DNA from: Lachnospiraceae bacterium
GTDB lineage: Bacteria > Bacillota > Clostridia > Lachnospirales > Lachnospiraceae
Assembly (NCBI GenBank): GCA_016281555.1
Contig: JAEEIV010000089.1
Location: 1-64,000, forward strand
Direction of reading: 5' to 3'
DNA: 64,000 bases
The notes beneath the pieces are model-generated. The model was not told the DNA's origin and did not search any database. It saw nothing but the letters and a program-made list of their open reading frames with translations. How positions within the stretch are numbered: position 1 is the first letter of the stretch; each line of letters starts with the position of its first letter. Below, piece by piece: positions 1 through 64,000 of the stretch. The position numbers and the translations under genes are program-made.

Positions 1-1
1 A

Positions 2-289
2 GAGATTTTCAACACCCTCAAAACGAAGGGCATGAAGCGCGAAAAAGCGCAGCGCTTGATCAGCACCGGCAGACACCTATATAAAAGTGTCAGCGACCGT
101 AACAGTTCATATGATATCGCACTCGACGAAAACTACATGTCGCTCTGTCCGTGGGCAGAGGTACAGTCTACAGGCGAGTTATGGGACAAGGAACTGACTG
201 ATCTGGCGGTGGCCGTTTTCGATTCCGAAAAACAGAATCGCGAACAAAGGCTGAAAAAAGAAAACACCCAAGAACAGACGAACCGGTGA
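2..289 (+). CDS. C-terminal part of a protein of unknown function, 5' truncated by the window edge
   Basis: Frame of ORF 32..289 stays open to base 2; no family recognised. Confidence 0.4.
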   Translation, partial: EIFNTLKTKGMKREKAQRLISTGRHLYKSVSDRNSSYDIALDENYMSLCPWAEVQSTGELWDKELTDLAVAVFDSEKQNREQRLKKENTQEQTNR

Positions 290-380
290 TTTCGACAAAT
301 TCTGATTTGCCGCAGTGGATGTGCTTAAACATGTGACGATACGCCACCATACAAAGACCGCGATATTGGATGATTGAGAA

Positions 381-551
381 ATGAAGACAAAGATTTTATT
401 CGTTTGCCACGGCAATATCTGCCGGAGTGCAATTGCTGAATATCTGTTCAAGGACATGCTGCGGAAGTCGGGGCAGGGTGACGCGTTCGACCTGCTGATC
501 GCAATGGACGGGCTGAAGGGACTGCTGAAAATGAAGGAGGAGAGGAAATGA
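381..551 (+). pseudogene. Low-molecular-weight protein tyrosine phosphatase remnant (internally deleted)
   Basis: Translation MKTKILFVCHGNICRSAIAEYLFKDMLRKSGQGDAFDLLIAMDGLKGLLKMKEERK: the P-loop CxGNxCRS is followed almost directly by the distal DLIIAMD-like motif, with the middle and the C-terminal DPY region missing. Confidence 0.7.
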
Positions 552-1114
552 GTCTGACGTTTGAAAAGGCAAAAGAGTTGAATCGGACGATGGTGACAGA
601 GGACCATCTGATCATCCATTCGCTGAACGTTTGCTACGCGATGGAGGCAATGGCCGGACATTTCGGCGAAGATCCGGAGCACTGGAAGGCGGTCGGATAT
701 CTGCATGATTTCGATTATGAGAAGTATCCGGAAGAGCATCTGCAGCATACGGAGAAAGAACTTTTGGCACTTGGTGTGGATCCCGCGGACGTTCGTGCGA
801 TCCTGAGCCACGGATACGGACATTGCACGGACGTGAAACCGGAAACGGCAATGGAGAAGAGCCTGTATACCGTGGATGAACTCACGGGCATCATTCAGGC
901 GGCGGCGCGGATGCGCCCGCTCGGGATCACGGATCTGGAAGTCAAGAGCTTTATGAAAAAGTTCAAGGACAGAAAGTTTGCCGCGAAGTGCGACAGAGAG
1001 CTGATCCTCCGGGGATGCGAAATGCTCGGGATGGAACTGCCCGAGGTGGCGGGAATCTGCATTGAAGGCATGAAAGCGCATGCAGAAGAAATTGGATTGA
1101 AAGGAAACGGGTGA
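548..1114 (+). CDS. HD domain-containing hydrolase
   Basis: Motifs HSLNVCYAMEAMA, YLHDFDYEKYPEEH and LSHGYG typical of HD phosphohydrolases; SD aaggagg; overlaps the upstream remnant by ATGA. Confidence 0.85.
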   Translation: MSLTFEKAKELNRTMVTEDHLIIHSLNVCYAMEAMAGHFGEDPEHWKAVGYLHDFDYEKYPEEHLQHTEKELLALGVDPADVRAILSHGYGHCTDVKPETAMEKSLYTVDELTGIIQAAARMRPLGITDLEVKSFMKKFKDRKFAAKCDRELILRGCEMLGMELPEVAGICIEGMKAHAEEIGLKGNG

Positions 1115-1118
1115 AAAA

Positions 1119-1643
1119 ATGGAACTGATTCAAAGCTTTTCGGTAGATCACACGCGCATCGTGCCCGGCATTTTCATGAGCAGGGTGGACCGGCTGGGCG
1201 AGTATTCGGTGACGACTTATGACGTCAGACTGAAGCGACCGAACGTGGAGCCGGTCATTGACGTCGCGGCAATGCATTCGCTCGAGCATCTGATCGCCAC
1301 CTATCTCCGGAATGATCCGGACTGGAAAGACGAGGTCATTTACTGGGGTCCCATGGGCTGCCTGACCGGGTTTTATCTCATCCTCAAGGGCAACCGCGCC
1401 TCGAAGGAACTGTATGAACTGATCCTGCGGGCGTTTCGGTCCGTAAATGCGGCCACGGAGGTGCCCGGCACCGCGCCCGAGAATTGCGGTTACTGCCGGA
1501 TGCACAATCTGGAGATGGCGAAATGGTATGCAAACGAGTTTGCTGCTTATCTGGAAGCCAATGCCGGAAACGACGCCGTCTTTGAGTATCCGAAGACGGA
1601 AAGGCTCGTGACGGGCGGCGGACGGAAATTTTTTGATTCGTGA
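1119..1643 (+). CDS. luxS: S-ribosylhomocysteine lyase
   Basis: HSLEHLIATYLRN, GPMGCLTGFYL and HNLEMAK motifs; 174 aa. Confidence 0.95.
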   Translation: MELIQSFSVDHTRIVPGIFMSRVDRLGEYSVTTYDVRLKRPNVEPVIDVAAMHSLEHLIATYLRNDPDWKDEVIYWGPMGCLTGFYLILKGNRASKELYELILRAFRSVNAATEVPGTAPENCGYCRMHNLEMAKWYANEFAAYLEANAGNDAVFEYPKTERLVTGGGRKFFDS

Positions 1644-1734
1644 TTCCGGAGAAAATTCAGTAATTGTGAGGAGTCCGTAACCTTTGCCAAACTTTTTACG
1701 AGAAGTAGGGCAGAGACGAAAGGAGGATTCAGCC

Positions 1735-3084
1735 ATGAAACGGTGGAATCTCAATAAAGTGAAGAAAATGATGGCGTTTATGCTTGCGGTTCTCGTCGCG
1801 GCGGTTGCGTTTTCGGCATGCCGGGATCAGGCGGCAGAGCTCGTCCCTGACGACCGGCATGATCCGGAAGTCGGAAAGGCGACGGAAAGCGAGCAGCAGG
1901 CGGAGAACCCGGAAGCGGATTATCCGGTGGGAACGGAAGAAAAAATGGGAAAGAATGCATTTGACGATCAACTGATGGCCTTCCTGGACGGGAAAACGGA
2001 CGGCAATTACATGGCCTCTCCGCTGTCGTTCCGCTATGCGCTCGGGCTGCTCATTGCCGGCGCGTCGGGCGAAACGAAGACGGAGCTTCTGAAGGCACTC
2101 GGCGTGGAATCGGAAGAGGAGTGGACGGCGGCCTGCCTCCGCTTCAATGCGTTTGCGAAACGGTTCCAGGAGACGTTTGACGAGGAGAGGAAAGAGTACG
2201 AGAAAAACGTGAAAAGCGGCGGTATTCCGAAAGATTCCGCTGCTCCGGTCATGGCGCTCCGCGTGGCGAATTCCGTCTGGAAAAATGAGAAACTCGGCGT
2301 GCCGTTCACGGACGAATACTGTGAGAACGTTTCGAAAAACTACGATGCGGAGTACGAATCCTTCACGCCGGAAAACGCCGCGGAAAAGATCAACGACTGG
2401 GTAAACCGGAAGACGGAAAGCATGATCGACCGGCTGCTTCCGGACGGGTACGATGCCTCGATGCTGGCCGTCGTGCTCATGAACGCGCTGTATTTCAAGG
2501 ATGCCTGGTGGGAAGCGTTCCTTCCGGAGTTAACGGAAACCGGAGATTTCCATACGAAATCAGGTGCGGTCGTGCAGAAAGAGTTCATGCACGATACCGG
2601 TTCGATCCTGTATTATGAGGATGAAAACACCCGCCTCGTCGTTCTGCCGATGAAGGGCGGCGTCGACATGGCGTTCGTGCTCGGGGATGCGACGGACATT
2701 GCCGAAAAAATCAATGCCGCCGAGTACCGGAAGGTCAAGACGGCGATCCCGAAACTCGACCTGGAGACTTCATTCAGTAACGGGGAATTCGTGGACTTCC
2801 TGAAGGAAAACGGTGTCCGCCGGGCCTTCGATCCGGAGAATGCCGAATTCAGCCGCATGATCGATACGGACGTTTACGTCGACGACATCATTCAGAAAAC
2901 CAGGATCAAACTGAACGAGGACGGCGTCGAAGCCGCCGCCGTGACGGCAATCATGATGTGCGGTTCCGGGTACGATCCGAGCGAGCCCGTGGACTTCACG
3001 CTGGATCAGCCGTTCTCCTTCTTCATCTATACGGATACGGGCAGCGAAATGATGACGATGTTCGCCGGCCGGATCGTGGAATAA
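1735..3084 (+). CDS. Serpin family lipoprotein (serine protease inhibitor)
   Basis: Lipobox AFSAC; serpin fold motifs (VLMNALYFKDAW, hinge EDGVEAAAVTA, C-terminal FTLDQPFSFFIYT); SD aaaggagg upstream of ATG 1735. Confidence 0.92.
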   Translation: MKRWNLNKVKKMMAFMLAVLVAAVAFSACRDQAAELVPDDRHDPEVGKATESEQQAENPEADYPVGTEEKMGKNAFDDQLMAFLDGKTDGNYMASPLSFRYALGLLIAGASGETKTELLKALGVESEEEWTAACLRFNAFAKRFQETFDEERKEYEKNVKSGGIPKDSAAPVMALRVANSVWKNEKLGVPFTDEYCENVSKNYDAEYESFTPENAAEKINDWVNRKTESMIDRLLPDGYDASMLAVVLMNALYFKDAWWEAFLPELTETGDFHTKSGAVVQKEFMHDTGSILYYEDENTRLVVLPMKGGVDMAFVLGDATDIAEKINAAEYRKVKTAIPKLDLETSFSNGEFVDFLKENGVRRAFDPENAEFSRMIDTDVYVDDIIQKTRIKLNEDGVEAAAVTAIMMCGSGYDPSEPVDFTLDQPFSFFIYTDTGSEMMTMFAGRIVE

Positions 3085-3109
3085 AGGGGCGAAAATACAC
3101 AAAAATCAT

Positions 3110-3137
3110 TTGATTTTGCTGTGAAATGGCTTATAAT
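3110..3137 (+). promoter_or_regulatory. SigA-type promoter for ABC exporter operon
   Basis: TTGATT, 16 nt, TATAAT. Confidence 0.7.
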
Positions 3138-3143
3138 ATGATC

Positions 3144-3245
3144 ATGTTATGTGATCGTGGCTGTGGAAGAGCGTTGACGGTCATGCCGGAGCGCTTCGAA
3201 GCAGCCTTTTTTGATTATTCCAGACTAACGAGGCAGAAGGGGTAA
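3144..3245 (+). CDS. Candidate leader peptide (33 aa) upstream of ABC exporter
   Basis: MLCDRGCGRALTVMPERFEAAFFDYSRLTRQKG; begins about 7 nt after the -10, runs through the terminator hairpin and stops 4 nt before the exporter TTG start. Confidence 0.4.
   Translation: MLCDRGCGRALTVMPERFEAAFFDYSRLTRQKG
3159..3212 (+). terminator. Candidate intrinsic terminator/attenuator in exporter leader
   Basis: GGCTG...GAAGAGCG / GCGCTTC...CAGCC imperfect hairpin followed by TTTTTT. Confidence 0.6.
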
Positions 3246-3249
3246 GACA

Positions 3250-5034
3250 TTGATCAAGACTTTACTGAAGTCACTTCGGGAATACAAGCGTCCCGCCATC
3301 GTCACCATGCTCGTCATGGTGGGCGAAGTGGTCATGGAGGTGCTGATCCCGTACGTGATGGCGGACCTCATCGATAAAGGATTCCACAACGGCGACATGC
3401 CGTTCATCCTGAAGATGGGGCTCATTTTGGCACTCTTTTCCGTGGTGTCGCTGGCGTTCGGCGTGCTCGGCGCGGTCATCGGGACCCGCGCAAGCGCCGG
3501 GTTTGCGAAGAATCTCCGGGACGACATGTTCCGGAACGTGCAGCGGTTTTCCTTCGCGAATATTGACAAGTTCTCGACCGCGTCGATCATCACGCGGGTG
3601 ACGACGGACGTCGCGAACGTGCAGAACATCTTCACGATGTCGATCAGGATCGCGGTCCGCGCGCCGATGATGATGCTGTTTTCCATTCTGATGATGTTCT
3701 TCATTAACTGGAAACTCGCGCTCATCGTGCTCGGCGTCGTCCCCCTTTTGTTGTTCGGGCTGACCCTCATTGCGAGGAAGGTCTTCCCGATCTTCACGCG
3801 GATGTTCAAGAAGATCGACAAGCTGAACAACACGGTGCAGGAGAACCTGCACGGCGTCCGCGTCGTGAAGAGTTTCGTCCGGGGAGAATACGAGTCGGAG
3901 CGGTTCGGCGAAACGGCGGAAGACATTTCCAATGATGCGGTCATGGCGGAGAAGATCCTCGCATGGAACGGTCCGATCATGACGGGCGGCATGTACCTCG
4001 TCATCCTCGCATTGTCCTTCATCGGCGCGTATTTCATCATCGGCAATGAACCGGTGACCGTCTCCTTCATGGGCACGACGTTCACGACCGGCCTTTTGAA
4101 TTCCGTGTTCACGTATTCCATGCAGATCCTGATGAACTGCATGATGCTTTCGATGATCTTCGTCATGATGATCATGACGCGGGAAAGCATGCGGCGTATC
4201 GCGGAACTCCTCAGGGAAGAGCCGACGATCCATAATCCGGAAAACCCCGTCACCGAGGTGCCGGACGGATCGGTCGAGTTCGACGACGTGGACTTCAGCT
4301 ACGCAGGCTCGATGGACAAGCTTTGCCTGATGGACGTGAGTCTGAAGATCCCGAGCGGCTCGACGGTCGGCATCATCGGCGGCACCGGCGTCGGAAAGAC
4401 GACGCTGATCCAGCTGATCCCGCGGCTTTACGATGCGACGGGCGGCGTGGTGAAGGTCGGCGGCAGGGACGTCCGCGAGTACGATATGGTGGCGCTTAGA
4501 GACGCGGTCTCCGTCGTGCTGCAGAAAAATACGCTGTTTTCGGGCTCCATCAAGGAGAACCTCCGATGGGGCAATCCCGACGCGACGGACGAAGAGATGA
4601 TCCACGCCTGCAAGGCGGCCGCGGCGGACGGCTTCATCATGGAATTCCCGGACGGCTACGACACGCACATTGAGCAGGGCGGCACGAACGTGTCCGGCGG
4701 GCAGAGGCAGCGTCTCTGCATTGCCAGAGCCCTGTTAAAGAAACCGAAGGTGCTGATCCTCGATGACTCCACCTCGGCAGTGGATACGGCGACGGATGCG
4801 CTGATCCGGAAAGGCTTCCGCGAGGAATTCCCGGAGACGACGAAGATCATCATTGCGCAGCGGATCAGCTCGGTGCAGGACGCGGACATGATCCTCGTTC
4901 TCGAGAGCGGCCGCGTCAATGACGTCGGCACGCACGAGGAACTGCTTGCCAGAAATGAGATCTACCGGGAAGTATACGAATCGCAGAACAGGCAGCAGGT
5001 GTCCGGCACCTCAAGCCGGGAACAGGAGGGGTGA
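3250..5034 (+). CDS. ABC exporter half-transporter (permease + ATPase), heterodimer subunit with degenerate NBD
   Basis: Six-TM domain; Walker A GGTGVGKTT, signature NVSGGQ, Walker B LILDDST (Glu to Asp), H-loop AQRIS (His to Gln); TTG start. Confidence 0.93.
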   Translation: MIKTLLKSLREYKRPAIVTMLVMVGEVVMEVLIPYVMADLIDKGFHNGDMPFILKMGLILALFSVVSLAFGVLGAVIGTRASAGFAKNLRDDMFRNVQRFSFANIDKFSTASIITRVTTDVANVQNIFTMSIRIAVRAPMMMLFSILMMFFINWKLALIVLGVVPLLLFGLTLIARKVFPIFTRMFKKIDKLNNTVQENLHGVRVVKSFVRGEYESERFGETAEDISNDAVMAEKILAWNGPIMTGGMYLVILALSFIGAYFIIGNEPVTVSFMGTTFTTGLLNSVFTYSMQILMNCMMLSMIFVMMIMTRESMRRIAELLREEPTIHNPENPVTEVPDGSVEFDDVDFSYAGSMDKLCLMDVSLKIPSGSTVGIIGGTGVGKTTLIQLIPRLYDATGGVVKVGGRDVREYDMVALRDAVSVVLQKNTLFSGSIKENLRWGNPDATDEEMIHACKAAAADGFIMEFPDGYDTHIEQGGTNVSGGQRQRLCIARALLKKPKVLILDDSTSAVDTATDALIRKGFREEFPETTKIIIAQRISSVQDADMILVLESGRVNDVGTHEELLARNEIYREVYESQNRQQVSGTSSREQEG

Positions 5035-5037
5035 GTC

Positions 5038-7002
5038 ATGGCGGAGAATCAGAATTCCAGAACCGTACAGGCGCCCCGTTCCGGGCCCGGAGGCATGCCG
5101 CGCGGCGCGAAAATGCCGGGACAGAAGCTGGACGTCAAATCGCTCGGCCGGGTATTGAAATACCTCGGCAATTATAAGGCGCGTTGCATCGGCAGCGTCA
5201 TCTGCCTCATCGTGATGGCGGTCGCGAACGTGTTTTCCGCGCGGGCGCTCGGTACGCTCGTGGACGATTACATTACGCCGATGGTGCAGCGGCGCGCGAT
5301 CGACGCGGGGGCGCTCCTTGGCTACATTCTGTTCCTTGCAGTGATCTTCGCGGCCTCGGTCGTCGCCAATTTCCTCGTGAACCGGCTGCTCATTGCCGTT
5401 TCACAGGGCATCATGAAGGACATCCGGAAGGATATGTTCCGGAAGATGCAGTCCCTGCCGATCCGGTATTTCGACACGAACAATCACGGCGACATCATGT
5501 CCCGGTATACGAACGACATCAATACGCTCCGGCAGATGATCGCGAATACCTTGCCGAACATCGTGGCGGCGGCGCTGACCATGCTTGCGACGTTCGTCGC
5601 CATGTTCCTGTCGTCGATCTGGCTCACGCTGTTCGTCATCGTTTTCGTGTTCTTTACGATGTTCGTGACGATGAAGATCGCGACGAAATCCGGCAAGTAC
5701 TTCGTCGAACAGCAGAAGCAGATCGGCTCGCTGAACGGCTACGTCGAAGAAATGGTGACCGGACAGAAGGTCGTGAAGGTGTTCAACCACGAGCCGGCCA
5801 CGATCGAAGGATTCACGAAAGAAAATGAGAAGCTGTTCACGGTTTCTTCCCGGGCAAACGGCTTCGCTTCCATGATGGGACCGGTGTCGAACAACCTGGG
5901 TCATCTCCAATACGTGTTCCTCGCCGTTCTCGGCGCGGCACTCGTCGCATTGAACGTCCCGAACGTCACGGTCACCGGCATTGCCGTGCTGACGGTCGGC
6001 ACGGTCATTTCCTTCCTGCAGCTGTCGCGTTCCTTCACGCAGAACATCAACAACGTCATGCAGCAGTCGAATGCGATCGTGCTCGCGGTCGCCGGCGCGA
6101 AGCGGATCTTCGAACTGATCGATGAGCAGCCGGAAGAGAACGAGGGCAAGGTCACGCTCGTCAATGCAAAAGTCGCAGACGACGGCTCGATCACGGAGTG
6201 CGAAGAGCATACCGGAACGTGGGCGTGGAAGGTGCTGCAGGAAGACGGCTCCGTGAAATACGTGAAGCTCTCAGGCGACGTCCGGATGAAGGACGTGGAC
6301 TTCAGCTACGTCGAAGGAAAACAGATCCTCTACGACATCACGCTGTACGCGAAGCCCGGCCAGAAGGTGGCGTTCGTCGGTTCGACCGGCGCGGGCAAGA
6401 CCACGATCACGAACCTCATCAACCGCTTCTACGACATCCAGGAAGGCGAGATCACCTACGACGGCATCCCCATCCGGGACATCAATAAGACGGACCTGCG
6501 GCATTCTCTCGGCATGGTCCTGCAGGACGTGAATCTCTTTACGGGGACGATCATGGAGAATATCCGCTACGGCAAGCTGGATGCAACGGACGAGGAAGTC
6601 TACGCCGCGGCCCGGCTCGCGAACGCGGACGATTTCATCCGCCGTCTGCCGGACGGTTACGACACCGGGATCGACGGCGCAGGCTCGAATCTTTCTCAGG
6701 GACAGCGGCAGCTGATCTCGATCGCCCGGGCGGCGATCGCCGATCCGCCGGTCATGATCCTCGACGAAGCAACGTCCTCGATCGACACGAGAACGGAAGC
6801 ATTGGTGCAGCGCGGCATGGACGGCCTCATGCACGGCCGGACCGTGTTCGTCATTGCCCACCGTCTCTCCACGGTGCAGAACGCCGACGTCATCATGGTC
6901 CTCGAACACGGCGTCATCATCGAGCGCGGCACGCACGAGCAGCTGATCGAGCAGAAAGGCAAGTATTACCAACTCTATACGGGCGCGTTCGAGTTGGATT
7001 AA
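5038..7002 (+). CDS. ABC exporter half-transporter (permease + ATPase), catalytic partner
   Basis: Walker A GSTGAGKTT, signature LSQGQ, Walker B MILDEATSS, H-loop AHRLS; 3 bp downstream of the first half-transporter. Confidence 0.93.
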   Translation: MAENQNSRTVQAPRSGPGGMPRGAKMPGQKLDVKSLGRVLKYLGNYKARCIGSVICLIVMAVANVFSARALGTLVDDYITPMVQRRAIDAGALLGYILFLAVIFAASVVANFLVNRLLIAVSQGIMKDIRKDMFRKMQSLPIRYFDTNNHGDIMSRYTNDINTLRQMIANTLPNIVAAALTMLATFVAMFLSSIWLTLFVIVFVFFTMFVTMKIATKSGKYFVEQQKQIGSLNGYVEEMVTGQKVVKVFNHEPATIEGFTKENEKLFTVSSRANGFASMMGPVSNNLGHLQYVFLAVLGAALVALNVPNVTVTGIAVLTVGTVISFLQLSRSFTQNINNVMQQSNAIVLAVAGAKRIFELIDEQPEENEGKVTLVNAKVADDGSITECEEHTGTWAWKVLQEDGSVKYVKLSGDVRMKDVDFSYVEGKQILYDITLYAKPGQKVAFVGSTGAGKTTITNLINRFYDIQEGEITYDGIPIRDINKTDLRHSLGMVLQDVNLFTGTIMENIRYGKLDATDEEVYAAARLANADDFIRRLPDGYDTGIDGAGSNLSQGQRQLISIARAAIADPPVMILDEATSSIDTRTEALVQRGMDGLMHGRTVFVIAHRLSTVQNADVIMVLEHGVIIERGTHEQLIEQKGKYYQLYTGAFELD

Positions 7003-7041
7003 GAAGAGAGTAAGGGTTCACAGTATTTACGGAGGTTTATC

Positions 7042-7314
7042 ATGAAGAGAATCCAGCAGTTTTTGATTTCGGCGGCAGCAGTCCTGACCGCGGTCTGGAC
7101 CAAGTTCAGTCTTGCGGTTTCCGCAGCCGGGGATGCACTGCAACCGACGGCGTATCAGGAGTATGCGCCGCAGACGGCGCTGGAAACGATCTTTCAGGCG
7201 GCGCTTCTCATCCTGATCCCGGTCGTGGCCGGCGGACTGATCGCACTTGTCATCGTGCTCATTGTCCGGTCGGTCATCCGGAAAAAGAAAGCGAAAAACG
7301 GGAAAAAAGATTGA
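7042..7314 (+). CDS. Small membrane protein of unknown function
   Basis: Signal-like N-terminus, one strong TM, basic C-terminus; SD acggaggt. Confidence 0.6.
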   Translation: MKRIQQFLISAAAVLTAVWTKFSLAVSAAGDALQPTAYQEYAPQTALETIFQAALLILIPVVAGGLIALVIVLIVRSVIRKKKAKNGKKD

Positions 7315-7389
7315 AAAAGCTGGGACGATATGATACTTTTATAATAGCATTCCGTTTGAATATACGGGAATGCAGTAAGGAGAATTGCA

Positions 7390-8370
7390 ATGGCTGATCA
7401 GGTGAAGAAAGAGAAGAAAGCCCCGAACTACATCAAGCGGATCATCATTTTCGCGATCGTTCTGGTGGTGTTTCTGTTCCTTGTAAACCCGCAGTGGCTG
7501 TTTTTCCTGCCTCAGGAAACGCGTAACACCATGTCCAGAGCATGGGGCGACTTCTTCGGCGGCAGCACGGAACAGGTGACGAGGGTCGTTCAGTTCAACT
7601 GGATCAATATCTTAAAGATCGTGGTGATCGTGCTGCTTCTGCTCATGATCAACTGGGTGATCAAGTTCATCCTTTCGAAGATCAATCCGAAGAGCGGCAA
7701 GGGCAAGAGCCTTCTGTCCATGGCGAAGAGCTTTTCCACCTGGATGATCGCGATCATCGGCGTGATCTGGGGGCTGGCCGCCATCGGCGTGAACGTGTCC
7801 ACGATTTTCGCGAGCGTCGGGATCGTCGCGCTGGTCGTCGGCTTTGCAGCACAGAGCCTGATCGAGGACATCGTGACCGGCATCTTCCTGGTGTTCGAGG
7901 ATGAGTTCAACGTCGGCGACATCATTGAGTTCAACGGCTTCCGCGGCACAGTGACTTCGATCGGCATCCGCGTGACCAGCATTCAGGATCCGGCCGGAAA
8001 CATCAAGGTCGTGAACAATTCCGACATCCGGAACATCCTGAACCGCTCGAAGAACAGTTCCGCCGCGATCTGCGAGATCCCGATCTCGTATGCGGCGAAC
8101 GTGGAAGAAACCGAGAAAGTGCTGTTGGAGATCTGTGAGACGCTTCCCGAGATGTATCCGGACGTCTTCCCGACGGCGCCGACCTATCTCGGCGTGAATT
8201 CCTTCGAGGCCTCTTCCGTGAACTTAAAGTTCGTGGCGAAGGTCGATGAGACAAACATCTACAAGGCAGTCCGCCTGATGAACCGTGAGATGAAGATCGG
8301 CATGGATAAGGCCGGCATCGAGATCCCGTTCCAGCAGGTGGTCGTTCACGAGGCGAAAGAAGAAGTATAA
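7390..8370 (+). CDS. MscS-family mechanosensitive ion channel
   Basis: TM3-like GIVALVVGFAAQSLIEDIVTGIFLVFEDEFNVGDII followed by the beta-domain. Confidence 0.93.
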   Translation: MADQVKKEKKAPNYIKRIIIFAIVLVVFLFLVNPQWLFFLPQETRNTMSRAWGDFFGGSTEQVTRVVQFNWINILKIVVIVLLLLMINWVIKFILSKINPKSGKGKSLLSMAKSFSTWMIAIIGVIWGLAAIGVNVSTIFASVGIVALVVGFAAQSLIEDIVTGIFLVFEDEFNVGDIIEFNGFRGTVTSIGIRVTSIQDPAGNIKVVNNSDIRNILNRSKNSSAAICEIPISYAANVEETEKVLLEICETLPEMYPDVFPTAPTYLGVNSFEASSVNLKFVAKVDETNIYKAVRLMNREMKIGMDKAGIEIPFQQVVVHEAKEEV

Positions 8371-9779
8371 TGGACTATCGCGATCCGGCTCCGGAGTACG
8401 CACCGGTCCCGAAGGACTACGAAGCGAATCCGGAGGAGTTTTCCACGGCACCCGAAATACCGAGTACGGTGTCCGAGGAAGAAAAAGAATATGAGTACCG
8501 GACCGGAGAAGAGACTTCGGGAAGCCGCCGTGCGTCGAAATTCAAGCGTGCGCTGCTGATACAGGCCGCCGCCGTGATGGTCGGCGCGGTCGTGATCCTG
8601 GACGGATTCGGCGTGGATCATCTCGGAATGGATGCGTTGATCGGCGATCACGATAGATGGGAAGAGCCGTGGGATGAGCCGAATGACGAGCCGTGGGACG
8701 AACCGACGTATGACGATCGCGCAGTGGAAGAGTTCCCCGAAAAGGACTCTAAATGGCCGACCCGGGTGAACGTGCACGGTCATGTGACCTACAACGTGAC
8801 CGGAGAAACCTTTGACTTTGACTTCCAGACCAATGAGGACTTCTCCTATGACGACGGCATGAAGGACGTCCGGAGCCGGGTGCGTTCGCTCGGCGCCGAT
8901 CCGGACAGCATGGAACTTGTGGAAGCGAAGAACTCCGGCGGATCGTCATTGCAGAAGAGCGACGACGCGATCATTGTCGGCAGCGGAGATTCGCCGGAAA
9001 GCATCTATCTCGCATCGGGCGAGCTCTGGTGGGAATACGACCGCGAGGAGTGGTATGAAGTTGATGCTTCGGGCACTTCGTATACCGATTCGTTCCCGGA
9101 ACTTCCGAATCCGGATCCCGATTTTGCGGGTGACTACGCCTGGGCGGGAAGCGGTTCCGAAGAGTACCTGATTCTGGAAGACGATGCCGGAACGCACTTC
9201 CTGGTCGCCGGCACCTACTATACGAGCAGAGGACAGGAAATCTATCCGGGTGATTCCTCCGTGTATTACGATCGCGAGAGAAATACGCTGGTGCTGAATT
9301 ATTACTTCGGCAATCATCTGGACGCGAACGTGATGGGCAACGGGTTTACGATCGAGCTTCACGGCGAGAACGAGATCGGATCCATTCGGATCTACGGCGC
9401 GATGTACGGCGGTAGCGTGACCTTCACGGGCGACGGCAGTCTGAAGATCAATCCGGACAAACGAAGCGAGTACGGGCTTCATCTGGCCTGTGAGGACAGC
9501 GAGTCCTGCATCATGGTCGACCGGGAGGCGACAGTGGAGATCTCCGGTCAGTATGCAGTCGTCGTTGACGACACCCTGCTGGACAATGCGATCTTCACAC
9601 TGGAGCCGATCGCGATCACGGACGACACTTCATTCGGATCCTTAAGCGTGTCGACGGCGGCACGCGTGGATGAGCGCGGCAATGTGGTCGCCGACCCGGA
9701 CGGCCGGACGCTCTATCAGGGCACCGTGATCGACGCGTTTGGAAATCGCGCCGAGTATGTGAAGTTCGCTCCGAAATGA
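8370..9779 (+). CDS. Membrane-anchored protein of unknown function with acidic repeat and beta-rich C-terminus
   Basis: One TM after a cytoplasmic basic stretch; WDEP repeats; overlaps the mscS-family stop (TAATG). Confidence 0.6.
   Translation: MDYRDPAPEYAPVPKDYEANPEEFSTAPEIPSTVSEEEKEYEYRTGEETSGSRRASKFKRALLIQAAAVMVGAVVILDGFGVDHLGMDALIGDHDRWEEPWDEPNDEPWDEPTYDDRAVEEFPEKDSKWPTRVNVHGHVTYNVTGETFDFDFQTNEDFSYDDGMKDVRSRVRSLGADPDSMELVEAKNSGGSSLQKSDDAIIVGSGDSPESIYLASGELWWEYDREEWYEVDASGTSYTDSFPELPNPDPDFAGDYAWAGSGSEEYLILEDDAGTHFLVAGTYYTSRGQEIYPGDSSVYYDRERNTLVLNYYFGNHLDANVMGNGFTIELHGENEIGSIRIYGAMYGGSVTFTGDGSLKINPDKRSEYGLHLACEDSESCIMVDREATVEISGQYAVVVDDTLLDNAIFTLEPIAITDDTSFGSLSVSTAARVDERGNVVADPDGRTLYQGTVIDAFGNRAEYVKFAPK
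8661..8705 (+). repeat. Short tandem repeat encoding (W/N)DEP units
   Basis: gaagagccg tgggatgagccg aatgacgagccg tgggacgaaccg: about four degenerate 12-bp units. Confidence 0.7.
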
Positions 9780-9800
9780 GGCGAACGGTCGAAACAAAGG

Positions 9801-9829
9801 TTGACAAGGCAGGCGTTCTGGGGTAAAAT
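9801..9829 (+). promoter_or_regulatory. SigA-type promoter
   Basis: TTGACA, 17 nt, TAAAAT. Confidence 0.75.
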
Positions 9830-9880
9830 TACTTATCATTGCTTTTGATGTACGAAGAGTATCAGAAGAAGGGAATTGAC

Positions 9881-10564
9881 ATGAGAGAGAACTCGAAAGT
9901 TTTTAAAAGCATTGTCTTGGTTCTGGCGGCAGTCATGATTGCTGCGATGTTCAGTGCGTGCCGGGTGGATCTCAGCGGTTACGAAACCGTAATCTTCGGT
10001 GAATTTGAACAGGACGGAAAACTGGAAAACGGTCAGGAACCGTTGGAGTGGATCATCCTGGAGCGGACGGCGGATGAAGTGGTCATGGCCACGAAATACG
10101 GCGTATTTGCGAAGGACTATTACATCGGATCCACGAAAAAAGGCGCCGTGGTTTCCTGGGATGATTCTTCTCTCCGGAAATGGGTGAGAAATACGTTCTA
10201 TAAGAAGACGTTTTCGGACGAACAGAAAAAATACATCATCGACCAGGAATTCACTGACGAAGTGACCGGGAAAAAACTCAAGGATCACGTGTCGTTACTG
10301 ACCGTGGAAGAAGCCCGGAAATACTTCCCGTCGGACAAGGCGAGACTGCTGGAGGAGACCGAGTACGCGAACCTGTCGAAGGCATATAAGAACACCTTCA
10401 CGCAGAGCGGCTGGTGGTGGCTCCGCGACATGGGCGAAAAGGAAGGAAGCGCGGCGTTCGTGAATTCTTTCGGCGCGATCATCACGGGCGGCAACTATGC
10501 CTGCTACGAGCACGCGCTGGTTCGCCTGATCGTTCACATCAAACCCGAGGCATTGCAGCAGTAA
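9881..10564 (+). CDS. DUF6273-like lipoprotein
   Basis: Signal peptide and lipobox MFSAC; EWIILERTADEVVMATKYG, SLRKWVRNTFYKKTFSDEQK and WWWLRD pattern. Confidence 0.65.
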   Translation: MRENSKVFKSIVLVLAAVMIAAMFSACRVDLSGYETVIFGEFEQDGKLENGQEPLEWIILERTADEVVMATKYGVFAKDYYIGSTKKGAVVSWDDSSLRKWVRNTFYKKTFSDEQKKYIIDQEFTDEVTGKKLKDHVSLLTVEEARKYFPSDKARLLEETEYANLSKAYKNTFTQSGWWWLRDMGEKEGSAAFVNSFGAIITGGNYACYEHALVRLIVHIKPEALQQ

Positions 10565-10584
10565 TCATTAATTGAAAAGGATAG

Positions 10585-10623
10585 CACGGCAGGCGGCCAT
10601 CGAGGTCGCCTGCCGCTCTTTTA
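10585..10623 (+). terminator. Intrinsic terminator
   Basis: CGGCAGGCG...CGCCTGCCG followed by CTCTTTT. Confidence 0.75.
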
Positions 10624-10639
10624 GAAAACGGGAGGTTCC

Positions 10640-12424
10640 ATGAAGGAACGCTGGCTCGAACATGTGAAAAAGGCGGATTTCGCGGCGTGGGGCCGGGCGC
10701 TCGGCGTCTCGCCGCTCATTGCCCGGATATTGAAGAACCGCGGGATCGATACGGTGGAAGAGGCGGATCATTTTCTGCATGACACGCTGGAGGACCTGCC
10801 GGATCCCGGCCGTTTTCCTGAGTTTTCGCTTGCAGCATCCGTCGTGCTTCAGGCGGTCCGCGACGGATTGCCGATCGCCATTTCGAGCGATTTCGACGCG
10901 GACGGCATCTTCGCGGCAATGATCCTGAAAGAAGGCCTCGAGACCGTCGGCGGGAAGGTGTTCGTGTTCATCCCGGACCGGATGAAAGAAGGGTACGGGC
11001 TCAACAAGCGGATCATCGACGATGCCTTGGAGACCGGTGCAGGTCTCATTCTGACCTGCGACAACGGGATCGCGGCCATGGACGAGGTGGCCTATGCGAA
11101 GGAAAAAGGACTGAAGGTCGTGATCACGGATCACCATGAAGTCCAGTTTGAAGACGGTGAAGAAGGACGGAAGTACCTCATTCCTGAGGCGGATGCGGTG
11201 CTGGACCCGAAATGTCCGGATGCGACTTATCCGTTCCGGTATCTCTGCGGCGCCGGAGTCGCGTTCCGGCTGATCCAGCTCATCTACGAGAAGAGCGGTA
11301 TTCCGGTTTCGCGCTCGTACGCGCTGCTTGATTACGCGGCCATTGCCACGGTTGCGGACGTCGTGGAATTATCCGGGGAAAACCGGATCATTGTCCGGGC
11401 GGGGCTGGAACGGCTCCGGAAAGCGGAGCGGGTGCCCTTGCGGGCTTTGTTCCATGCACTGGGGATCCCGCCGGCGGAGATCGAAGCGCGCCACATCGGG
11501 TTCCGGATCGCGCCGTGTTTTAATACGATGGGACGGATCTCGGACATCCGGGAGGCCGTGGAATTCCTGTCCGTGAAGGATCCGGAGGCAGCGGCGAAAA
11601 AAGCGGAAGAGATCGTGGCGCTGAACGATCTTCGGAAAGCGCTCATGGAAGAAGGGATCCGGAAGGCGGAAGAAACGATCCGGAACGAAGGCATGGCGGA
11701 AGACCGCGTGATCGTGGCCGTCGTCCCGGACGTTCACCAGAGCATTGCGGGGATCATTGCCGGGAAACTGAAGGAGAAGTATTACCGTCCGGTCTTCGTG
11801 CTGACGAAGGCGGAAGAACCGGGACTGTTGAAGGGATCCGGGCGGTCGATCGAAGGCTATCATATGCTTGAAGCACTGATGGCGGTGAAATCCCTCATCG
11901 TCCGCGGCGGCGGGCACGCGATGGCGGCGGGCGTCACGGTCGAAGAAGCGAAGGCGGAAGCGTTCCGGAAAGCGCTGAACGAACGGTCTGAACTTACGGA
12001 AGAGGAACTGACGCCGACGGTCATGATCGACGCCAGAGCACCGCTTGCTTATTTCACGCCGCAAACCGTGCAGGAACTGAGGATCCTGGAGCCGCACGGC
12101 GTCGGAAATCCGAGGCCGGTCTTTGCCCGGGCGGATTTCACCGTGGAACGGATCCGGCCGATCGAGGGAAAGAATGCGTTGCAATTACTGTTGAACGACG
12201 GCACTGCGCGGCGCCGGGCGGTTTATTTCGGCGATCCGGAAGAAGTCCTCGGCGTGATCCGGGAGAATTACGGCGAAGAGGCGATCGGACGTCTGCAGCG
12301 CGGCACCGGTCCCGGCGTGGAACTAGCGTTTACTTTTGTTCCGAAACTTGACAGCTTCCGGGGTGAACTCAAGGTTGAGTTCCAGTGTCGAAATTGTTGC
12401 AGGGTACGGAAAAAAGTGGTATAA
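10640..12424 (+). CDS. recJ: Single-stranded-DNA-specific exonuclease RecJ
   Basis: SSDFDADGIFAAMIL, CDNGIAA, VITDHHE, GSGRS and GGHAMAAG DHH/DHHA1 motifs. Confidence 0.95.
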   Translation: MKERWLEHVKKADFAAWGRALGVSPLIARILKNRGIDTVEEADHFLHDTLEDLPDPGRFPEFSLAASVVLQAVRDGLPIAISSDFDADGIFAAMILKEGLETVGGKVFVFIPDRMKEGYGLNKRIIDDALETGAGLILTCDNGIAAMDEVAYAKEKGLKVVITDHHEVQFEDGEEGRKYLIPEADAVLDPKCPDATYPFRYLCGAGVAFRLIQLIYEKSGIPVSRSYALLDYAAIATVADVVELSGENRIIVRAGLERLRKAERVPLRALFHALGIPPAEIEARHIGFRIAPCFNTMGRISDIREAVEFLSVKDPEAAAKKAEEIVALNDLRKALMEEGIRKAEETIRNEGMAEDRVIVAVVPDVHQSIAGIIAGKLKEKYYRPVFVLTKAEEPGLLKGSGRSIEGYHMLEALMAVKSLIVRGGGHAMAAGVTVEEAKAEAFRKALNERSELTEEELTPTVMIDARAPLAYFTPQTVQELRILEPHGVGNPRPVFARADFTVERIRPIEGKNALQLLLNDGTARRRAVYFGDPEEVLGVIRENYGEEAIGRLQRGTGPGVELAFTFVPKLDSFRGELKVEFQCRNCCRVRKKVV

Positions 12425-12425
12425 T
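12397..12425 (+). promoter_or_regulatory. SigA-type promoter for rel within recJ 3' end
   Basis: TTGCAG, 17 nt, TATAAT. Confidence 0.65.
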
Positions 12426-12463
12426 CTCTTAGTTATTCATTTTGGAAAGAAAGGAGGAGCGGT

Positions 12464-14758
12464 ATGGCTGAGAATAAAAACAATGATGCGGTCGTGCAGG
12501 AAACGCTGGATTCCGAGATCCGGATCCCGAAGCCTGCGGATTACGTGCCGGCGGATGCCCTGTTTCAGAATCTGATGCGGGAAATACAGAAATACCATCC
12601 CTCCGACGACCTTTCCATCATTGAAAAAGCCTATCGGATGGCGGCGGAAGCGCACAAGGACCAGAAGCGGAAATCCGGCGAGCCTTACATCATTCATCCG
12701 CTCAATGTGGCGCTGATCCTGGCGGAACTCGAACTCGACAAGGAGACGATCATTGCCGGGCTGCTGCACGACGTCGTCGAGGATACGGAGCTGACGCTTG
12801 CGGACGTGGAACGGGAATTCGGCGGGGAAGTCGCAAACCTCGTCGAGGGCGTCACGAAGATTACGCAGATCGACTGGGGCATGGACAAGGAAGACATCGA
12901 GGCGGAGAACCTTCGGAAGATGTTCATGGCCATGGCGAAGGACATCCGGGTGATCCTGGTCAAACTCGCCGACCGGTTGCACAACATGCGCACCTACCAG
13001 TACTGGTCGCCGGAGACGCAGAAGCGGAAGGCCAAGGAGACGATGGATATCTTTTCTCCTGTCGCGGACCGCCTCGGTATCAGCAAGATCAAGATCGAGC
13101 TGGACGACCGGTCGCTCGCGATCCTGCATCCGGAGGTCGTGGAGGACCTGACGAAGAAACTGCAGAGCTCGCATGCGGACCGCGAGGTGTTCATTGCCGG
13201 GAAGAAGGCGGAGATCAGCGAGCGGCTCGAGAAAGAACACATCAAGGCGGACGTGTTCGGGCGGGCGAAACACCTCTTCAGTATTTACAAGAAGATGCTC
13301 CAGCAGAATAAGACGCTGGAGCAGGTATACGATATTTTCGCGATCCGCGTGCTCGTCGACGACGTCATTGACTGCTACGCGGCGCTCGGAATCGTGCATG
13401 AAATGTACAAGCCGCTGCCCGGCAGGTTCAAAGACTACATTGCCATGCCGAAACCGAATATGTACCAGTCGCTGCATACGACGGTCATCGGTTCCGACGG
13501 CGTGCCCTTTGAGATCCAGATCCGGACCTTCGAGATGCACCGCACTGCGGAATACGGCATCGCGGCGCACTGGAAATACAAGGAAAAAGGGTCGGTCGAG
13601 GCCGGGAAGAACGCGGAAGAGCAGAAACTGGCGTGGCTTCGTTCCATTATGGACTGGCAGACGACCGACAGCAAGGAATTCGTGAACCTCGTGAAGGAGG
13701 ACTTCGACCTCTTTTCCGGCTCGGTCTACTGCTTTACTCCGAACGGCGAAGTGAAGACCCTGCCCTCCGGTTCCTGCACGATCGACTTTGCCTATGCGAT
13801 CCACTCTGCGGTCGGAAACCGTATGGTCGGCGCGAAGGTGAACGGTCAGCTCGTTCCGATCGAATATGAAGTACAGAACGGCGACCGGATCGAGATCATG
13901 ACGAGCCAGAATTCGCGCGGCCCGTCCATGGACTGGCTGAAGATCGTGAAGAGCGCCCAGGCGAGAAACAAGATCAATCAGTGGTTCAAGGCGCAGAACA
14001 AGGAAGACAACATACAGCGCGGCAAGGACATGTTCGCCGCGTACTGCAAGGCGAAGAGCATCAACGTTTCGGAGGTCACGAAACCGAAATACATCGAAGC
14101 CTGTCTGTCGAAATACCGGTATCCTGACTGGGATTCCGTCATGGCGGCCATCGGCCGGGGCGGCTTGAAGGAAGGGCAGATCGTCAATAAGCTTCTCGAC
14201 GAGGAGAAGAAGGAGACGAAGGCAAATCTGACCGACGAGGACATCTTAAAGAGCATTGAGGAAAACGGCCACGTGCATGTCACGTCCTCGAAGAAAGGCC
14301 ACGGCATCGTCGTGGAAGGCCTGCAGGACCTTTCGGTCCGGTTCTCACATTGCTGCAATCCGGTCCCCGGAGACGAGATCGTCGGCTACATCACGCGCGG
14401 CCGCGGCATTTCGGTGCACCGCACGGACTGCCCGAACATCATGTCATTGCCGGACAATGAAAAGAACCGCATCATTCCGGCCGAGTGGTCCGAAGAAGCG
14501 GAGTCCGAAGGCGGCGGCAAGTACCTCACGCACATCAAGATCTTCTGCCAGAACCGGATCGGCCTGTTCGCCGACGTGTCCCGCGTCATGACGGAGAACA
14601 ACATCGACATCATGGCGGCGTCCTCCCGGACGAACAAACAGGGCAATGCCACGATCGAACTGACCTTTGAGGTCGGCGGCATCGACGAAGTGGAGCGCTT
14701 GACGGCGCGGCTTCGCCAGATTTCCGGCATCGTGGACATCGAAAGGAGCGCGGGCTGA
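12464..14758 (+). CDS. rel: Bifunctional (p)ppGpp synthetase/hydrolase
   Basis: HD motif LLHDVVEDTE, synthetase YQSLHTTVIG, TGS and C-terminal ACT domains. Confidence 0.96.
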   Translation: MAENKNNDAVVQETLDSEIRIPKPADYVPADALFQNLMREIQKYHPSDDLSIIEKAYRMAAEAHKDQKRKSGEPYIIHPLNVALILAELELDKETIIAGLLHDVVEDTELTLADVEREFGGEVANLVEGVTKITQIDWGMDKEDIEAENLRKMFMAMAKDIRVILVKLADRLHNMRTYQYWSPETQKRKAKETMDIFSPVADRLGISKIKIELDDRSLAILHPEVVEDLTKKLQSSHADREVFIAGKKAEISERLEKEHIKADVFGRAKHLFSIYKKMLQQNKTLEQVYDIFAIRVLVDDVIDCYAALGIVHEMYKPLPGRFKDYIAMPKPNMYQSLHTTVIGSDGVPFEIQIRTFEMHRTAEYGIAAHWKYKEKGSVEAGKNAEEQKLAWLRSIMDWQTTDSKEFVNLVKEDFDLFSGSVYCFTPNGEVKTLPSGSCTIDFAYAIHSAVGNRMVGAKVNGQLVPIEYEVQNGDRIEIMTSQNSRGPSMDWLKIVKSAQARNKINQWFKAQNKEDNIQRGKDMFAAYCKAKSINVSEVTKPKYIEACLSKYRYPDWDSVMAAIGRGGLKEGQIVNKLLDEEKKETKANLTDEDILKSIEENGHVHVTSSKKGHGIVVEGLQDLSVRFSHCCNPVPGDEIVGYITRGRGISVHRTDCPNIMSLPDNEKNRIIPAEWSEEAESEGGGKYLTHIKIFCQNRIGLFADVSRVMTENNIDIMAASSRTNKQGNATIELTFEVGGIDEVERLTARLRQISGIVDIERSAG

Positions 14759-15393
14759 TGATCCGGGTGGAGACGCTGGTCCTCGGCGGACTGGAGACGA
14801 ACTGCTATCTCGCCTGGAATCCGGACACGAAGCGCGGGTTTCTGGTGGACCCGGGCTCGGATCCGGAACGGATCCTCGATGAGATCCGGGAACGCGGACT
14901 GAAGATCGAGGCGATCTTATTAACGCACGGCCATTTCGATCATATGCTGGCGGTGCCGGACCTGAAACCGGTGCTTTCCGTGAAGGTGTATTGCGGCGTT
15001 TCGGAGGCGGAAGTCCTCCGGGACCCGAAACTGAATCTTTCACCGGCCTATGCCGGCGTCGTCACGCTCGAACCGGACGTGACGCTTTCTGACGGGGAGG
15101 AGACGGACGTTGCCGGATTCCGGGTCAGGACGCTCGAAACGCCCGGACATACGAAGGGATCGGTATCCTATTATCTCCCGGAAGAAAACCTCGTGTTTTC
15201 CGGCGATACGCTGTTTTGCGAGACGTTCGGAAACACGAAACTTCCGACGGGTTCGTTCCCGGACATCATTGAGTCCGTCCGGAACAAGCTGCTCACGCTT
15301 CCGGATGAGACGCGCGTCCTTCCGGGACACGACATGGAAACGACGGTGGCGCATGAGAAACGGTACAATCCGTTGAAAGGGTATTCGTTTTGA
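14758..15393 (+). CDS. MBL-fold metallo-hydrolase (glyoxalase II-like)
   Basis: LTHGHFDHM, TPGHTKGS, FSGDTLF and LPGHD motifs. Confidence 0.92.
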   Translation: MIRVETLVLGGLETNCYLAWNPDTKRGFLVDPGSDPERILDEIRERGLKIEAILLTHGHFDHMLAVPDLKPVLSVKVYCGVSEAEVLRDPKLNLSPAYAGVVTLEPDVTLSDGEETDVAGFRVRTLETPGHTKGSVSYYLPEENLVFSGDTLFCETFGNTKLPTGSFPDIIESVRNKLLTLPDETRVLPGHDMETTVAHEKRYNPLKGYSF

Positions 15394-16844
15394 AACTGCT
15401 GCTCGGCTCCAATCTCTATGAATACGACATCCGGGGACTCCTGCAGGCGTTTTTTCCCTGGGAAAAGTTTGTGACGGACGAGGCGGCTCCTGACCGGGAC
15501 TGCCTGTCCGTTTTCTTTACGGAAGGCGCGGGGGACGGCGGATGCGACCTCGCGGAACTTGCGTTTTCGTACGGCGGAACGGAGCGGAAGGAACGGATCT
15601 CGCTCTGCCTTTCCGACGTGAAAACCGCGAAAAGCGCGTTGAAGAGGACCTTATACCGCATGCTTTCGGACGCGACGGGGAAGACGCTGCCGTGGGGGAC
15701 GCTGACCGGCATCCGTCCGACAAAGATCGCGATGGATATCCTCGTGCACGGCGGCAATGAGGCGGAAGTCCTCCGCCACATGAAGGAAGACCTGCTCGTT
15801 TCCGACCGGAAAGCACGGCTTTCTCTGGAAATCGCTGAACGGGAGAGGGCAATGCTTTCCCGTCTCACCACGGAAGGCATCAGTCTGTACGTCGGCGTTC
15901 CGTTCTGCCCGACGACCTGTCTCTACTGTTCTTTTTCCTCATTCACGATCGGCGCGTACGAAAAAAGGGTGCCGGAATACATTGACGCGGTCTGCCGTGA
16001 ACTGGACGTGATCCGGGAACTCTTCCCCGACACGCCGGTCCACAGCGTTTATTTCGGCGGGGGTACGCCGACCTCGCTTTCCGCGGAAGCATTGGCCGTG
16101 CTCCTTAAAAAAGTGGAGGACACGTTCGACCTGTCCGAAACTCTGGAGTGGACGGTGGAAGCGGGCCGGCCGGATTCGGTGACGGAAGAGAAACTGGCCA
16201 TGCTGAAACGGTTTCCGGTCACGCGGATCTCCGTCAACCCGCAGACCCTGCATCAGAAGACGCTCGATCTTATCGGACGGAAGCATACCGTGGAAGACTT
16301 TTACCGCGCCTTTTCGCTTGCGAGAAACGCGGGATTCGATAACATCAATACCGATCTCATTTTCGGACTTCCCGGCGAGACCGCGGAAGACATTCGGGAA
16401 ACCATATTCGGGATCCGCGAACTGCATCCCGATTCCGTCACGGTGCATTCCCTCGCCATCAAGCGTTCCTCCCGGCTGAATCTTATGAAGGACGTGTACG
16501 AACATTACCGGATGGAGAACACGGACGGTCTCATGTCGTTCACGGAAGACGTCTTAAGAGAAGCCGGCCTGAAGCCGTATTACCTGTACCGTCAGAAAAA
16601 CATGTCGGGAAATCTCGAAAACGTCGGCTATGCGGCGGAAGGAAAAGAGTGCTTTTACAACGTCCTCATCATGGAGGAGATCGAATCCATCCCGGCAGCG
16701 GGCGCCGGCGCCTCTTCGAAGCGGGTGTCGGGAGACCGGATCACGCGCGCGGCCAATGCGCACGACGTCGACACCTATTTAAAGAACTTCGATGAAATGA
16801 TGGAGCGGAAGCGGAACCTGTTCGGCGAAGAGATCCGTCCCTGA
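15390..16844 (+). CDS. hemZ: Coproporphyrinogen dehydrogenase HemZ (radical SAM)
   Basis: CPTTCLYCSF (CxxxCxxC), FGGGTPTSL, LTGIRPTKI; position after rel/MBL typical of Firmicutes. Confidence 0.93.
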   Translation: MKLLLGSNLYEYDIRGLLQAFFPWEKFVTDEAAPDRDCLSVFFTEGAGDGGCDLAELAFSYGGTERKERISLCLSDVKTAKSALKRTLYRMLSDATGKTLPWGTLTGIRPTKIAMDILVHGGNEAEVLRHMKEDLLVSDRKARLSLEIAERERAMLSRLTTEGISLYVGVPFCPTTCLYCSFSSFTIGAYEKRVPEYIDAVCRELDVIRELFPDTPVHSVYFGGGTPTSLSAEALAVLLKKVEDTFDLSETLEWTVEAGRPDSVTEEKLAMLKRFPVTRISVNPQTLHQKTLDLIGRKHTVEDFYRAFSLARNAGFDNINTDLIFGLPGETAEDIRETIFGIRELHPDSVTVHSLAIKRSSRLNLMKDVYEHYRMENTDGLMSFTEDVLREAGLKPYYLYRQKNMSGNLENVGYAAEGKECFYNVLIMEEIESIPAAGAGASSKRVSGDRITRAANAHDVDTYLKNFDEMMERKRNLFGEEIRP

Positions 16845-17109
16845 ACAAACAACCGACCCGGGGGGAACCCCGGGCCGGCCGTTCAAAGAAAAGGGGGAGT
16901 ACTTTTGTCAGTTCGCACCGACCTTTAAGCATCTTCACTATAACAGGTGATTGTGTCTTATTTGTGAAATCTTGCAAAACACTTTTTTATTCACCGTTTT
17001 TTCACTTTCTCCTGATAGAGTGGCAGTGTCAGAAGAACAGTTCATGCCGAAGAAAACGGCACCTTACGGCCGCCAGGGGGCAATCCCCGGAGAATCAGGA
17101 GATGACAAA

Positions 17110-18801
17110 ATGAAAAGAATTCTTGCGATACTGCTGTCAGTCATATTGCTGATGACGCTGTCTTCGTGCGGGCTCATTACCTCGCTCATCGGCAGCGGAT
17201 CGTCGGAGGCGGAGACGGATCCGGAGCCGGCGGTGAATACGGAGATCAATGCGAAGGAAGCGACAGGCGCTTTCTCGATCACTACGGAAGACGGCGCATT
17301 TACGGAAGACGGAAACGTCTATACTGTCACGGCGGCCGGGACCTACGTCCTTTCCGGCTATCTCGAAGGACAGGTCATTGTCGATTCCGGGGAAACGGGC
17401 GAGGTCGTGCTGGAACTCTCCGGTGTGACGATCACTTCCGGTGAAGATTCTCCGATCAAGATACTTTCGGCGTCCGACGTGGACGTTTCCGCGAAGAAAG
17501 ACACGGAGAATCTGATCAAGGACACGAGAAGCGCAAAGACCGCGGAAAACGACGATCAGGGAGAAGGTGCGATCTACGCGAAAACGGATCTGAAGATCAA
17601 GGGATCCGGGACATTGGTCGTGGAAGCGGGCTATAGCAACGGCATCCATACGACGAAAGACCTGACCATACAAAAAGTGACGCTGAAAGTCATTGCGAGG
17701 AATAATGCCCTGAAGGGCAATGATTCGATCACCGTGACGAGCGGAACGGTCGCGGCGATCTCCACGAACGGCGACGGCGTCAAGACGGAAAACACGGACG
17801 CGAACAAGAACGGCGTCACACGGGGAGACATTCTCCTCACCGGCGGCTCCGTCACGGTCTACGCTGCCGGAGACGGCTTCCAGTCCGCGCGCGATTTCGT
17901 GATGCAGGCGGGAGAAACCGAAACGCCGTCGGTCACGATCTACACGGGTTCTTACAGCGGTTATACGGCGTCCGACGCCTCCGTCACTTCCTATAAGGGC
18001 GTGAAGGTGCAGAATGAACTTTTGATCTCGGCAGGAGAGATCACGATCCAAAGCTTCGACGACGGCCTGCATGCGGATCAGGGCACCTCGCTCCTCGACG
18101 GCACGAAGGGCAAGGGAGACATTCTGATCTCGGGCGGAACCGTCACGATGAACGTATATGCGCCGGAGACCAAGACGGCCATGGGCCGCTCCGGCCCCGG
18201 CGGGTTCGGCGGTCCCGGGGGCTCGGGCCGACCTGGCAGTTCCGGCGGAGGGTTCCAGCCGCAGACGGTGGCCGGTGCGGACGCGATCCACGCCGACGGC
18301 GTTCTGACCGTATCCGGCGGAACGATCCGTATCGACAGCGCCTATGAAGGGATGGAAGCGAACGTGATCAACATTACCGGCGGAGAGACCGTGGTGGCCG
18401 CCAATGACGACGGCGTGAATGCATGCAAGGGCACTTCGACGCCTGCAGTGAACGTCACCGGCGGGCTTCTCGACGTCACGGTTTCTCCGAACGGAGATAC
18501 CGACGGCATCGACAGCAACGGCACCTATCTCCAGACCGGCGGGGTGGTCATTACCCGGGGACCGAGCAGCCAGATGGCGGCGGCGCTCGATGCCGACGGC
18601 TCGGTCACCGTTTCCGGCGGGACACTCATCGTACTGGGGTACGGCAGAGTTTCGACTTCCGGCGGCGTCCGGACGCAATCGCTCTCTCTGAATTCCCAGG
18701 GCAGCCACACGGTGAAGATCGACGGAACGACTTATTCGTTTACCAATGCATATTCTTACGGAACCACGACCTGCTACAGCGATCAGACGGTATCGCAATG
18801 A
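17110..18801 (+). CDS. Carbohydrate-binding domain-containing lipoprotein (Cthe_2159-like beta-helix)
   Basis: Lipobox TLSSC; VTAAGTYVLSGYLEGQVIVD, GEGAIYAKTDLKIKG, YSNGIHTTKDLTI and SDDGLHAD-type motifs; Gly/Pro-rich insert GPGGFGGPGGSGRPGSSGGG. Confidence 0.85.
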   Translation: MKRILAILLSVILLMTLSSCGLITSLIGSGSSEAETDPEPAVNTEINAKEATGAFSITTEDGAFTEDGNVYTVTAAGTYVLSGYLEGQVIVDSGETGEVVLELSGVTITSGEDSPIKILSASDVDVSAKKDTENLIKDTRSAKTAENDDQGEGAIYAKTDLKIKGSGTLVVEAGYSNGIHTTKDLTIQKVTLKVIARNNALKGNDSITVTSGTVAAISTNGDGVKTENTDANKNGVTRGDILLTGGSVTVYAAGDGFQSARDFVMQAGETETPSVTIYTGSYSGYTASDASVTSYKGVKVQNELLISAGEITIQSFDDGLHADQGTSLLDGTKGKGDILISGGTVTMNVYAPETKTAMGRSGPGGFGGPGGSGRPGSSGGGFQPQTVAGADAIHADGVLTVSGGTIRIDSAYEGMEANVINITGGETVVAANDDGVNACKGTSTPAVNVTGGLLDVTVSPNGDTDGIDSNGTYLQTGGVVITRGPSSQMAAALDADGSVTVSGGTLIVLGYGRVSTSGGVRTQSLSLNSQGSHTVKIDGTTYSFTNAYSYGTTTCYSDQTVSQ

Positions 18802-18826
18802 GCGGTCAAAGGGGAAAGGACCAATA

Positions 18827-19222
18827 ATGCGCATTCTGTTTGCCGCACCGGACAGGGATCTGATCGAGTGCTACCGGAAGATTTTTGAAACCGATTTCGG
18901 AGAAACCGTCACCGCCTTTGACGGCGCACAGGTGTTGATGCTGACGGCTTCCGAATCCTTCGACGTGGCCGTTTTGGACCGCAGTCTTCCGCGCATCAAG
19001 TACGGAAGAGTGCTGGAACGGGTGACGGCTCAGGGGATCCCGGTCATTGCCCTGGCATCCGCTTCTTCGGGCGGTGAAAATATGGCGCAGATGCCGGGAG
19101 AACGGGCGGTGCTGACGTATCCGTTCATGCCGGAAGAGATCATCGGAAAGATCCGCGTTATAGAAGGAAGTCCGGAACAGGCGGAAAACAGGGGAAAGGG
19201 AACAAACGGTGACGAAGCATGA
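18827..19222 (+). CDS. Degenerate stand-alone response-regulator receiver domain
   Basis: DVAVLDRSLP (Asp51) and VIALAS present; conserved KP Lys replaced (LTYPF), acidic pair altered (FAAPDRD); no output domain. Confidence 0.7.
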   Translation: MRILFAAPDRDLIECYRKIFETDFGETVTAFDGAQVLMLTASESFDVAVLDRSLPRIKYGRVLERVTAQGIPVIALASASSGGENMAQMPGERAVLTYPFMPEEIIGKIRVIEGSPEQAENRGKGTNGDEA

Positions 19223-20457
19223 ATAAGGCAGAGAAGAAATTCCGCTGGTACGCGATCCTTGTGATTTTTGTGCTGCTCACGGGCCTGCTCGTGATCATCA
19301 ACGGCGTGAACTTCACGATGGCCGCTCAGGATGCGGACAGGATCACTGAGCAGATCGCGGGCCGTCAGGGCTCGTTTGGCCGCATGGAAGACGGCGTCAA
19401 CGCACCCCCGGAAGGCGGGTTCAATGCGCCCCCGGAAGGCGGAAACAAGGACTTCCGATTCGGGCCGATGGGCCCGGACTCCCCGGAAATGCAGGAATCG
19501 ATCCGCTATTTCACGGTCTCGTTTTCCGAGAAAACCAAAGAAGCAAAGACCGTCGCCTATCAGATCTCTTCCGTCACGGAGGACGAGGCGAAGACCTGGG
19601 CAGAAAGCCTGCTAAAAGGGGAGACCGGGTGGACCCGGGGAACCTACCGCTACCGCGTGTATAAGTATCGGGGACAGAAGTACGTGACGGTCATTGACCA
19701 GGCGCGGGAACTGCTTCCTTCGTTCCGAATCCTGCTCATTTCCGCGATCGGCGAGGCGGTCGTTCTGCTCATCGGCTGGTTCGTATTGAAAGCCATCGGG
19801 AAAAAGATCTACGCGCCGATCCGTGAAGCGGAGCGGAAACAAAAGGCGTTTCTTACGGCGGCCAATCAGGAATTCCGCGTGCCGCTTACGGTCATCGGCG
19901 GGAACATGGAACTCATCGAGAGAAGATACGGGCCCGACGAGGAAACGCGGTCCACGAGGCGTCAGCTCGGCAAACTGGGCGATCTGGTGGATCAGCTCGA
20001 AACCTTCGGATTGAACGGGAAAGAAACGGCCCGGGCGGAGGAATGCCGAGTTTCGGAGATTTTCCGCTCGGAGCTTGGCCGTGCCTCGGCGGAGTTCGCT
20101 TCCCGCGGCATTACGTTGCAGCAGGAGATCGCACCGGACGTCACGCTTGCCGCGAATACGGAAGACGTCCGCGCGATGATCGGCGAACTCGTCGGCAATG
20201 CCCTGAAATACGCATTGACGACCGCTTCGTTTGCACTGAAAAAAGAAAACGGGCACGTGCTCATCGAGGCGGAAAACGACACGGATCTCCCGGACGGCTC
20301 CGTGGATCAGGTTTTCGACCGGTTCACGACGCTCGAAAACGCGGAGGGTTCGACCGGCCTTGGTTTATCGCGCGTGAAGGAGATCGTAAAGGCATTGAAC
20401 GGCCGCATTGCCGCGTCCGTTTCCGGCGGGAAGTTCCTCCTGACCGTGACGCTGTAA
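19219..20457 (+). CDS. Histidine kinase homologue with substituted H-box (His to Gln)
   Basis: Two TMs; NQEFRVPLTVI in place of SHEL(R/K)TPLTVI; N-box GELVGNALKYA; G2 GSTGLGLSRVKEIV. Confidence 0.85.
   Translation: MNKAEKKFRWYAILVIFVLLTGLLVIINGVNFTMAAQDADRITEQIAGRQGSFGRMEDGVNAPPEGGFNAPPEGGNKDFRFGPMGPDSPEMQESIRYFTVSFSEKTKEAKTVAYQISSVTEDEAKTWAESLLKGETGWTRGTYRYRVYKYRGQKYVTVIDQARELLPSFRILLISAIGEAVVLLIGWFVLKAIGKKIYAPIREAERKQKAFLTAANQEFRVPLTVIGGNMELIERRYGPDEETRSTRRQLGKLGDLVDQLETFGLNGKETARAEECRVSEIFRSELGRASAEFASRGITLQQEIAPDVTLAANTEDVRAMIGELVGNALKYALTTASFALKKENGHVLIEAENDTDLPDGSVDQVFDRFTTLENAEGSTGLGLSRVKEIVKALNGRIAASVSGGKFLLTVTL
19399..19446 (+). repeat. 24-bp tandem duplication encoding NAPPEGG(F/N)
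   Basis: aacgcacccccggaaggcgggttc / aatgcgcccccggaaggcggaaac. Confidence 0.8.
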
Positions 20458-20473
20458 AGACGGGGAAACGGCA

Positions 20474-21184
20474 ATGGCGATCACGGTCATGAAGCGGTAC
20501 GAACTAAAGTACCTCTTGAGCGCCGAACAGACGGCGTTTTTAACGGAGAAACTGAAAGGACATATGGAGGCGGATCAGTACGGGAAAACGTCGATCGCGT
20601 CCCTGTACTATGACACGCCGTCCTATCAGCTGATCCGCATGAGCGTGGAAAAACCGCCGTTCAAGGAAAAGATCAGGCTCAGATCTTACGGGATCGCCAC
20701 GGAGGGATCGCCGGTCTTCCTGGAACTGAAGCGGAAAGCGGACGGGATCGTCTATAAGCGGAGAGTCGAGACCACGATCCCGTTGGTGGAGAAATTCTTC
20801 GCCGGAGAAGGCGACATCTGCGCGGCCGGCCAGATCAACCGGGAGATCACGACGTTCAGGGATCATTATAAAACGCTGATCCCGGCTTGTCTCATCATTT
20901 ACGACCGTACGGCATTCTTCGAACCGGGCAGCGACCTGCGCCTCACGATCGATGAAAACCCGCGGTACCGGGTGGAGGACCTCACGCTCACCAAGTCGAT
21001 GGATGGGATCTCGCTCCTGGAACCGGGGAAAACGATTCTGGAGATCAAGGTGCAGGATGCCATGCCATTGTGGCTGACGAAGATCCTCTCGGAGGGGAAA
21101 ATCTACAAGGGAAGTTTTTCAAAGTACGGCGAAGCCTTCCGGCAGCAGCTCATGAAAGCGGAAGGGATAGAAGTTCAACGGTAA
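20474..21184 (+). CDS. VTC-domain polyphosphate polymerase
   Basis: RYELKYLL, SLYYDTP, KEKIRLRSYG, VFLELKRK, YKRR and ILEIKVQDAMPLWL motifs. Confidence 0.9.
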   Translation: MAITVMKRYELKYLLSAEQTAFLTEKLKGHMEADQYGKTSIASLYYDTPSYQLIRMSVEKPPFKEKIRLRSYGIATEGSPVFLELKRKADGIVYKRRVETTIPLVEKFFAGEGDICAAGQINREITTFRDHYKTLIPACLIIYDRTAFFEPGSDLRLTIDENPRYRVEDLTLTKSMDGISLLEPGKTILEIKVQDAMPLWLTKILSEGKIYKGSFSKYGEAFRQQLMKAEGIEVQR

Positions 21185-21199
21185 AGAGGAGGGTTCATT

Positions 21200-21871
21200 A
21201 TGTTTGATTCCATTTATTCCGGCGTCGTGACTCCGTCACAGTTTTTCATCATGGCGGCCGTGGCATTGGGGACCGGGTTCCTGTATTCCTGGATCATGAG
21301 TTTCCGCGTCCGCGCCACGAAGCGGTTCTTCGTCGTGACTTCGCTGATCCCGTTCGTCGTTGCGTCGGTGATCACCTTCGTGAACGGCAACATCGGCGCG
21401 GGCGTGGCGATCGGCGGCGCCTTCACCCTCATCCGGTTCCGGAGCGCGCAGGGGAGCGCAGACGAGATCGCATCGCTTCTGGTGGCCATGGGGTCCGGCA
21501 TAGCGTTCGGCATGGGCTACCTCGGCTACGGCGTCGTGATCCTTCTGGCGTTGGGCGTCCTGTTCCTCATCCTCAGCTTCATTCCGCTGTTCGAACATAA
21601 AAAGATGGCCGCGGATCAGCTGCTTCGGATCACGATCCCCGAGTCGCTGGAATACAACGGCACATTCGACGAGATCTTCGCCCATTATTTGAAAAAAGTC
21701 GAGAGCGCAGGCGTGAAGACCACGGGCATGGGCAGCATGTTCCGGCTGTCGTATAAAGTCCAGATGAAGGATCCTGCGGAAGAAAAAGCGTTCATTGACG
21801 AACTCCGCACGAAAAACGGGAATCTGGAGGTGGCGCTTCTGCCGTATACGGAAGAGCAGAATCAACTGTGA
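21200..21871 (+). CDS. DUF4956 domain-containing membrane protein
   Basis: N-terminal TMs with GAGVAIGGAFTLIRFRSAQGSADEI; follows the VTC gene. Confidence 0.88.
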   Translation: MFDSIYSGVVTPSQFFIMAAVALGTGFLYSWIMSFRVRATKRFFVVTSLIPFVVASVITFVNGNIGAGVAIGGAFTLIRFRSAQGSADEIASLLVAMGSGIAFGMGYLGYGVVILLALGVLFLILSFIPLFEHKKMAADQLLRITIPESLEYNGTFDEIFAHYLKKVESAGVKTTGMGSMFRLSYKVQMKDPAEEKAFIDELRTKNGNLEVALLPYTEEQNQL

Positions 21872-21888
21872 TCCGAACGAAGGAGTAA

Positions 21889-21930
21889 TGAAAAAGCCGG
21901 GGTTTGCTGCCCCGGCTTTTCTTGATTTTT
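21889..21930. terminator. Bidirectional terminator between DUF4956 gene and tRNA-Gln
   Basis: AAAAGCCGGGG...CCCCGGCTTTT with T-rich flank on + and A/T-rich flank on the other side. Confidence 0.85.
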
Positions 21931-22002
21931 CAGCGCTACCAGGGCTCGAACCTGGAAATGACGGAGTCAGAGTCCGTTGCCTTACCATTTGGCGATAGCG
22001 CT
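21931..22002 (-). tRNA. tRNA-Gln (anticodon CTG)
   Basis: Reverse complement AGCGCTATCGCCAAATGGTAAGGCAACGGACTCTGACTCCGTCATTTCCAGGTTCGAGCCCTGGTAGCGCTG folds as a cloverleaf; no encoded CCA. Confidence 0.93.
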
Positions 22003-22028
22003 ATGTCAGTTTCGGCTGACAAAGAGGG

Positions 22029-22057
22029 ATTATACAATAGTCTCCGGAAAAATGCAA
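22029..22057 (-). promoter_or_regulatory. SigA-type promoter for tRNA-Gln
   Basis: On minus strand TTGCAT, 17 nt, TATAAT. Confidence 0.8.
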
Positions 22058-22092
22058 GCACTTTTTTCCGGCCTTTTTCCGGCGCGTCCGTC

Positions 22093-22121
22093 TTGACAAA
22101 ACGGCAGAGTTTATATAATAT
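22093..22121 (+). promoter_or_regulatory. SigA-type promoter for large secreted protein
   Basis: TTGACA, 17 nt, TAATAT (TATAAT at 15 nt). Confidence 0.75.
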
Positions 22122-22188
22122 TATATTGGATTGTTAGATGGGGAAAGATCCCGTTTTGCAAATTCTTTTCCGTGAAAGAGGAGAGATC

Positions 22189-25100
22189 ATGAAAAGAGGA
22201 TTCTTTATTGCAGCGGCGTTACTCGTGATCTTCGGCTTTACGGCGGTGCCGAACCGCGTGCATGCCGAACCTGCCGCGGTCAATGCGTCTTCGGGCGTGT
22301 CGCTCAGCGATCTGGCGAATCAGGGCTTGATCAAGCTTCGCGGACGGACCGTCGTGAAGAACGGCTATCTCGACGCGCATTTTTCCGGGACCGGCTTTGA
22401 GTTCCAGGCGACCGTGGCGAGCGCGACGCAGATCACGCTGACCTACGAGTCGTCGAACCACAGCAAGATCGGGTTCATCATTGACGGCGATGAGACCGTG
22501 GTGCTGAATCGGACGACCGGTACGAACCAGACAGCGAAGGCCACGATCCCGGCGGGCACGCATGAGGTGATCGTCTTAAAGGAAAGCCAGATCTCGAGCG
22601 GCGCGACGAGCACGTTCAAGATGAAGACGATCCAGTTCAACGGCACCGTGGACAAGAAACTCGACGACCGGGATATTTATTTTGAGGTGATCGGCGACTC
22701 TTATTCCTGCGGCGACGGCGCGGTCGGCAAGTACGCGATCGGCAAGGCGTGGACGAGCCCGGACGACGACGCGGTGACGTCTTCGTTCGGCCATTATCTG
22801 GCCACGATGCTCGGCGCGGATTATTCCGTGGTCGGACGCGGCGGCATCGGTCTCGACGGCACGAACATGCAGGAATCGGGCAGCAATACGGTGACGATGC
22901 CGATGCTCTACAAGTATGCGAGTTATGCGGACCGGGCGAACGGCGTGCAGTACGATTTCCAGTCGGCCCGCGTTCCGGATTTCGTGGTCATTGAAATCGG
23001 CGCGAACGACTCGAATTCCTCGGCCAATGCGGCGTCATGGACCGGCTACGCGAAGAATCTTATTCTGCAGGTCAAGGAAGTTTACGGCGACGTCCCGATC
23101 ATCTGGGAATTCACCGGCAGCAAGTCCTGGCTCTTCACGGGTCTTCGGAACCTCGCGAAAACCGATGCGCAGCTTTCCGTTTATGACAACCTCTATTTCC
23201 ACACGAACTACTTCAACCGGAACGGTTCGGCCGCATTGAAGTCGCAGTCGGGCGGTCATCCGGACAGTGGAGACCAGTACGCTTTTGCGGAGCGTCTTTA
23301 CAATTTCATTGACACGGACACCTTCATTCTGGAAGCGCCGGAAGACCCGAAGACGGAGATCGTGTATTACGTTTCCGAAACCGGCAATGACAACAACGAC
23401 GGTCTGACACCGGAAACGGCATTGAAGACCTGTCCTGCGGTATTGAATAGATTCACGGACAAAACGGGTTCTCCCGCGGATGCGGAACTCGTGATCAAAG
23501 TCACCGGGACGGTGGTCGGCTCTGCCACGCAGGGGTTCATGAATTTTAATGCGGCCAGCCGCTATTACCGTGTGGACGGCACGCCGCTTCCGGTCGTCAT
23601 CGAAACCTATCAGTACGACGGCACGAACCGGGCCACGATAAAGCAGAACTCCAAACCTTCAAACGGCGGTTCGGCGCATATGGACGTCACACAGCCGTTC
23701 ACGTTCCGGAACGTGAAGATCTGGTGCGCGAAGGGCACGAGTTCGAGTTATCCTTATTCGATCAACAACCTGCATGCTTCAGGCAACCGACTGGTGCTGG
23801 ACAACGTCATTGCCCAAAGAGAAGAAGGCGGCACGCTGAACTTAAGCGCTGCGGGACAGTTCCGCCGCACCTATCTGGAAGGGGCGATCGCCGGCACGGA
23901 GGAAGTACTTTCCGAAGTGGTGCTTTTGAACGGCACGTACGACAGCACGACCGGGTTCGGCTACATTGCCGCCAACCCCGCCGGCAATTTGTGGGCAAGC
24001 GGCAACTCTGCATATTCCGCTCCCGGCATGACCTGTAAAATCACGGTCGGCAAGGGCGCGATCGCGAAAAACGTGAACGCGGTCAGAGGCTCGTTCGCCC
24101 CGAAGGAAGCCGTCGTGGAACTCACGACCGGCGGCGTGATCGAAGGCTCTTATGCGGGCTCGCCGAACTCTTCCGCCACCGACACGAGAAATACCTACAA
24201 TACCGACGTTCATTTCATCCTTTCCGGCGGAAAGGTGCACGGCTATTTCTGGATGCTCGGCCGGAACGCGACCGTGAACGGCGACGTCATCTTTGAAATG
24301 ACCGGCGGCGAGATCCACGTGCCTCCGTTTACCAATACAGACGGCAGCATCATTGCGCTCGGTGCCGGATGGTCGGGCGGAATCGTGACCGGCGACGTCT
24401 TCAATGACATTTCGGGCGGTCTGTTCCTCCTGGAAGGCGGTAATTATCAGACCTCCCCCTTCTTCGCAGGATACTCGAACGTGAAGATCCAGGGCAGCGT
24501 GTATAACACGATCTCAGCCGGCACTTTCATGGTCATTCAGGGAGAAGGCTATAGCTCGCCTGCGAATTCCGGCTTGTATCTCGGAATGATGAGCGGCTGC
24601 ATTCAAACGGAACTCGTCAATGAAATCAAGGGCGGCCTCTTCGATCAGGCGCGGCTCGGAGACACCTACTATTTCGGCGGTCAGAGCGTTTCCTTTGCGA
24701 TCCGGGCCATCAGGTCCACCATCGGCGAGGAAGCCGGGAACGGCCGGAACGTCGGGCCGGTATTCCTGAGCAAAGGCGTCAGTTTCGCTGCCGGCTGGGG
24801 ACAGTTCGGCGTTTCCACCTATACTTCAGGCGCGGCCCCGGCGAATCAGGCCTGCTCGGATGAGGTGGTCGTCAGCACGCTGGTCCTCGGCGGTCAGTTC
24901 GACGGCAGCGTGTTCTGCACGCCGACCGGCGCTGCCAATACTACGAACGGTTATTGGCCGCGGACGATCGGCAGCGAAGTGGTCGACATTGAGAACGGCG
25001 ATTTCCTCGGAACCACGTATCTGGCCTCCAACAACGGGGACGTTTACGGTCACGTTCTGGTCACCGTAAACGGCGGCCGGTTCAAAGGGGTTTACGGAAC

Positions 25101-26910
25101 CGCCTGGAACGCTACCGGCGTGATCCACGACGGTCTGGAGATCCACATCAACGACTTCAACGACTTCGGCGCGCTCTATTCGAGTACGACAGCGACGGAG
25201 CCGTACTGCATGAGCAACAACTTCGCATTCTGGGCGGTCCATAACGGCACCGTGAAAGCAACGACTCCGGGAAGAACGGCTTTCACGTTCGACATCTCGG
25301 GCGGCACATTCCTTCGGACCGTGAACGTTGCATCGAACGGCGGCACGGTCGTCGGCGACGTCTCGATCAATATCAACGACGGCTATTTCAAGACGGTGAC
25401 CGGCAATACGCTGGCGAAGAATTACATCAACGGCGGCTGCTTCGTGAACGAGCCCGCCGCAGACCTGATCGAGGAAGGGTACAAGGCAGCGGCGGAAGAG
25501 AACACCAATGCGTATCCTTTCGCGAGCACCTACGACCCGATGCAGTATCATTACATCGTTCGCGAGAAACTGAACTGCATTATCGAGGTGGCGTCCGAAA
25601 CCACGGAAGGCGGCGTCGTGACGGCGATCGCTCCGCTTTCGGGCGGCGGCACGTATCTTGAAGACTCACCGGTGACGCTGACCGCGACGGAAGTGCCGGG
25701 CTATCTCTTCAAGGGCTGGTACCTCTCCGGCGCGCAGGCTTCTCCGAGATTCCGCTATGAAACCGCGGCGGTGTCGGATGCAACGTACGTTGCGAAGTAC
25801 GAGGTCCGCTCGGCCGGATTCGAGATCACGGTCGACGCAGCGGAATACGAGTTCGTGAACGACGGCGTCGCGTCTTCGGAGACGGGCAGAAATACCTTCA
25901 CGGTACAGCCGGGTGATCCTTTCGAGATCCGCTATGCCGAAACGGACTTTGACGGCTGGATCAATGCCTCCGGCAAACTGTTCAGCAGAGAGAATCCGTA
26001 CGCCGGCACGGCTTCGAACGACATGGAATTCAAACTGCAGACGAAGGGCTCGACCGAGGCCCCGACAGTCATCTTCTACACGGCCTATAATCAGGTATTG
26101 CAGACTGTGAAGGCGGCGGACCTGACGGCACTTCCCGCCGTTCCGGTCGTGATCGATAAGATCAATCCGGGTTCGTGGAGTCTGACGCTTTCCGAGATCC
26201 AGACGAAGGCAGCGAACGGTACGCCGCTCATCCCTGTCGTCGCGACGTATCTCAGCAAAGAGGAATACTACGTCGTCACGGTCAAGTCCGTCATCAAGGG
26301 AACGGATGCTTCGCCGGCGGCTTATGATCCCGCAGTCGTGAACTCCGTGCCGGTCGCAGACCGGACGACGGAACCGACCGCGATCTCCGAAGCGGTGGAG
26401 ATCACGCCCGAAGAGATCAGCGGCTCTGTCTTCCAGTATTTCGCTGCGGCGGACGGAACGATCCTGTCTTACGATACTTTGAAACTTCGTCTGAAGGCAG
26501 ATATGACGATCTACGCGGTGTATGACGGCGTGCCCGCGACCCCGTTGCCGACCGTCTCGATGGTCACGGCGATGCATTCGGGCAGCACGATCTATTTCGA
26601 AGCGGCGAGATCGCTTCCGGATACGGCGACGGTCGTCGAGCAGGGCATTCTCTTCACGACGAAGGATCTGATGGGCAATGCCTCCATGACCGATGGGGAA
26701 GCCCTCATCGCGGCGGAGAACGCATTGGTCGTGCAGGGGACCCTGCGATACCAGTACGCGTCGAGCGGCAAACAGAACGTCGACGTGACCGGTCTTACCC
26801 TGAAGAACGTCAGCGGCTTGACCGTCTACGCGAGAGGCTACGTCATCTACAGGATGAACGGGGAAGAGGGCATCCTGCTTTCCGACGTCGTGAGCGAGAC
26901 CGCAGAATAA
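22189..26910 (+). CDS. Large secreted multidomain protein: CE2-like N-domain + SGNH hydrolase, beta-helix region, InlB-type repeat
   Basis: Signal peptide; FEVIGDSYSCGDG, VIEIGANDSN and GGHPDSGDQ SGNH blocks; repeated GDV..(D/E)(I/M)SGG(x)F units; GYLFKGWYLSG repeat. Confidence 0.75.
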   Translation: MKRGFFIAAALLVIFGFTAVPNRVHAEPAAVNASSGVSLSDLANQGLIKLRGRTVVKNGYLDAHFSGTGFEFQATVASATQITLTYESSNHSKIGFIIDGDETVVLNRTTGTNQTAKATIPAGTHEVIVLKESQISSGATSTFKMKTIQFNGTVDKKLDDRDIYFEVIGDSYSCGDGAVGKYAIGKAWTSPDDDAVTSSFGHYLATMLGADYSVVGRGGIGLDGTNMQESGSNTVTMPMLYKYASYADRANGVQYDFQSARVPDFVVIEIGANDSNSSANAASWTGYAKNLILQVKEVYGDVPIIWEFTGSKSWLFTGLRNLAKTDAQLSVYDNLYFHTNYFNRNGSAALKSQSGGHPDSGDQYAFAERLYNFIDTDTFILEAPEDPKTEIVYYVSETGNDNNDGLTPETALKTCPAVLNRFTDKTGSPADAELVIKVTGTVVGSATQGFMNFNAASRYYRVDGTPLPVVIETYQYDGTNRATIKQNSKPSNGGSAHMDVTQPFTFRNVKIWCAKGTSSSYPYSINNLHASGNRLVLDNVIAQREEGGTLNLSAAGQFRRTYLEGAIAGTEEVLSEVVLLNGTYDSTTGFGYIAANPAGNLWASGNSAYSAPGMTCKITVGKGAIAKNVNAVRGSFAPKEAVVELTTGGVIEGSYAGSPNSSATDTRNTYNTDVHFILSGGKVHGYFWMLGRNATVNGDVIFEMTGGEIHVPPFTNTDGSIIALGAGWSGGIVTGDVFNDISGGLFLLEGGNYQTSPFFAGYSNVKIQGSVYNTISAGTFMVIQGEGYSSPANSGLYLGMMSGCIQTELVNEIKGGLFDQARLGDTYYFGGQSVSFAIRAIRSTIGEEAGNGRNVGPVFLSKGVSFAAGWGQFGVSTYTSGAAPANQACSDEVVVSTLVLGGQFDGSVFCTPTGAANTTNGYWPRTIGSEVVDIENGDFLGTTYLASNNGDVYGHVLVTVNGGRFKGVYGTAWNATGVIHDGLEIHINDFNDFGALYSSTTATEPYCMSNNFAFWAVHNGTVKATTPGRTAFTFDISGGTFLRTVNVASNGGTVVGDVSININDGYFKTVTGNTLAKNYINGGCFVNEPAADLIEEGYKAAAEENTNAYPFASTYDPMQYHYIVREKLNCIIEVASETTEGGVVTAIAPLSGGGTYLEDSPVTLTATEVPGYLFKGWYLSGAQASPRFRYETAAVSDATYVAKYEVRSAGFEITVDAAEYEFVNDGVASSETGRNTFTVQPGDPFEIRYAETDFDGWINASGKLFSRENPYAGTASNDMEFKLQTKGSTEAPTVIFYTAYNQVLQTVKAADLTALPAVPVVIDKINPGSWSLTLSEIQTKAANGTPLIPVVATYLSKEEYYVVTVKSVIKGTDASPAAYDPAVVNSVPVADRTTEPTAISEAVEITPEEISGSVFQYFAAADGTILSYDTLKLRLKADMTIYAVYDGVPATPLPTVSMVTAMHSGSTIYFEAARSLPDTATVVEQGILFTTKDLMGNASMTDGEALIAAENALVVQGTLRYQYASSGKQNVDVTGLTLKNVSGLTVYARGYVIYRMNGEEGILLSDVVSETAE

Positions 26911-26926
26911 GAAATTGATGATCTGG

Positions 26927-26963
26927 AAAGCGGCGCAGGTCATCCTGAGCCGCTTTTCTTTTT
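26927..26963 (+). terminator. Intrinsic terminator
   Basis: AAAGCGGC...GCCGCTTT followed by TCTTTTT. Confidence 0.75.
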
Positions 26964-26987
26964 CAGGAGAAAGGAAGTATGGAATCA

Positions 26988-27988
26988 TGATCGTCGTAAT
27001 GAAACCGAACGTGAATGAGGAACGGGAAGCGCAGCTCATTGAGTGGCTGAAGGGGATGAATCTCGGCGTGCACGTGTCCCGCGGAGAATTCCAGACGGTG
27101 CTCGGACTCGTCGGAGACACAAGCAAGGTTGATATGGAACTCATTGAGAGCCTGGACATCGTGGATTCCGTGAAGCGGGTGTCGGAGACGTTCAAGTTCT
27201 GCAACCGGAAATTCCATCCGGACGATACGCTCGTGAAGATCGGAAACGTCACGGTCGGCGGAGGGCATTTCGTGCTGATGGCGGGCCCCTGTTCCGTCGA
27301 GAACGAGGAGCAGATCGTGACCGTCGCGAAAGCCGTGAAGGCGTCCGGAGCCGATATCCTCCGCGGCGGCGCGTTCAAGCCGCGGACGTCCCCCTACGAT
27401 TTCCAGGGACTGAAGGGCGAAGGCCTGGAACTTTTGAAACTGGCGCGGAAAGAGACCGGCCTCCCGATCGTGTCCGAGATCATGAGCGTGCAGGACCTGC
27501 CGCTGTTTGAGGACATTGACGTGCTTCAGGTCGGCGCCCGGAACATGCAGAACTTCGACCTCTTAAAGGAACTCGGCCGGACGGACAAACCGGTCCTGTT
27601 AAAGCGCGGGCTGGCGAATACATTGAAAGAGCTCCTGATGAGCGCCGAATACATCATGGCGAGCGGCAATGAAAACGTGATCCTCTGCGAGCGCGGCATC
27701 CGGACGTTCAGCGATTACACGAGAAACACGCTGGATCTTTCCGCCGTGCCGATGCTTCACGAACTGACGCATCTGCCGGTCGTGGTCGACCCGAGCCATT
27801 CGACGGGCATGGCGAGACTCGTGCCGCCGATGTCGCTTGCGGCCGCGGCTTCGGGCGCCGACGGACTCATTATTGAAGTCCACAACGACCCGATCCACGC
27901 GCTTTGCGACGGCGCGCAGTCGCTCCGTCCGGAGGAATTCGACACTCTGGTGAAAAAAATCCGCAAAGTCAGAGAGGCCGTACGATGA
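26988..27988 (+). CDS. aroF: 3-deoxy-7-phosphoheptulonate synthase (DAHP synthase, with N-terminal ferredoxin-like domain)
   Basis: LMAGPCSVENEEQI, RGGAFKPRTSPYDFQG, ILCERGIRTF, VVDPSHSTG. Confidence 0.95.
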
Positions 27989-28860
27989 ACCGGGAAGAAC
28001 AGAACGGAATACAGGGAGAACGCCGCTTAAAAGTCGGAGTCGTGGGTCTCGGGCTCATCGGCGGGTCTTTCGCGAAAGCCTATGCGGCGAGCGGACATAA
28101 AGTGTACGCTTTGGACACGGACGAACAGACGATGTCGTTTGCAACGCTCTCCGGCGCGGTTTCCGGGAAACTGACCGACGAGCTTCTTCCCGACCTGGAC
28201 CTCATTCTCGTCTGCACCTACCCGGAAGCTGCGATCGCCTTCATGTCGGAAAAGGGGCCGAAGATCGGAAAGAAGCCGGTCGTCATCGATTCCTGCGGCA
28301 CGAAGCGCGGCGTCGTGGAAGCGGGGCAGCGGCTCGCAAAGGAATTCGGCTTCACGTACGTCGGCGGACATCCGATGGCGGGCACGCAGTTTTCGGGCTT
28401 CAAGTATGCAAAGGAAACGATGTTTTACAACGCGCCGATGGTCATCGTTCCGCCGTCCTTTGACGACATCCGGCTTCTCGAGCGTGTCAAGGAACTTCTG
28501 AAACCGGCGGGGTTCGGACGGATCAGTGTGACGACGGCAGAGCGGCACGACGAGATCATTGCCTTTACGTCGGAACTTGCGCACGTCGTGTCGAACGCGT
28601 ACGTGAAAAGCCCGACGGCGTCCAAACGGAAGGGCTTTTCCGCGGGCAGTTACAAAGACCTGACCAGGGTCGCGTGGCTGAATCCCGAAATGTGGACGGA
28701 ATTGTTCCTCGACAACCGCGACTATCTCGTCAAAGAACTGGACACTTTGATCGAAAATCTGCTACAATACAAGACGGCATTGGAAGAAGAGGACAGGGAG
28801 ACGCTGTTCCGGCTGCTGAAAGAGGGCAAGGAACGGAAGGAAGAGGTGGACGGAAATTGA
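27985..28860 (+). CDS. tyrA: Prephenate dehydrogenase
   Basis: GVVGLGLIGGSFAKA Rossmann motif; GGHPMAGTQFSGF. Confidence 0.92.
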   Translation: MNREEQNGIQGERRLKVGVVGLGLIGGSFAKAYAASGHKVYALDTDEQTMSFATLSGAVSGKLTDELLPDLDLILVCTYPEAAIAFMSEKGPKIGKKPVVIDSCGTKRGVVEAGQRLAKEFGFTYVGGHPMAGTQFSGFKYAKETMFYNAPMVIVPPSFDDIRLLERVKELLKPAGFGRISVTTAERHDEIIAFTSELAHVVSNAYVKSPTASKRKGFSAGSYKDLTRVAWLNPEMWTELFLDNRDYLVKELDTLIENLLQYKTALEEEDRETLFRLLKEGKERKEEVDGN

Positions 28861-29915
28861 AGGAGATCATCGTAAAAGCCTCCGACGCTTACAGGATCCT
28901 CATCGGGCATGACTTGTTGAAAGAGACGGGACCGTACGTGCGTGAGCTGGGCAGCGTTTCTTCGGTCATGATCGTTTCCGACGACCGGGTGTACGCTCTG
29001 TACGGCGAGACCGTCGAAGCGAGCCTCCGGTCGGCAGGATTCCGCGTCTTTTCGTTCGTTTTTCCGAACGGGGAAAAAAGCAAAAACCTCGAGGTATACG
29101 GTCAGTTACTGAACGAGCTGGCGAAACAGGCGTTGACGCGGAACGATCTCATCGCAGCGCTCGGCGGCGGCGTGGTCGGCGACCTCGCGGGCTTTGCGGC
29201 GGCGACGTATCTCCGCGGCATCCGGTTTCTGCAGATCCCGACGACGCTGCTTGCGGCGGTGGACTCCTCGGTCGGCGGCAAGACGGCCGTGGACCTTTCG
29301 GAGGGAAAAAACCTGGTCGGCGCCTTCCATCAGCCGTCCCTCGTGCTCTCGGACGTGGACACGCTCGAAACGCTCCCCGAAGAGCAGTACCGTTCCGGGG
29401 TCGCGGAGACATTGAAATACGGCGTCATCGGGGCGGAAGACCTGTTCCGGCGCTGGAAAACGACGCCCGTTAAGGCAATGTATGAAGAAACGGTCGAGGC
29501 CGCCGTCACGATGAAGCGGGACCTCGTGGAAAAAGATGAATTCGACCGGGGCGACCGGATGCTTTTGAATTTCGGGCACACCTTCGGTCATGCGGCGGAA
29601 GCCTGCAGCCAGTACGGACTTCTGCACGGCGAGGCGGTCGCCATGGGCATGGCGGTCATCACGAAGGCTGCGGAAACTTTTGGGTACGCGGCTTCCGGGA
29701 CGGCGGAAGAACTCACGGAAACGCTCCGTTTTTACGGGCTTCCCGTGGAGATCCCGTACCCGAAGGAAGCGCTGCTGCCGCATCTATGGCTCGACAAGAA
29801 AGGCCGGGGCGAGACGGTGAACCTCATCGTACCGGAACGGATCGGAAAATGCCGGATCCTGCCGGTGAAAAAAGAGGACCTTGGCTCCTGGCTCGAAGCG
29901 GGAGGCGTCCTGTGA
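28857..29915 (+). CDS. aroB: 3-dehydroquinate synthase
   Basis: ALGGGVVGDLAGFAAATYLRGI, DSSVGGKTAVD, NFGHTFGHAAE; TTG start overlapping tyrA stop (TTGA). Confidence 0.95.
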   Translation: MKEIIVKASDAYRILIGHDLLKETGPYVRELGSVSSVMIVSDDRVYALYGETVEASLRSAGFRVFSFVFPNGEKSKNLEVYGQLLNELAKQALTRNDLIAALGGGVVGDLAGFAAATYLRGIRFLQIPTTLLAAVDSSVGGKTAVDLSEGKNLVGAFHQPSLVLSDVDTLETLPEEQYRSGVAETLKYGVIGAEDLFRRWKTTPVKAMYEETVEAAVTMKRDLVEKDEFDRGDRMLLNFGHTFGHAAEACSQYGLLHGEAVAMGMAVITKAAETFGYAASGTAEELTETLRFYGLPVEIPYPKEALLPHLWLDKKGRGETVNLIVPERIGKCRILPVKKEDLGSWLEAGGVL

Positions 29916-31189
29916 AAACGCGCGTCATTCTTCCGGGCATGCGGTCCGGCACGGCCGAAGTGCCGTCCTCAAAGTCGGAACTGCACCGGCTCATCATTGC
30001 CGCCGCGCTTTCGGACCGGGAGACCGCAATCGTTTCGCGGGGCCTGTCCGAGGACGCGGAGGCGACGGTCCGTTCGCTTCGCGCTTTGGGAAGCGATATT
30101 GAAATCTCGCGGGAAGGCGCTTCGGAAACGGTTATTGTGAAGCCTTTGAAAAAGAAGGGCAATGACCGGAAGGACCTGTACGTCGGGGAAAGCGGCTCCA
30201 CGCTCCGGTTTCTGATCTCGCTCGCGGGCGCGCTCAAAGAAGACGCGGTATTTCACCGGGCCGGCCGGCTTTCCGCACGGCCGTTGGAACCGCTCCTTAC
30301 TGAGCTTGCGGCGCACGGGATGTCGTTTCGGGAGGAAGGCGAGGCACTCTTTTCCTCGGGAAACTTAAGCGCCGGCCGTTTTACGCTCCCCGGCGACGTG
30401 TCATCGCAGTTCATTACCGGGCTCCTTTTGGCATTGCCTGTGCTCACGGAAGACAGCGAACTTCTCGTGACCGGAAGAGTGGAGTCTGAATCGTATATTA
30501 CGATGACGCTGGACGTATTGGAACGCGCGGGAGTCAGGGTCACCGTTTCCGAAACGGAATGCGGCCGGCTCTTTCAGATCCCGGGCAGCCAATGCCCCCG
30601 CCTTCCCGGAACCGTTACGGCTTCCGGAGACTGGTCCGGCGCGGCGTTTTTCCTTGCGCTCGGCGCGCTTTCCGGCGAAGGCGTCACCGTGGAAGGTTTG
30701 TCAGCCTCTACCGCGCAGGGCGACCGGGAGATACTGAACTTGCTCCGGAGATTCGGTGCGAAGGTGAAGACCGCGGACGGGCGGGTGACGGTTTCCGAAG
30801 GCACGCTGCAAGGCTGCAGCGTGGACGCGTCGATGATCCCGGACCTCGTGCCCGTGCTTGCCGTCGTCGCGGCGCTTTCCGAAGGCGAGACCGTGATCAC
30901 GCACGCAGAACGCCTCAGGCTGAAGGAATCCGACCGGCTGAAAACGACCGCAGCGCTGCTGAATGCGCTCGGCGGAATCGCGGAAGAAACGCCGGACGGG
31001 CTGAAGATCACCGGCGTGAAAAAACTGAAAGGCGGCACCGTGTCCTCTGCGGGGGACCACCGGATCGCGATGAGCGCCGCCGTCGCAGCGGCGGGTTCGG
31101 AACACGAGGTGATCATCGAAGACCCGGACGTCGTGAAAAAATCGTTCCCGGGGTTTTATGAGGAATTGGAAAAACTGGTCCGGAAATGA
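29912..31189 (+). CDS. aroA: 3-phosphoshikimate 1-carboxyvinyltransferase (EPSP synthase)
   Basis: GESGSTLRF, SSQFITGLL, RLRLKESDRL, GDHRIAMS; GTG start overlapping aroB stop (GTGA). Confidence 0.95.
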   Translation: MKTRVILPGMRSGTAEVPSSKSELHRLIIAAALSDRETAIVSRGLSEDAEATVRSLRALGSDIEISREGASETVIVKPLKKKGNDRKDLYVGESGSTLRFLISLAGALKEDAVFHRAGRLSARPLEPLLTELAAHGMSFREEGEALFSSGNLSAGRFTLPGDVSSQFITGLLLALPVLTEDSELLVTGRVESESYITMTLDVLERAGVRVTVSETECGRLFQIPGSQCPRLPGTVTASGDWSGAAFFLALGALSGEGVTVEGLSASTAQGDREILNLLRRFGAKVKTADGRVTVSEGTLQGCSVDASMIPDLVPVLAVVAALSEGETVITHAERLRLKESDRLKTTAALLNALGGIAEETPDGLKITGVKKLKGGTVSSAGDHRIAMSAAVAAAGSEHEVIIEDPDVVKKSFPGFYEELEKLVRK

Positions 31190-31210
31190 ACCGGAGTGAG
31201 GATTGAGACG

Positions 31211-32287
31211 ATGGATACTTATGGTGAAAACTTGAAAGTGACGGTGTTCGGCGAGTCCCACGGCCCCGCGGTCGGCGCCGTCATGGAAGGGATCCCGGCC
31301 GGCGAAACGGTCGACTTCGAGGCGCTCGGACGCTTTCTTCAGCGCCGCGCTCCCGGGCAGAACGCGTATTCCACGGCGAGAAAGGAAGCGGACGAACCGG
31401 AGTTTCTGTCCGGCTTTCAGGACAATGTGACGACGGGCACGCCGATCGCCGCGATCATCCGGAATACCGACGCGAAGTCGAAGGACTATTCGGAACTGAA
31501 GGTGAAGCCGAGGCCCGGCCATGCGGATTATACCGCCGCCGTCAAATACTTCGGTCATCAGGCATATGCCGGGGGCGGTCATTTCTCCGGAAGAGTCACG
31601 GCAGCGCTCTGCATTGCCGGCGGGCTCGCGAAGCAGCTTCTTGAAAAAGAGGGGATCTTCGTGATCTCGAGGATCGCTTCGATCGGCACGGTCGAGGACG
31701 AGGGCGAACTCCTGGAATCGACCGAGAAAAACGGGTTTCCGACGGTCTCGATCAATGCCGGCGCCACGATGCAGGCCTGCATCGCCGCGAAAAAAGCGGA
31801 AGGCGATTCCGTGGGCGGCGTCATTGAGTGCAAGGTGCTCGGATGTCCGGCGGGCGTCGGGGATCCGATGTTCGGCGGTCTGGAAAACCGAATCGCGGCC
31901 GCCGTGTTTGCGATCCCGGCAGTGAAGGGAATCGAATTCGGCGCGGGTTTTACCGCGGCGAAAATGACCGGGAGCGCCCATAACGACGCATTCATCGTCG
32001 ATAACGGGAAAGTGAAGACGGAAACGAACCGTGCCGGCGGGATCCTCGGCGGCATTTCGAACGGCATGCCGATCACGTTTCGCGCGGCCGTGAAGCCGAC
32101 GCCGTCGATCGCAAAGGAACAGAAGACCGTGAACTTGGAAACCATGGAGGAGACGGTCATTTCCGTGGAAGGACGGCACGATCCCTGCATCGTGCCGCGG
32201 GCCGTGCCGGTCGTGGAAGCGGCAGCGGCACTCGCCGTGTACGACGCGTGGCTCGGAAGAAGAAAAGAGACCGCGCGAAACGCGTAA
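31211..32287 (+). CDS. aroC: Chorismate synthase
   Basis: VFGESHGPAVGAVMEG, RPGHADYT, GGGHFSGRVTA, RHDPCIVPRAVPVVEA. Confidence 0.96.
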   Translation: MDTYGENLKVTVFGESHGPAVGAVMEGIPAGETVDFEALGRFLQRRAPGQNAYSTARKEADEPEFLSGFQDNVTTGTPIAAIIRNTDAKSKDYSELKVKPRPGHADYTAAVKYFGHQAYAGGGHFSGRVTAALCIAGGLAKQLLEKEGIFVISRIASIGTVEDEGELLESTEKNGFPTVSINAGATMQACIAAKKAEGDSVGGVIECKVLGCPAGVGDPMFGGLENRIAAAVFAIPAVKGIEFGAGFTAAKMTGSAHNDAFIVDNGKVKTETNRAGGILGGISNGMPITFRAAVKPTPSIAKEQKTVNLETMEETVISVEGRHDPCIVPRAVPVVEAAAALAVYDAWLGRRKETARNA

Positions 32288-32328
32288 AAAGGCCTCATAT
32301 CGGCATTTCGGGAAAAGAGGTATCAGTG

Positions 32329-32604
32329 ATGGAAAACAACGGTTACCGGGCGAAAATCGACGAAATCGACGCGAAAATAGTGCAATTATTCGCCGAGCGT
32401 ATGGACGTGGCCGGCGAAATCGCCGCATATAAGAAAGCAAAGGGCCTTCCGGTGCTCGATCCGAAGCGTGAACTGGAGAAAACAGCAAGCGTCCGGGAGC
32501 AGTCGCCGGAAGCGTACCGGGACTACGTCGAGCGGTTGTATCAGCTGATGTTTGAACTCAGCCGCGACTACCAGACCAAGCTCATCGAAAGTGATGAAAG
32601 GTGA
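32329..32604 (+). CDS. Chorismate mutase
   Basis: IDEIDAKIVQLFAERMDVAGEIAAYKKAKGLPVLDPKRE. Confidence 0.92.
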   Translation: MENNGYRAKIDEIDAKIVQLFAERMDVAGEIAAYKKAKGLPVLDPKRELEKTASVREQSPEAYRDYVERLYQLMFELSRDYQTKLIESDER

Positions 32605-32610
32605 AGGAAG

Positions 32611-33825
32611 ATGATCCGTTCCGGCCTGCTCGGCGAAAAACTCGGACACAGTTACTCGCCCGCGATCCACGCATCGTTCGGGGACTATTCCTATCCGCTG
32701 TTTGAAAAGACGGCGGAGGAACTGCCGCGCTTTTTTGCCGAGGCGCCGTTTGACGGGATCAACGTGACGATCCCGTACAAAAAAGCCGTCGTGCCGTTCA
32801 TGGATGAACTGTCGGAGACCGCGGCGGCGCTCGGCAGCGTGAACACGGTGATCAAGCGCCCGGACGGGACATTCTACGGCGACAATACCGACGTTTACGG
32901 GTTTACGGAAACGGTGCATACTTCCGGTCTTTCGGTCAGCGGAAAGAAAACGCTGGTGCTCGGCAGCGGCGGCGCTTCGGCGGCGGTGCAGTTTGCATTG
33001 AAACAGCTCGGAGCGCAGGTCGTCGTGATCAGCCGGACCGGCGAAAACAACTACGAAAATCTCTTTCTCCATGCCGACGCGCGGTTCATCGTCAATGCCA
33101 CGCCGGTCGGCATGTTTCCGAGAAACGACGAAACGCCGCTTTCTTTATCGGGCTTCCCGGAACTGGAGGGCGTCTTCGATCTCGTCTACAATCCGGCGCG
33201 GACGATGTTGCTGCAGGAAGCGGTCTCTCTCGGAATTCCGGCCTTCAACGGCCTTAGGATGCTCGTTTCCCAGGCGGCGAAAAGCAGCGAAGGATTTGCC
33301 GGCGTTCCGGTGCCGCAGGACATGGTCGAGACGGTGATCCGTCAGCTCTCGAAACAGATGGAAAACGTTGTGCTGATCGGCATGCCGGGCGCGGGAAAGA
33401 CGGTCATTGCGAGGGCGCTCGCCGGACTGACCGGGCGCCCCGTGTTCGATTCCGATGAGGAAGTGACCGCGAAGACCGGGAAAACGCCGGCAATGATCAT
33501 CGAACAGGAAGGGGAAGCTGCCTTCAGAACGATCGAGACAGAGACGCTTAAGGAGCTTGCGAAAAAGTCCGGCGCCATCCTTTCGACGGGCGGCGGCGCC
33601 GTGACGAGACCGGAAAACGAGGCGATCCTGAAACGGAACGGGAAAGTCGTGTGGATCCGGAGGGCATTGTCCGAACTTCCGAGGGAGGGGCGGCCTTTGT
33701 CGCAGGGCGATCTTAAGGCCCTGTATGACGTCAGGGAACCGCTGTACCGGAAATTTGCGGACCTCACGGTCGAGAACGACGGATGCCCGGAGGACGCGGC
33801 GAAGAAGATCGAGGAGCAAATATGA
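32611..33825 (+). CDS. Fused shikimate dehydrogenase (N-term) - shikimate kinase (C-term)
   Basis: AroE motifs GEKLGHSYSPAIHASFG, INVTIPYK, GDNTDVYGF, LGSGGASAAV; then AroK motifs GMPGAGKTVIARALA, FDSDEEV, STGGGAVTR in one uninterrupted frame. Confidence 0.94.
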   Translation: MIRSGLLGEKLGHSYSPAIHASFGDYSYPLFEKTAEELPRFFAEAPFDGINVTIPYKKAVVPFMDELSETAAALGSVNTVIKRPDGTFYGDNTDVYGFTETVHTSGLSVSGKKTLVLGSGGASAAVQFALKQLGAQVVVISRTGENNYENLFLHADARFIVNATPVGMFPRNDETPLSLSGFPELEGVFDLVYNPARTMLLQEAVSLGIPAFNGLRMLVSQAAKSSEGFAGVPVPQDMVETVIRQLSKQMENVVLIGMPGAGKTVIARALAGLTGRPVFDSDEEVTAKTGKTPAMIIEQEGEAAFRTIETETLKELAKKSGAILSTGGGAVTRPENEAILKRNGKVVWIRRALSELPREGRPLSQGDLKALYDVREPLYRKFADLTVENDGCPEDAAKKIEEQI

Positions 33826-34271
33826 AACTATTGGTATTGAACGGACCGAACCTGAACCTTTTGGGCCTTCGCGAGCCGGAGATCTACGGAAAGCAGGACT
33901 ATGCCGCACTCGTACAGTTCGTGGAAAATGCCGCTGAAGAAGCGGGTTTCGAAGCCGACGTCCGGCAGACGAACCACGAAGGCGTGCTGGTGGACTGGAT
34001 CCAGGAAGCGTACGGACGGTACGACGGCATCGTCATCAATCCGGCGGCCTACACGCATACGAGCGTCGCGATCCCGGACGCCTTGAAGGCGGTGCAGATC
34101 CCGGCCGTGGAAGTGCATCTTTCGGACGTTTCGAAGCGCGAGCCCTTCCGGCAGGTCTCCTACGTGTCTTACGCGGCAGTGAAGACGATCAAAGGGCTCG
34201 GATTCGAAGGCTACCGGGAAGCGATCCGGTTTTTGAAGGAATACCTGGATGATCAGGGCGGAAACGCCTGA
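33822..34271 (+). CDS. aroQ: Type II 3-dehydroquinate dehydratase
   Basis: LNGPNLNLLGLREPEIYG, RQTNHEGVLVDWI, NPAAYTHTSVAI. Confidence 0.95.
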   Translation: MKLLVLNGPNLNLLGLREPEIYGKQDYAALVQFVENAAEEAGFEADVRQTNHEGVLVDWIQEAYGRYDGIVINPAAYTHTSVAIPDALKAVQIPAVEVHLSDVSKREPFRQVSYVSYAAVKTIKGLGFEGYREAIRFLKEYLDDQGGNA

Positions 34272-34290
34272 AACAAGGAGAGATCCACTT

Positions 34291-35472
34291 ATGAAAATCA
34301 CTTTTTTGGGCGATCTGACGGCGGACAGAAGGATGCTTGCGGCGGCGAAACAGCCGGACGGAAGCTTTGATTTCAGGACCTCCCTCCGCTTCGTGCCTGA
34401 GACGCTGAAGGACTCCGACGCGGTGGTCGGCAACCTCGAAACCGTTTTCGGCGGAGAAAAACTCGGCTACAATCCCTGGCCGGTCGCGTACAACAGCCCG
34501 GATGCGCTGCTTGACGCGCTGAAGGAAATGGGCGTGACCGTGATGACGACTGCGAACAACCACGCGTTGGATCAGGGAAAAAAGGGACTTCTCCGTACGC
34601 TCGATCTTCTGGAAGAAGCGGGCATGACGCATACGGGCACCTTCCGGACCCCGGACGAACCGCGGTATGCCGTGCTGAACGTGGGCGGCATCCGGCTCGG
34701 TCTCGTCGCCTACGCGGATATGGTCAACCGGACGGCGGCCGGGACGCAGCAGGCGGACGATGCCCTCGCCCTCGTCAACCACATGCGCCCCTATCCGAAG
34801 CGTTCCTTCAAGGAAAACCTGAAGGCGGCCCTTGCCCACGTGCTTCCGATCAAGGAGATCCGGAAAAAGAAATCGGAGAAGCGTCAGGCGCAGGGCGTGA
34901 AGACGGTCAAACCCCGCGTCGACACCGTCCCTCTGACGGAGGCGGATGAGCGGAAACTGGACGAAGTGGTTGCCGTGCTCGACGCAGCGAAGAAGGAAAG
35001 CGATTACGTCGTGGCCGCGATCCACACCGGCGGGCAATTCAACGGCGAACCGGGCCTTCACAGCATTTCGATCTACGAGCGCTTAAAGCCTCATGCGGAC
35101 GCGATCATGGGCAATCACGCGCACGTCGCGCAGCGGATCGAGAAGTACGGCGAAGCGGGCGTTCTCGCCTTTGCGCTCGGCGGACTCAACATGTCCTGCG
35201 GCGCGGAATACGTGACACAGGACGACCACCCCGAGTTCTCGATCGCCGTGCACCTGTATCTTGAGAAGGACACCGCCGGGACCGCCGCGCTGAAGAAGGC
35301 GACGTTCACGCTTTACTGCAATGAGGAGGACGAAAAAGGCTACCTCACCGTCTATCCGGCGGACGCCGAAGGAGGCAAGGGCGACACCGACGCGATGCGT
35401 ACCGTTTTCCGGCGCATTGCCGGATATGACTTCCCGGGATTCATGGAAGAGTACCCGATTTTCGAAGCGTGA
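34291..35472 (+). CDS. CapA family protein (metallophosphatase-like)
   Basis: ITFLGDLTADR, NLETVF, TTANNHALDQGKKGLLRTLDLLEEAGMTHTGT, AIMGNHAHVAQ. Confidence 0.88.
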   Translation: MKITFLGDLTADRRMLAAAKQPDGSFDFRTSLRFVPETLKDSDAVVGNLETVFGGEKLGYNPWPVAYNSPDALLDALKEMGVTVMTTANNHALDQGKKGLLRTLDLLEEAGMTHTGTFRTPDEPRYAVLNVGGIRLGLVAYADMVNRTAAGTQQADDALALVNHMRPYPKRSFKENLKAALAHVLPIKEIRKKKSEKRQAQGVKTVKPRVDTVPLTEADERKLDEVVAVLDAAKKESDYVVAAIHTGGQFNGEPGLHSISIYERLKPHADAIMGNHAHVAQRIEKYGEAGVLAFALGGLNMSCGAEYVTQDDHPEFSIAVHLYLEKDTAGTAALKKATFTLYCNEEDEKGYLTVYPADAEGGKGDTDAMRTVFRRIAGYDFPGFMEEYPIFEA

Positions 35473-35496
35473 CCCCGTAAATGCGAAAATCTTGTA

Positions 35497-35534
35497 AAAA
35501 GCGCCGCCACGGATTGAAAACGGGCGGCGCTTTT
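35497..35534 (+). terminator. Intrinsic terminator with embedded promoter
   Basis: AAAAGCGCCGCC...GGCGGCGCTTTT. Confidence 0.85.
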
Positions 35535-35542
35535 GCTATACT
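35514..35542 (+). promoter_or_regulatory. SigA-type promoter, -35 in terminator loop
   Basis: TTGAAA, 17 nt, TATACT; predicted +1 coincides with the ATG at 35549. Confidence 0.75.
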
Positions 35543-35548
35543 TAGCGT

Positions 35549-38500
35549 ATGATCCAGATCCAGCACATCGGAAAAATCTATAAAACCGGAAAAAACGAGC
35601 ACGAAGCCCTGAAAGACGTGAATCTGTCGTTTCGGGACAATGAATTCGTGGCCATTTTGGGTCCCTCCGGTTCCGGCAAGACGACGCTCCTTAACATCAT
35701 CGGCGGTCTGGACCGTTACACGTCCGGCGATCTCATCATCGACGGCATCTCCACGAAGAAATACAAGGACCGCGACTGGGATTCCTACAGAAACCATTCC
35801 ATCGGGTTCATTTTCCAGAGTTACAACCTGATCCAGCACCAGACCGTGCTTTCGAACGTCGAGCTCGCGCTCACGATCTCCGGCGTTTCGCGGAAGGAGC
35901 GGCGCGCCCGGGCGGTCGAGGCACTCACGAAGGTCGGCCTCGAAGATCAGATCCACAAAAAGCCGAACCAGTTGTCCGGCGGGCAGATGCAGCGCGTCGC
36001 GATCGCGCGCGCCCTCATCAATAACCCGCAGATCCTGCTGGCCGACGAACCGACCGGCGCGCTGGATTCGAAGACGAGCATCCAGGTCATGGACCTTTTA
36101 CGCGAAGTCGCGAAGGACCGCCTCGTCATCATGGTCACGCACAACCCGGAACTTGCCGAACAGTATGCGAACCGGATCGTGAACTTAAAAGACGGCGAGA
36201 TCATTTCCGACACCGCACCGTTTGTGCCGGAAGCGGCGGAAGAGGCCGTGCACAAGAACATGGGCCGCTCGTCGATGCGCTTCTGGACCGCATTGTCCTT
36301 AAGTTTCCACAACCTCCGGACCAAGAAAGGCCGGACGATCCTGACGGCGTTCGCCGGGTCGATCGGCATCATCGGCATTGCGCTCATCCTGTCCCTGTCC
36401 ACCGGCGTGGACGTGTACACGGGAAACATGGAGAAGGAGATGCTGGCGGAATACCCGATCCAGGTCATGAACGTGGCCATGAATCTGGAATCCCTGATGC
36501 AGCGGAACACCGACGCCGCGACGGCGACGAAGGAAGAAGACAGGATCTACGTCTACGGGATGCTGGAGCGCCTGTTCTCCATGACCGAGGACAATGACCT
36601 CCAGACCCTGAAGCATTACATTGACACGCATACGGAGGAACTGGAGCCGGCGGTCAAATTCATTGAATACACCTATGCGGTGGTGCCGCAGATCTATAAA
36701 ACGTATGACGACGGCTCGTTCAGGCGGGTGAATCCGGATTCGACGATGGAGGCGGCGGGACTCGGATCCAGCAGCACGTTTGCGTCGCTTCTTCCTTCCC
36801 TGATGTCTTCCGACGTGTTCTTTGCATTGCCGTCGGACCGGTCGCAGTATGAGAACCAGTTTTCCGTGCTCGCCGGCCGGTTCCCCGAAAACTACGACGA
36901 ATGCGTGGTGGTGCTGTCGAAGAGCGGCGGCGTCAGCGATTTCGCGCTGTACGACATGGGACTGCGGGATCCGAAGGAACTGGACCGGATCGTGCAGGCC
37001 TTCCTGCAGGGCGGCACGGCCGAGATCGAATCACCGTCGGAATCCTTTGAATACGATGACTTTCTGGGGCTTTCGTTTCGGCTCGTGAACAACGTGGATT
37101 TTTACGAATACGACGCGCAGTACGACGTCTGGAAAGACCGCTCCTCCGACGAGGTCTTCATGAAGGATCTGATCGACCGGGGTGAGGAACTGAAGATCGT
37201 CGGCATCCTTCGTCCGACCGAGAGCAATACCACGTCGCAGTCCGGCGTCGGTTATCCGTTCTCACTCATCGAACACGTGATCAAAGTCGCGGAGAAGAGC
37301 GAGATATTGAAAGCGCAGCTGGCCGACCCGGAGATCGACGTGTTTACGAACACGCGCTTCGGGGAGCAGAAGGAGGCGCCGAGTCTCGATATGGCCTCCC
37401 TCGTCGACATGGACGCGGAGGCGGCGAAAAACGCGATCAAGGTGGATTTCACTCAGGTGGCGAAGGAATTCGCGGACGCGCTGGACCTTTCGGCGCTTTC
37501 GATGGATCAGCTTTCCATCAACATTCAGGACTACATTGACGTCGCCGCGCTGTCGTCGTCGGTCGGCGTATTGCCGAGACCGGATTATTCCAAACTGATC
37601 GAAGAACTCCGGCCGGAGGAAGGGATCTTTGAAGAAGCCCTGGGGCCGGTGCTGGAAGCGTACGAAAAGTTTGCGGAAGAGGAACGGAAGAAGGCGGAAG
37701 ACGGGAGCGGCTCCGATACGGAACCTTCCGGAGAAGAAAGCAATACGGAAAGCACGGAAGCCGGATTCCCCGACCTTTCCTCCGAAGCCGAGGAGCTCTC
37801 TTCCCGGGCGGAAGAGGCAATCGCCGAAGCGGACGTCGCGAGACGGTTTCTCGAAAGCGAAGAGGGGCGGGCCGCGATCGAAACGTTCAGCCGGACGCTG
37901 ATGGAAAAGAGCAATAACGACGACGTCATCCGCGAATTCCTGGAAGATTACATTGAAAACGATCTGCAGGAGCCGAGGGACCGGTTCACGAATGAACTGA
38001 AGCGTCAGATCTCGGCGGCGGAAGATGCGGTCCGCTCGAAAGTGGTCGCGATCTTCAAGGACGCCATCCAGAAGGCGATCGTCCAGGTGGGCGAGCGGAT
38101 GATGGGGATGGTGAACATTGACACCGACGCGTTCCTGAAGGCCTTCCGCTTGAAGATGACCGCGAAGGAACTCGGTCAGCTCATCTCGTCTCTCAGCAGT
38201 CTGAAAGGCGCGACGTTTGAAAACAACCTGAAGAAACTCGGGTATGCGAGCCTCGACGATCCGTCGTCGGTCAGCATTTACCCGATCGATTTCGCCGGCA
38301 AGGAAGTCGTGCTGAACTTCCTGAACCGCTACAATGAAGAGATGGAAGCCCTCGGAAAGACCGAGGCGAAGATCTCGTACACGGACACCATCGGAACGAT
38401 CATGTCGTCGGTGACGCTCATCATCACGATCGTGAGTTCCGTTCTGATGGCGACGGTCGGCGTCTCGCTCGTCGTTTCGTCCATCATGATCGGCATCATC

Positions 38501-38836
38501 ACTTACATCTCGGTGCTGGAGCGGAAGAAGGAGATCGGCATCCTCCGTGCGATCGGCGCATCGAAGCGGAACGTGGCCGCGGTGTTCAATGCCGAAACGC
38601 TGATCACCGGCTTCCTCGCCGGTCTCATCGGCATCATAATCACGTATCTTCTCTTGCTGCCCGGGAACCTCATCCTGCATGCGGCGACCGGCATCAACGA
38701 CGTCAATGCGATCTTACGGCCGGAGCATGCCGTGATCCTGATCGCGATCAGCATGTTCCTGACGTTCATCGGCGGACTCATTCCGGCGAGAAGCGCGTCG
38801 AAGTGCGACCCGGTGGTGGCGCTTCGAACGGAGTAA
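35549..38836 (+). CDS. MacB-like ABC transporter, fused ATPase and FtsX-type permease (1095 aa)
   Basis: Walker A GPSGSGKTT, signature LSGGQMQR, Walker B LLADEPTGALD; C-terminal FtsX-like TM block with LERKKEIGILRAIGASKRNV; large extracytoplasmic Glu/Ser-rich domain. Confidence 0.93.
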   Translation: MIQIQHIGKIYKTGKNEHEALKDVNLSFRDNEFVAILGPSGSGKTTLLNIIGGLDRYTSGDLIIDGISTKKYKDRDWDSYRNHSIGFIFQSYNLIQHQTVLSNVELALTISGVSRKERRARAVEALTKVGLEDQIHKKPNQLSGGQMQRVAIARALINNPQILLADEPTGALDSKTSIQVMDLLREVAKDRLVIMVTHNPELAEQYANRIVNLKDGEIISDTAPFVPEAAEEAVHKNMGRSSMRFWTALSLSFHNLRTKKGRTILTAFAGSIGIIGIALILSLSTGVDVYTGNMEKEMLAEYPIQVMNVAMNLESLMQRNTDAATATKEEDRIYVYGMLERLFSMTEDNDLQTLKHYIDTHTEELEPAVKFIEYTYAVVPQIYKTYDDGSFRRVNPDSTMEAAGLGSSSTFASLLPSLMSSDVFFALPSDRSQYENQFSVLAGRFPENYDECVVVLSKSGGVSDFALYDMGLRDPKELDRIVQAFLQGGTAEIESPSESFEYDDFLGLSFRLVNNVDFYEYDAQYDVWKDRSSDEVFMKDLIDRGEELKIVGILRPTESNTTSQSGVGYPFSLIEHVIKVAEKSEILKAQLADPEIDVFTNTRFGEQKEAPSLDMASLVDMDAEAAKNAIKVDFTQVAKEFADALDLSALSMDQLSINIQDYIDVAALSSSVGVLPRPDYSKLIEELRPEEGIFEEALGPVLEAYEKFAEEERKKAEDGSGSDTEPSGEESNTESTEAGFPDLSSEAEELSSRAEEAIAEADVARRFLESEEGRAAIETFSRTLMEKSNNDDVIREFLEDYIENDLQEPRDRFTNELKRQISAAEDAVRSKVVAIFKDAIQKAIVQVGERMMGMVNIDTDAFLKAFRLKMTAKELGQLISSLSSLKGATFENNLKKLGYASLDDPSSVSIYPIDFAGKEVVLNFLNRYNEEMEALGKTEAKISYTDTIGTIMSSVTLIITIVSSVLMATVGVSLVVSSIMIGIITYISVLERKKEIGILRAIGASKRNVAAVFNAETLITGFLAGLIGIIITYLLLLPGNLILHAATGINDVNAILRPEHAVILIAISMFLTFIGGLIPARSASKCDPVVALRTE

Positions 38837-38860
38837 AGAGTAACAAGACAGGAGAAAACC

Positions 38861-40156
38861 ATGGCAGAGTTCATCGGAACCGTAACGAAGAAGGGCTGTA
38901 CGGACGTGTTCGTGGCAGGCGGCGGCGTGGCCGGATCGGCGGCAGCGCTGGCAGCGGCGCGCTGCGGGAAAAAAGTGATCCTTGCGGAGAAATCCCTGAA
39001 GCTCGGCGGCCTCGCGACGCTCGGCCTCATCAATCTTTTCGTGCCGATGTGCAACGGGCGCGGCAAGCAGATCCAGTTCGGCATGGCGGAAGAATTCTTA
39101 CGTCTTTCGATCCGTTACGGCTACGGCGACGTGCCGAAGGAATACGTGAACGGGCGGATCCCGGAAGACGTGAAACGTGCTTACGAGGCGGAAGGCAAGA
39201 AACTGCCGCGCTACGGGGCGAAGTTTTCCGCGGAGATCTTCGCGCTTGCATTGACGGAACTTCTTACGGAAGCAGGCGTGACGCTGCTCTTTGATTCACA
39301 GGTCGCCGGTGTCGAAGCGGATCCCGGGGACCCGAACCGGATCAAGAGCGTGATTTTGCTCACGGCTTCCGGCTTTGAAAGTTATGAAGCGAAGGAATTC
39401 ATCGACACGACCGGCAATGCGGATCTTCTGCATTTCCTCGGCGTGCCGACGGTGAACGGGATCAACTACCACACCTATTGCGGGCAGGGGATCTCGTTAG
39501 AGAGCTGCCGGAAGGCGCTCGAGAAGGAAGACGTCAGCGCCGCGCTTACGTCCGCGGACGGCGGCACGGCGACGCTCTACGGAACGCGTCATCCGGAATC
39601 CGTCAAAGTCTACGACGGGACGGAGTCTTCCGACGTGAACCGCTACCTCATTTCGAACCAGCTGGAGATGCTGTCGCATTATAAGGATGAGGAAAACCGG
39701 AAGCAGCGGGACATCGTGACGCTGCCGGGGATGCCTCAGTTCCGGGAGATCCGCAGGATCCGGGGCGATTACGCATTGAAGGACGAGGACCGGTTCCGGC
39801 ACTTCGACGACTCGATCGCCGCGATCTCAGACTTTTCGAGGAGAGACCTCCTGTTCGAGATCCCGTACCGTGCACTCTGCATGAAGGCCTATCCGAACGT
39901 GCTGACGGCCGGACGGACGGCAGCGGGCGACGGCTTTGCCTGGGACGTGATCCGCGTGATCCCGCCGGCCATTCTTAGCGGCGAGGCGGCAGGCATTGCC
40001 GCGTCTCATGCGATCGATGAAGGGAAAACGGTGGCGGACGTGGACATCAGGGCGCTTCAAAAGGCACTGGAAGAAGCGAACGTTCTCATCCATTTCGACG
40101 ATGCGGACGTGCCGGAGGAAGTCCGGATCGAATACGAAAACAACGACGTTCATTGA
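38861..40156 (+). CDS. FAD-dependent oxidoreductase
   Basis: VFVAGGGVAGSAAALAAARCGKKVILAEKS dinucleotide-binding motif; LTAGRTAAGDGFAWDVIRVI. Confidence 0.88.
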   Translation: MAEFIGTVTKKGCTDVFVAGGGVAGSAAALAAARCGKKVILAEKSLKLGGLATLGLINLFVPMCNGRGKQIQFGMAEEFLRLSIRYGYGDVPKEYVNGRIPEDVKRAYEAEGKKLPRYGAKFSAEIFALALTELLTEAGVTLLFDSQVAGVEADPGDPNRIKSVILLTASGFESYEAKEFIDTTGNADLLHFLGVPTVNGINYHTYCGQGISLESCRKALEKEDVSAALTSADGGTATLYGTRHPESVKVYDGTESSDVNRYLISNQLEMLSHYKDEENRKQRDIVTLPGMPQFREIRRIRGDYALKDEDRFRHFDDSIAAISDFSRRDLLFEIPYRALCMKAYPNVLTAGRTAAGDGFAWDVIRVIPPAILSGEAAGIAASHAIDEGKTVADVDIRALQKALEEANVLIHFDDADVPEEVRIEYENNDVH

Positions 40157-40200
40157 ACGGTGACCGGACCGGGGAGCGGTCCGGGGACAGAGGAAACGGT

Positions 40201-40737
40201 ATGAAACTGTACGTAGTGCGGCACGGGGAAACGGATTGGAACAGGATCGACAGACTTCAGGGAAACCACGACGTTCCGCTGAACGAGAAAGGGCTGGAAC
40301 AGGCGAACGAAGCGCGGGAAGCGTTGAAAGACTGCGAATATGAAGTCGTGTTTTCTTCCCCGCTCGTCCGGGCGGCGGACACGGCGCGGATCATCAATGA
40401 AGAGAAACAAAAACCGATCTTTTTCGACCCCCGACTTCGCGAGCGGAATTTCGGCAGCCGCGAAGGCATGGTGAAGGGCACCTACAATTACACGGAACTC
40501 TGGGATTACGAGAAAAACCTGTCTTACGGCGGGGAGAGCATGAAGGTGTTTTTCGAACGGGTCTGGGACTTCTTGGACGATCTGAAAAAACTGCCTTCGG
40601 TCGAAACCGTGCTCCTCGTCTGTCACGGCGGCACGATGAGAGCCATTGAGTCTTATTTCCACGGCATCCGGGTCGCGGAAGGCATGGCGGGGTTTTTCTC
40701 GAAAAACGCGGAAGTCCGCACCTATGAATTGAATTGA
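40201..40737 (+). CDS. Histidine phosphatase family protein
   Basis: LYVVRHGETDWN; VLLVCHGGTMRAIE. Confidence 0.92.
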   Translation: MKLYVVRHGETDWNRIDRLQGNHDVPLNEKGLEQANEAREALKDCEYEVVFSSPLVRAADTARIINEEKQKPIFFDPRLRERNFGSREGMVKGTYNYTELWDYEKNLSYGGESMKVFFERVWDFLDDLKKLPSVETVLLVCHGGTMRAIESYFHGIRVAEGMAGFFSKNAEVRTYELN

Positions 40738-40742
40738 TTTTT

Positions 40743-40770
40743 GACGGGAGGCACCGGCCTTCCGTCTTTT
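40743..40770 (+). terminator. Intrinsic terminator
   Basis: GACGGGAGGC acc GGCCTTCCGTC TTTT. Confidence 0.65.
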
Positions 40771-40784
40771 CAGAGGATACAGTT

Positions 40785-41996
40785 ATGCTGCAGAAAATCA
40801 GAACGAATTACCAGCACACCATCTACGCCTGTTACATCGGCTACATCACCCAGGCCATCATCAACAATTTCGGCCCGCTGCTGTTTCTGACGTTCCAGAA
40901 AAGTTACGGCATCCCGCTCGAGCAGGTCGGTCTTCTCATCACGATCAATTTCGGCACGCAGCTCATCGTCGACTTTCTCGCGGCCAAGTTTGCGGACCGG
41001 ATCGGACACCGGAGACTGATGGTCTTCGCGCACGCGGCTGCGGTGGCGGGACTGCTTCTCATGGCGTTCCTTCCGGGGCTTTTGCCGGTGCCGTTCGTCG
41101 GCCTCGTCATTGCCGTCGTCATCAATGCGATCGGCGGAGGACTGACGGAAGTGCTCATCAGCCCGATCGTGGAGGCGTGTCCGACGGAAGGAAAGGCGGC
41201 GGCAATGAGCATGCTGCACTCCTTCTATTGCTGGGGCTGCGTCGGCGTCGTGCTCATTTCCACGTTACTGTTCACCCTGTTCGGGATCGAAAACTGGCGG
41301 TTCGTGGCAATGATCTGGGCCCTCGTTCCCCTGTTCAACATTTTCTATTTTTCGCAAGTCCCGATCGAGACGCTGACCGAGGAAGGCGAAGGCATGACGA
41401 TCGGACAGCTGTTCCGTTCGAAACTTTTCTGGATCCTCGTCATTGTTATGGTCGCCGCCGGCGCGTCCGAACAGGCCATGAGCCAATGGGCTTCCGCGTT
41501 CGCCGAAAGCGGATTGAAGGTTTCGAAAACGGTCGGCGACCTCGCCGGTCCCTGTTTCTTCTCGATTATGATGGGCATCTCCCGCGTGGTCCACTCGAAA
41601 CTCGCAAACAAGATCAATCTGTACGTCTATCTCGGAATTTCCGGCGCCGCGTGCGTCGCAAGCTATCTCATTGCCTGCCTCTCGCCCTGGCCGTGGCTTT
41701 CGCTCATCGGCTGCGGGCTCACCGGCTTCTCGGTCGGCGCGATGTGGCCGGGCGCGTTTTCTCTCGCGGGAGAGGAGTGCCCGAAGGGCGGTACGTCCAT
41801 GTTCGCCCTGCTTGCGCTCGCGGGTGACGTCGGCTGCAGCAGCGGCCCGACGCTCATCGGATTCATGTCCGGCGCCTTCGGCGACAACCTGAAGACGGGA
41901 CTTCTCTTCGGCATCATCTTCCCGGTGCTGCTCGTGCTCGGACTGCTGCTCGTGAAGGGCATCGTCCGGGGAAAGAAGCAGAAGTCCGGGCAGTGA
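40785..41996 (+). CDS. MFS transporter
   Basis: About 12 TM segments; KFADRIGHRRLMVFAH loop motif. Confidence 0.9.
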   Translation: MLQKIRTNYQHTIYACYIGYITQAIINNFGPLLFLTFQKSYGIPLEQVGLLITINFGTQLIVDFLAAKFADRIGHRRLMVFAHAAAVAGLLLMAFLPGLLPVPFVGLVIAVVINAIGGGLTEVLISPIVEACPTEGKAAAMSMLHSFYCWGCVGVVLISTLLFTLFGIENWRFVAMIWALVPLFNIFYFSQVPIETLTEEGEGMTIGQLFRSKLFWILVIVMVAAGASEQAMSQWASAFAESGLKVSKTVGDLAGPCFFSIMMGISRVVHSKLANKINLYVYLGISGAACVASYLIACLSPWPWLSLIGCGLTGFSVGAMWPGAFSLAGEECPKGGTSMFALLALAGDVGCSSGPTLIGFMSGAFGDNLKTGLLFGIIFPVLLVLGLLLVKGIVRGKKQKSGQ

Positions 41997-42019
41997 GACT
42001 GAAACGCGGGTGTTTCGTC

Positions 42020-43270
42020 ATGAGAAAGAGTCGTTTGCTTCTGCTCGCCTGCTGTGGGGCGCTATTCATCGCCGGATGCACTGCTTCCGGCAATGAAACG
42101 TCGAAAGAAAGCAGCGAACCGGAAACGGAGATTACGAAAACAATAGAAAGCACCGGGACGGAAGCCACGGAACCGGAGAGTGAAACGGAACCGGAAGTCG
42201 CTGAATCGGAGAGCGAAACGGAAGAAGTGACTGAGCCGGAGAGCGAACCGGAGACATCCTCGACGGAGACATCTCCGGAAACTGCCGTAACTCCGCCTGC
42301 TGCCACGGAGATCGATCCCGGCATCGTCCGGACCGACACGACCTTATATACGTATGACATGATGGCGGCGGACCTTCAGGTCATTGCCGGGCGGTATCCG
42401 GATCATCTGACGCTCGGATCCGCCGGAACGACGGAAGACGGCCGCGAACTCTTCACAGTCGGTCTCGGAAACCCGGCGGCATCGCGTTCTTTCCTCATCG
42501 TCGCGGCGACGCACGGCCGGGAATACATGACGGCGCAGCTCGTCATGAAGCAGATCGAGTTTTATGCGGCGAATTATGAGACCGGGGCGTATCTTAACAC
42601 GCCGCTTCGCGAGCTTTTCGAGCAGAACTATTTCCTCATCATGCCGATGGTGAATCCGGACGGCGTGTCGGTGAGCGAACTCGGCGAGGCGGGCATTAGA
42701 AGAGAGGATCTTCGCGCGAACCTCCGCGTCATCTTCGAAAGCGACCTCGCGAAAGGCTATACCACGAATGATTACGCTTATTATCTGAAACGCTGGAAGG
42801 CCAATGCGAACGGCGTCGATCTGAACCGGAATTTCTCGCCGGGCTGGAACACGGTGAGCGAACGAAGCGCGCCGTCTTCCGATTTTTACAAAGGCACGGC
42901 GCCGGGGAGCGAGAAAGAGTCGCAGGCACTTATGAACGTGGTCAACGGAATGCAGCACCTGCAGGCCGTGATCTCGTATCATTCCTACGGCGATCTCGTG
43001 TATTGGCAATACGGGCAGGCGGAGCCTTTGTGGACCGCGAATCAGGTCCTCGCGCAGCACATTTCGAATCATGCGGGTCACTACCTTGCGGGGTATTCCA
43101 ATGAGGCCGGCTTCACGAACTGGTGCATCATTGAAAAAGGGATCCGCGCCGTCGTGGTCGAGACCGGCCGCGTGCCGACGCCGCTTCCTCTATCGGAGTT
43201 TCCGGACCTCTGGCAACGGCACCGCTATACGTACGCGATGCTGGCGACAGCGGTCTCCACGATAAATTGA
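42020..43270 (+). CDS. M14 family zinc carboxypeptidase-like lipoprotein
   Basis: Lipobox FIAGC; Glu/Ser/Thr-rich linker; ATHGREYMTAQL (HxxE), GVDLNRNFSPGW, VISYHSYGDLVYW, VVVETGR. Confidence 0.9.
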   Translation: MRKSRLLLLACCGALFIAGCTASGNETSKESSEPETEITKTIESTGTEATEPESETEPEVAESESETEEVTEPESEPETSSTETSPETAVTPPAATEIDPGIVRTDTTLYTYDMMAADLQVIAGRYPDHLTLGSAGTTEDGRELFTVGLGNPAASRSFLIVAATHGREYMTAQLVMKQIEFYAANYETGAYLNTPLRELFEQNYFLIMPMVNPDGVSVSELGEAGIRREDLRANLRVIFESDLAKGYTTNDYAYYLKRWKANANGVDLNRNFSPGWNTVSERSAPSSDFYKGTAPGSEKESQALMNVVNGMQHLQAVISYHSYGDLVYWQYGQAEPLWTANQVLAQHISNHAGHYLAGYSNEAGFTNWCIIEKGIRAVVVETGRVPTPLPLSEFPDLWQRHRYTYAMLATAVSTIN

Positions 43271-43329
43271 GAAATATGATATCCCGCGGAAAATGCGGAA
43301 TAACTCCGGGTGATCCGCGAAGATTGCCC

Positions 43330-43358
43330 TTGAGAAACCGGCGGTTTTGCCGTACAAT
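43330..43358 (+). promoter_or_regulatory. SigA-type promoter
   Basis: TTGAGA, 17 nt, TACAAT. Confidence 0.7.
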
Positions 43359-43429
43359 GACTGCAAGATGATTCGTGAGTAACGACGTTCATTGAGCGCA
43401 GGGCGCTCGGGGAAAGGAGAGTGGATCTT

Positions 43430-44329
43430 ATGATCAAAGGAGTCATTATCGTAGTAATTCTCGTTCTGCTCGGAGGAGCGATCCTTCTCGCAGCGACGAA
43501 ACAGAAATTCCGCACGGCGGGCATCATTGCCGCAGTGATCGCGGCGGCCGCACTGGTGCTGATCCCGGGAAGCGTGCATACGGTGGATACCGGCGAGATC
43601 GCGGTCGTGAAGCATCTCGGCGAGGCGCGCGGTACGAGAAGCGCCGGCACCTACTTCGATCTCTGGCTGACGAACGTTTATCAGACCTACGACGCGAAGG
43701 TGCAGGGTGTGAACATCGGCACGATGACCTATTCGTCCGATGCGCAGACCATGGACGTCGCCATGACGCTGCAATATCAGATCATGTCGGACCGCGTGGT
43801 GGAGATCGCGAAACAGTACGGCACGCTGGACCTTCTGGAAGAGCGGATCAAGGCCATCGCGATCGAAAAGACGAAAGCGGTGCTGTCGTCTCATAAAGCC
43901 ATGGACATCATTGCCAACCGTGCTTCGATGAGCCCGGCGGTCGAAGGCGCGATCAAGAGCGCGGTCGGTGAAGAATATCACGTGAACATCATTGCCGTCG
44001 TCATCACGAACATCGATTTCTCCGCCGCGTTTGAGACCGCCGTCGAAGAAAAGATGATCGCCGAACAGACGAAACTGAAGGCGGAATACGAGAATCAGAC
44101 GAAGATCGCGCAGACCGAAGCCGCGGCGAAGGCGAAGCTCATCGAGGCCGAGGCGGCTGCGCAGGCGAAGGTCATTGAGGCTGAGGCGGATGCGAAGGCC
44201 AATGAACTTCTGGAGCAGTCCCTGACTTCGAAGATCCTTCGGAAACTGTATCTCGAGAAATGGGACGGCGTGCTGCCGAAGACGTTAGCCGGCGAAGAGG
44301 CCAGCCTTCTGATTCCGGCAGCGGAATAA
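43430..44329 (+). CDS. SPFH/prohibitin domain-containing membrane protein
   Basis: TM anchor, GSVHTVDTGEIAVVKHLGEARG, Ala/Glu-rich coiled coil KAKLIEAEAAAQAKVIEAEADAKANELL. Confidence 0.88.
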   Translation: MIKGVIIVVILVLLGGAILLAATKQKFRTAGIIAAVIAAAALVLIPGSVHTVDTGEIAVVKHLGEARGTRSAGTYFDLWLTNVYQTYDAKVQGVNIGTMTYSSDAQTMDVAMTLQYQIMSDRVVEIAKQYGTLDLLEERIKAIAIEKTKAVLSSHKAMDIIANRASMSPAVEGAIKSAVGEEYHVNIIAVVITNIDFSAAFETAVEEKMIAEQTKLKAEYENQTKIAQTEAAAKAKLIEAEAAAQAKVIEAEADAKANELLEQSLTSKILRKLYLEKWDGVLPKTLAGEEASLLIPAAE

Positions 44330-44340
44330 AATAACCTCAT

Positions 44341-44412
44341 CGTTCCTGTGACTGACGGATCAGCGGGAAAAACCGCAGGGGAGCAGGAACGAATATGCCG
44401 ACCGTCTGGGCA
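44341..44412 (+). ncRNA. ZTP (pfl) riboswitch aptamer
   Basis: cgttcctgTGACTGACGgatcaGCGGGaaaaaCCGCaGGGGAGcaggaacg ... TGCCGACCGTCTGGGCA; closing stem cgttcctg/caggaacg; directly upstream of purO-purH. Confidence 0.9.
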
Positions 44413-44447
44413 CAGAATCTCCGAAAGGGGATACTGTGCCCTGTTTT
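44408..44447 (+). terminator. Riboswitch-controlled intrinsic terminator
   Basis: GGGCACAGAATCTCCGAAAGGGGATACTGTGCCC then TGTTTT; 5' arm overlaps the conserved CTGGGCA of the aptamer. Confidence 0.88.
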
Positions 44448-44508
44448 GATAAAAAAAGCGGGAAGACGTTGACCGGAGAAAAACCGCCGGGCCCGGTAAG
44501 GAGGAACT

Positions 44509-45225
44509 ATGTGTGAAAAAAAGACGATGACGCTGCAGGAAGCCTTGGGGGGCAATGCGTACCCCGGCAGGGGCATTTTGCTCGGAAAAGCGGGCGGTAA
44601 GGCCGTGACCGCGTATTTTATCATGGGGCGGAGCGAAAACAGCAGAAACCGGCTGTTTCGAATGAATGAGGGCATTCTCCGGACCGAACCGTATGATGAG
44701 AAAAAGGTGAAGGATCCCTCGCTCATCATTTACAATGCGCTCCGGACGTTTGAGGACCGGCTCATCGTCACGAACGGCGACCAGACCGATACCGTCTATG
44801 AGGCGCTGAAGGAGGGAAAAACTTTCCGCGACGCCTTGAACACGCGGACTTACGAACCGGACGCGCCGAATTATACGCCGAGGATCAGCGGTCTCGTTTC
44901 ATTTTTGGAAGGGGAGTTTTCCTATCAGCTTTCCATTCTGAAAAGCTCGAAATCGCGCGTTATCAACGCAGTGCGAGAGTATTATTCCTACGTTCCCGTA
45001 GAGAGCATCGGGCATCTCATCCATACCTATGAGACGGACGGAGATCCGCTGCCGTCGTTTCAGGGGGCGCCGAAAGCGGTGACGCTTCCGGACGACCTCA
45101 TGGCGCTTGCCGATGAACTCTGGGAAAATCTGGATCCTGCGAACAAGATTTCACTGTACGTCCGCATGACCGATCCCGTGACCGGGGAAATCGAGGACGT
45201 GATTCGGAATAAATATCAAAAATGA
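44509..45225 (+). CDS. purO: IMP cyclohydrolase, PurO type
   Basis: [52 protein letters not shown]. Confidence 0.9.
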
Positions 45226-45235
45226 GAGGTGTGTC

Positions 45236-46420
45236 ATGAAGGAATTTGAATTGAAATACGGCTGCAATCCGAACCAGAAACCTGCGAGGATCTATATGGA
45301 GAGCGGTGATGAATTGCCGGTGAAGGTGCTGAACGGCCGCCCGGGATACATCAATTTTCTGGATGCGCTGAATTCCTGGCAGCTCGTGAAGGAATTGAAG
45401 GAGGCCTTCGGGATCCCTGCGGCCGCCTCGTTCAAACACGTGAGCCCGACCTCGGCCGCGCTCGGCCTGCCGCTGGATGAAAAGTTAAAAAGAGCTTGCT
45501 TCGTTGACGGCGTCAAAGGGCTGGATGAATCGCCTCTCGCCTGTGCATACGCGAGAGCGCGCGGCACGGACCGGATGTGTTCTTTCGGGGATTTCGTGGC
45601 ATTGTCGGACGTCTGCGACGTGACGACGGCGAAACTCATCAAACGCGAGGTTTCGGACGGCGTCATCGCGCCCGGTTACACCGACGGCGCGCTTGAAATC
45701 CTGAAAGCGAAGCGGAACGGCACCTACAACGTGGTCGAGATCGATCCCGCCTACGTTCCTGAGCCGATCGAGCGGAAGCAGGTGTTCGGCGTGACCTTCG
45801 AGCAAAAGAGAAACGACTGCAAAATCGACGCGTCGCTCTTCCGGAATGTCGTCACGAAAAACAAGGATCTGCCGGAATCCGCGGTCCGCGATCTCATCGT
45901 TTCGCTCATCACGTTGAAATACACGCAGTCCAATTCGGTCTGCTACGCGGTGGACGGACAGGCGATCGGCGTCGGCGCCGGGCAGCAGTCGAGGATCCAT
46001 TGCACGAGACTGGCCGGGACGAAGGCCGACACCTGGTTCCTCCGTCAGGCAGACAAGCCGCTCTCTCTGCCGTTCAAAAAAGACCTCGGCCGGCCGGAGC
46101 GCGACAACGTGATCGACAGCTACATCAACGGCAATGAGACGGACGTGACGGCGGACGGCGTCTGGCAGAACTTCTTCACCGAGCGGCCCGAGCCCTTCAC
46201 AAAAGAAGAGCAGAAGGCGTTTCTCGCCTCCCGCTCCGGAGTCGCGCTCGGATCCGACGCGTTCTTCCCCTTCGGGGACAATGTCGAGCGCGCGGCCATG
46301 AGCGGCGTGACGTACGTCGCCGAGCCCGGCGGTTCGATCCGCGACGACGACGTCATCGATACGGCGGACCGCCACGGCATGGTCGTCGCGTTCACCGGGA
46401 TCCGCTTATTCCATCACTGA
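45236..46420 (+). CDS. purH: AICAR formyltransferase, stand-alone (no MGS/IMPCH domain)
   Basis: [72 protein letters not shown]-like [12 protein letters not shown]. Confidence 0.93.
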
Positions 46421-47256
46421 TTCAGCCCCCTCACGAAGTCCGTGAGCATCGGGATCGTCGCTTCGAAATCGACGCCGTACCAGGGATTTTCAGGATTCTT
46501 CAGGGTTTCCGCGATCGTCGTCGCGGTATAATCCGCCGCGATCTTCAGCGCTGCGATGCGGTCCGCACCGAGCACGAACGCGCCGGCAAGCACGCTCGAG
46601 AAGATGTCGCCGGTACCGTGGAAGGCTGCCGGGACGCGGTCGTTCTGATAAACGAAGAATTCGTCATTGGCGGCGTCGTAGCCCATCGCGCCGGTCTTTC
46701 CTTCGGAGAGCGAAACGCCGGTCAGGATCGGCGTCTTCGTTCCGGAGGAAGCGAGCGTCTTCAGCATGTTCCGGACGTACGCTTCGTCATAAGTCTCGAG
46801 ATAGGGGAGCCCGGTCAGGTAACTCGCCTCGGTGATGTTCGGGAGTGAGACGTCCGCGATGGCCGTGAGCTCCGCGTTCTTCTTCGCATAATGCTCATTG
46901 AACGCTGGATAGAGCTTGCCGTTGTCACCCATGGCGGGATCGATGATGACGAGCGTTTTTTCGGTGCGGAACGTACGGATGATGTCGATCACCGTGTCAA
47001 TTTCCTCTTCCGTGCCGAGATAGCCCGTATAAATGGCGTCAAAGGTGATCCCCTCTTTTTTCCAATGTTCCGTGATCGGAACGAGCTGGTCGGAAAGATC
47101 CTTGCACGTAAAGCCCTTGAACATCGTGTGCGTGCTTAAGACCGCCGTCGGCAGGATCACGGTTTCGATCCCCATGGCGGAGAGCAGCGGCAATGCCACG
47201 GTCAGCGAGCATTTGCCGAAGCAGGAAATGTCCTGAATGGTGAGAATTCTTTTCAT
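46414..47256 (-). CDS. pdxY: Pyridoxamine/pyridoxal kinase
   Basis: [61 protein letters not shown]. Confidence 0.92.
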
Positions 47257-47288
47257 GATGTAGCCTCCCTGAATTCTTTTTGTATGCG

Positions 47289-48056
47289 TTATTGTATGAC
47301 TTTTTGATCGGCGTAGTTCCGCGCCCCGAACACCGCCGTGCCGACCCGGACCATCGTGGCGCCTTCCTCCACGGCGACTTCAAAATCCCCGGTCATTCCC
47401 ATGGAGAGGGCCGGCGTCCTGAACCCGTTTCCGGAAGGAACGATGAGCCCTTCGGCGTACAACCCGTCCGAGAGCGCTTTCAATGCGCGGAAGTATCCGC
47501 GATTGCTCTCGGGATCCTCGGTGTAGGGCGCTGAAGTCATGAGGCCGATGAGACGGACGTGGGGCAATGCCTTCACCGCCCCGGCCGCGTCTTTCGCTTC
47601 TTCCATCGAAAAGCCCCATTTGCTTTCCTCGCCGGCGACGTTGATCTCCAGCAGGATCTCCGTCACGACGCCCTTTTTCGCCGACTCTTTTTCGATCTGT
47701 TCCGCGAGCGCGACCGTGTCCACCGAATGGATCAGCGATACGCGGCCGACGAGGTACTTGACCTTATTTCTCTGCAGGTGACCGATCATGTGCCAATGAA
47801 CGCCTTCTGCTTCCGGCCGCTCCTCGAAGATGCGGATCTTCTCATTCAGTTCCTGTACGTAGTTTTCACCGAAATGTCTCTGCCCTGCGGCCAATGCAAA
47901 AGCAACGTCCTCGGCCGGCTTCGTCTTGCTGACGGCGACGAGCGTGACGTCATCGGGACGCCGCCCGGCGCGCGCTGATGCCGCCGCAATACGCTGTTCC
48001 ACGCATTGCAGATTGGACCGGATCTCTTCTGCCGACAGATTGGTTTCTGTTTCCAT
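47289..48056 (-). CDS. YggS/PROSC family PLP homeostasis protein
   Basis: VTLVAVSKTKP, RHFGENYVQELNEK, WHMIGHLQRNKVKYL, SMGMTGDFEVAVEEGATMVRVGTAVFG. Confidence 0.94.
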   Translation of the reverse strand: METETNLSAEEIRSNLQCVEQRIAAASARAGRRPDDVTLVAVSKTKPAEDVAFALAAGQRHFGENYVQELNEKIRIFEERPEAEGVHWHMIGHLQRNKVKYLVGRVSLIHSVDTVALAEQIEKESAKKGVVTEILLEINVAGEESKWGFSMEEAKDAAGAVKALPHVRLIGLMTSAPYTEDPESNRGYFRALKALSDGLYAEGLIVPSGNGFRTPALSMGMTGDFEVAVEEGATMVRVGTAVFGARNYADQKVIQ

Positions 48057-48084
48057 GGTTGTCCTCATTTCTCGCGTCATGGTC

Positions 48085-48113
48085 TTGACGGATCGTTACC
48101 CACAGTATATACT
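48085..48113 (+). promoter_or_regulatory. SigA-type promoter overlapping palindrome CAGTATATACTG
   Basis: TTGACG, 17 nt, TATACT; 12-bp perfect palindrome 48103..48114. Confidence 0.7.
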
Positions 48114-48162
48114 GATTCTGAACTTATAAAAGTACCAAAGCAGGAGAAAAATATAAGACCAG

Positions 48163-49275
48163 ATGAAACGACAACTTCCCAAATACAGGATCCTCTACGA
48201 TAAACTGCGGCAGGAGATCACGTCGGGCAGTCTGCCGTCCGGCAGGAAATTGCCGTCCAAGCGGACGCTTGCCGCAACCTACGGACTCAGCCTTGTTACC
48301 GTGGAGCATGCTCTGGAACTGCTGGAACAGGAAGGGTACGTCGCATCCCGGGAGCGAAGCGGCGTCACCGTGATCTACCGCGCGGGAGAAGTGCTGAAAA
48401 CAGCGGACAAGTTCCCGGAAGAAAACAGTCCTTCCGGAGCGGATCGGCGCGCTCCCCAGGGAAAGACCGGCCAAGCGGCGCTATCCGGCGAAAGCTTCCC
48501 GCCGTTTCCGATCTCCGTGCTTTCCAAAACGGCGCGGAAGGTCATTTCGGAACAGGAATCCGGACTGCTCGTCAAGTCGCCCAATGAAGGCCTCCATCGG
48601 TTCCGGACGGCGATCTCGGATTATCTGGACCGGAACCGCGGCATCCGCGTGACTCCGGACGAGATCTTCATCGGCTCCGGGGCGGAATACCTCTACGGCC
48701 TCATCGTGGAGGCGCTCGGCCCGGAAAAGACCTTCGGCATCGAAGATCCGTCCTATGAAAAGATCCGCCTGGTCTACGAGCGGAAAGGCGTGAAGATCGA
48801 AGCACTGAAACTCGGGAAAGACGGGATCCGCACGGAAGAACTGATCCGCTCGAAGGCGGACGTTCTCCACATTTCTCCCTTCCGGAGTTTTCCGAGCGGC
48901 GTCACGGCGGGCGCAAGCAAAAAACAGGAGTATCTCGACTGGCTGAAAAAGGGAAAGAGAGTCATTGTTGAAGACGATTTTGAGTCTGAATTCTCTCTGT
49001 TACGGAAGCCGGAGGATACGGTGTATGCATTGTCCGCCGGCCGGAACGTCATTTACCTCAACAGTTTTTCCCGCACGATCTCACCGGCGCTCCGTGTCGG
49101 CTACATGGTGCTTCCGAAGGCGCTCACCGGCGTCTTCCGGAAAAGAGTGGGGTTTTATTCCTGCACCGTGCCGGTGTTTGAACAGCTGCTCATTGCGGAA
49201 CTGCTGGAAAGCGGGGATTTCGAGCGGCATTTGAACCGGATCCGGAGAAACTTGAGAAAAGCGGGAGAGAGTTAG
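48163..49275 (+). CDS. MocR-type GntR/aminotransferase-fold regulator, degenerate and C-terminally short
   Basis: N-terminal wHTH YRILYDKLRQEITSGSLPSGRKLPSKRTLAATYGLSLVTVEHALELLEQEGYV; fold-type I part with VEDDFESEF and SFSRTISPALRVGYMVLP (Lys to Arg). Confidence 0.88.
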   Translation: MKRQLPKYRILYDKLRQEITSGSLPSGRKLPSKRTLAATYGLSLVTVEHALELLEQEGYVASRERSGVTVIYRAGEVLKTADKFPEENSPSGADRRAPQGKTGQAALSGESFPPFPISVLSKTARKVISEQESGLLVKSPNEGLHRFRTAISDYLDRNRGIRVTPDEIFIGSGAEYLYGLIVEALGPEKTFGIEDPSYEKIRLVYERKGVKIEALKLGKDGIRTEELIRSKADVLHISPFRSFPSGVTAGASKKQEYLDWLKKGKRVIVEDDFESEFSLLRKPEDTVYALSAGRNVIYLNSFSRTISPALRVGYMVLPKALTGVFRKRVGFYSCTVPVFEQLLIAELLESGDFERHLNRIRRNLRKAGES

Positions 49276-49293
49276 AGATTTGCGCGGTATCGC

Positions 49294-49321
49294 TTGCTTT
49301 TTCTTAAAGTTATTATATAAT
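49294..49321 (+). promoter_or_regulatory. SigA-type promoter
   Basis: TTGCTT, 16 nt, TATAAT. Confidence 0.65.
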
Positions 49322-49393
49322 AAAGATGGCTTTTTTTCCGTTCCCGGTCCGAATCCGTCGGGCGCGGAATAAGAAATCTCAGGAGGTCTTGCA

Positions 49394-50425
49394 ATGAAGA
49401 CTAAAGCAGTGGTTTTTACGAAGCCGTTTACTGCGGAATACGTGGAAAAAGAAGTTGCCGAAGAGCCCGGGCCGAGAGAGGTCCTCGTCCATACGGCGGT
49501 GAGCACGGTGAGTCCCGGAACGGAGCGCGCCGTCATCAGTGACATCCCGAATACCGGCGGTCACAAATTGCACGTGTTTCCGAGACAGGCCGGGTATTCG
49601 TCGGCCGGCGTCGTAGTAAAAGTCGGATCTGAAGTGACGAGCGTGGCTCCCGGTGACCGCGTGCTGGTCTTCTGGGGCGATCATCAGGAATATCAGATGA
49701 AGAGCGAGGATCGCATCGTAAAGATCGAAGATGAGAAGATCAGTTTCGAGAGCGCGGCCATGACCTTCATTTCGACCTTCCCGCTCGCGGCCGTCCGGAA
49801 ATGCCGGGTGGAGATCGGGGAGAGCGTGCTCGTCATGGGCCTCGGTCTTCTCGGACAGTTCGCGGTCCGGCTCTTACGGGCGGCGGGCGCGGCGCCGGTC
49901 ATTGCCGCGGATCCGGTCGCATCGAGAAGGGAAGAAGCGCTGAAGGGCGGCGCGGATTATGCGGTGGATCCTTTCGAGGAAGGATTTGCGGAAAAAGTGA
50001 AGATGCTCTCCGGCGGCAAGGGCGTCGCGGCTGCGATCGAAGTGACCGGCGTCGGCGCGGGCCTCGACGAGACCCTGGACTGTATGGCGAAGTTCGGCAG
50101 GGTGGCGCTTCTCGGCTGCACGAGATCGAGCGACTTCACGATCGATTATTACCGGAAAGTGCATTGCCCGGGCATCACGCTCATCGGCGCGCATACGAAT
50201 GCCCGGCCGAAGGAAGATTCCTATCCCGGTTGGTTCACGGCGCGGGACGACATCAAGGCGGTGCTGAAACTCCTCGCCATGGGACGACTGGACTTTTCCT
50301 CGCTTTCCTACGACGGAAACGTGTTCTCACCGGAGGAGTGCCCGGCAGTCTATGACCGAATCGTAAACGACCGGAGTTTCCCGACGCTGGCACAGTTTGA
50401 CTGGCGGCGCGTCTGGGAAAAGTGA
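49394..50425 (+). CDS. Medium-chain zinc-binding dehydrogenase
   Basis: VLVMGLGLLGQFAVRLLRAAGA Rossmann motif; MDR architecture. Confidence 0.85.
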   Translation: MKTKAVVFTKPFTAEYVEKEVAEEPGPREVLVHTAVSTVSPGTERAVISDIPNTGGHKLHVFPRQAGYSSAGVVVKVGSEVTSVAPGDRVLVFWGDHQEYQMKSEDRIVKIEDEKISFESAAMTFISTFPLAAVRKCRVEIGESVLVMGLGLLGQFAVRLLRAAGAAPVIAADPVASRREEALKGGADYAVDPFEEGFAEKVKMLSGGKGVAAAIEVTGVGAGLDETLDCMAKFGRVALLGCTRSSDFTIDYYRKVHCPGITLIGAHTNARPKEDSYPGWFTARDDIKAVLKLLAMGRLDFSSLSYDGNVFSPEECPAVYDRIVNDRSFPTLAQFDWRRVWEK

Positions 50426-50450
50426 GAGTGAGCAAAGGGGAGGCAGTTCA

Positions 50451-51437
50451 ATGAAAGCGATTTTGATTCAGGATGATGAGCGGAAGAGTCTCGTATGGGC
50501 GGAGGTTCCGACACCGGAACCGAAGGCCAATGAGGTGAAGATCAAGGTGGAATACGCGGCGTTAAACCGCGCGGACCTCATGCAGCGGGAAGGGGATTAT
50601 CCCCCGCCGCCGGATTGCCCGGACTGGATGGGACTTGAGGTGTCCGGCGAGATCGTCGGTTTCGGTGAGGAAGCGCTTGCGAAGGCTCCCTTCAAGCCCG
50701 GCGACAAGGTCTGCGCGCTGCTTGGCGGCGGCGGATATGCGGAATACGTGACCGTGCCTTACGGCATGGTGATGCCGGTGCCGAAGAACACCTCCATGGT
50801 GGAAGCGGCCGCGATCCCGGAAGCGTTCGCGACGGCATACCTGAATCTTTTCTGGGAAGGCGGCCTGAAGGAAGGTAATACGCTGCTCATGAACGCCGGT
50901 GCTTCGGGTCTCGCGAGCGTCGTGATCCCGATGGCGAAGGCCTTCGGCGCGCGCGTCATCACGACGGTAATCACCGACGAAGCGAAGGAGGCGATCCAGC
51001 CGCTCGGCGCGGACGTCGTCATCAATACGAGAAAAACGGACATCGTCGAGATCCTGAAAGAGGAACTTGCGGCGGGGCGCGGCGTGGACGTCGCGATCGA
51101 CTGTCTCGGCGGCGAAGTCCTCGGGCAATGCATCCATTACCTGACGCACGGCGCGAGGTGGATCGTCATTGCCGCACTCGCGGGACAGTTCACGACGATC
51201 GACTTAAAGAACATTTACAAGCGGAACGTCCGGATCATCGGTTCCACGCTCCGGTCGAAGACGCCGGAAAAGAAGGCGGAGATCCTGTCTTCGCTCGTTC
51301 GCGACGTCTGGCCGAAGGTCGAAGCCGGACTCGTCCGTCCGACGATCTATAAGGTGCTGCCGATCCAGGAAGCGGAAGCGGCGCACGGGATTTTGCAGCG
51401 CGGCGAGAACGTCGGCAAGGTGGTTCTGAAAGTCTGA
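50451..51437 (+). CDS. NAD(P)H quinone oxidoreductase (PIG3-like MDR)
   Basis: VKIKVEYAALNRADLMQREGDYPPPP, LMNAGASGLASVVIPMAKAFGARVITT, GSTLRSKTPEKK. Confidence 0.9.
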   Translation: MKAILIQDDERKSLVWAEVPTPEPKANEVKIKVEYAALNRADLMQREGDYPPPPDCPDWMGLEVSGEIVGFGEEALAKAPFKPGDKVCALLGGGGYAEYVTVPYGMVMPVPKNTSMVEAAAIPEAFATAYLNLFWEGGLKEGNTLLMNAGASGLASVVIPMAKAFGARVITTVITDEAKEAIQPLGADVVINTRKTDIVEILKEELAAGRGVDVAIDCLGGEVLGQCIHYLTHGARWIVIAALAGQFTTIDLKNIYKRNVRIIGSTLRSKTPEKKAEILSSLVRDVWPKVEAGLVRPTIYKVLPIQEAEAAHGILQRGENVGKVVLKV

Positions 51438-51457
51438 GAGAACAGAGGTAACGGTCT

Positions 51458-52873
51458 GTGACTGTTTCGAAGAAACGGGAAATTAATTTCACAGAAGGTC
51501 CGTATTTGTGGAAGATCATCTGGTTCGCGCTGCCGATCATGGCGACCGGACTTTTGCAGATCCTCTTCAATGCAGTGGACTCGAGCATCGTCGGCAAATT
51601 CGTCGGAGATGAAGCATTGGCGGGAGTTTCCTCCACCAGCACGGTATTCAATCTCCTCGTCAACCTTTTCATGGGGCTTTCCGTGGGCGCCAATGTGCTG
51701 GTGGCCCAGTTTTACGGGGCAAAGCGGCAAAAGGACGTGGAAGAGGTGGTGCACACTTCGGTGCTGCTGTCAATCATTGCCGGCGTCATCGTGCTCGTCC
51801 TCGGATTCTTTTTCTGCAAGGACCTGCTCCTGCTCATGCATTCGCCGGAAGACGTCATTGACATTTCGGCGCTTTATCTGAAGATCATTTTCCTCGGCGC
51901 GCCGGTGAACCTTTTGTATAATTTCTCCGCAGCCATGATGCGGGCGGTGGGAGATACGAAGCGGCCGATGGTGTTTCTGGCCATTGCCTGCGGATTGAAC
52001 ATCGTTCTGGATCTCCTGTTCGTGCTGGTCTTTCGTTGGGAAGTGGCCGGCGCGGCGGCGGCGACGGTGATCTCTCAGGCGGTCGCGGCAGTCCTTACGG
52101 TCATCGCGCTCGTCCGGGAAAAGGGCGTGCTGCACATTGATCTGAAGACGCTCCGGATCCACGGTAAAAAACTCTCGATGATCCTGCAAATCGGCATTCC
52201 CGCCGGGCTGCAGTCTGCGGTGTTCACGATCTCGAATTTCGTGATCCAGTCTTCCATCAATTCTCTCGGGAAGATCGCGGTGGCGGGCAACGGCGCCGGC
52301 TATCAGCTGGAAGTTCTGGAGTACAATACCATTCTGGCCTTCTACCATTCCACGCTGAATTTCGTGGGACAGAACGTGGGCGCGAGAAAATTCGAACGGG
52401 CGCGAAAGGGCATGCTTGTCAACGTAGGGATATCAATGCTGCTCGGACTGGTGCTCAGCGTCGGCTGCTTCATGTTCGGGCGTCAGCTGCTCCGGCTCTT
52501 TACGGATTCGGAGGATGCGATCGAGTACGGCATGAAGCGCTTAACGATCGTCGTATTGCCGTATCTTTTCGTCTGTTCGATGGAATCCATGTCCGGCGCG
52601 GTCCGTGGGCTCGGTGCTGCGATCACGCCGACGGTGGTTTCCCTGATCGGCAGCTGTCTCTTCCGCCTGGTCTGGGTCTATACGGTGTTCTCGCATTACG
52701 GGACCATTGAGTCGCTGTACTTCGTTTATCCCGTGACGTGGGTGCTGACGAGCGTGGCTCACATCATTTCGTTCATCATCATTTTCAGGCGGATGCAGGT
52801 AAGACTCCTGAATCTGCCGCGGCCGAGGCATTTGCACGAAAAGAAAGAATCACTGCAGAGCGCGGAATCATGA
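51458..52873 (+). CDS. MATE family efflux transporter
   Basis: FTEGPYLWKIIWFALPIMATGLLQILFNAVDSSIVGKFVG and repeated MATE halves. Confidence 0.93.
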   Translation: MTVSKKREINFTEGPYLWKIIWFALPIMATGLLQILFNAVDSSIVGKFVGDEALAGVSSTSTVFNLLVNLFMGLSVGANVLVAQFYGAKRQKDVEEVVHTSVLLSIIAGVIVLVLGFFFCKDLLLLMHSPEDVIDISALYLKIIFLGAPVNLLYNFSAAMMRAVGDTKRPMVFLAIACGLNIVLDLLFVLVFRWEVAGAAAATVISQAVAAVLTVIALVREKGVLHIDLKTLRIHGKKLSMILQIGIPAGLQSAVFTISNFVIQSSINSLGKIAVAGNGAGYQLEVLEYNTILAFYHSTLNFVGQNVGARKFERARKGMLVNVGISMLLGLVLSVGCFMFGRQLLRLFTDSEDAIEYGMKRLTIVVLPYLFVCSMESMSGAVRGLGAAITPTVVSLIGSCLFRLVWVYTVFSHYGTIESLYFVYPVTWVLTSVAHIISFIIIFRRMQVRLLNLPRPRHLHEKKESLQSAES

Positions 52874-52906
52874 GTTCCCCGTTCTCCATAGAAGGAGCGG
52901 TTCAAA

Positions 52907-54307
52907 ATGTCATTTTTGAAACGTCATACAACTGATTTTACGGAAGGACCGTATTTTTCCAAGATCCTCCGCTTTTCATTGCCGATCATGGCGACGGGCG
53001 TTCTTCAGCTCATGTTCAACGCTGTGGACGGCATGGTGGTCGGCAAATTCGTCAGCGACGCCGCGCTTGCGGCGGTGACTTCCACCGGTTCGCTGATCAA
53101 TCTGATCGTGAATCTCTTCATGGGCATTTCGACCGGCTCGAACGTGCTGGTGGCACAGTACTTCGGCGCGCGGCGGTCGAAGGACCTGAATGAAGTCGTG
53201 CATACGTCGGTCATTCTCTCGCTTGCGCTCGGGGTCATCGTATTGCTCGTCGGACAGTTTTTCTCGAAGACGTTTCTGCAATGGATGAATTCGCCGGAAG
53301 GCGTCATTGACCTCTCTGCCTTGTATTTAAGGATCTACTTCCTCGGCGCGCCGGTTTCGCTGCTTTACAATTTCTCGGCAGCCATGCTCCGCGCGGTCGG
53401 CGATACCGAGCACCCGCTCATCTTTTTAACGATCGGCGGCGTGCTGAACGTCTTCTTAAACCTGTTCTGCGTACTGGTGCTGAAACTCGGCGTCGAGGGT
53501 GTCGCGATCGGCACGATCGCTTCACAGTTCGTCTCAGCTGCCCTTGTAATGGGACTTTTGTTCCGGGGAAAAGGACCGATCCGCATTACCCTGCCCGAGC
53601 TGAAGATCCGCTGGAGAAAACTCGGACGCATCTTAAGGATCGGTGTTCCTGCAGGTCTGCAGGGGGTCATGTTCTCCATTTCGAACGTCATCGTGCAGAC
53701 AGCCATGAACGGTTTCGGCAAGGTCGTGATGGCCGGGAACGGCGCCGCGACTCAGATCGAAGGCATTACCTATACGGCCATGAACTCCGTGACCCAGGCG
53801 TCGATCAATTTCGTCGGCCAGAACGTCGGCGCGAAGAAGATGGAACGGGTCAGAAAAGGCGCGTGGATCTGTGTCGGAACGGTCGCGGTGATCGGCATCG
53901 TGCTTTCATTGATCACGCTTGTGCTCGGCAGGGTCCTGCTCGGGCTTTATACGAATTCCGAAGAAAGCATCCAGGTCGGTATGACGAAGTTCATTTACGT
54001 CGGACTCCCGTATTTCATCTGCGGTATGATGGATACGATGAGCGGCGCGGTCCGAGGGCTCGGTGCGTCTTTATCGCCGATGCTGATCACGACGATCGGC
54101 ACCTGCATATTCCGGGTCGTCTGGGTCATGACCTTGTTTCAAGCGGATCCGAGGCTGGAAGTGCTGTATTTCGTCTATCCGATTTCCTGGGCCATCACGT
54201 TCGTCGGCCAGATCATTTGCTTCATCATAGTGCGCGGCAGGATGAACCGGCGGCTCATGAATGTTCCGAAACCGAAGCATGTTTCGGGCGGAGAGACCAC
54301 GGCATAA
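52907..54307 (+). CDS. MATE family efflux transporter (tandem paralogue)
   Basis: FTEGPYFSKILRFSLPIMATGVLQLMFNAVDGMVVGKFVS; collinear similarity to the preceding ORF. Confidence 0.93.
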   Translation: MSFLKRHTTDFTEGPYFSKILRFSLPIMATGVLQLMFNAVDGMVVGKFVSDAALAAVTSTGSLINLIVNLFMGISTGSNVLVAQYFGARRSKDLNEVVHTSVILSLALGVIVLLVGQFFSKTFLQWMNSPEGVIDLSALYLRIYFLGAPVSLLYNFSAAMLRAVGDTEHPLIFLTIGGVLNVFLNLFCVLVLKLGVEGVAIGTIASQFVSAALVMGLLFRGKGPIRITLPELKIRWRKLGRILRIGVPAGLQGVMFSISNVIVQTAMNGFGKVVMAGNGAATQIEGITYTAMNSVTQASINFVGQNVGAKKMERVRKGAWICVGTVAVIGIVLSLITLVLGRVLLGLYTNSEESIQVGMTKFIYVGLPYFICGMMDTMSGAVRGLGASLSPMLITTIGTCIFRVVWVMTLFQADPRLEVLYFVYPISWAITFVGQIICFIIVRGRMNRRLMNVPKPKHVSGGETTA

Positions 54308-54317
54308 GGGGGAAGAC

Positions 54318-54904
54318 ATGAAGAATTCTTATTGTTCGGAAGATGCGCGGCTTTGCGGCAACGTTCAGTGCGCCGAAGGGTCCTACGTCGGAAAAAACGC
54401 GGTTCTCTCCGGTACCGTTTCGGTCGGGAAAGACGTGTTCATTGCCGCCAATGCCGTGCTGACCGGAGACGTGACACTCGGCCGTGACTCCGCCGTCTGG
54501 TTCAATACCGTGATCCGGGGCGACGAGGCGAAAGCCGTGATCGGAGACCGGACGAATATCCAGGATAATTGCACCTTGCACGTGAACGAGCGCTTTCCGC
54601 TTACGATCGGCAATGACGTGACCGTCGGACACAGTGCGATCGTGCACGGCTGCACCGTCGGCGACGGGACCCTGATCGGCATGGGCGCGGTGATCTTAAA
54701 CGGCGCGAAGATCGGTTCGCATTGCCTCATCGCGCCGGCGCCCTCGTCACCGAAGGCGCCGAGATCCCTGACGGATCGCTCGTCATCGGCATGCCCGGGA
54801 AAGTGAAGCGGGAGCTCTCCGAAGAGGAGATCGCCGGGATTCTGAAAAACGCCGAAGTCTACGTAAACGAAGCGAAGAAGTACAAGGAAAAAGGCTGGGG
54901 ATGA
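54318..54904 (+). pseudogene. Gamma-carbonic anhydrase-like left-handed beta-helix protein, frameshifted
   Basis: Frame 54318..54806 has VIRGDEAKAVIGDRTNIQDNCTLHVN then loses homology after GSHCLIA; the missing AGALVTEGAEIPDGSLVIGMPGKVKREL continues in the ORF 54722..54904, implying a -1 change near 54731-54736. Confidence 0.85.
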
Positions 54905-54910
54905 ATTTGT

Positions 54911-54930
54911 CATTAAGGAGGTCCTTAATG
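54911..54930. promoter_or_regulatory. Palindrome containing SD and start codon of lipoprotein paralogue A
   Basis: CATTAAGGA GG TCCTTAATG: perfect 9-bp arms. Confidence 0.7.
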
Positions 54931-55821
54931 AAGTCCATAAAACTTTTATTATGTGTTTCCCTTGGGGTGATAGTTTTGACTTGTGCATTCAGTTTATCAT
55001 GCACACTAAAAAAATCTGTTGACCGGCCGTTTGTAAGATATTTGCTCGCATCTGCATCGTCTTCGAAAATCACGGGGATACCGGTTTCCGATGACTTTGA
55101 TCTTCACACCAATATGCAAACAATTAAGAATCCTGAGGCGGGAAGGGAGAGAAAAAGCCCGATCAGTGGGAATATATTGCCGTATAAACGGACATACAAG
55201 TATACGAGCCATGAGTTAACCGATTCTATGAAATATGGGGCAATGGACATATATGAAACAGACAAGGAGAGCGTTGGGTTTCTATATCATTCAGACCAAG
55301 TGGCTTTCTATTATGACACAGATAGCTATTCAGTAGATAGGACGCGAGATTATGAAATGGACGAACTTGTAAGTATCGCAGCCTCGTTTCTTTATACTGC
55401 TTTTGGAGAAGGGTGGGACGAAGGAATGTCCCCATCTATTCGTGAAAGGGAAGGTTATGGCGGATATGAATTGGCTTACACACGGCATGCTTACGGCTAT
55501 ACTCTCTATGACACGGTATCGGTAACCATCAATGGCGAGGGAAGAGTAGTTGGATTTAACGGCGTTAAATTCGGAATCTTAAAGGATTTTACGAAAAAGT
55601 ATAGCGAGGTTGAAATTGAACAGGCGAAAGGAGCAATTATTCAAAAAATCGACTCTTTTGGCATTGAGGATGCTCGGTTTTCAACCCCGGCAATAGAAGC
55701 AAATCCAAGCGGTGAAGCATATTTGATTATATATGTTGAAGCGCGTGAAACAGATGCAAGGGGAAGCACTTTTGATACAGTAGACAGTATCGCGACCCCA
55801 TTACGGCTATCTGATCAATAA
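54928..55821 (+). CDS. Lipoprotein of unrecognised family, paralogue A
   Basis: Lipobox AFSLSC; SD aaggagg; clear similarity to 57921..58826; AT-richer than neighbours. Confidence 0.75.
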   Translation: MKSIKLLLCVSLGVIVLTCAFSLSCTLKKSVDRPFVRYLLASASSSKITGIPVSDDFDLHTNMQTIKNPEAGRERKSPISGNILPYKRTYKYTSHELTDSMKYGAMDIYETDKESVGFLYHSDQVAFYYDTDSYSVDRTRDYEMDELVSIAASFLYTAFGEGWDEGMSPSIREREGYGGYELAYTRHAYGYTLYDTVSVTINGEGRVVGFNGVKFGILKDFTKKYSEVEIEQAKGAIIQKIDSFGIEDARFSTPAIEANPSGEAYLIIYVEARETDARGSTFDTVDSIATPLRLSDQ

Positions 55822-55856
55822 AATGATGCTGGCCAATGCTGAATCATGGAGGATAT

Positions 55857-57899
55857 ATGATCCGTAAATTCACTTTTGGAACCCCTTTTAATACCGGTGC
55901 CGTCGTGCGGCCGGAGATCGCGGAAGAGGAGTCCGCCTCAAAACTGCCGTTCTTAACGATCGTTCAGAACAAGGTGGCTTCGCGTGACGATGCCGGGGAG
56001 GATGATTCCGTCATCTTTTCGTACCGACTTCCGGACGAGGCGCTCGTGTACGGTCTCGGGGAGCAGGCGCGGGGACTCAATAAGCGCGGCTGGCGTTACG
56101 AGAGCCGGAACACGGACAATCCTTTCCAGAACGAGGGCAGGACGGCGCTGTATTCCTCCCACAATTTCTTGATCATTGACGGGGAAGAGCGCTTCGGACT
56201 GTTTCTCGACACGCCGGGATACGTGGAGTACGATATCGGGTTTACGAACTACGATGAACTGAAGATCACGGTGAAGGACGGCGGGTTCGATCTGTACCTC
56301 ATCGAGGAGACGTCATTGACGGGCATCTGCCGGGCGCTGCGGCGTCTCACCGGTGCTTCCTACGTTCCGCCGAAGTGGGCTTTCGGGTTCGGAATGAGCC
56401 GGTGGGATCACAAGGATGCGGACGAGATCCGGGAAGTCGCAGACCGCTACCGCGCGCTTGACATGCCGATCGACATGATGTACCTCGACATTCCGTATAT
56501 GGACGATTACATGGACTTTACGGTGAGCGAGGAACGGTATCCGCAGTTCAGGGAATTCAATGCCGAACTGGCCAAGAAGAACATTCACCTCGTTCCGATC
56601 GTGGATGCGGGCATCAAGAAAAAAGAGGGATACCCCGTCTACGAAGAAGGCCGGGAAAAGGGCTATTTCTGCACGAAGGAAGACGGCAGCGAGTTCGTCG
56701 TCGGCGTCTGGCCGGGCGCGAGCGTTTTCCCGGATGCCTTGAATCCGGAGGCAGCGCATTGGTTCGGCCTGCAGTACAAGGCCTATCTCGACACAGGGGT
56801 CGAAGGATTCTGGAACGACATGAACGAGCCGTCCATTTTCTATACGGAGGACGCATTGCAGGCGGCCTTCCGGAAAGTGGCGGAATATGAAGGCGAAAAC
56901 CTGGATGCGGAGACTTTCTTCGAAATGCGCGACGTGATGGGCGGCATTTCGAATAAAACCGCGTATTACAAAGACTTTTACCATAACGTGAACGGAAAGA
57001 AGGTGCGCCACGACCGGGTGCACAATCTTTACGGCAGTGCGCTGACGAGTGCGGCGGGCGAAGCCCTCCGGGAACTTTCGCCGGACCGCCGGACGCTTTT
57101 GTTCTCCCGTTCCTCCATGATCGGCATGCACCGGAATGCCGGCATCTGGTACGGCGACAATTCCTCCATGTTTTCGCACATTCTGATGAACCTGAAGGAA
57201 GAGATGAACGCGAATATGGTCGGCTTCCTCTATTCCGGCGCCGATACGGCGGGCTTCGGCGATCAGGCGACTCCGGACATTGCCCTTCGATGGCTGGAAC
57301 TCGGGATCTTCTCGCCGCTTCTTCGGAATCATTCGTCGAGAAGGCTCCGCCGCCAGGAATTCTATCTTTTCGGCATGGATGAAGCGTTCCGGGGGATGTT
57401 AAAACTCCGCTACGCCCTGATCCCGTACCTCTACAGCGAGTTCATGAAGGCGGCGCTCCGGGACGAGATGCTCTTTCAGCCGCTTGCCTTCGTCTATGAA
57501 GACGACGAGCGCGCAAAGCACATCGAGGATCAGGCAATGGTCGGCGAAGCCGTCATGATCGCGCCGGTCTATGAGCAGAACGCGGTCGGCCGCTACGTGT
57601 ATGTGCCCGAAAAGATGCGTCTTTTCCGGTTCCGGAGCCCTGAAGACTATGACACGGAATACGTGGAAAAAGGTGACTACTTCATCCACGTCGCGCTCGA
57701 TGAAGTGCTCCTCTTCGTCCGGGAAGGACATGCATTGCCGTTCGCGGACACGAAGGGAGTCCTATCCACCGCGGACCTCGATTACGGGAAACTGAAGGCG
57801 CTCAAGTACGACGAAGCGCCTGTGGAGTATGAACTCTACAATGACGACGGCGTGACGAGAGAGATTGGGGAAGAGAAGATCCGGAAAATCGTGCTGTAA
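55857..57899 (+). CDS. Glycoside hydrolase family 31 (alpha-glucosidase-like)
   Basis: GFGMSRWDHKDADEI, GFWNDMNEPSIFY, FSRSSMIGMHRNAGIWYGDN, YSGADTAGFGDQATPDIALRWLELGIFSPLLRNHSS. Confidence 0.94.
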   Translation: MIRKFTFGTPFNTGAVVRPEIAEEESASKLPFLTIVQNKVASRDDAGEDDSVIFSYRLPDEALVYGLGEQARGLNKRGWRYESRNTDNPFQNEGRTALYSSHNFLIIDGEERFGLFLDTPGYVEYDIGFTNYDELKITVKDGGFDLYLIEETSLTGICRALRRLTGASYVPPKWAFGFGMSRWDHKDADEIREVADRYRALDMPIDMMYLDIPYMDDYMDFTVSEERYPQFREFNAELAKKNIHLVPIVDAGIKKKEGYPVYEEGREKGYFCTKEDGSEFVVGVWPGASVFPDALNPEAAHWFGLQYKAYLDTGVEGFWNDMNEPSIFYTEDALQAAFRKVAEYEGENLDAETFFEMRDVMGGISNKTAYYKDFYHNVNGKKVRHDRVHNLYGSALTSAAGEALRELSPDRRTLLFSRSSMIGMHRNAGIWYGDNSSMFSHILMNLKEEMNANMVGFLYSGADTAGFGDQATPDIALRWLELGIFSPLLRNHSSRRLRRQEFYLFGMDEAFRGMLKLRYALIPYLYSEFMKAALRDEMLFQPLAFVYEDDERAKHIEDQAMVGEAVMIAPVYEQNAVGRYVYVPEKMRLFRFRSPEDYDTEYVEKGDYFIHVALDEVLLFVREGHALPFADTKGVLSTADLDYGKLKALKYDEAPVEYELYNDDGVTREIGEEKIRKIVL

Positions 57900-57920
57900 G
57901 GGCAGAATAACAAGGGAAAG

Positions 57921-58826
57921 ATGAACACTGTCAATAAAACACAAGGGCGAATAGTTTATTTGGCGATGGTCTTTGTTGCCATTTGTCTTTTCAGCTTGCT
58001 TTGCCTCTCTTGCACAAAAAAAGCTGAGGTTGAGCGTCCATTTGTGAGATATATGATTGATGGAGGAGCATCGCCCAAAATATTGATCTCTACAGAGGAT
58101 CAATTCGATCTTCATTCCGGAACAAAGACGATTAAGAATCCGAAGGCGGGAATAGAAAGGGTGAGTCCGATCACCGGGCATACACTTCCGTACAAACGCA
58201 CTTACAAGTATACAGGTGGAGAGTTGACGGATTCGATGAAATATGGCGCTATGGACATTTATGAAACCGATGATGAAAGTGTTGGTTTTCTATATAATTC
58301 TGATCTGTTGGCGTTCTACTATGATACTGTAGGGCATACTGCACAAAGAGAACGGATCATAGGTGATGATGAACTGACTGGTATAGCAAAGGGATTTCTT
58401 GACACTTGGTTCGAGGACGGATGGGATGACCAAATGGTTCCGGCGGTTCAGACCAGGCAAGGCTCCGCGTGTTATGATGTGTCTTTCAAAAGGTATGCGT
58501 TCGAGTATTCTCTTTTTGATTATATTTCCGTCACCATTAACGGAGAAGGAAAAGTGGTTGGCATGAATGGCAGCAAATTCGGCATCTTAAAAGGATTTGA
58601 AACTCACTACACAAAGGAAGAAATCGAAGCGGCCTATGAAGCAGTCATAGAAAAGCTTAAATCTTTTGAAGTGAATATCGTTCGGACAACTCCGTCTATT
58701 CAGGCTAATCCTAAGGGAGAGGCTTTTTTGGTGGTAAGTGTAAGCAGTCGGGATCCGGACAAAAATGGGAACGTATATGACGCGATCGATGTCATTGCCA
58801 CGCCCATCCGGGTTCCCACAGAATAG
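57921..58826 (+). CDS. Lipoprotein of unrecognised family, paralogue B
   Basis: Lipobox LLCLSC; shares RPFVRY, FDLH, LPYKRTYKYT..ELTDSMKYGAMDIYET..ESVGFLY, TINGEG.VVG.NG.KFGILK with paralogue A. Confidence 0.75.
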   Translation: MNTVNKTQGRIVYLAMVFVAICLFSLLCLSCTKKAEVERPFVRYMIDGGASPKILISTEDQFDLHSGTKTIKNPKAGIERVSPITGHTLPYKRTYKYTGGELTDSMKYGAMDIYETDDESVGFLYNSDLLAFYYDTVGHTAQRERIIGDDELTGIAKGFLDTWFEDGWDDQMVPAVQTRQGSACYDVSFKRYAFEYSLFDYISVTINGEGKVVGMNGSKFGILKGFETHYTKEEIEAAYEAVIEKLKSFEVNIVRTTPSIQANPKGEAFLVVSVSSRDPDKNGNVYDAIDVIATPIRVPTE

Positions 58827-58909
58827 CAGCACAAAAGCAGGGCGTCTGATGGCAGACGTTTAAGGCGAGTATTATAGGAAGAACAAGAGATATTTTGGAG
58901 GAAACACTT

Positions 58910-59755
58910 ATGAAACCGATATTGTTCACGATCGGCAGTCTCAACATTTACGGATATGGCATGATGATCGCGCTCGCGGTGGTGGCGGCGGTGGCCGTCA
59001 CGATGATCCGCGCAAAGTACGTTTATAAGACGGATCCGGATCTCATTTTTAATGCCGGGATCATCGGCATCATTGCCGGACTCATCGGCGCGAAGCTCAC
59101 CTACTGGATCGTCGAGATCAAGGCGGTGATCGCGAATCCGAAGATGCTTTTAGACCTCGGCGGCGGATTCGTCGTGTACGGCGGCATCATCTTAGGCGTG
59201 CTCGTGCCGGTCTTATATTTGAAATACATCAAGAAAGTCCGCGCCTTGCCGCTTCTCGACCTTGCGATCCCCGGGATCTCGCTCGGGCAGGCAATCGGAA
59301 GAGTCGGCTGTCTGCTTTCGGGGTGCTGCTACGGCGCGGCCGCGCCGGAGGGCGCCTGGTACGCCATTCACTTCCCGGCAGGCGCTGAGTGTCCGGTCGG
59401 CGTCGGCCTGTATCCGACGCAGATCATGTCCTCTGTAGGCAACCTGCTCCTGTTCGTGTTCCTCGTCATCTACACGAGGAGAGAACGGTTTGCCGGAGAA
59501 GTCGTGACGTTCTATATGATGCTGTACGCGATCGGCCGCTTCATTGTCGAGATCTTCCGGAATGACCCGCGCGGAAACGTCGGCGCATTGTCCACGTCGC
59601 AGTTCATCTCGATCTTCATGCTTGCGGGCGGGATCGTGCTTTGGATCATTCTGAAAAAGAAGAACTATCCCCCGCTTCGTCCGGAAGGAAGATTTGAGCC
59701 GGAACCGAAGGAAAAACGGGGACGGAAGGAAGAAACGGAAGTGGTACAGAAATGA
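58910..59755 (+). CDS. lgt: Prolipoprotein diacylglyceryl transferase
   Basis: YGYGMMIALAVVAA, GGGFVVYGGIILGV, GQAIGRVGCLLSGCCYG, GRFIVEIFRNDPRG. Confidence 0.95.
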   Translation: MKPILFTIGSLNIYGYGMMIALAVVAAVAVTMIRAKYVYKTDPDLIFNAGIIGIIAGLIGAKLTYWIVEIKAVIANPKMLLDLGGGFVVYGGIILGVLVPVLYLKYIKKVRALPLLDLAIPGISLGQAIGRVGCLLSGCCYGAAAPEGAWYAIHFPAGAECPVGVGLYPTQIMSSVGNLLLFVFLVIYTRRERFAGEVVTFYMMLYAIGRFIVEIFRNDPRGNVGALSTSQFISIFMLAGGIVLWIILKKKNYPPLRPEGRFEPEPKEKRGRKEETEVVQK

Positions 59756-61764
59756 GAAAGATCGACGCGCTGCCGGTCATTACGCTGGACCCCGCGATGA
59801 AGGGGTACGTCGGCGACATCCGGCTCCGAATGGAAAACTATGAGGCGAAGCGGAAAGCGCTCCTTTCAGACGTCGCCTCCCTTTCCGCGTTTTCGAACGG
59901 GCATCATTATTTCGGATTTCACCGGAATCCGGACGGCAGCACCGTATACCGCGAGTGGGCGCCCGGCGCGGATGCCTTGTTCTTCTACGGGGATTTCAAC
60001 GGATGGAACGGGCTCTCGCATCCGATGACCCGGCTGGAAAACGGCGTCTACGAGATCACGCTTTCCGGCAATGAAGCATTGAAAAACGGACAAAAGTGCA
60101 AGGTGCTCGTCCGGAAAGACGGCGAGACGCGGGAGCACATCCCGACCTACGCGACGTATGTTACGCAGGATCCGGTGACCTACATCTGGTCCGCCGAGGT
60201 GCATTTCGCGGAAGGTCCGTTCGAATGGCACGACGCAGGATTTCAGATGCCCGAAACGCCTTTCGTATACGAGTGTCACGTCGGCATGGCGACGGAAGAG
60301 TACCGGATCGGCACCTACCGGGAATTCCGGGAAAACGTGCTGCCACGCGTGGAGGCGGACGGCTACAATACGATCCAGATCATGGCGGTCATGGAGCATC
60401 CGTACTATGCGTCGTTCGGCTATCAGGTCTCGAATTTCTTCGCTGCTTCTTCCCGGTACGGCGTTCCGGAAGACTTAAAGGCGCTCGTCGACGAGGCGCA
60501 CCGGAGGGGCATTGCCGTGCTCCTCGACGTCGTGCATTCGCACGCGGTCCGGAATGAGCGCGAAGGTCTCAACCGCTTCGACGGCACGGATTATCAGTTC
60601 TTCCATGCGGGACCGGAGGGAGACCATCCGGCGTGGGGCACGAAGCTCTTCGATTACGGGAAGAACGAGGTCCTGCATTTCCTGCTTTCGAACCTGAAGT
60701 TCTGGATGGAGGAGTATCATTTCGACGGCTTCCGCTTCGACGGCGTGACGTCGATGCTCTATCACGATCACGGACTCGGAACGGCCTTCGATCATTACGA
60801 CAAGTACTTTTCGATGAATACCGACGTGGAAGCCGTGACCTATCTGATGCTTGCGAACGAACTGATCCACGAGATCAATCCGAACGCGATCACGATCGCC
60901 GAAGACATGTCCGGAATGCCGGGCATGTGCCTTCCGGTGCCGGACGGCGGGATCGGCTTCGATTACCGGCTCGCAATGGGCATGCCGGATCTCTGGATCC
61001 GTTACGTGAAGGATACGAGGGACGAAGACTGGAACTTAGGAAAAATCTACGGAGAACTGACCGGGCACCGTCCGAAGGAAAAGGTGATCGGATACGCGGA
61101 ATCGCACGATCAGGCATTGGTCGGCGACCAGACGCTGATGTTCCGGCTCGCGGGCGAGGACATGTACTGGTTCATGCGGAAGGAAGACCGGGATCATTTC
61201 CGGATCGACCGGGCAATGGCCTTGCATAAGGTCATCCGCCTTCTGACGTTCTCGCTTTCGCCAAACGGATATTTAAACTTTATGGGCAATGAATTCGGCC
61301 ACCCGGAGTGGATCGACTTCCCGCGGGAAGGAAACGGCTGGTCCTACGCCCATGCGAGACGCCAGTGGAGTCTCGCGGACAACCGGTCCTTGAAATACAG
61401 TGAACTCGGCGATTTCGACCGGACGATGCTGTACTACGGAAAACAGGACGGTCTCTTCCGGGAGGAGGCGCATTGCCTGAAGATCCATGAGGACGACAAG
61501 ATCCTGATCCATGAGCGTGCGGGCCGGATCTTCACGTTCAACCTGCACGTGGAGCACTCGTATTTCGGATACTTCGTGCCGGTCACGGAAGAGGGATCCT
61601 ACGAGGTGGAATACACGACGGACGATTACGGTTTCGGCGGGTACGACCGGATCGACCACCGGACGGAGTTTCCGACGTTCACGAACGAAAACGGGGAACT
61701 CGGGTTCTTCGCTTATCTGCCGTCCAGGACAGCGACCGTGTTCCGGAAGAAAAACGACCTTTGA
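59752..61764 (+). CDS. 1,4-alpha-glucan branching enzyme, eukaryotic-like (GH13_8 type)
   Basis: GYQVSNFFAASSRYGVPEDLKALVDEAHRRGIAVLLDVVHSHA, HFDGFRFDGVTSMLYHDHG, TIAEDMSGMP, AESHDQALVGDQTL, NFMGNEFGHPEWIDFPREGN. Confidence 0.93.
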   Translation: MRKIDALPVITLDPAMKGYVGDIRLRMENYEAKRKALLSDVASLSAFSNGHHYFGFHRNPDGSTVYREWAPGADALFFYGDFNGWNGLSHPMTRLENGVYEITLSGNEALKNGQKCKVLVRKDGETREHIPTYATYVTQDPVTYIWSAEVHFAEGPFEWHDAGFQMPETPFVYECHVGMATEEYRIGTYREFRENVLPRVEADGYNTIQIMAVMEHPYYASFGYQVSNFFAASSRYGVPEDLKALVDEAHRRGIAVLLDVVHSHAVRNEREGLNRFDGTDYQFFHAGPEGDHPAWGTKLFDYGKNEVLHFLLSNLKFWMEEYHFDGFRFDGVTSMLYHDHGLGTAFDHYDKYFSMNTDVEAVTYLMLANELIHEINPNAITIAEDMSGMPGMCLPVPDGGIGFDYRLAMGMPDLWIRYVKDTRDEDWNLGKIYGELTGHRPKEKVIGYAESHDQALVGDQTLMFRLAGEDMYWFMRKEDRDHFRIDRAMALHKVIRLLTFSLSPNGYLNFMGNEFGHPEWIDFPREGNGWSYAHARRQWSLADNRSLKYSELGDFDRTMLYYGKQDGLFREEAHCLKIHEDDKILIHERAGRIFTFNLHVEHSYFGYFVPVTEEGSYEVEYTTDDYGFGGYDRIDHRTEFPTFTNENGELGFFAYLPSRTATVFRKKNDL

Positions 61765-61826
61765 TTCGACTTCACTGAAGGGAAATCGGAAATCATACAG
61801 AACTTCGAGGCATAAAAAAACAAAAA

Positions 61827-63128
61827 ATGTACCAGTTGTTATCGCTCTCAGTAGCCATTCTTGCGGGGTTACTGATGACCAGAGTCTTCAAACCGTTCCG
61901 CCTGCCCGCGGTGACCGCATACCTGGTGGCAGGAGTGCTCATCGGGCCCTATTGTTTAGGGGCATTGAAAATCGAAGGACTAGGATTCACGACCAGGGAA
62001 TCCGTGGAAGCCATGGGAATGCTTTCCCAGGTGGCACTCGGGTTTATCGCTTTTTCCATCGGCTCGGAATTCCGGCTGTCCTCATTGAAAAAGACCGGAA
62101 AACAGGCCATGGTGATCGGCATTTTCCAGGCGCTTGCGGCGACCGCGATCGTGCTCGCCGCGCTGCTCCTCATTCATGTGTTTTTCCCGGAAGCGATCAC
62201 ACTTCCGCAGGTCCTGACGCTTTCCGCGATCGCGACCGCGACCGCGCCTGCGGCGACCTTGATGGTCGTCCGGCAATACAAGGCGAAAGGCGAGTTAACG
62301 AGTCTCCTTCTGCCGATCGTCGCCCTTGACGACGCGGTCGGACTGGTGGTGTTTGCGGTGCTTTTCGGAATTTCGAAGACCATTGCCGGCGGGGACGTGA
62401 GCATTCTGGCGATTGTTTTAAATCCGATCATCGAGATCGTACTGTCGCTTTCACTCGGCGCACTGATGGGCTTCATTCTGACACAGCTGGAAAAACTGTT
62501 CAACTCGAACACGAACCGGCTGAACATGACGATCGCGCTCGTCTTTTTAACGGCGGCGCTCAGCATGATCTCGTTCAAGGTCGGTCCGGTGACGATCGGC
62601 TTCTCGTCGCTCCTCACCTGCATGATGCTCGGAACGATGTTCTGCAATCTTTGTCCGCTGTCTGAAGACGTCATGGCAGCGTCGGACAAGTGGACGTCCC
62701 CGCTCCTCGCGGTATTCTTCGTCATCAGCGGCGCGGAACTCGAGCTCGGGGTCTTCCGGAATTTCGGCGTGGTGCTGATCGGCCTCATCTACATCCTGAT
62801 GCGGTGCCTCGGCAAATATTTCGGCGCGCGTGTTTCTGCGAAGTGGATGCATTGCCCGCCGAAGGTGCAGAAGTACCTCGGCATCACCCTGTTCCCGCAG
62901 GCCGGCGTCGCGCTTGGCATGTGCGCGGTGGCAATGACCCTCGGTGAGCAGGGGAATCTCATCCGGAACATCACGCTGTTCGCGATCCTCGTTTATGAGC
63001 TCATCGGACCGATGCTGACGAGAGACGCGTTAACGAAGGCCGGAGACATTACGGAGAAGCCGGAGGAAGTGAAGAACCGGCGGAAACTCCGTCTGGAAGA
63101 ACTGATGCACCGGAACGGAAAGAAGTGA
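61827..63128 (+). CDS. Cation:proton antiporter (CPA2 family)
   Basis: About 12 TMs; LTLSAIATATAPAATLMVVRQYKAKGELTSLLLPIVALDDAVGLVVFAVLFG. Confidence 0.88.
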   Translation: MYQLLSLSVAILAGLLMTRVFKPFRLPAVTAYLVAGVLIGPYCLGALKIEGLGFTTRESVEAMGMLSQVALGFIAFSIGSEFRLSSLKKTGKQAMVIGIFQALAATAIVLAALLLIHVFFPEAITLPQVLTLSAIATATAPAATLMVVRQYKAKGELTSLLLPIVALDDAVGLVVFAVLFGISKTIAGGDVSILAIVLNPIIEIVLSLSLGALMGFILTQLEKLFNSNTNRLNMTIALVFLTAALSMISFKVGPVTIGFSSLLTCMMLGTMFCNLCPLSEDVMAASDKWTSPLLAVFFVISGAELELGVFRNFGVVLIGLIYILMRCLGKYFGARVSAKWMHCPPKVQKYLGITLFPQAGVALGMCAVAMTLGEQGNLIRNITLFAILVYELIGPMLTRDALTKAGDITEKPEEVKNRRKLRLEELMHRNGKK

Positions 63129-63166
63129 GGCGCTTTCTGATAAAAAACGGAAGCATCCGGCGCGGG

Positions 63167-63195
63167 TTGACGAAAGGGTCTCCCTCAGGTAAAAT
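63167..63195 (+). promoter_or_regulatory. SigA-type promoter
   Basis: TTGACG, 17 nt, TAAAAT. Confidence 0.7.
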
Positions 63196-63231
63196 AAAGG
63201 ATGGTATAGAACATGCCGCAGGAGGTGTCAG

Positions 63232-64000
63232 ATGGCATCGAACAGAAAGAATTTCACAAAACTGATCCGCACGATCGCGGAAGAGGAAGGAATGCAGATC
63301 ACCGGTTTCTCGGGGGATTGGGCGTTTCGTCTGGAAAAGGACGGAAAAGTCAGGTTCACCGTGGGTTACCATTTTCCGTTGAATCTCTCCTCCGTGAAAG
63401 AACTCTGTCAGGACAAGTGCCTGACGTATGAGGTGCTGACGGCGGCCGGCGTGCCGGCGGCGGAGCACCTGTTTTTCCCGAATCCCGTGTCTGTGGCGGG
63501 CATTGACCGGGACAGTGCGTGGAACCGGGCGCTCTCGATCCTCGATGCGGGAAAAGAAGTCGTCGTGAAAAACAATTACGGCACCGGCGGGAATCAGGTC
63601 TACCGGGTCAAGACGGAAGAAGAATTAAAGGAGATCGTGGATCTCATCTATCAGAGGAGTTACGCGGCATCCCTGTCGCCGTTCTATGAGATCAGGGAAG
63701 AATACCGCGTCGTGATGCTGGACGGCGAGCCGCAGCTCACGATCCGGAAAGAGCGCGAAAGCCGGATCAATGAGAAGGGTGAGAAGGAGTACCTGAACTG
63801 GAAGCACAACCTGGGGCAGGGCGCGACGGGCATCGTCGTCGAGGATCCGGAAATGCTGGAAAAACTCTATCCGATCGCGAAAGCGGCGGTGAAGGCGCTC
63901 GGCGTCCGCTTCTGTTCCGCGGACATCATTGACACGCCGGAGGGACTCATGATCCTCGAAGTCAATGCGGGCGTGATGCTTGAGCATTTCTCCGGGCAAA
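63232..64000 (+). CDS. ATP-grasp domain protein, 3' truncated by the window edge
   Basis: ORF open to the end (not in the track); KEVVVKNNYGTGGNQVYRV, EEYRVVMLDGEPQLTIRKER, ILEVNAGVMLE; SD aggaggt. Confidence 0.8.
   Translation, partial: MASNRKNFTKLIRTIAEEEGMQITGFSGDWAFRLEKDGKVRFTVGYHFPLNLSSVKELCQDKCLTYEVLTAAGVPAAEHLFFPNPVSVAGIDRDSAWNRALSILDAGKEVVVKNNYGTGGNQVYRVKTEEELKEIVDLIYQRSYAASLSPFYEIREEYRVVMLDGEPQLTIRKERESRINEKGEKEYLNWKHNLGQGATGIVVEDPEMLEKLYPIAKAAVKALGVRFCSADIIDTPEGLMILEVNAGVMLEHFSGQ

Follow-up and report, generated by a model that had tools for sequence, protein, structure and literature searches.

Can a receiver and a histidine kinase-like protein that have both lost their phosphotransfer residues still work as a signalling pair, or are they merely a relic? 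The question is raised by a tight run of same-strand genes on contig C21 of a 2.26-Mb assembly (94% complete), of which 64,000 nt were analysed (the window). Five genes followed by a terminator-like hairpin make up the run:

17110..18801, + strand: Cthe_2159-type carbohydrate-binding protein, predicted lipoprotein (lipobox LSSC); Pfam PF14262, E 4e-69, start and lipobox from the sequence
18827..19222, + strand: pseudo-receiver, 131 aa; Pfam PF00072, E 3e-5, below cutoff
19219..20457, + strand: pseudo-histidine kinase, 412 aa; Pfam HATPase_c, E 3e-10, above cutoff, HisKA below cutoff
19867..19869, + strand: CAG codon (Gln217) at the phospho-acceptor His position of the kinase, from the sequence
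20474..21184, + strand: VTC-domain protein, probable polyphosphate polymerase; Pfam PF09359, E 4e-39
21200..21871, + strand: DUF4956 membrane protein, perhaps distantly MgtC-like, with a putative C-terminal ACT-like domain; Pfam PF16316, E 6e-9
21892..21920, + strand: terminator-like hairpin closing the operon, 12 pairs then T-rich, from a consensus scan; by itself no evidence of function

The receiver and kinase ORFs overlap by 4 nt (ATGA). The coordinates and residues that the original prediction had given for both ORFs, including the CAG codon, were borne out on re-reading the sequence, and gene order and Pfam matches confirm that the pair sits between a Cthe_2159-like protein and the VTC and DUF4956 proteins. 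Beyond the hairpin, window positions 22138-26910 encode a protein of 1590 aa that looks secreted, has GDSL lipase/CE2-like domains together with divergent InlB repeats, and may be an esterase acting on surface carbohydrate.

A family scan of one genome per species, searched with an alignment of the window kinase and those of G013, G001 and G077, yielded 80 loci, nearly all from metagenome-assembled Clostridia and, by record titles, mostly from the rumen or other ruminant gut. Counts given here rest on 81 kinases, 76 paired receivers and 66 canonical relatives. The order receiver, kinase, VTC, DUF4956 is kept in nearly all orthologous loci, with full-length open frames, and extends to a genome of another order (G685, same cluster, Lys at the His site); in clade A loci the Cthe_2159-type gene also belongs to the cassette. 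The family is rare: at E 1e-50 it was found in 3 of 392 genomes sampled from the order and 2 of 391 from the class, both figures including the window's genome, and a plasmid collection contained no pseudo-kinase at E 1e-30.

The kinase-like protein consists of a transmembrane helix, an extracytoplasmic sensor (about residues 37-168), a second transmembrane helix, a DHp region and a CA domain. Sub-threshold CBM_11 matches occur in the sensor region of some orthologues (L104, L109 and L150). The HisKA match of the window protein scores 21.1 bits against a Pfam cutoff of 26.9; Gln217 occupies the phospho-acceptor position and Val221 that of the phosphatase Thr. The original prediction was thus right that the phospho-accepting His is replaced by Gln (codon 217 is CAG), but its stress on a His-to-Gln change was misplaced, since the site varies freely among the 81 orthologues (K28, N17, R10, S10, Q7, T4, H3, M1, G1; Arg in same-genus G013, Lys in same-genus G001 and Gln in same-family G077). 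A conserved functional Gln was rejected because nine residues occur there: Gln is not special, and the acceptor position is unconstrained. The acceptor His is found in 3 of 81 orthologues versus 66 of 66 canonical relatives. Absent from the original prediction and added here is the loss of the Thr of the H-E-x-x-T motif, which is invariant in all 66 canonical relatives and retained in two of 81 pseudo-kinases; the other 79 have V, L, M or I (77) or Ala (2). In HisKA proteins, Thr or Asn at this position is required for phosphatase activity and the acidic residue for kinase activity (Willett and Kirby, PMC3510030). With the Thr of ExxT gone, a phosphatase-only kinase is unlikely. The adjoining P222 is present in 81 of 81 pseudo-kinases.

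The CA domain has a different history. N327 of the N-box, G380 and G382 of G2, F366 and D367 are invariant in all 81 pseudo-kinases, so the persistence of N-box and G2 motifs noted originally holds throughout, whereas the ATP lid has lost the Tyr-Arg-x-Asp-x-x-Arg of active relatives and has usually been shortened by two or three residues. Three newly acquired residues, L372, N374 and E323, are fixed or nearly so. Of the features of a functional HisKA kinase, the N-box Asn and G2 glycines are therefore present, and the acceptor His and phosphatase Thr/Asn absent. Given the loss of acceptor, Thr and lid residues, the pseudo-kinases should be unable to autophosphorylate, to transfer phosphate or to act as phosphatases; nucleotide binding is probably kept, judging from the intact N-box and G2, and catalysis by this domain is improbable with such a lid. 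An AlphaFold2 model (mean pLDDT 83) comprises two long helices, a small alpha/beta sensor, the DHp region and a confident CA domain, and Foldseek matches it to CpxA, with and without ATP, and, lower, to DivL, which is the best PDB match by sequence. The protein thus falls into the DivL-like class of pseudo-histidine kinases: model and structural matches indicate that the kinase fold is kept, and the family is conserved without the acceptor His.

The window receiver is equally altered, with A7-P8 in place of the acidic pair, A77 for Thr/Ser, Y98 for Lys and no output domain, although D51 remains; its Response_reg match scores 24.8 bits against a Pfam cutoff of 30.2. These residues agree with the original reading of the window (Asp51 kept, Lys lost, acidic pair changed to Ala-Pro). 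Across the 76 paired receivers, the Lys position holds Y29, F24, L21 or M2, always followed by Pro-Phe and never Lys; Asp51 is present in 41 and lost in most of the remaining 35 (one unreadable), and in no case are all five active-site residues found together. By comparison, His is missing from 0.9% of HisKA domains and Asp from 2.0% of receivers (PMC12632262). Set against these published rates, loss in this family, with 78 of 81 orthologues lacking His and 76 of 76 lacking Lys, is far above chance.

The original prediction had proposed checking homologous clusters for retention of His and Lys and named intact residues in most relatives as the contrary outcome. The check gave 3 of 81 for His and 0 of 76 for Lys, and never His together with Asp in one pair; the contrary outcome did not appear among the orthologues, and the loci scanned yielded none that is linked to this VTC subfamily and has both His and Lys intact. 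The receivers of the three His-bearing orthologues (L126, L142 and L151) all lack Asp, L126 is closely related to L142, and L151 is nested in the pseudo clade, so their His is probably secondary.

The neighbouring enzyme provides a candidate target. The VTC profile matches Vtc4 structures (E 6e-13) with basic tunnel-type residues aligned; R68, R70, K86, R145, R156 and E190 are invariant in 12 relatives, and R68-R70, K86, R145 and R156 lie in stretches aligned with Vtc4, which upholds the earlier reading of an apparently intact active site. The protein is therefore a probable polyphosphate polymerase. A search of the 94%-complete genome (G000) for PPK1 and Ppx-GppA found neither, and one VTC gene is present, which makes VTC, of the VTC and PPK1 types covered, the only candidate polyphosphate polymerase found. 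DUF4956 relatives match MgtC (PF02308) weakly in 5 of 28 cases (best E 3e-4), and the DUF4956 model shows five long helices and then an alpha/beta domain; a Foldseek search with the DUF4956 fold returned nothing significant. Published analysis has assigned MgtC and ACT domains to the Streptococcus intermedius homologue (PMC12345266). Known ligands of Cthe_2159 proteins are cellulose and polygalacturonic acid (PMC6712302), a property that would suit life in the rumen. Outside Pel loci, VTC-DUF4956 forms a widespread core, in most cases accompanied by Cthe_2159 (40 loci of the class, L188-L227); the published claim of CotH-VTC-DUF4956 synteny confined to Pel loci does not cover VTC-DUF4956 alone. 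Several loci have VTC-DUF4956 without a linked kinase, among them L238 (G010) of the same genus, in which a 66%-identical VTC of the same subfamily and the same DUF4956 type have no adjoining pseudo-pair; the pair is thus not essential to VTC.

The reading that we favour, to which we give roughly an even chance, is that a real OmpR-type pair was converted once into a contact-based, nucleotide-binding complex that does not phosphorylate and acts on VTC/DUF4956, the target being suggested by gene order. The sensor domain would read an extracytoplasmic cue, and the CA domain would bind ATP or another nucleotide without spending it; cue and bound nucleotide together would set the DHp/CA conformation, which would be relayed by direct contact with a receiver that is never phosphorylated, with the MgtC-like DUF4956 protein or with both, switching VTC polyphosphate synthesis or a linked surface function on or off. 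Besides the Mg-ATP-binding Asn and glycines, the DHp region and extracytoplasmic sensor are kept under purifying selection. Counting against nucleotide binding, DivL, the best-studied analogue, binds ATP weakly. Of the originally proposed non-phosphorelay module controlling polyphosphate or surface function, the first half is well supported by the His and Lys counts, and what supports the link to VTC/DUF4956 is the recurring gene order. A fuller version, in which both halves make up an allosteric complex that reads nucleotide and, via VTC and the MgtC-like DUF4956 protein, gates the synthesis of polyphosphate on an extracytoplasmic signal, perhaps during plant cell wall attachment, in a horizontally mobile pair, is offered tentatively and may well be wrong.

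Output through DNA is the first alternative to be weighed. Although the original description of a receiver without output domain fits the window, most orthologous receivers (55 of 76) are longer and carry a tail that can be aligned to the winged helix of OmpR (hhalign probability 98, E 1e-12). The pseudo-receiver might then control its own operon independently of phosphorylation, modulated by the pseudo-kinase, and such control may be ancestral, since 15 of the 40 other VTC-DUF4956 loci of the class have in their neighbourhood a canonical OmpR-type regulator and a His-intact kinase, in some cases ordered as in the cassette (L191, L204). However, the window receiver is tail-less, and the other tails are some 20 residues short around the turn of the winged helix and are not recognised by Pfam as DNA-binding, so we consider this explanation unlikely. 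Loss of the output domain in the window and its shrinkage elsewhere point to protein-protein rather than transcriptional output. Canonical pairs also occur near VTC-DUF4956 in same-genus loci L240, L241 and L243; together with the 15 loci of the class, this indicates that a canonical pair in this position is common and that the window lineage has a dead pair there. A FastTree phylogeny places the pseudo-kinases in a single clade (support 1.0), which arises by a long stem from among the canonical kinases of Clostridia. Direct descent from a canonical VTC-linked pair is plausible; the tree does not show such descent.

Many clade-A loci (L075, L076, L081, L092 and others), whose cassettes are the most like that of the window, carry a canonical regulator-kinase pair just upstream of Cthe_2159, at about 3.6-5.8 kb in these loci, so that an active pair adjoins a dead one. 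The tree does not make the two pairs nearest relatives of one another, and it does not support duplication of the upstream pair as the origin. These upstream pairs do favour a second alternative, in which the pseudo-kinase binds the phosphorylated regulator, or pairs with the active kinase, of another two-component system in reversed signalling or sequestration, as does DivL, its best sequence match among solved structures, in Caulobacter (PMC4211667). Yet no canonical pair adjoins the window cassette, the receiver encoded with the pseudo-kinase is a pseudo-protein too, and transfer of the cassette among distant genomes would bring it together with differing foreign partners; the chance that this applies appears small.

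It is very unlikely that the protein is a kinase after all, its CA domain phosphorylating another residue or protein as other GHKL-family kinases do: the acidic residue beside the His site persists in most orthologues (63 E and 11 D of 81), as do the N-box and G2 glycines, but the Tyr-Arg-x-Asp...Arg set of the lid is gone and the surroundings of the His site offer no conserved acceptor.

Finally, pairwise dN/dS of the kinase is about 0.06-0.30 where dS is estimable. Receiver values lie for the most part at 0.1-0.3, apart from a single 0.6 in a comparison with hardly any synonymous changes, and values for VTC and DUF4956 are mostly lower; the stretches compared run stop to stop, and a few non-coding codons dilute the values. 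Identities conflict with genome relationships. A Rel-type protein encoded nearby (12464-14758) shares 72-75% identity with that of same-genus genomes versus 40-44% with that of the distant genomes of L075, L076, L077, L086 and L088, whereas identity to these distant genomes exceeds that to same-genus copies for Cthe_2159 (64-68% versus 39%), the kinase (59-63% versus 44-48%), VTC (80-83% versus about 74%) and DUF4956 (85-88% versus 74%, one full-length case). This conflict indicates that the five-gene cassette (17110-21871) was transferred horizontally as a unit and remained whole, an argument that its function is self-contained. Distances of the receiver and of the kinase vary together more than VTC and DUF4956 account for (partial r 0.59), a suggestive signal, though confounded by shared ancestry. 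That the pair has lost its function, is on the way out and is kept only by linkage to useful neighbours is scarcely credible, and recent decay is rejected: the receiver is the fastest-changing cassette gene (mean distance 0.60 versus 0.24 for VTC) and in the window lacks its tail, but full-length frames, invariant CA residues, newly fixed residues, purifying selection and survival through horizontal transfer all speak against it. Comparative sequence evidence thus lends good support to a pseudo-two-component pair that is conserved and works without a phosphorelay.

Pseudo-receivers and pseudo-histidine kinases have each been described singly; here, a cognate pair with both members inactive occurs in about 80 genomes, inherited with a probable output enzyme, and no paper on such a pair was found in the open-access library searched. 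The pair is a candidate regulator of VTC-type polyphosphate synthesis in bacteria and a natural experiment in phosphorylation-free two-component signalling, for which the canonical VTC-linked pairs of related bacteria serve as controls.

Among known systems, Gram-positive Pel loci (CotH-polyphosphate polymerase-DUF4956) likewise place a VTC-type polymerase beside DUF4956, and deletion of DUF4956 or CotH changes Pel amount and aggregation (PMC7112168, PMC12345266); in the S. intermedius locus the DUF4956-like gene alters both, whereas no such effect is reported for the VTC-type deletion (PMC12345266). No pseudo-two-component pair has been reported from Pel loci, however, and neither Pel genes nor CotH were seen in the window cluster. 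Physical precedent for contact between DUF4956 and the pseudo-kinase comes from Salmonella, where MgtC binds the CA domain of PhoR (PMC6658541), although PhoR is an active kinase and DUF4956 only distantly MgtC-like. Bacterial pseudo-receivers and atypical response regulators such as CmrT of C. difficile share the receiver fold without active-site residues, and a 2025 review calls their mechanism a mystery (PMC12632262); most of those studied are orphans or lie beside an active kinase, whereas here the cognate kinase is also dead. The nearest studied analogue of the window pseudo-kinase is DivL of Caulobacter, a HisKA-CA protein that has the kinase fold with its acceptor His replaced and works without kinase (PMC4211667) or phosphatase activity. 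By contrast, DivL has a nearly fixed Tyr and PAS sensors and reads a phosphorylated partner, DivK, whereas the window kinase combines a variable site and an extracytoplasmic sensor with a co-encoded receiver that is itself inactive.
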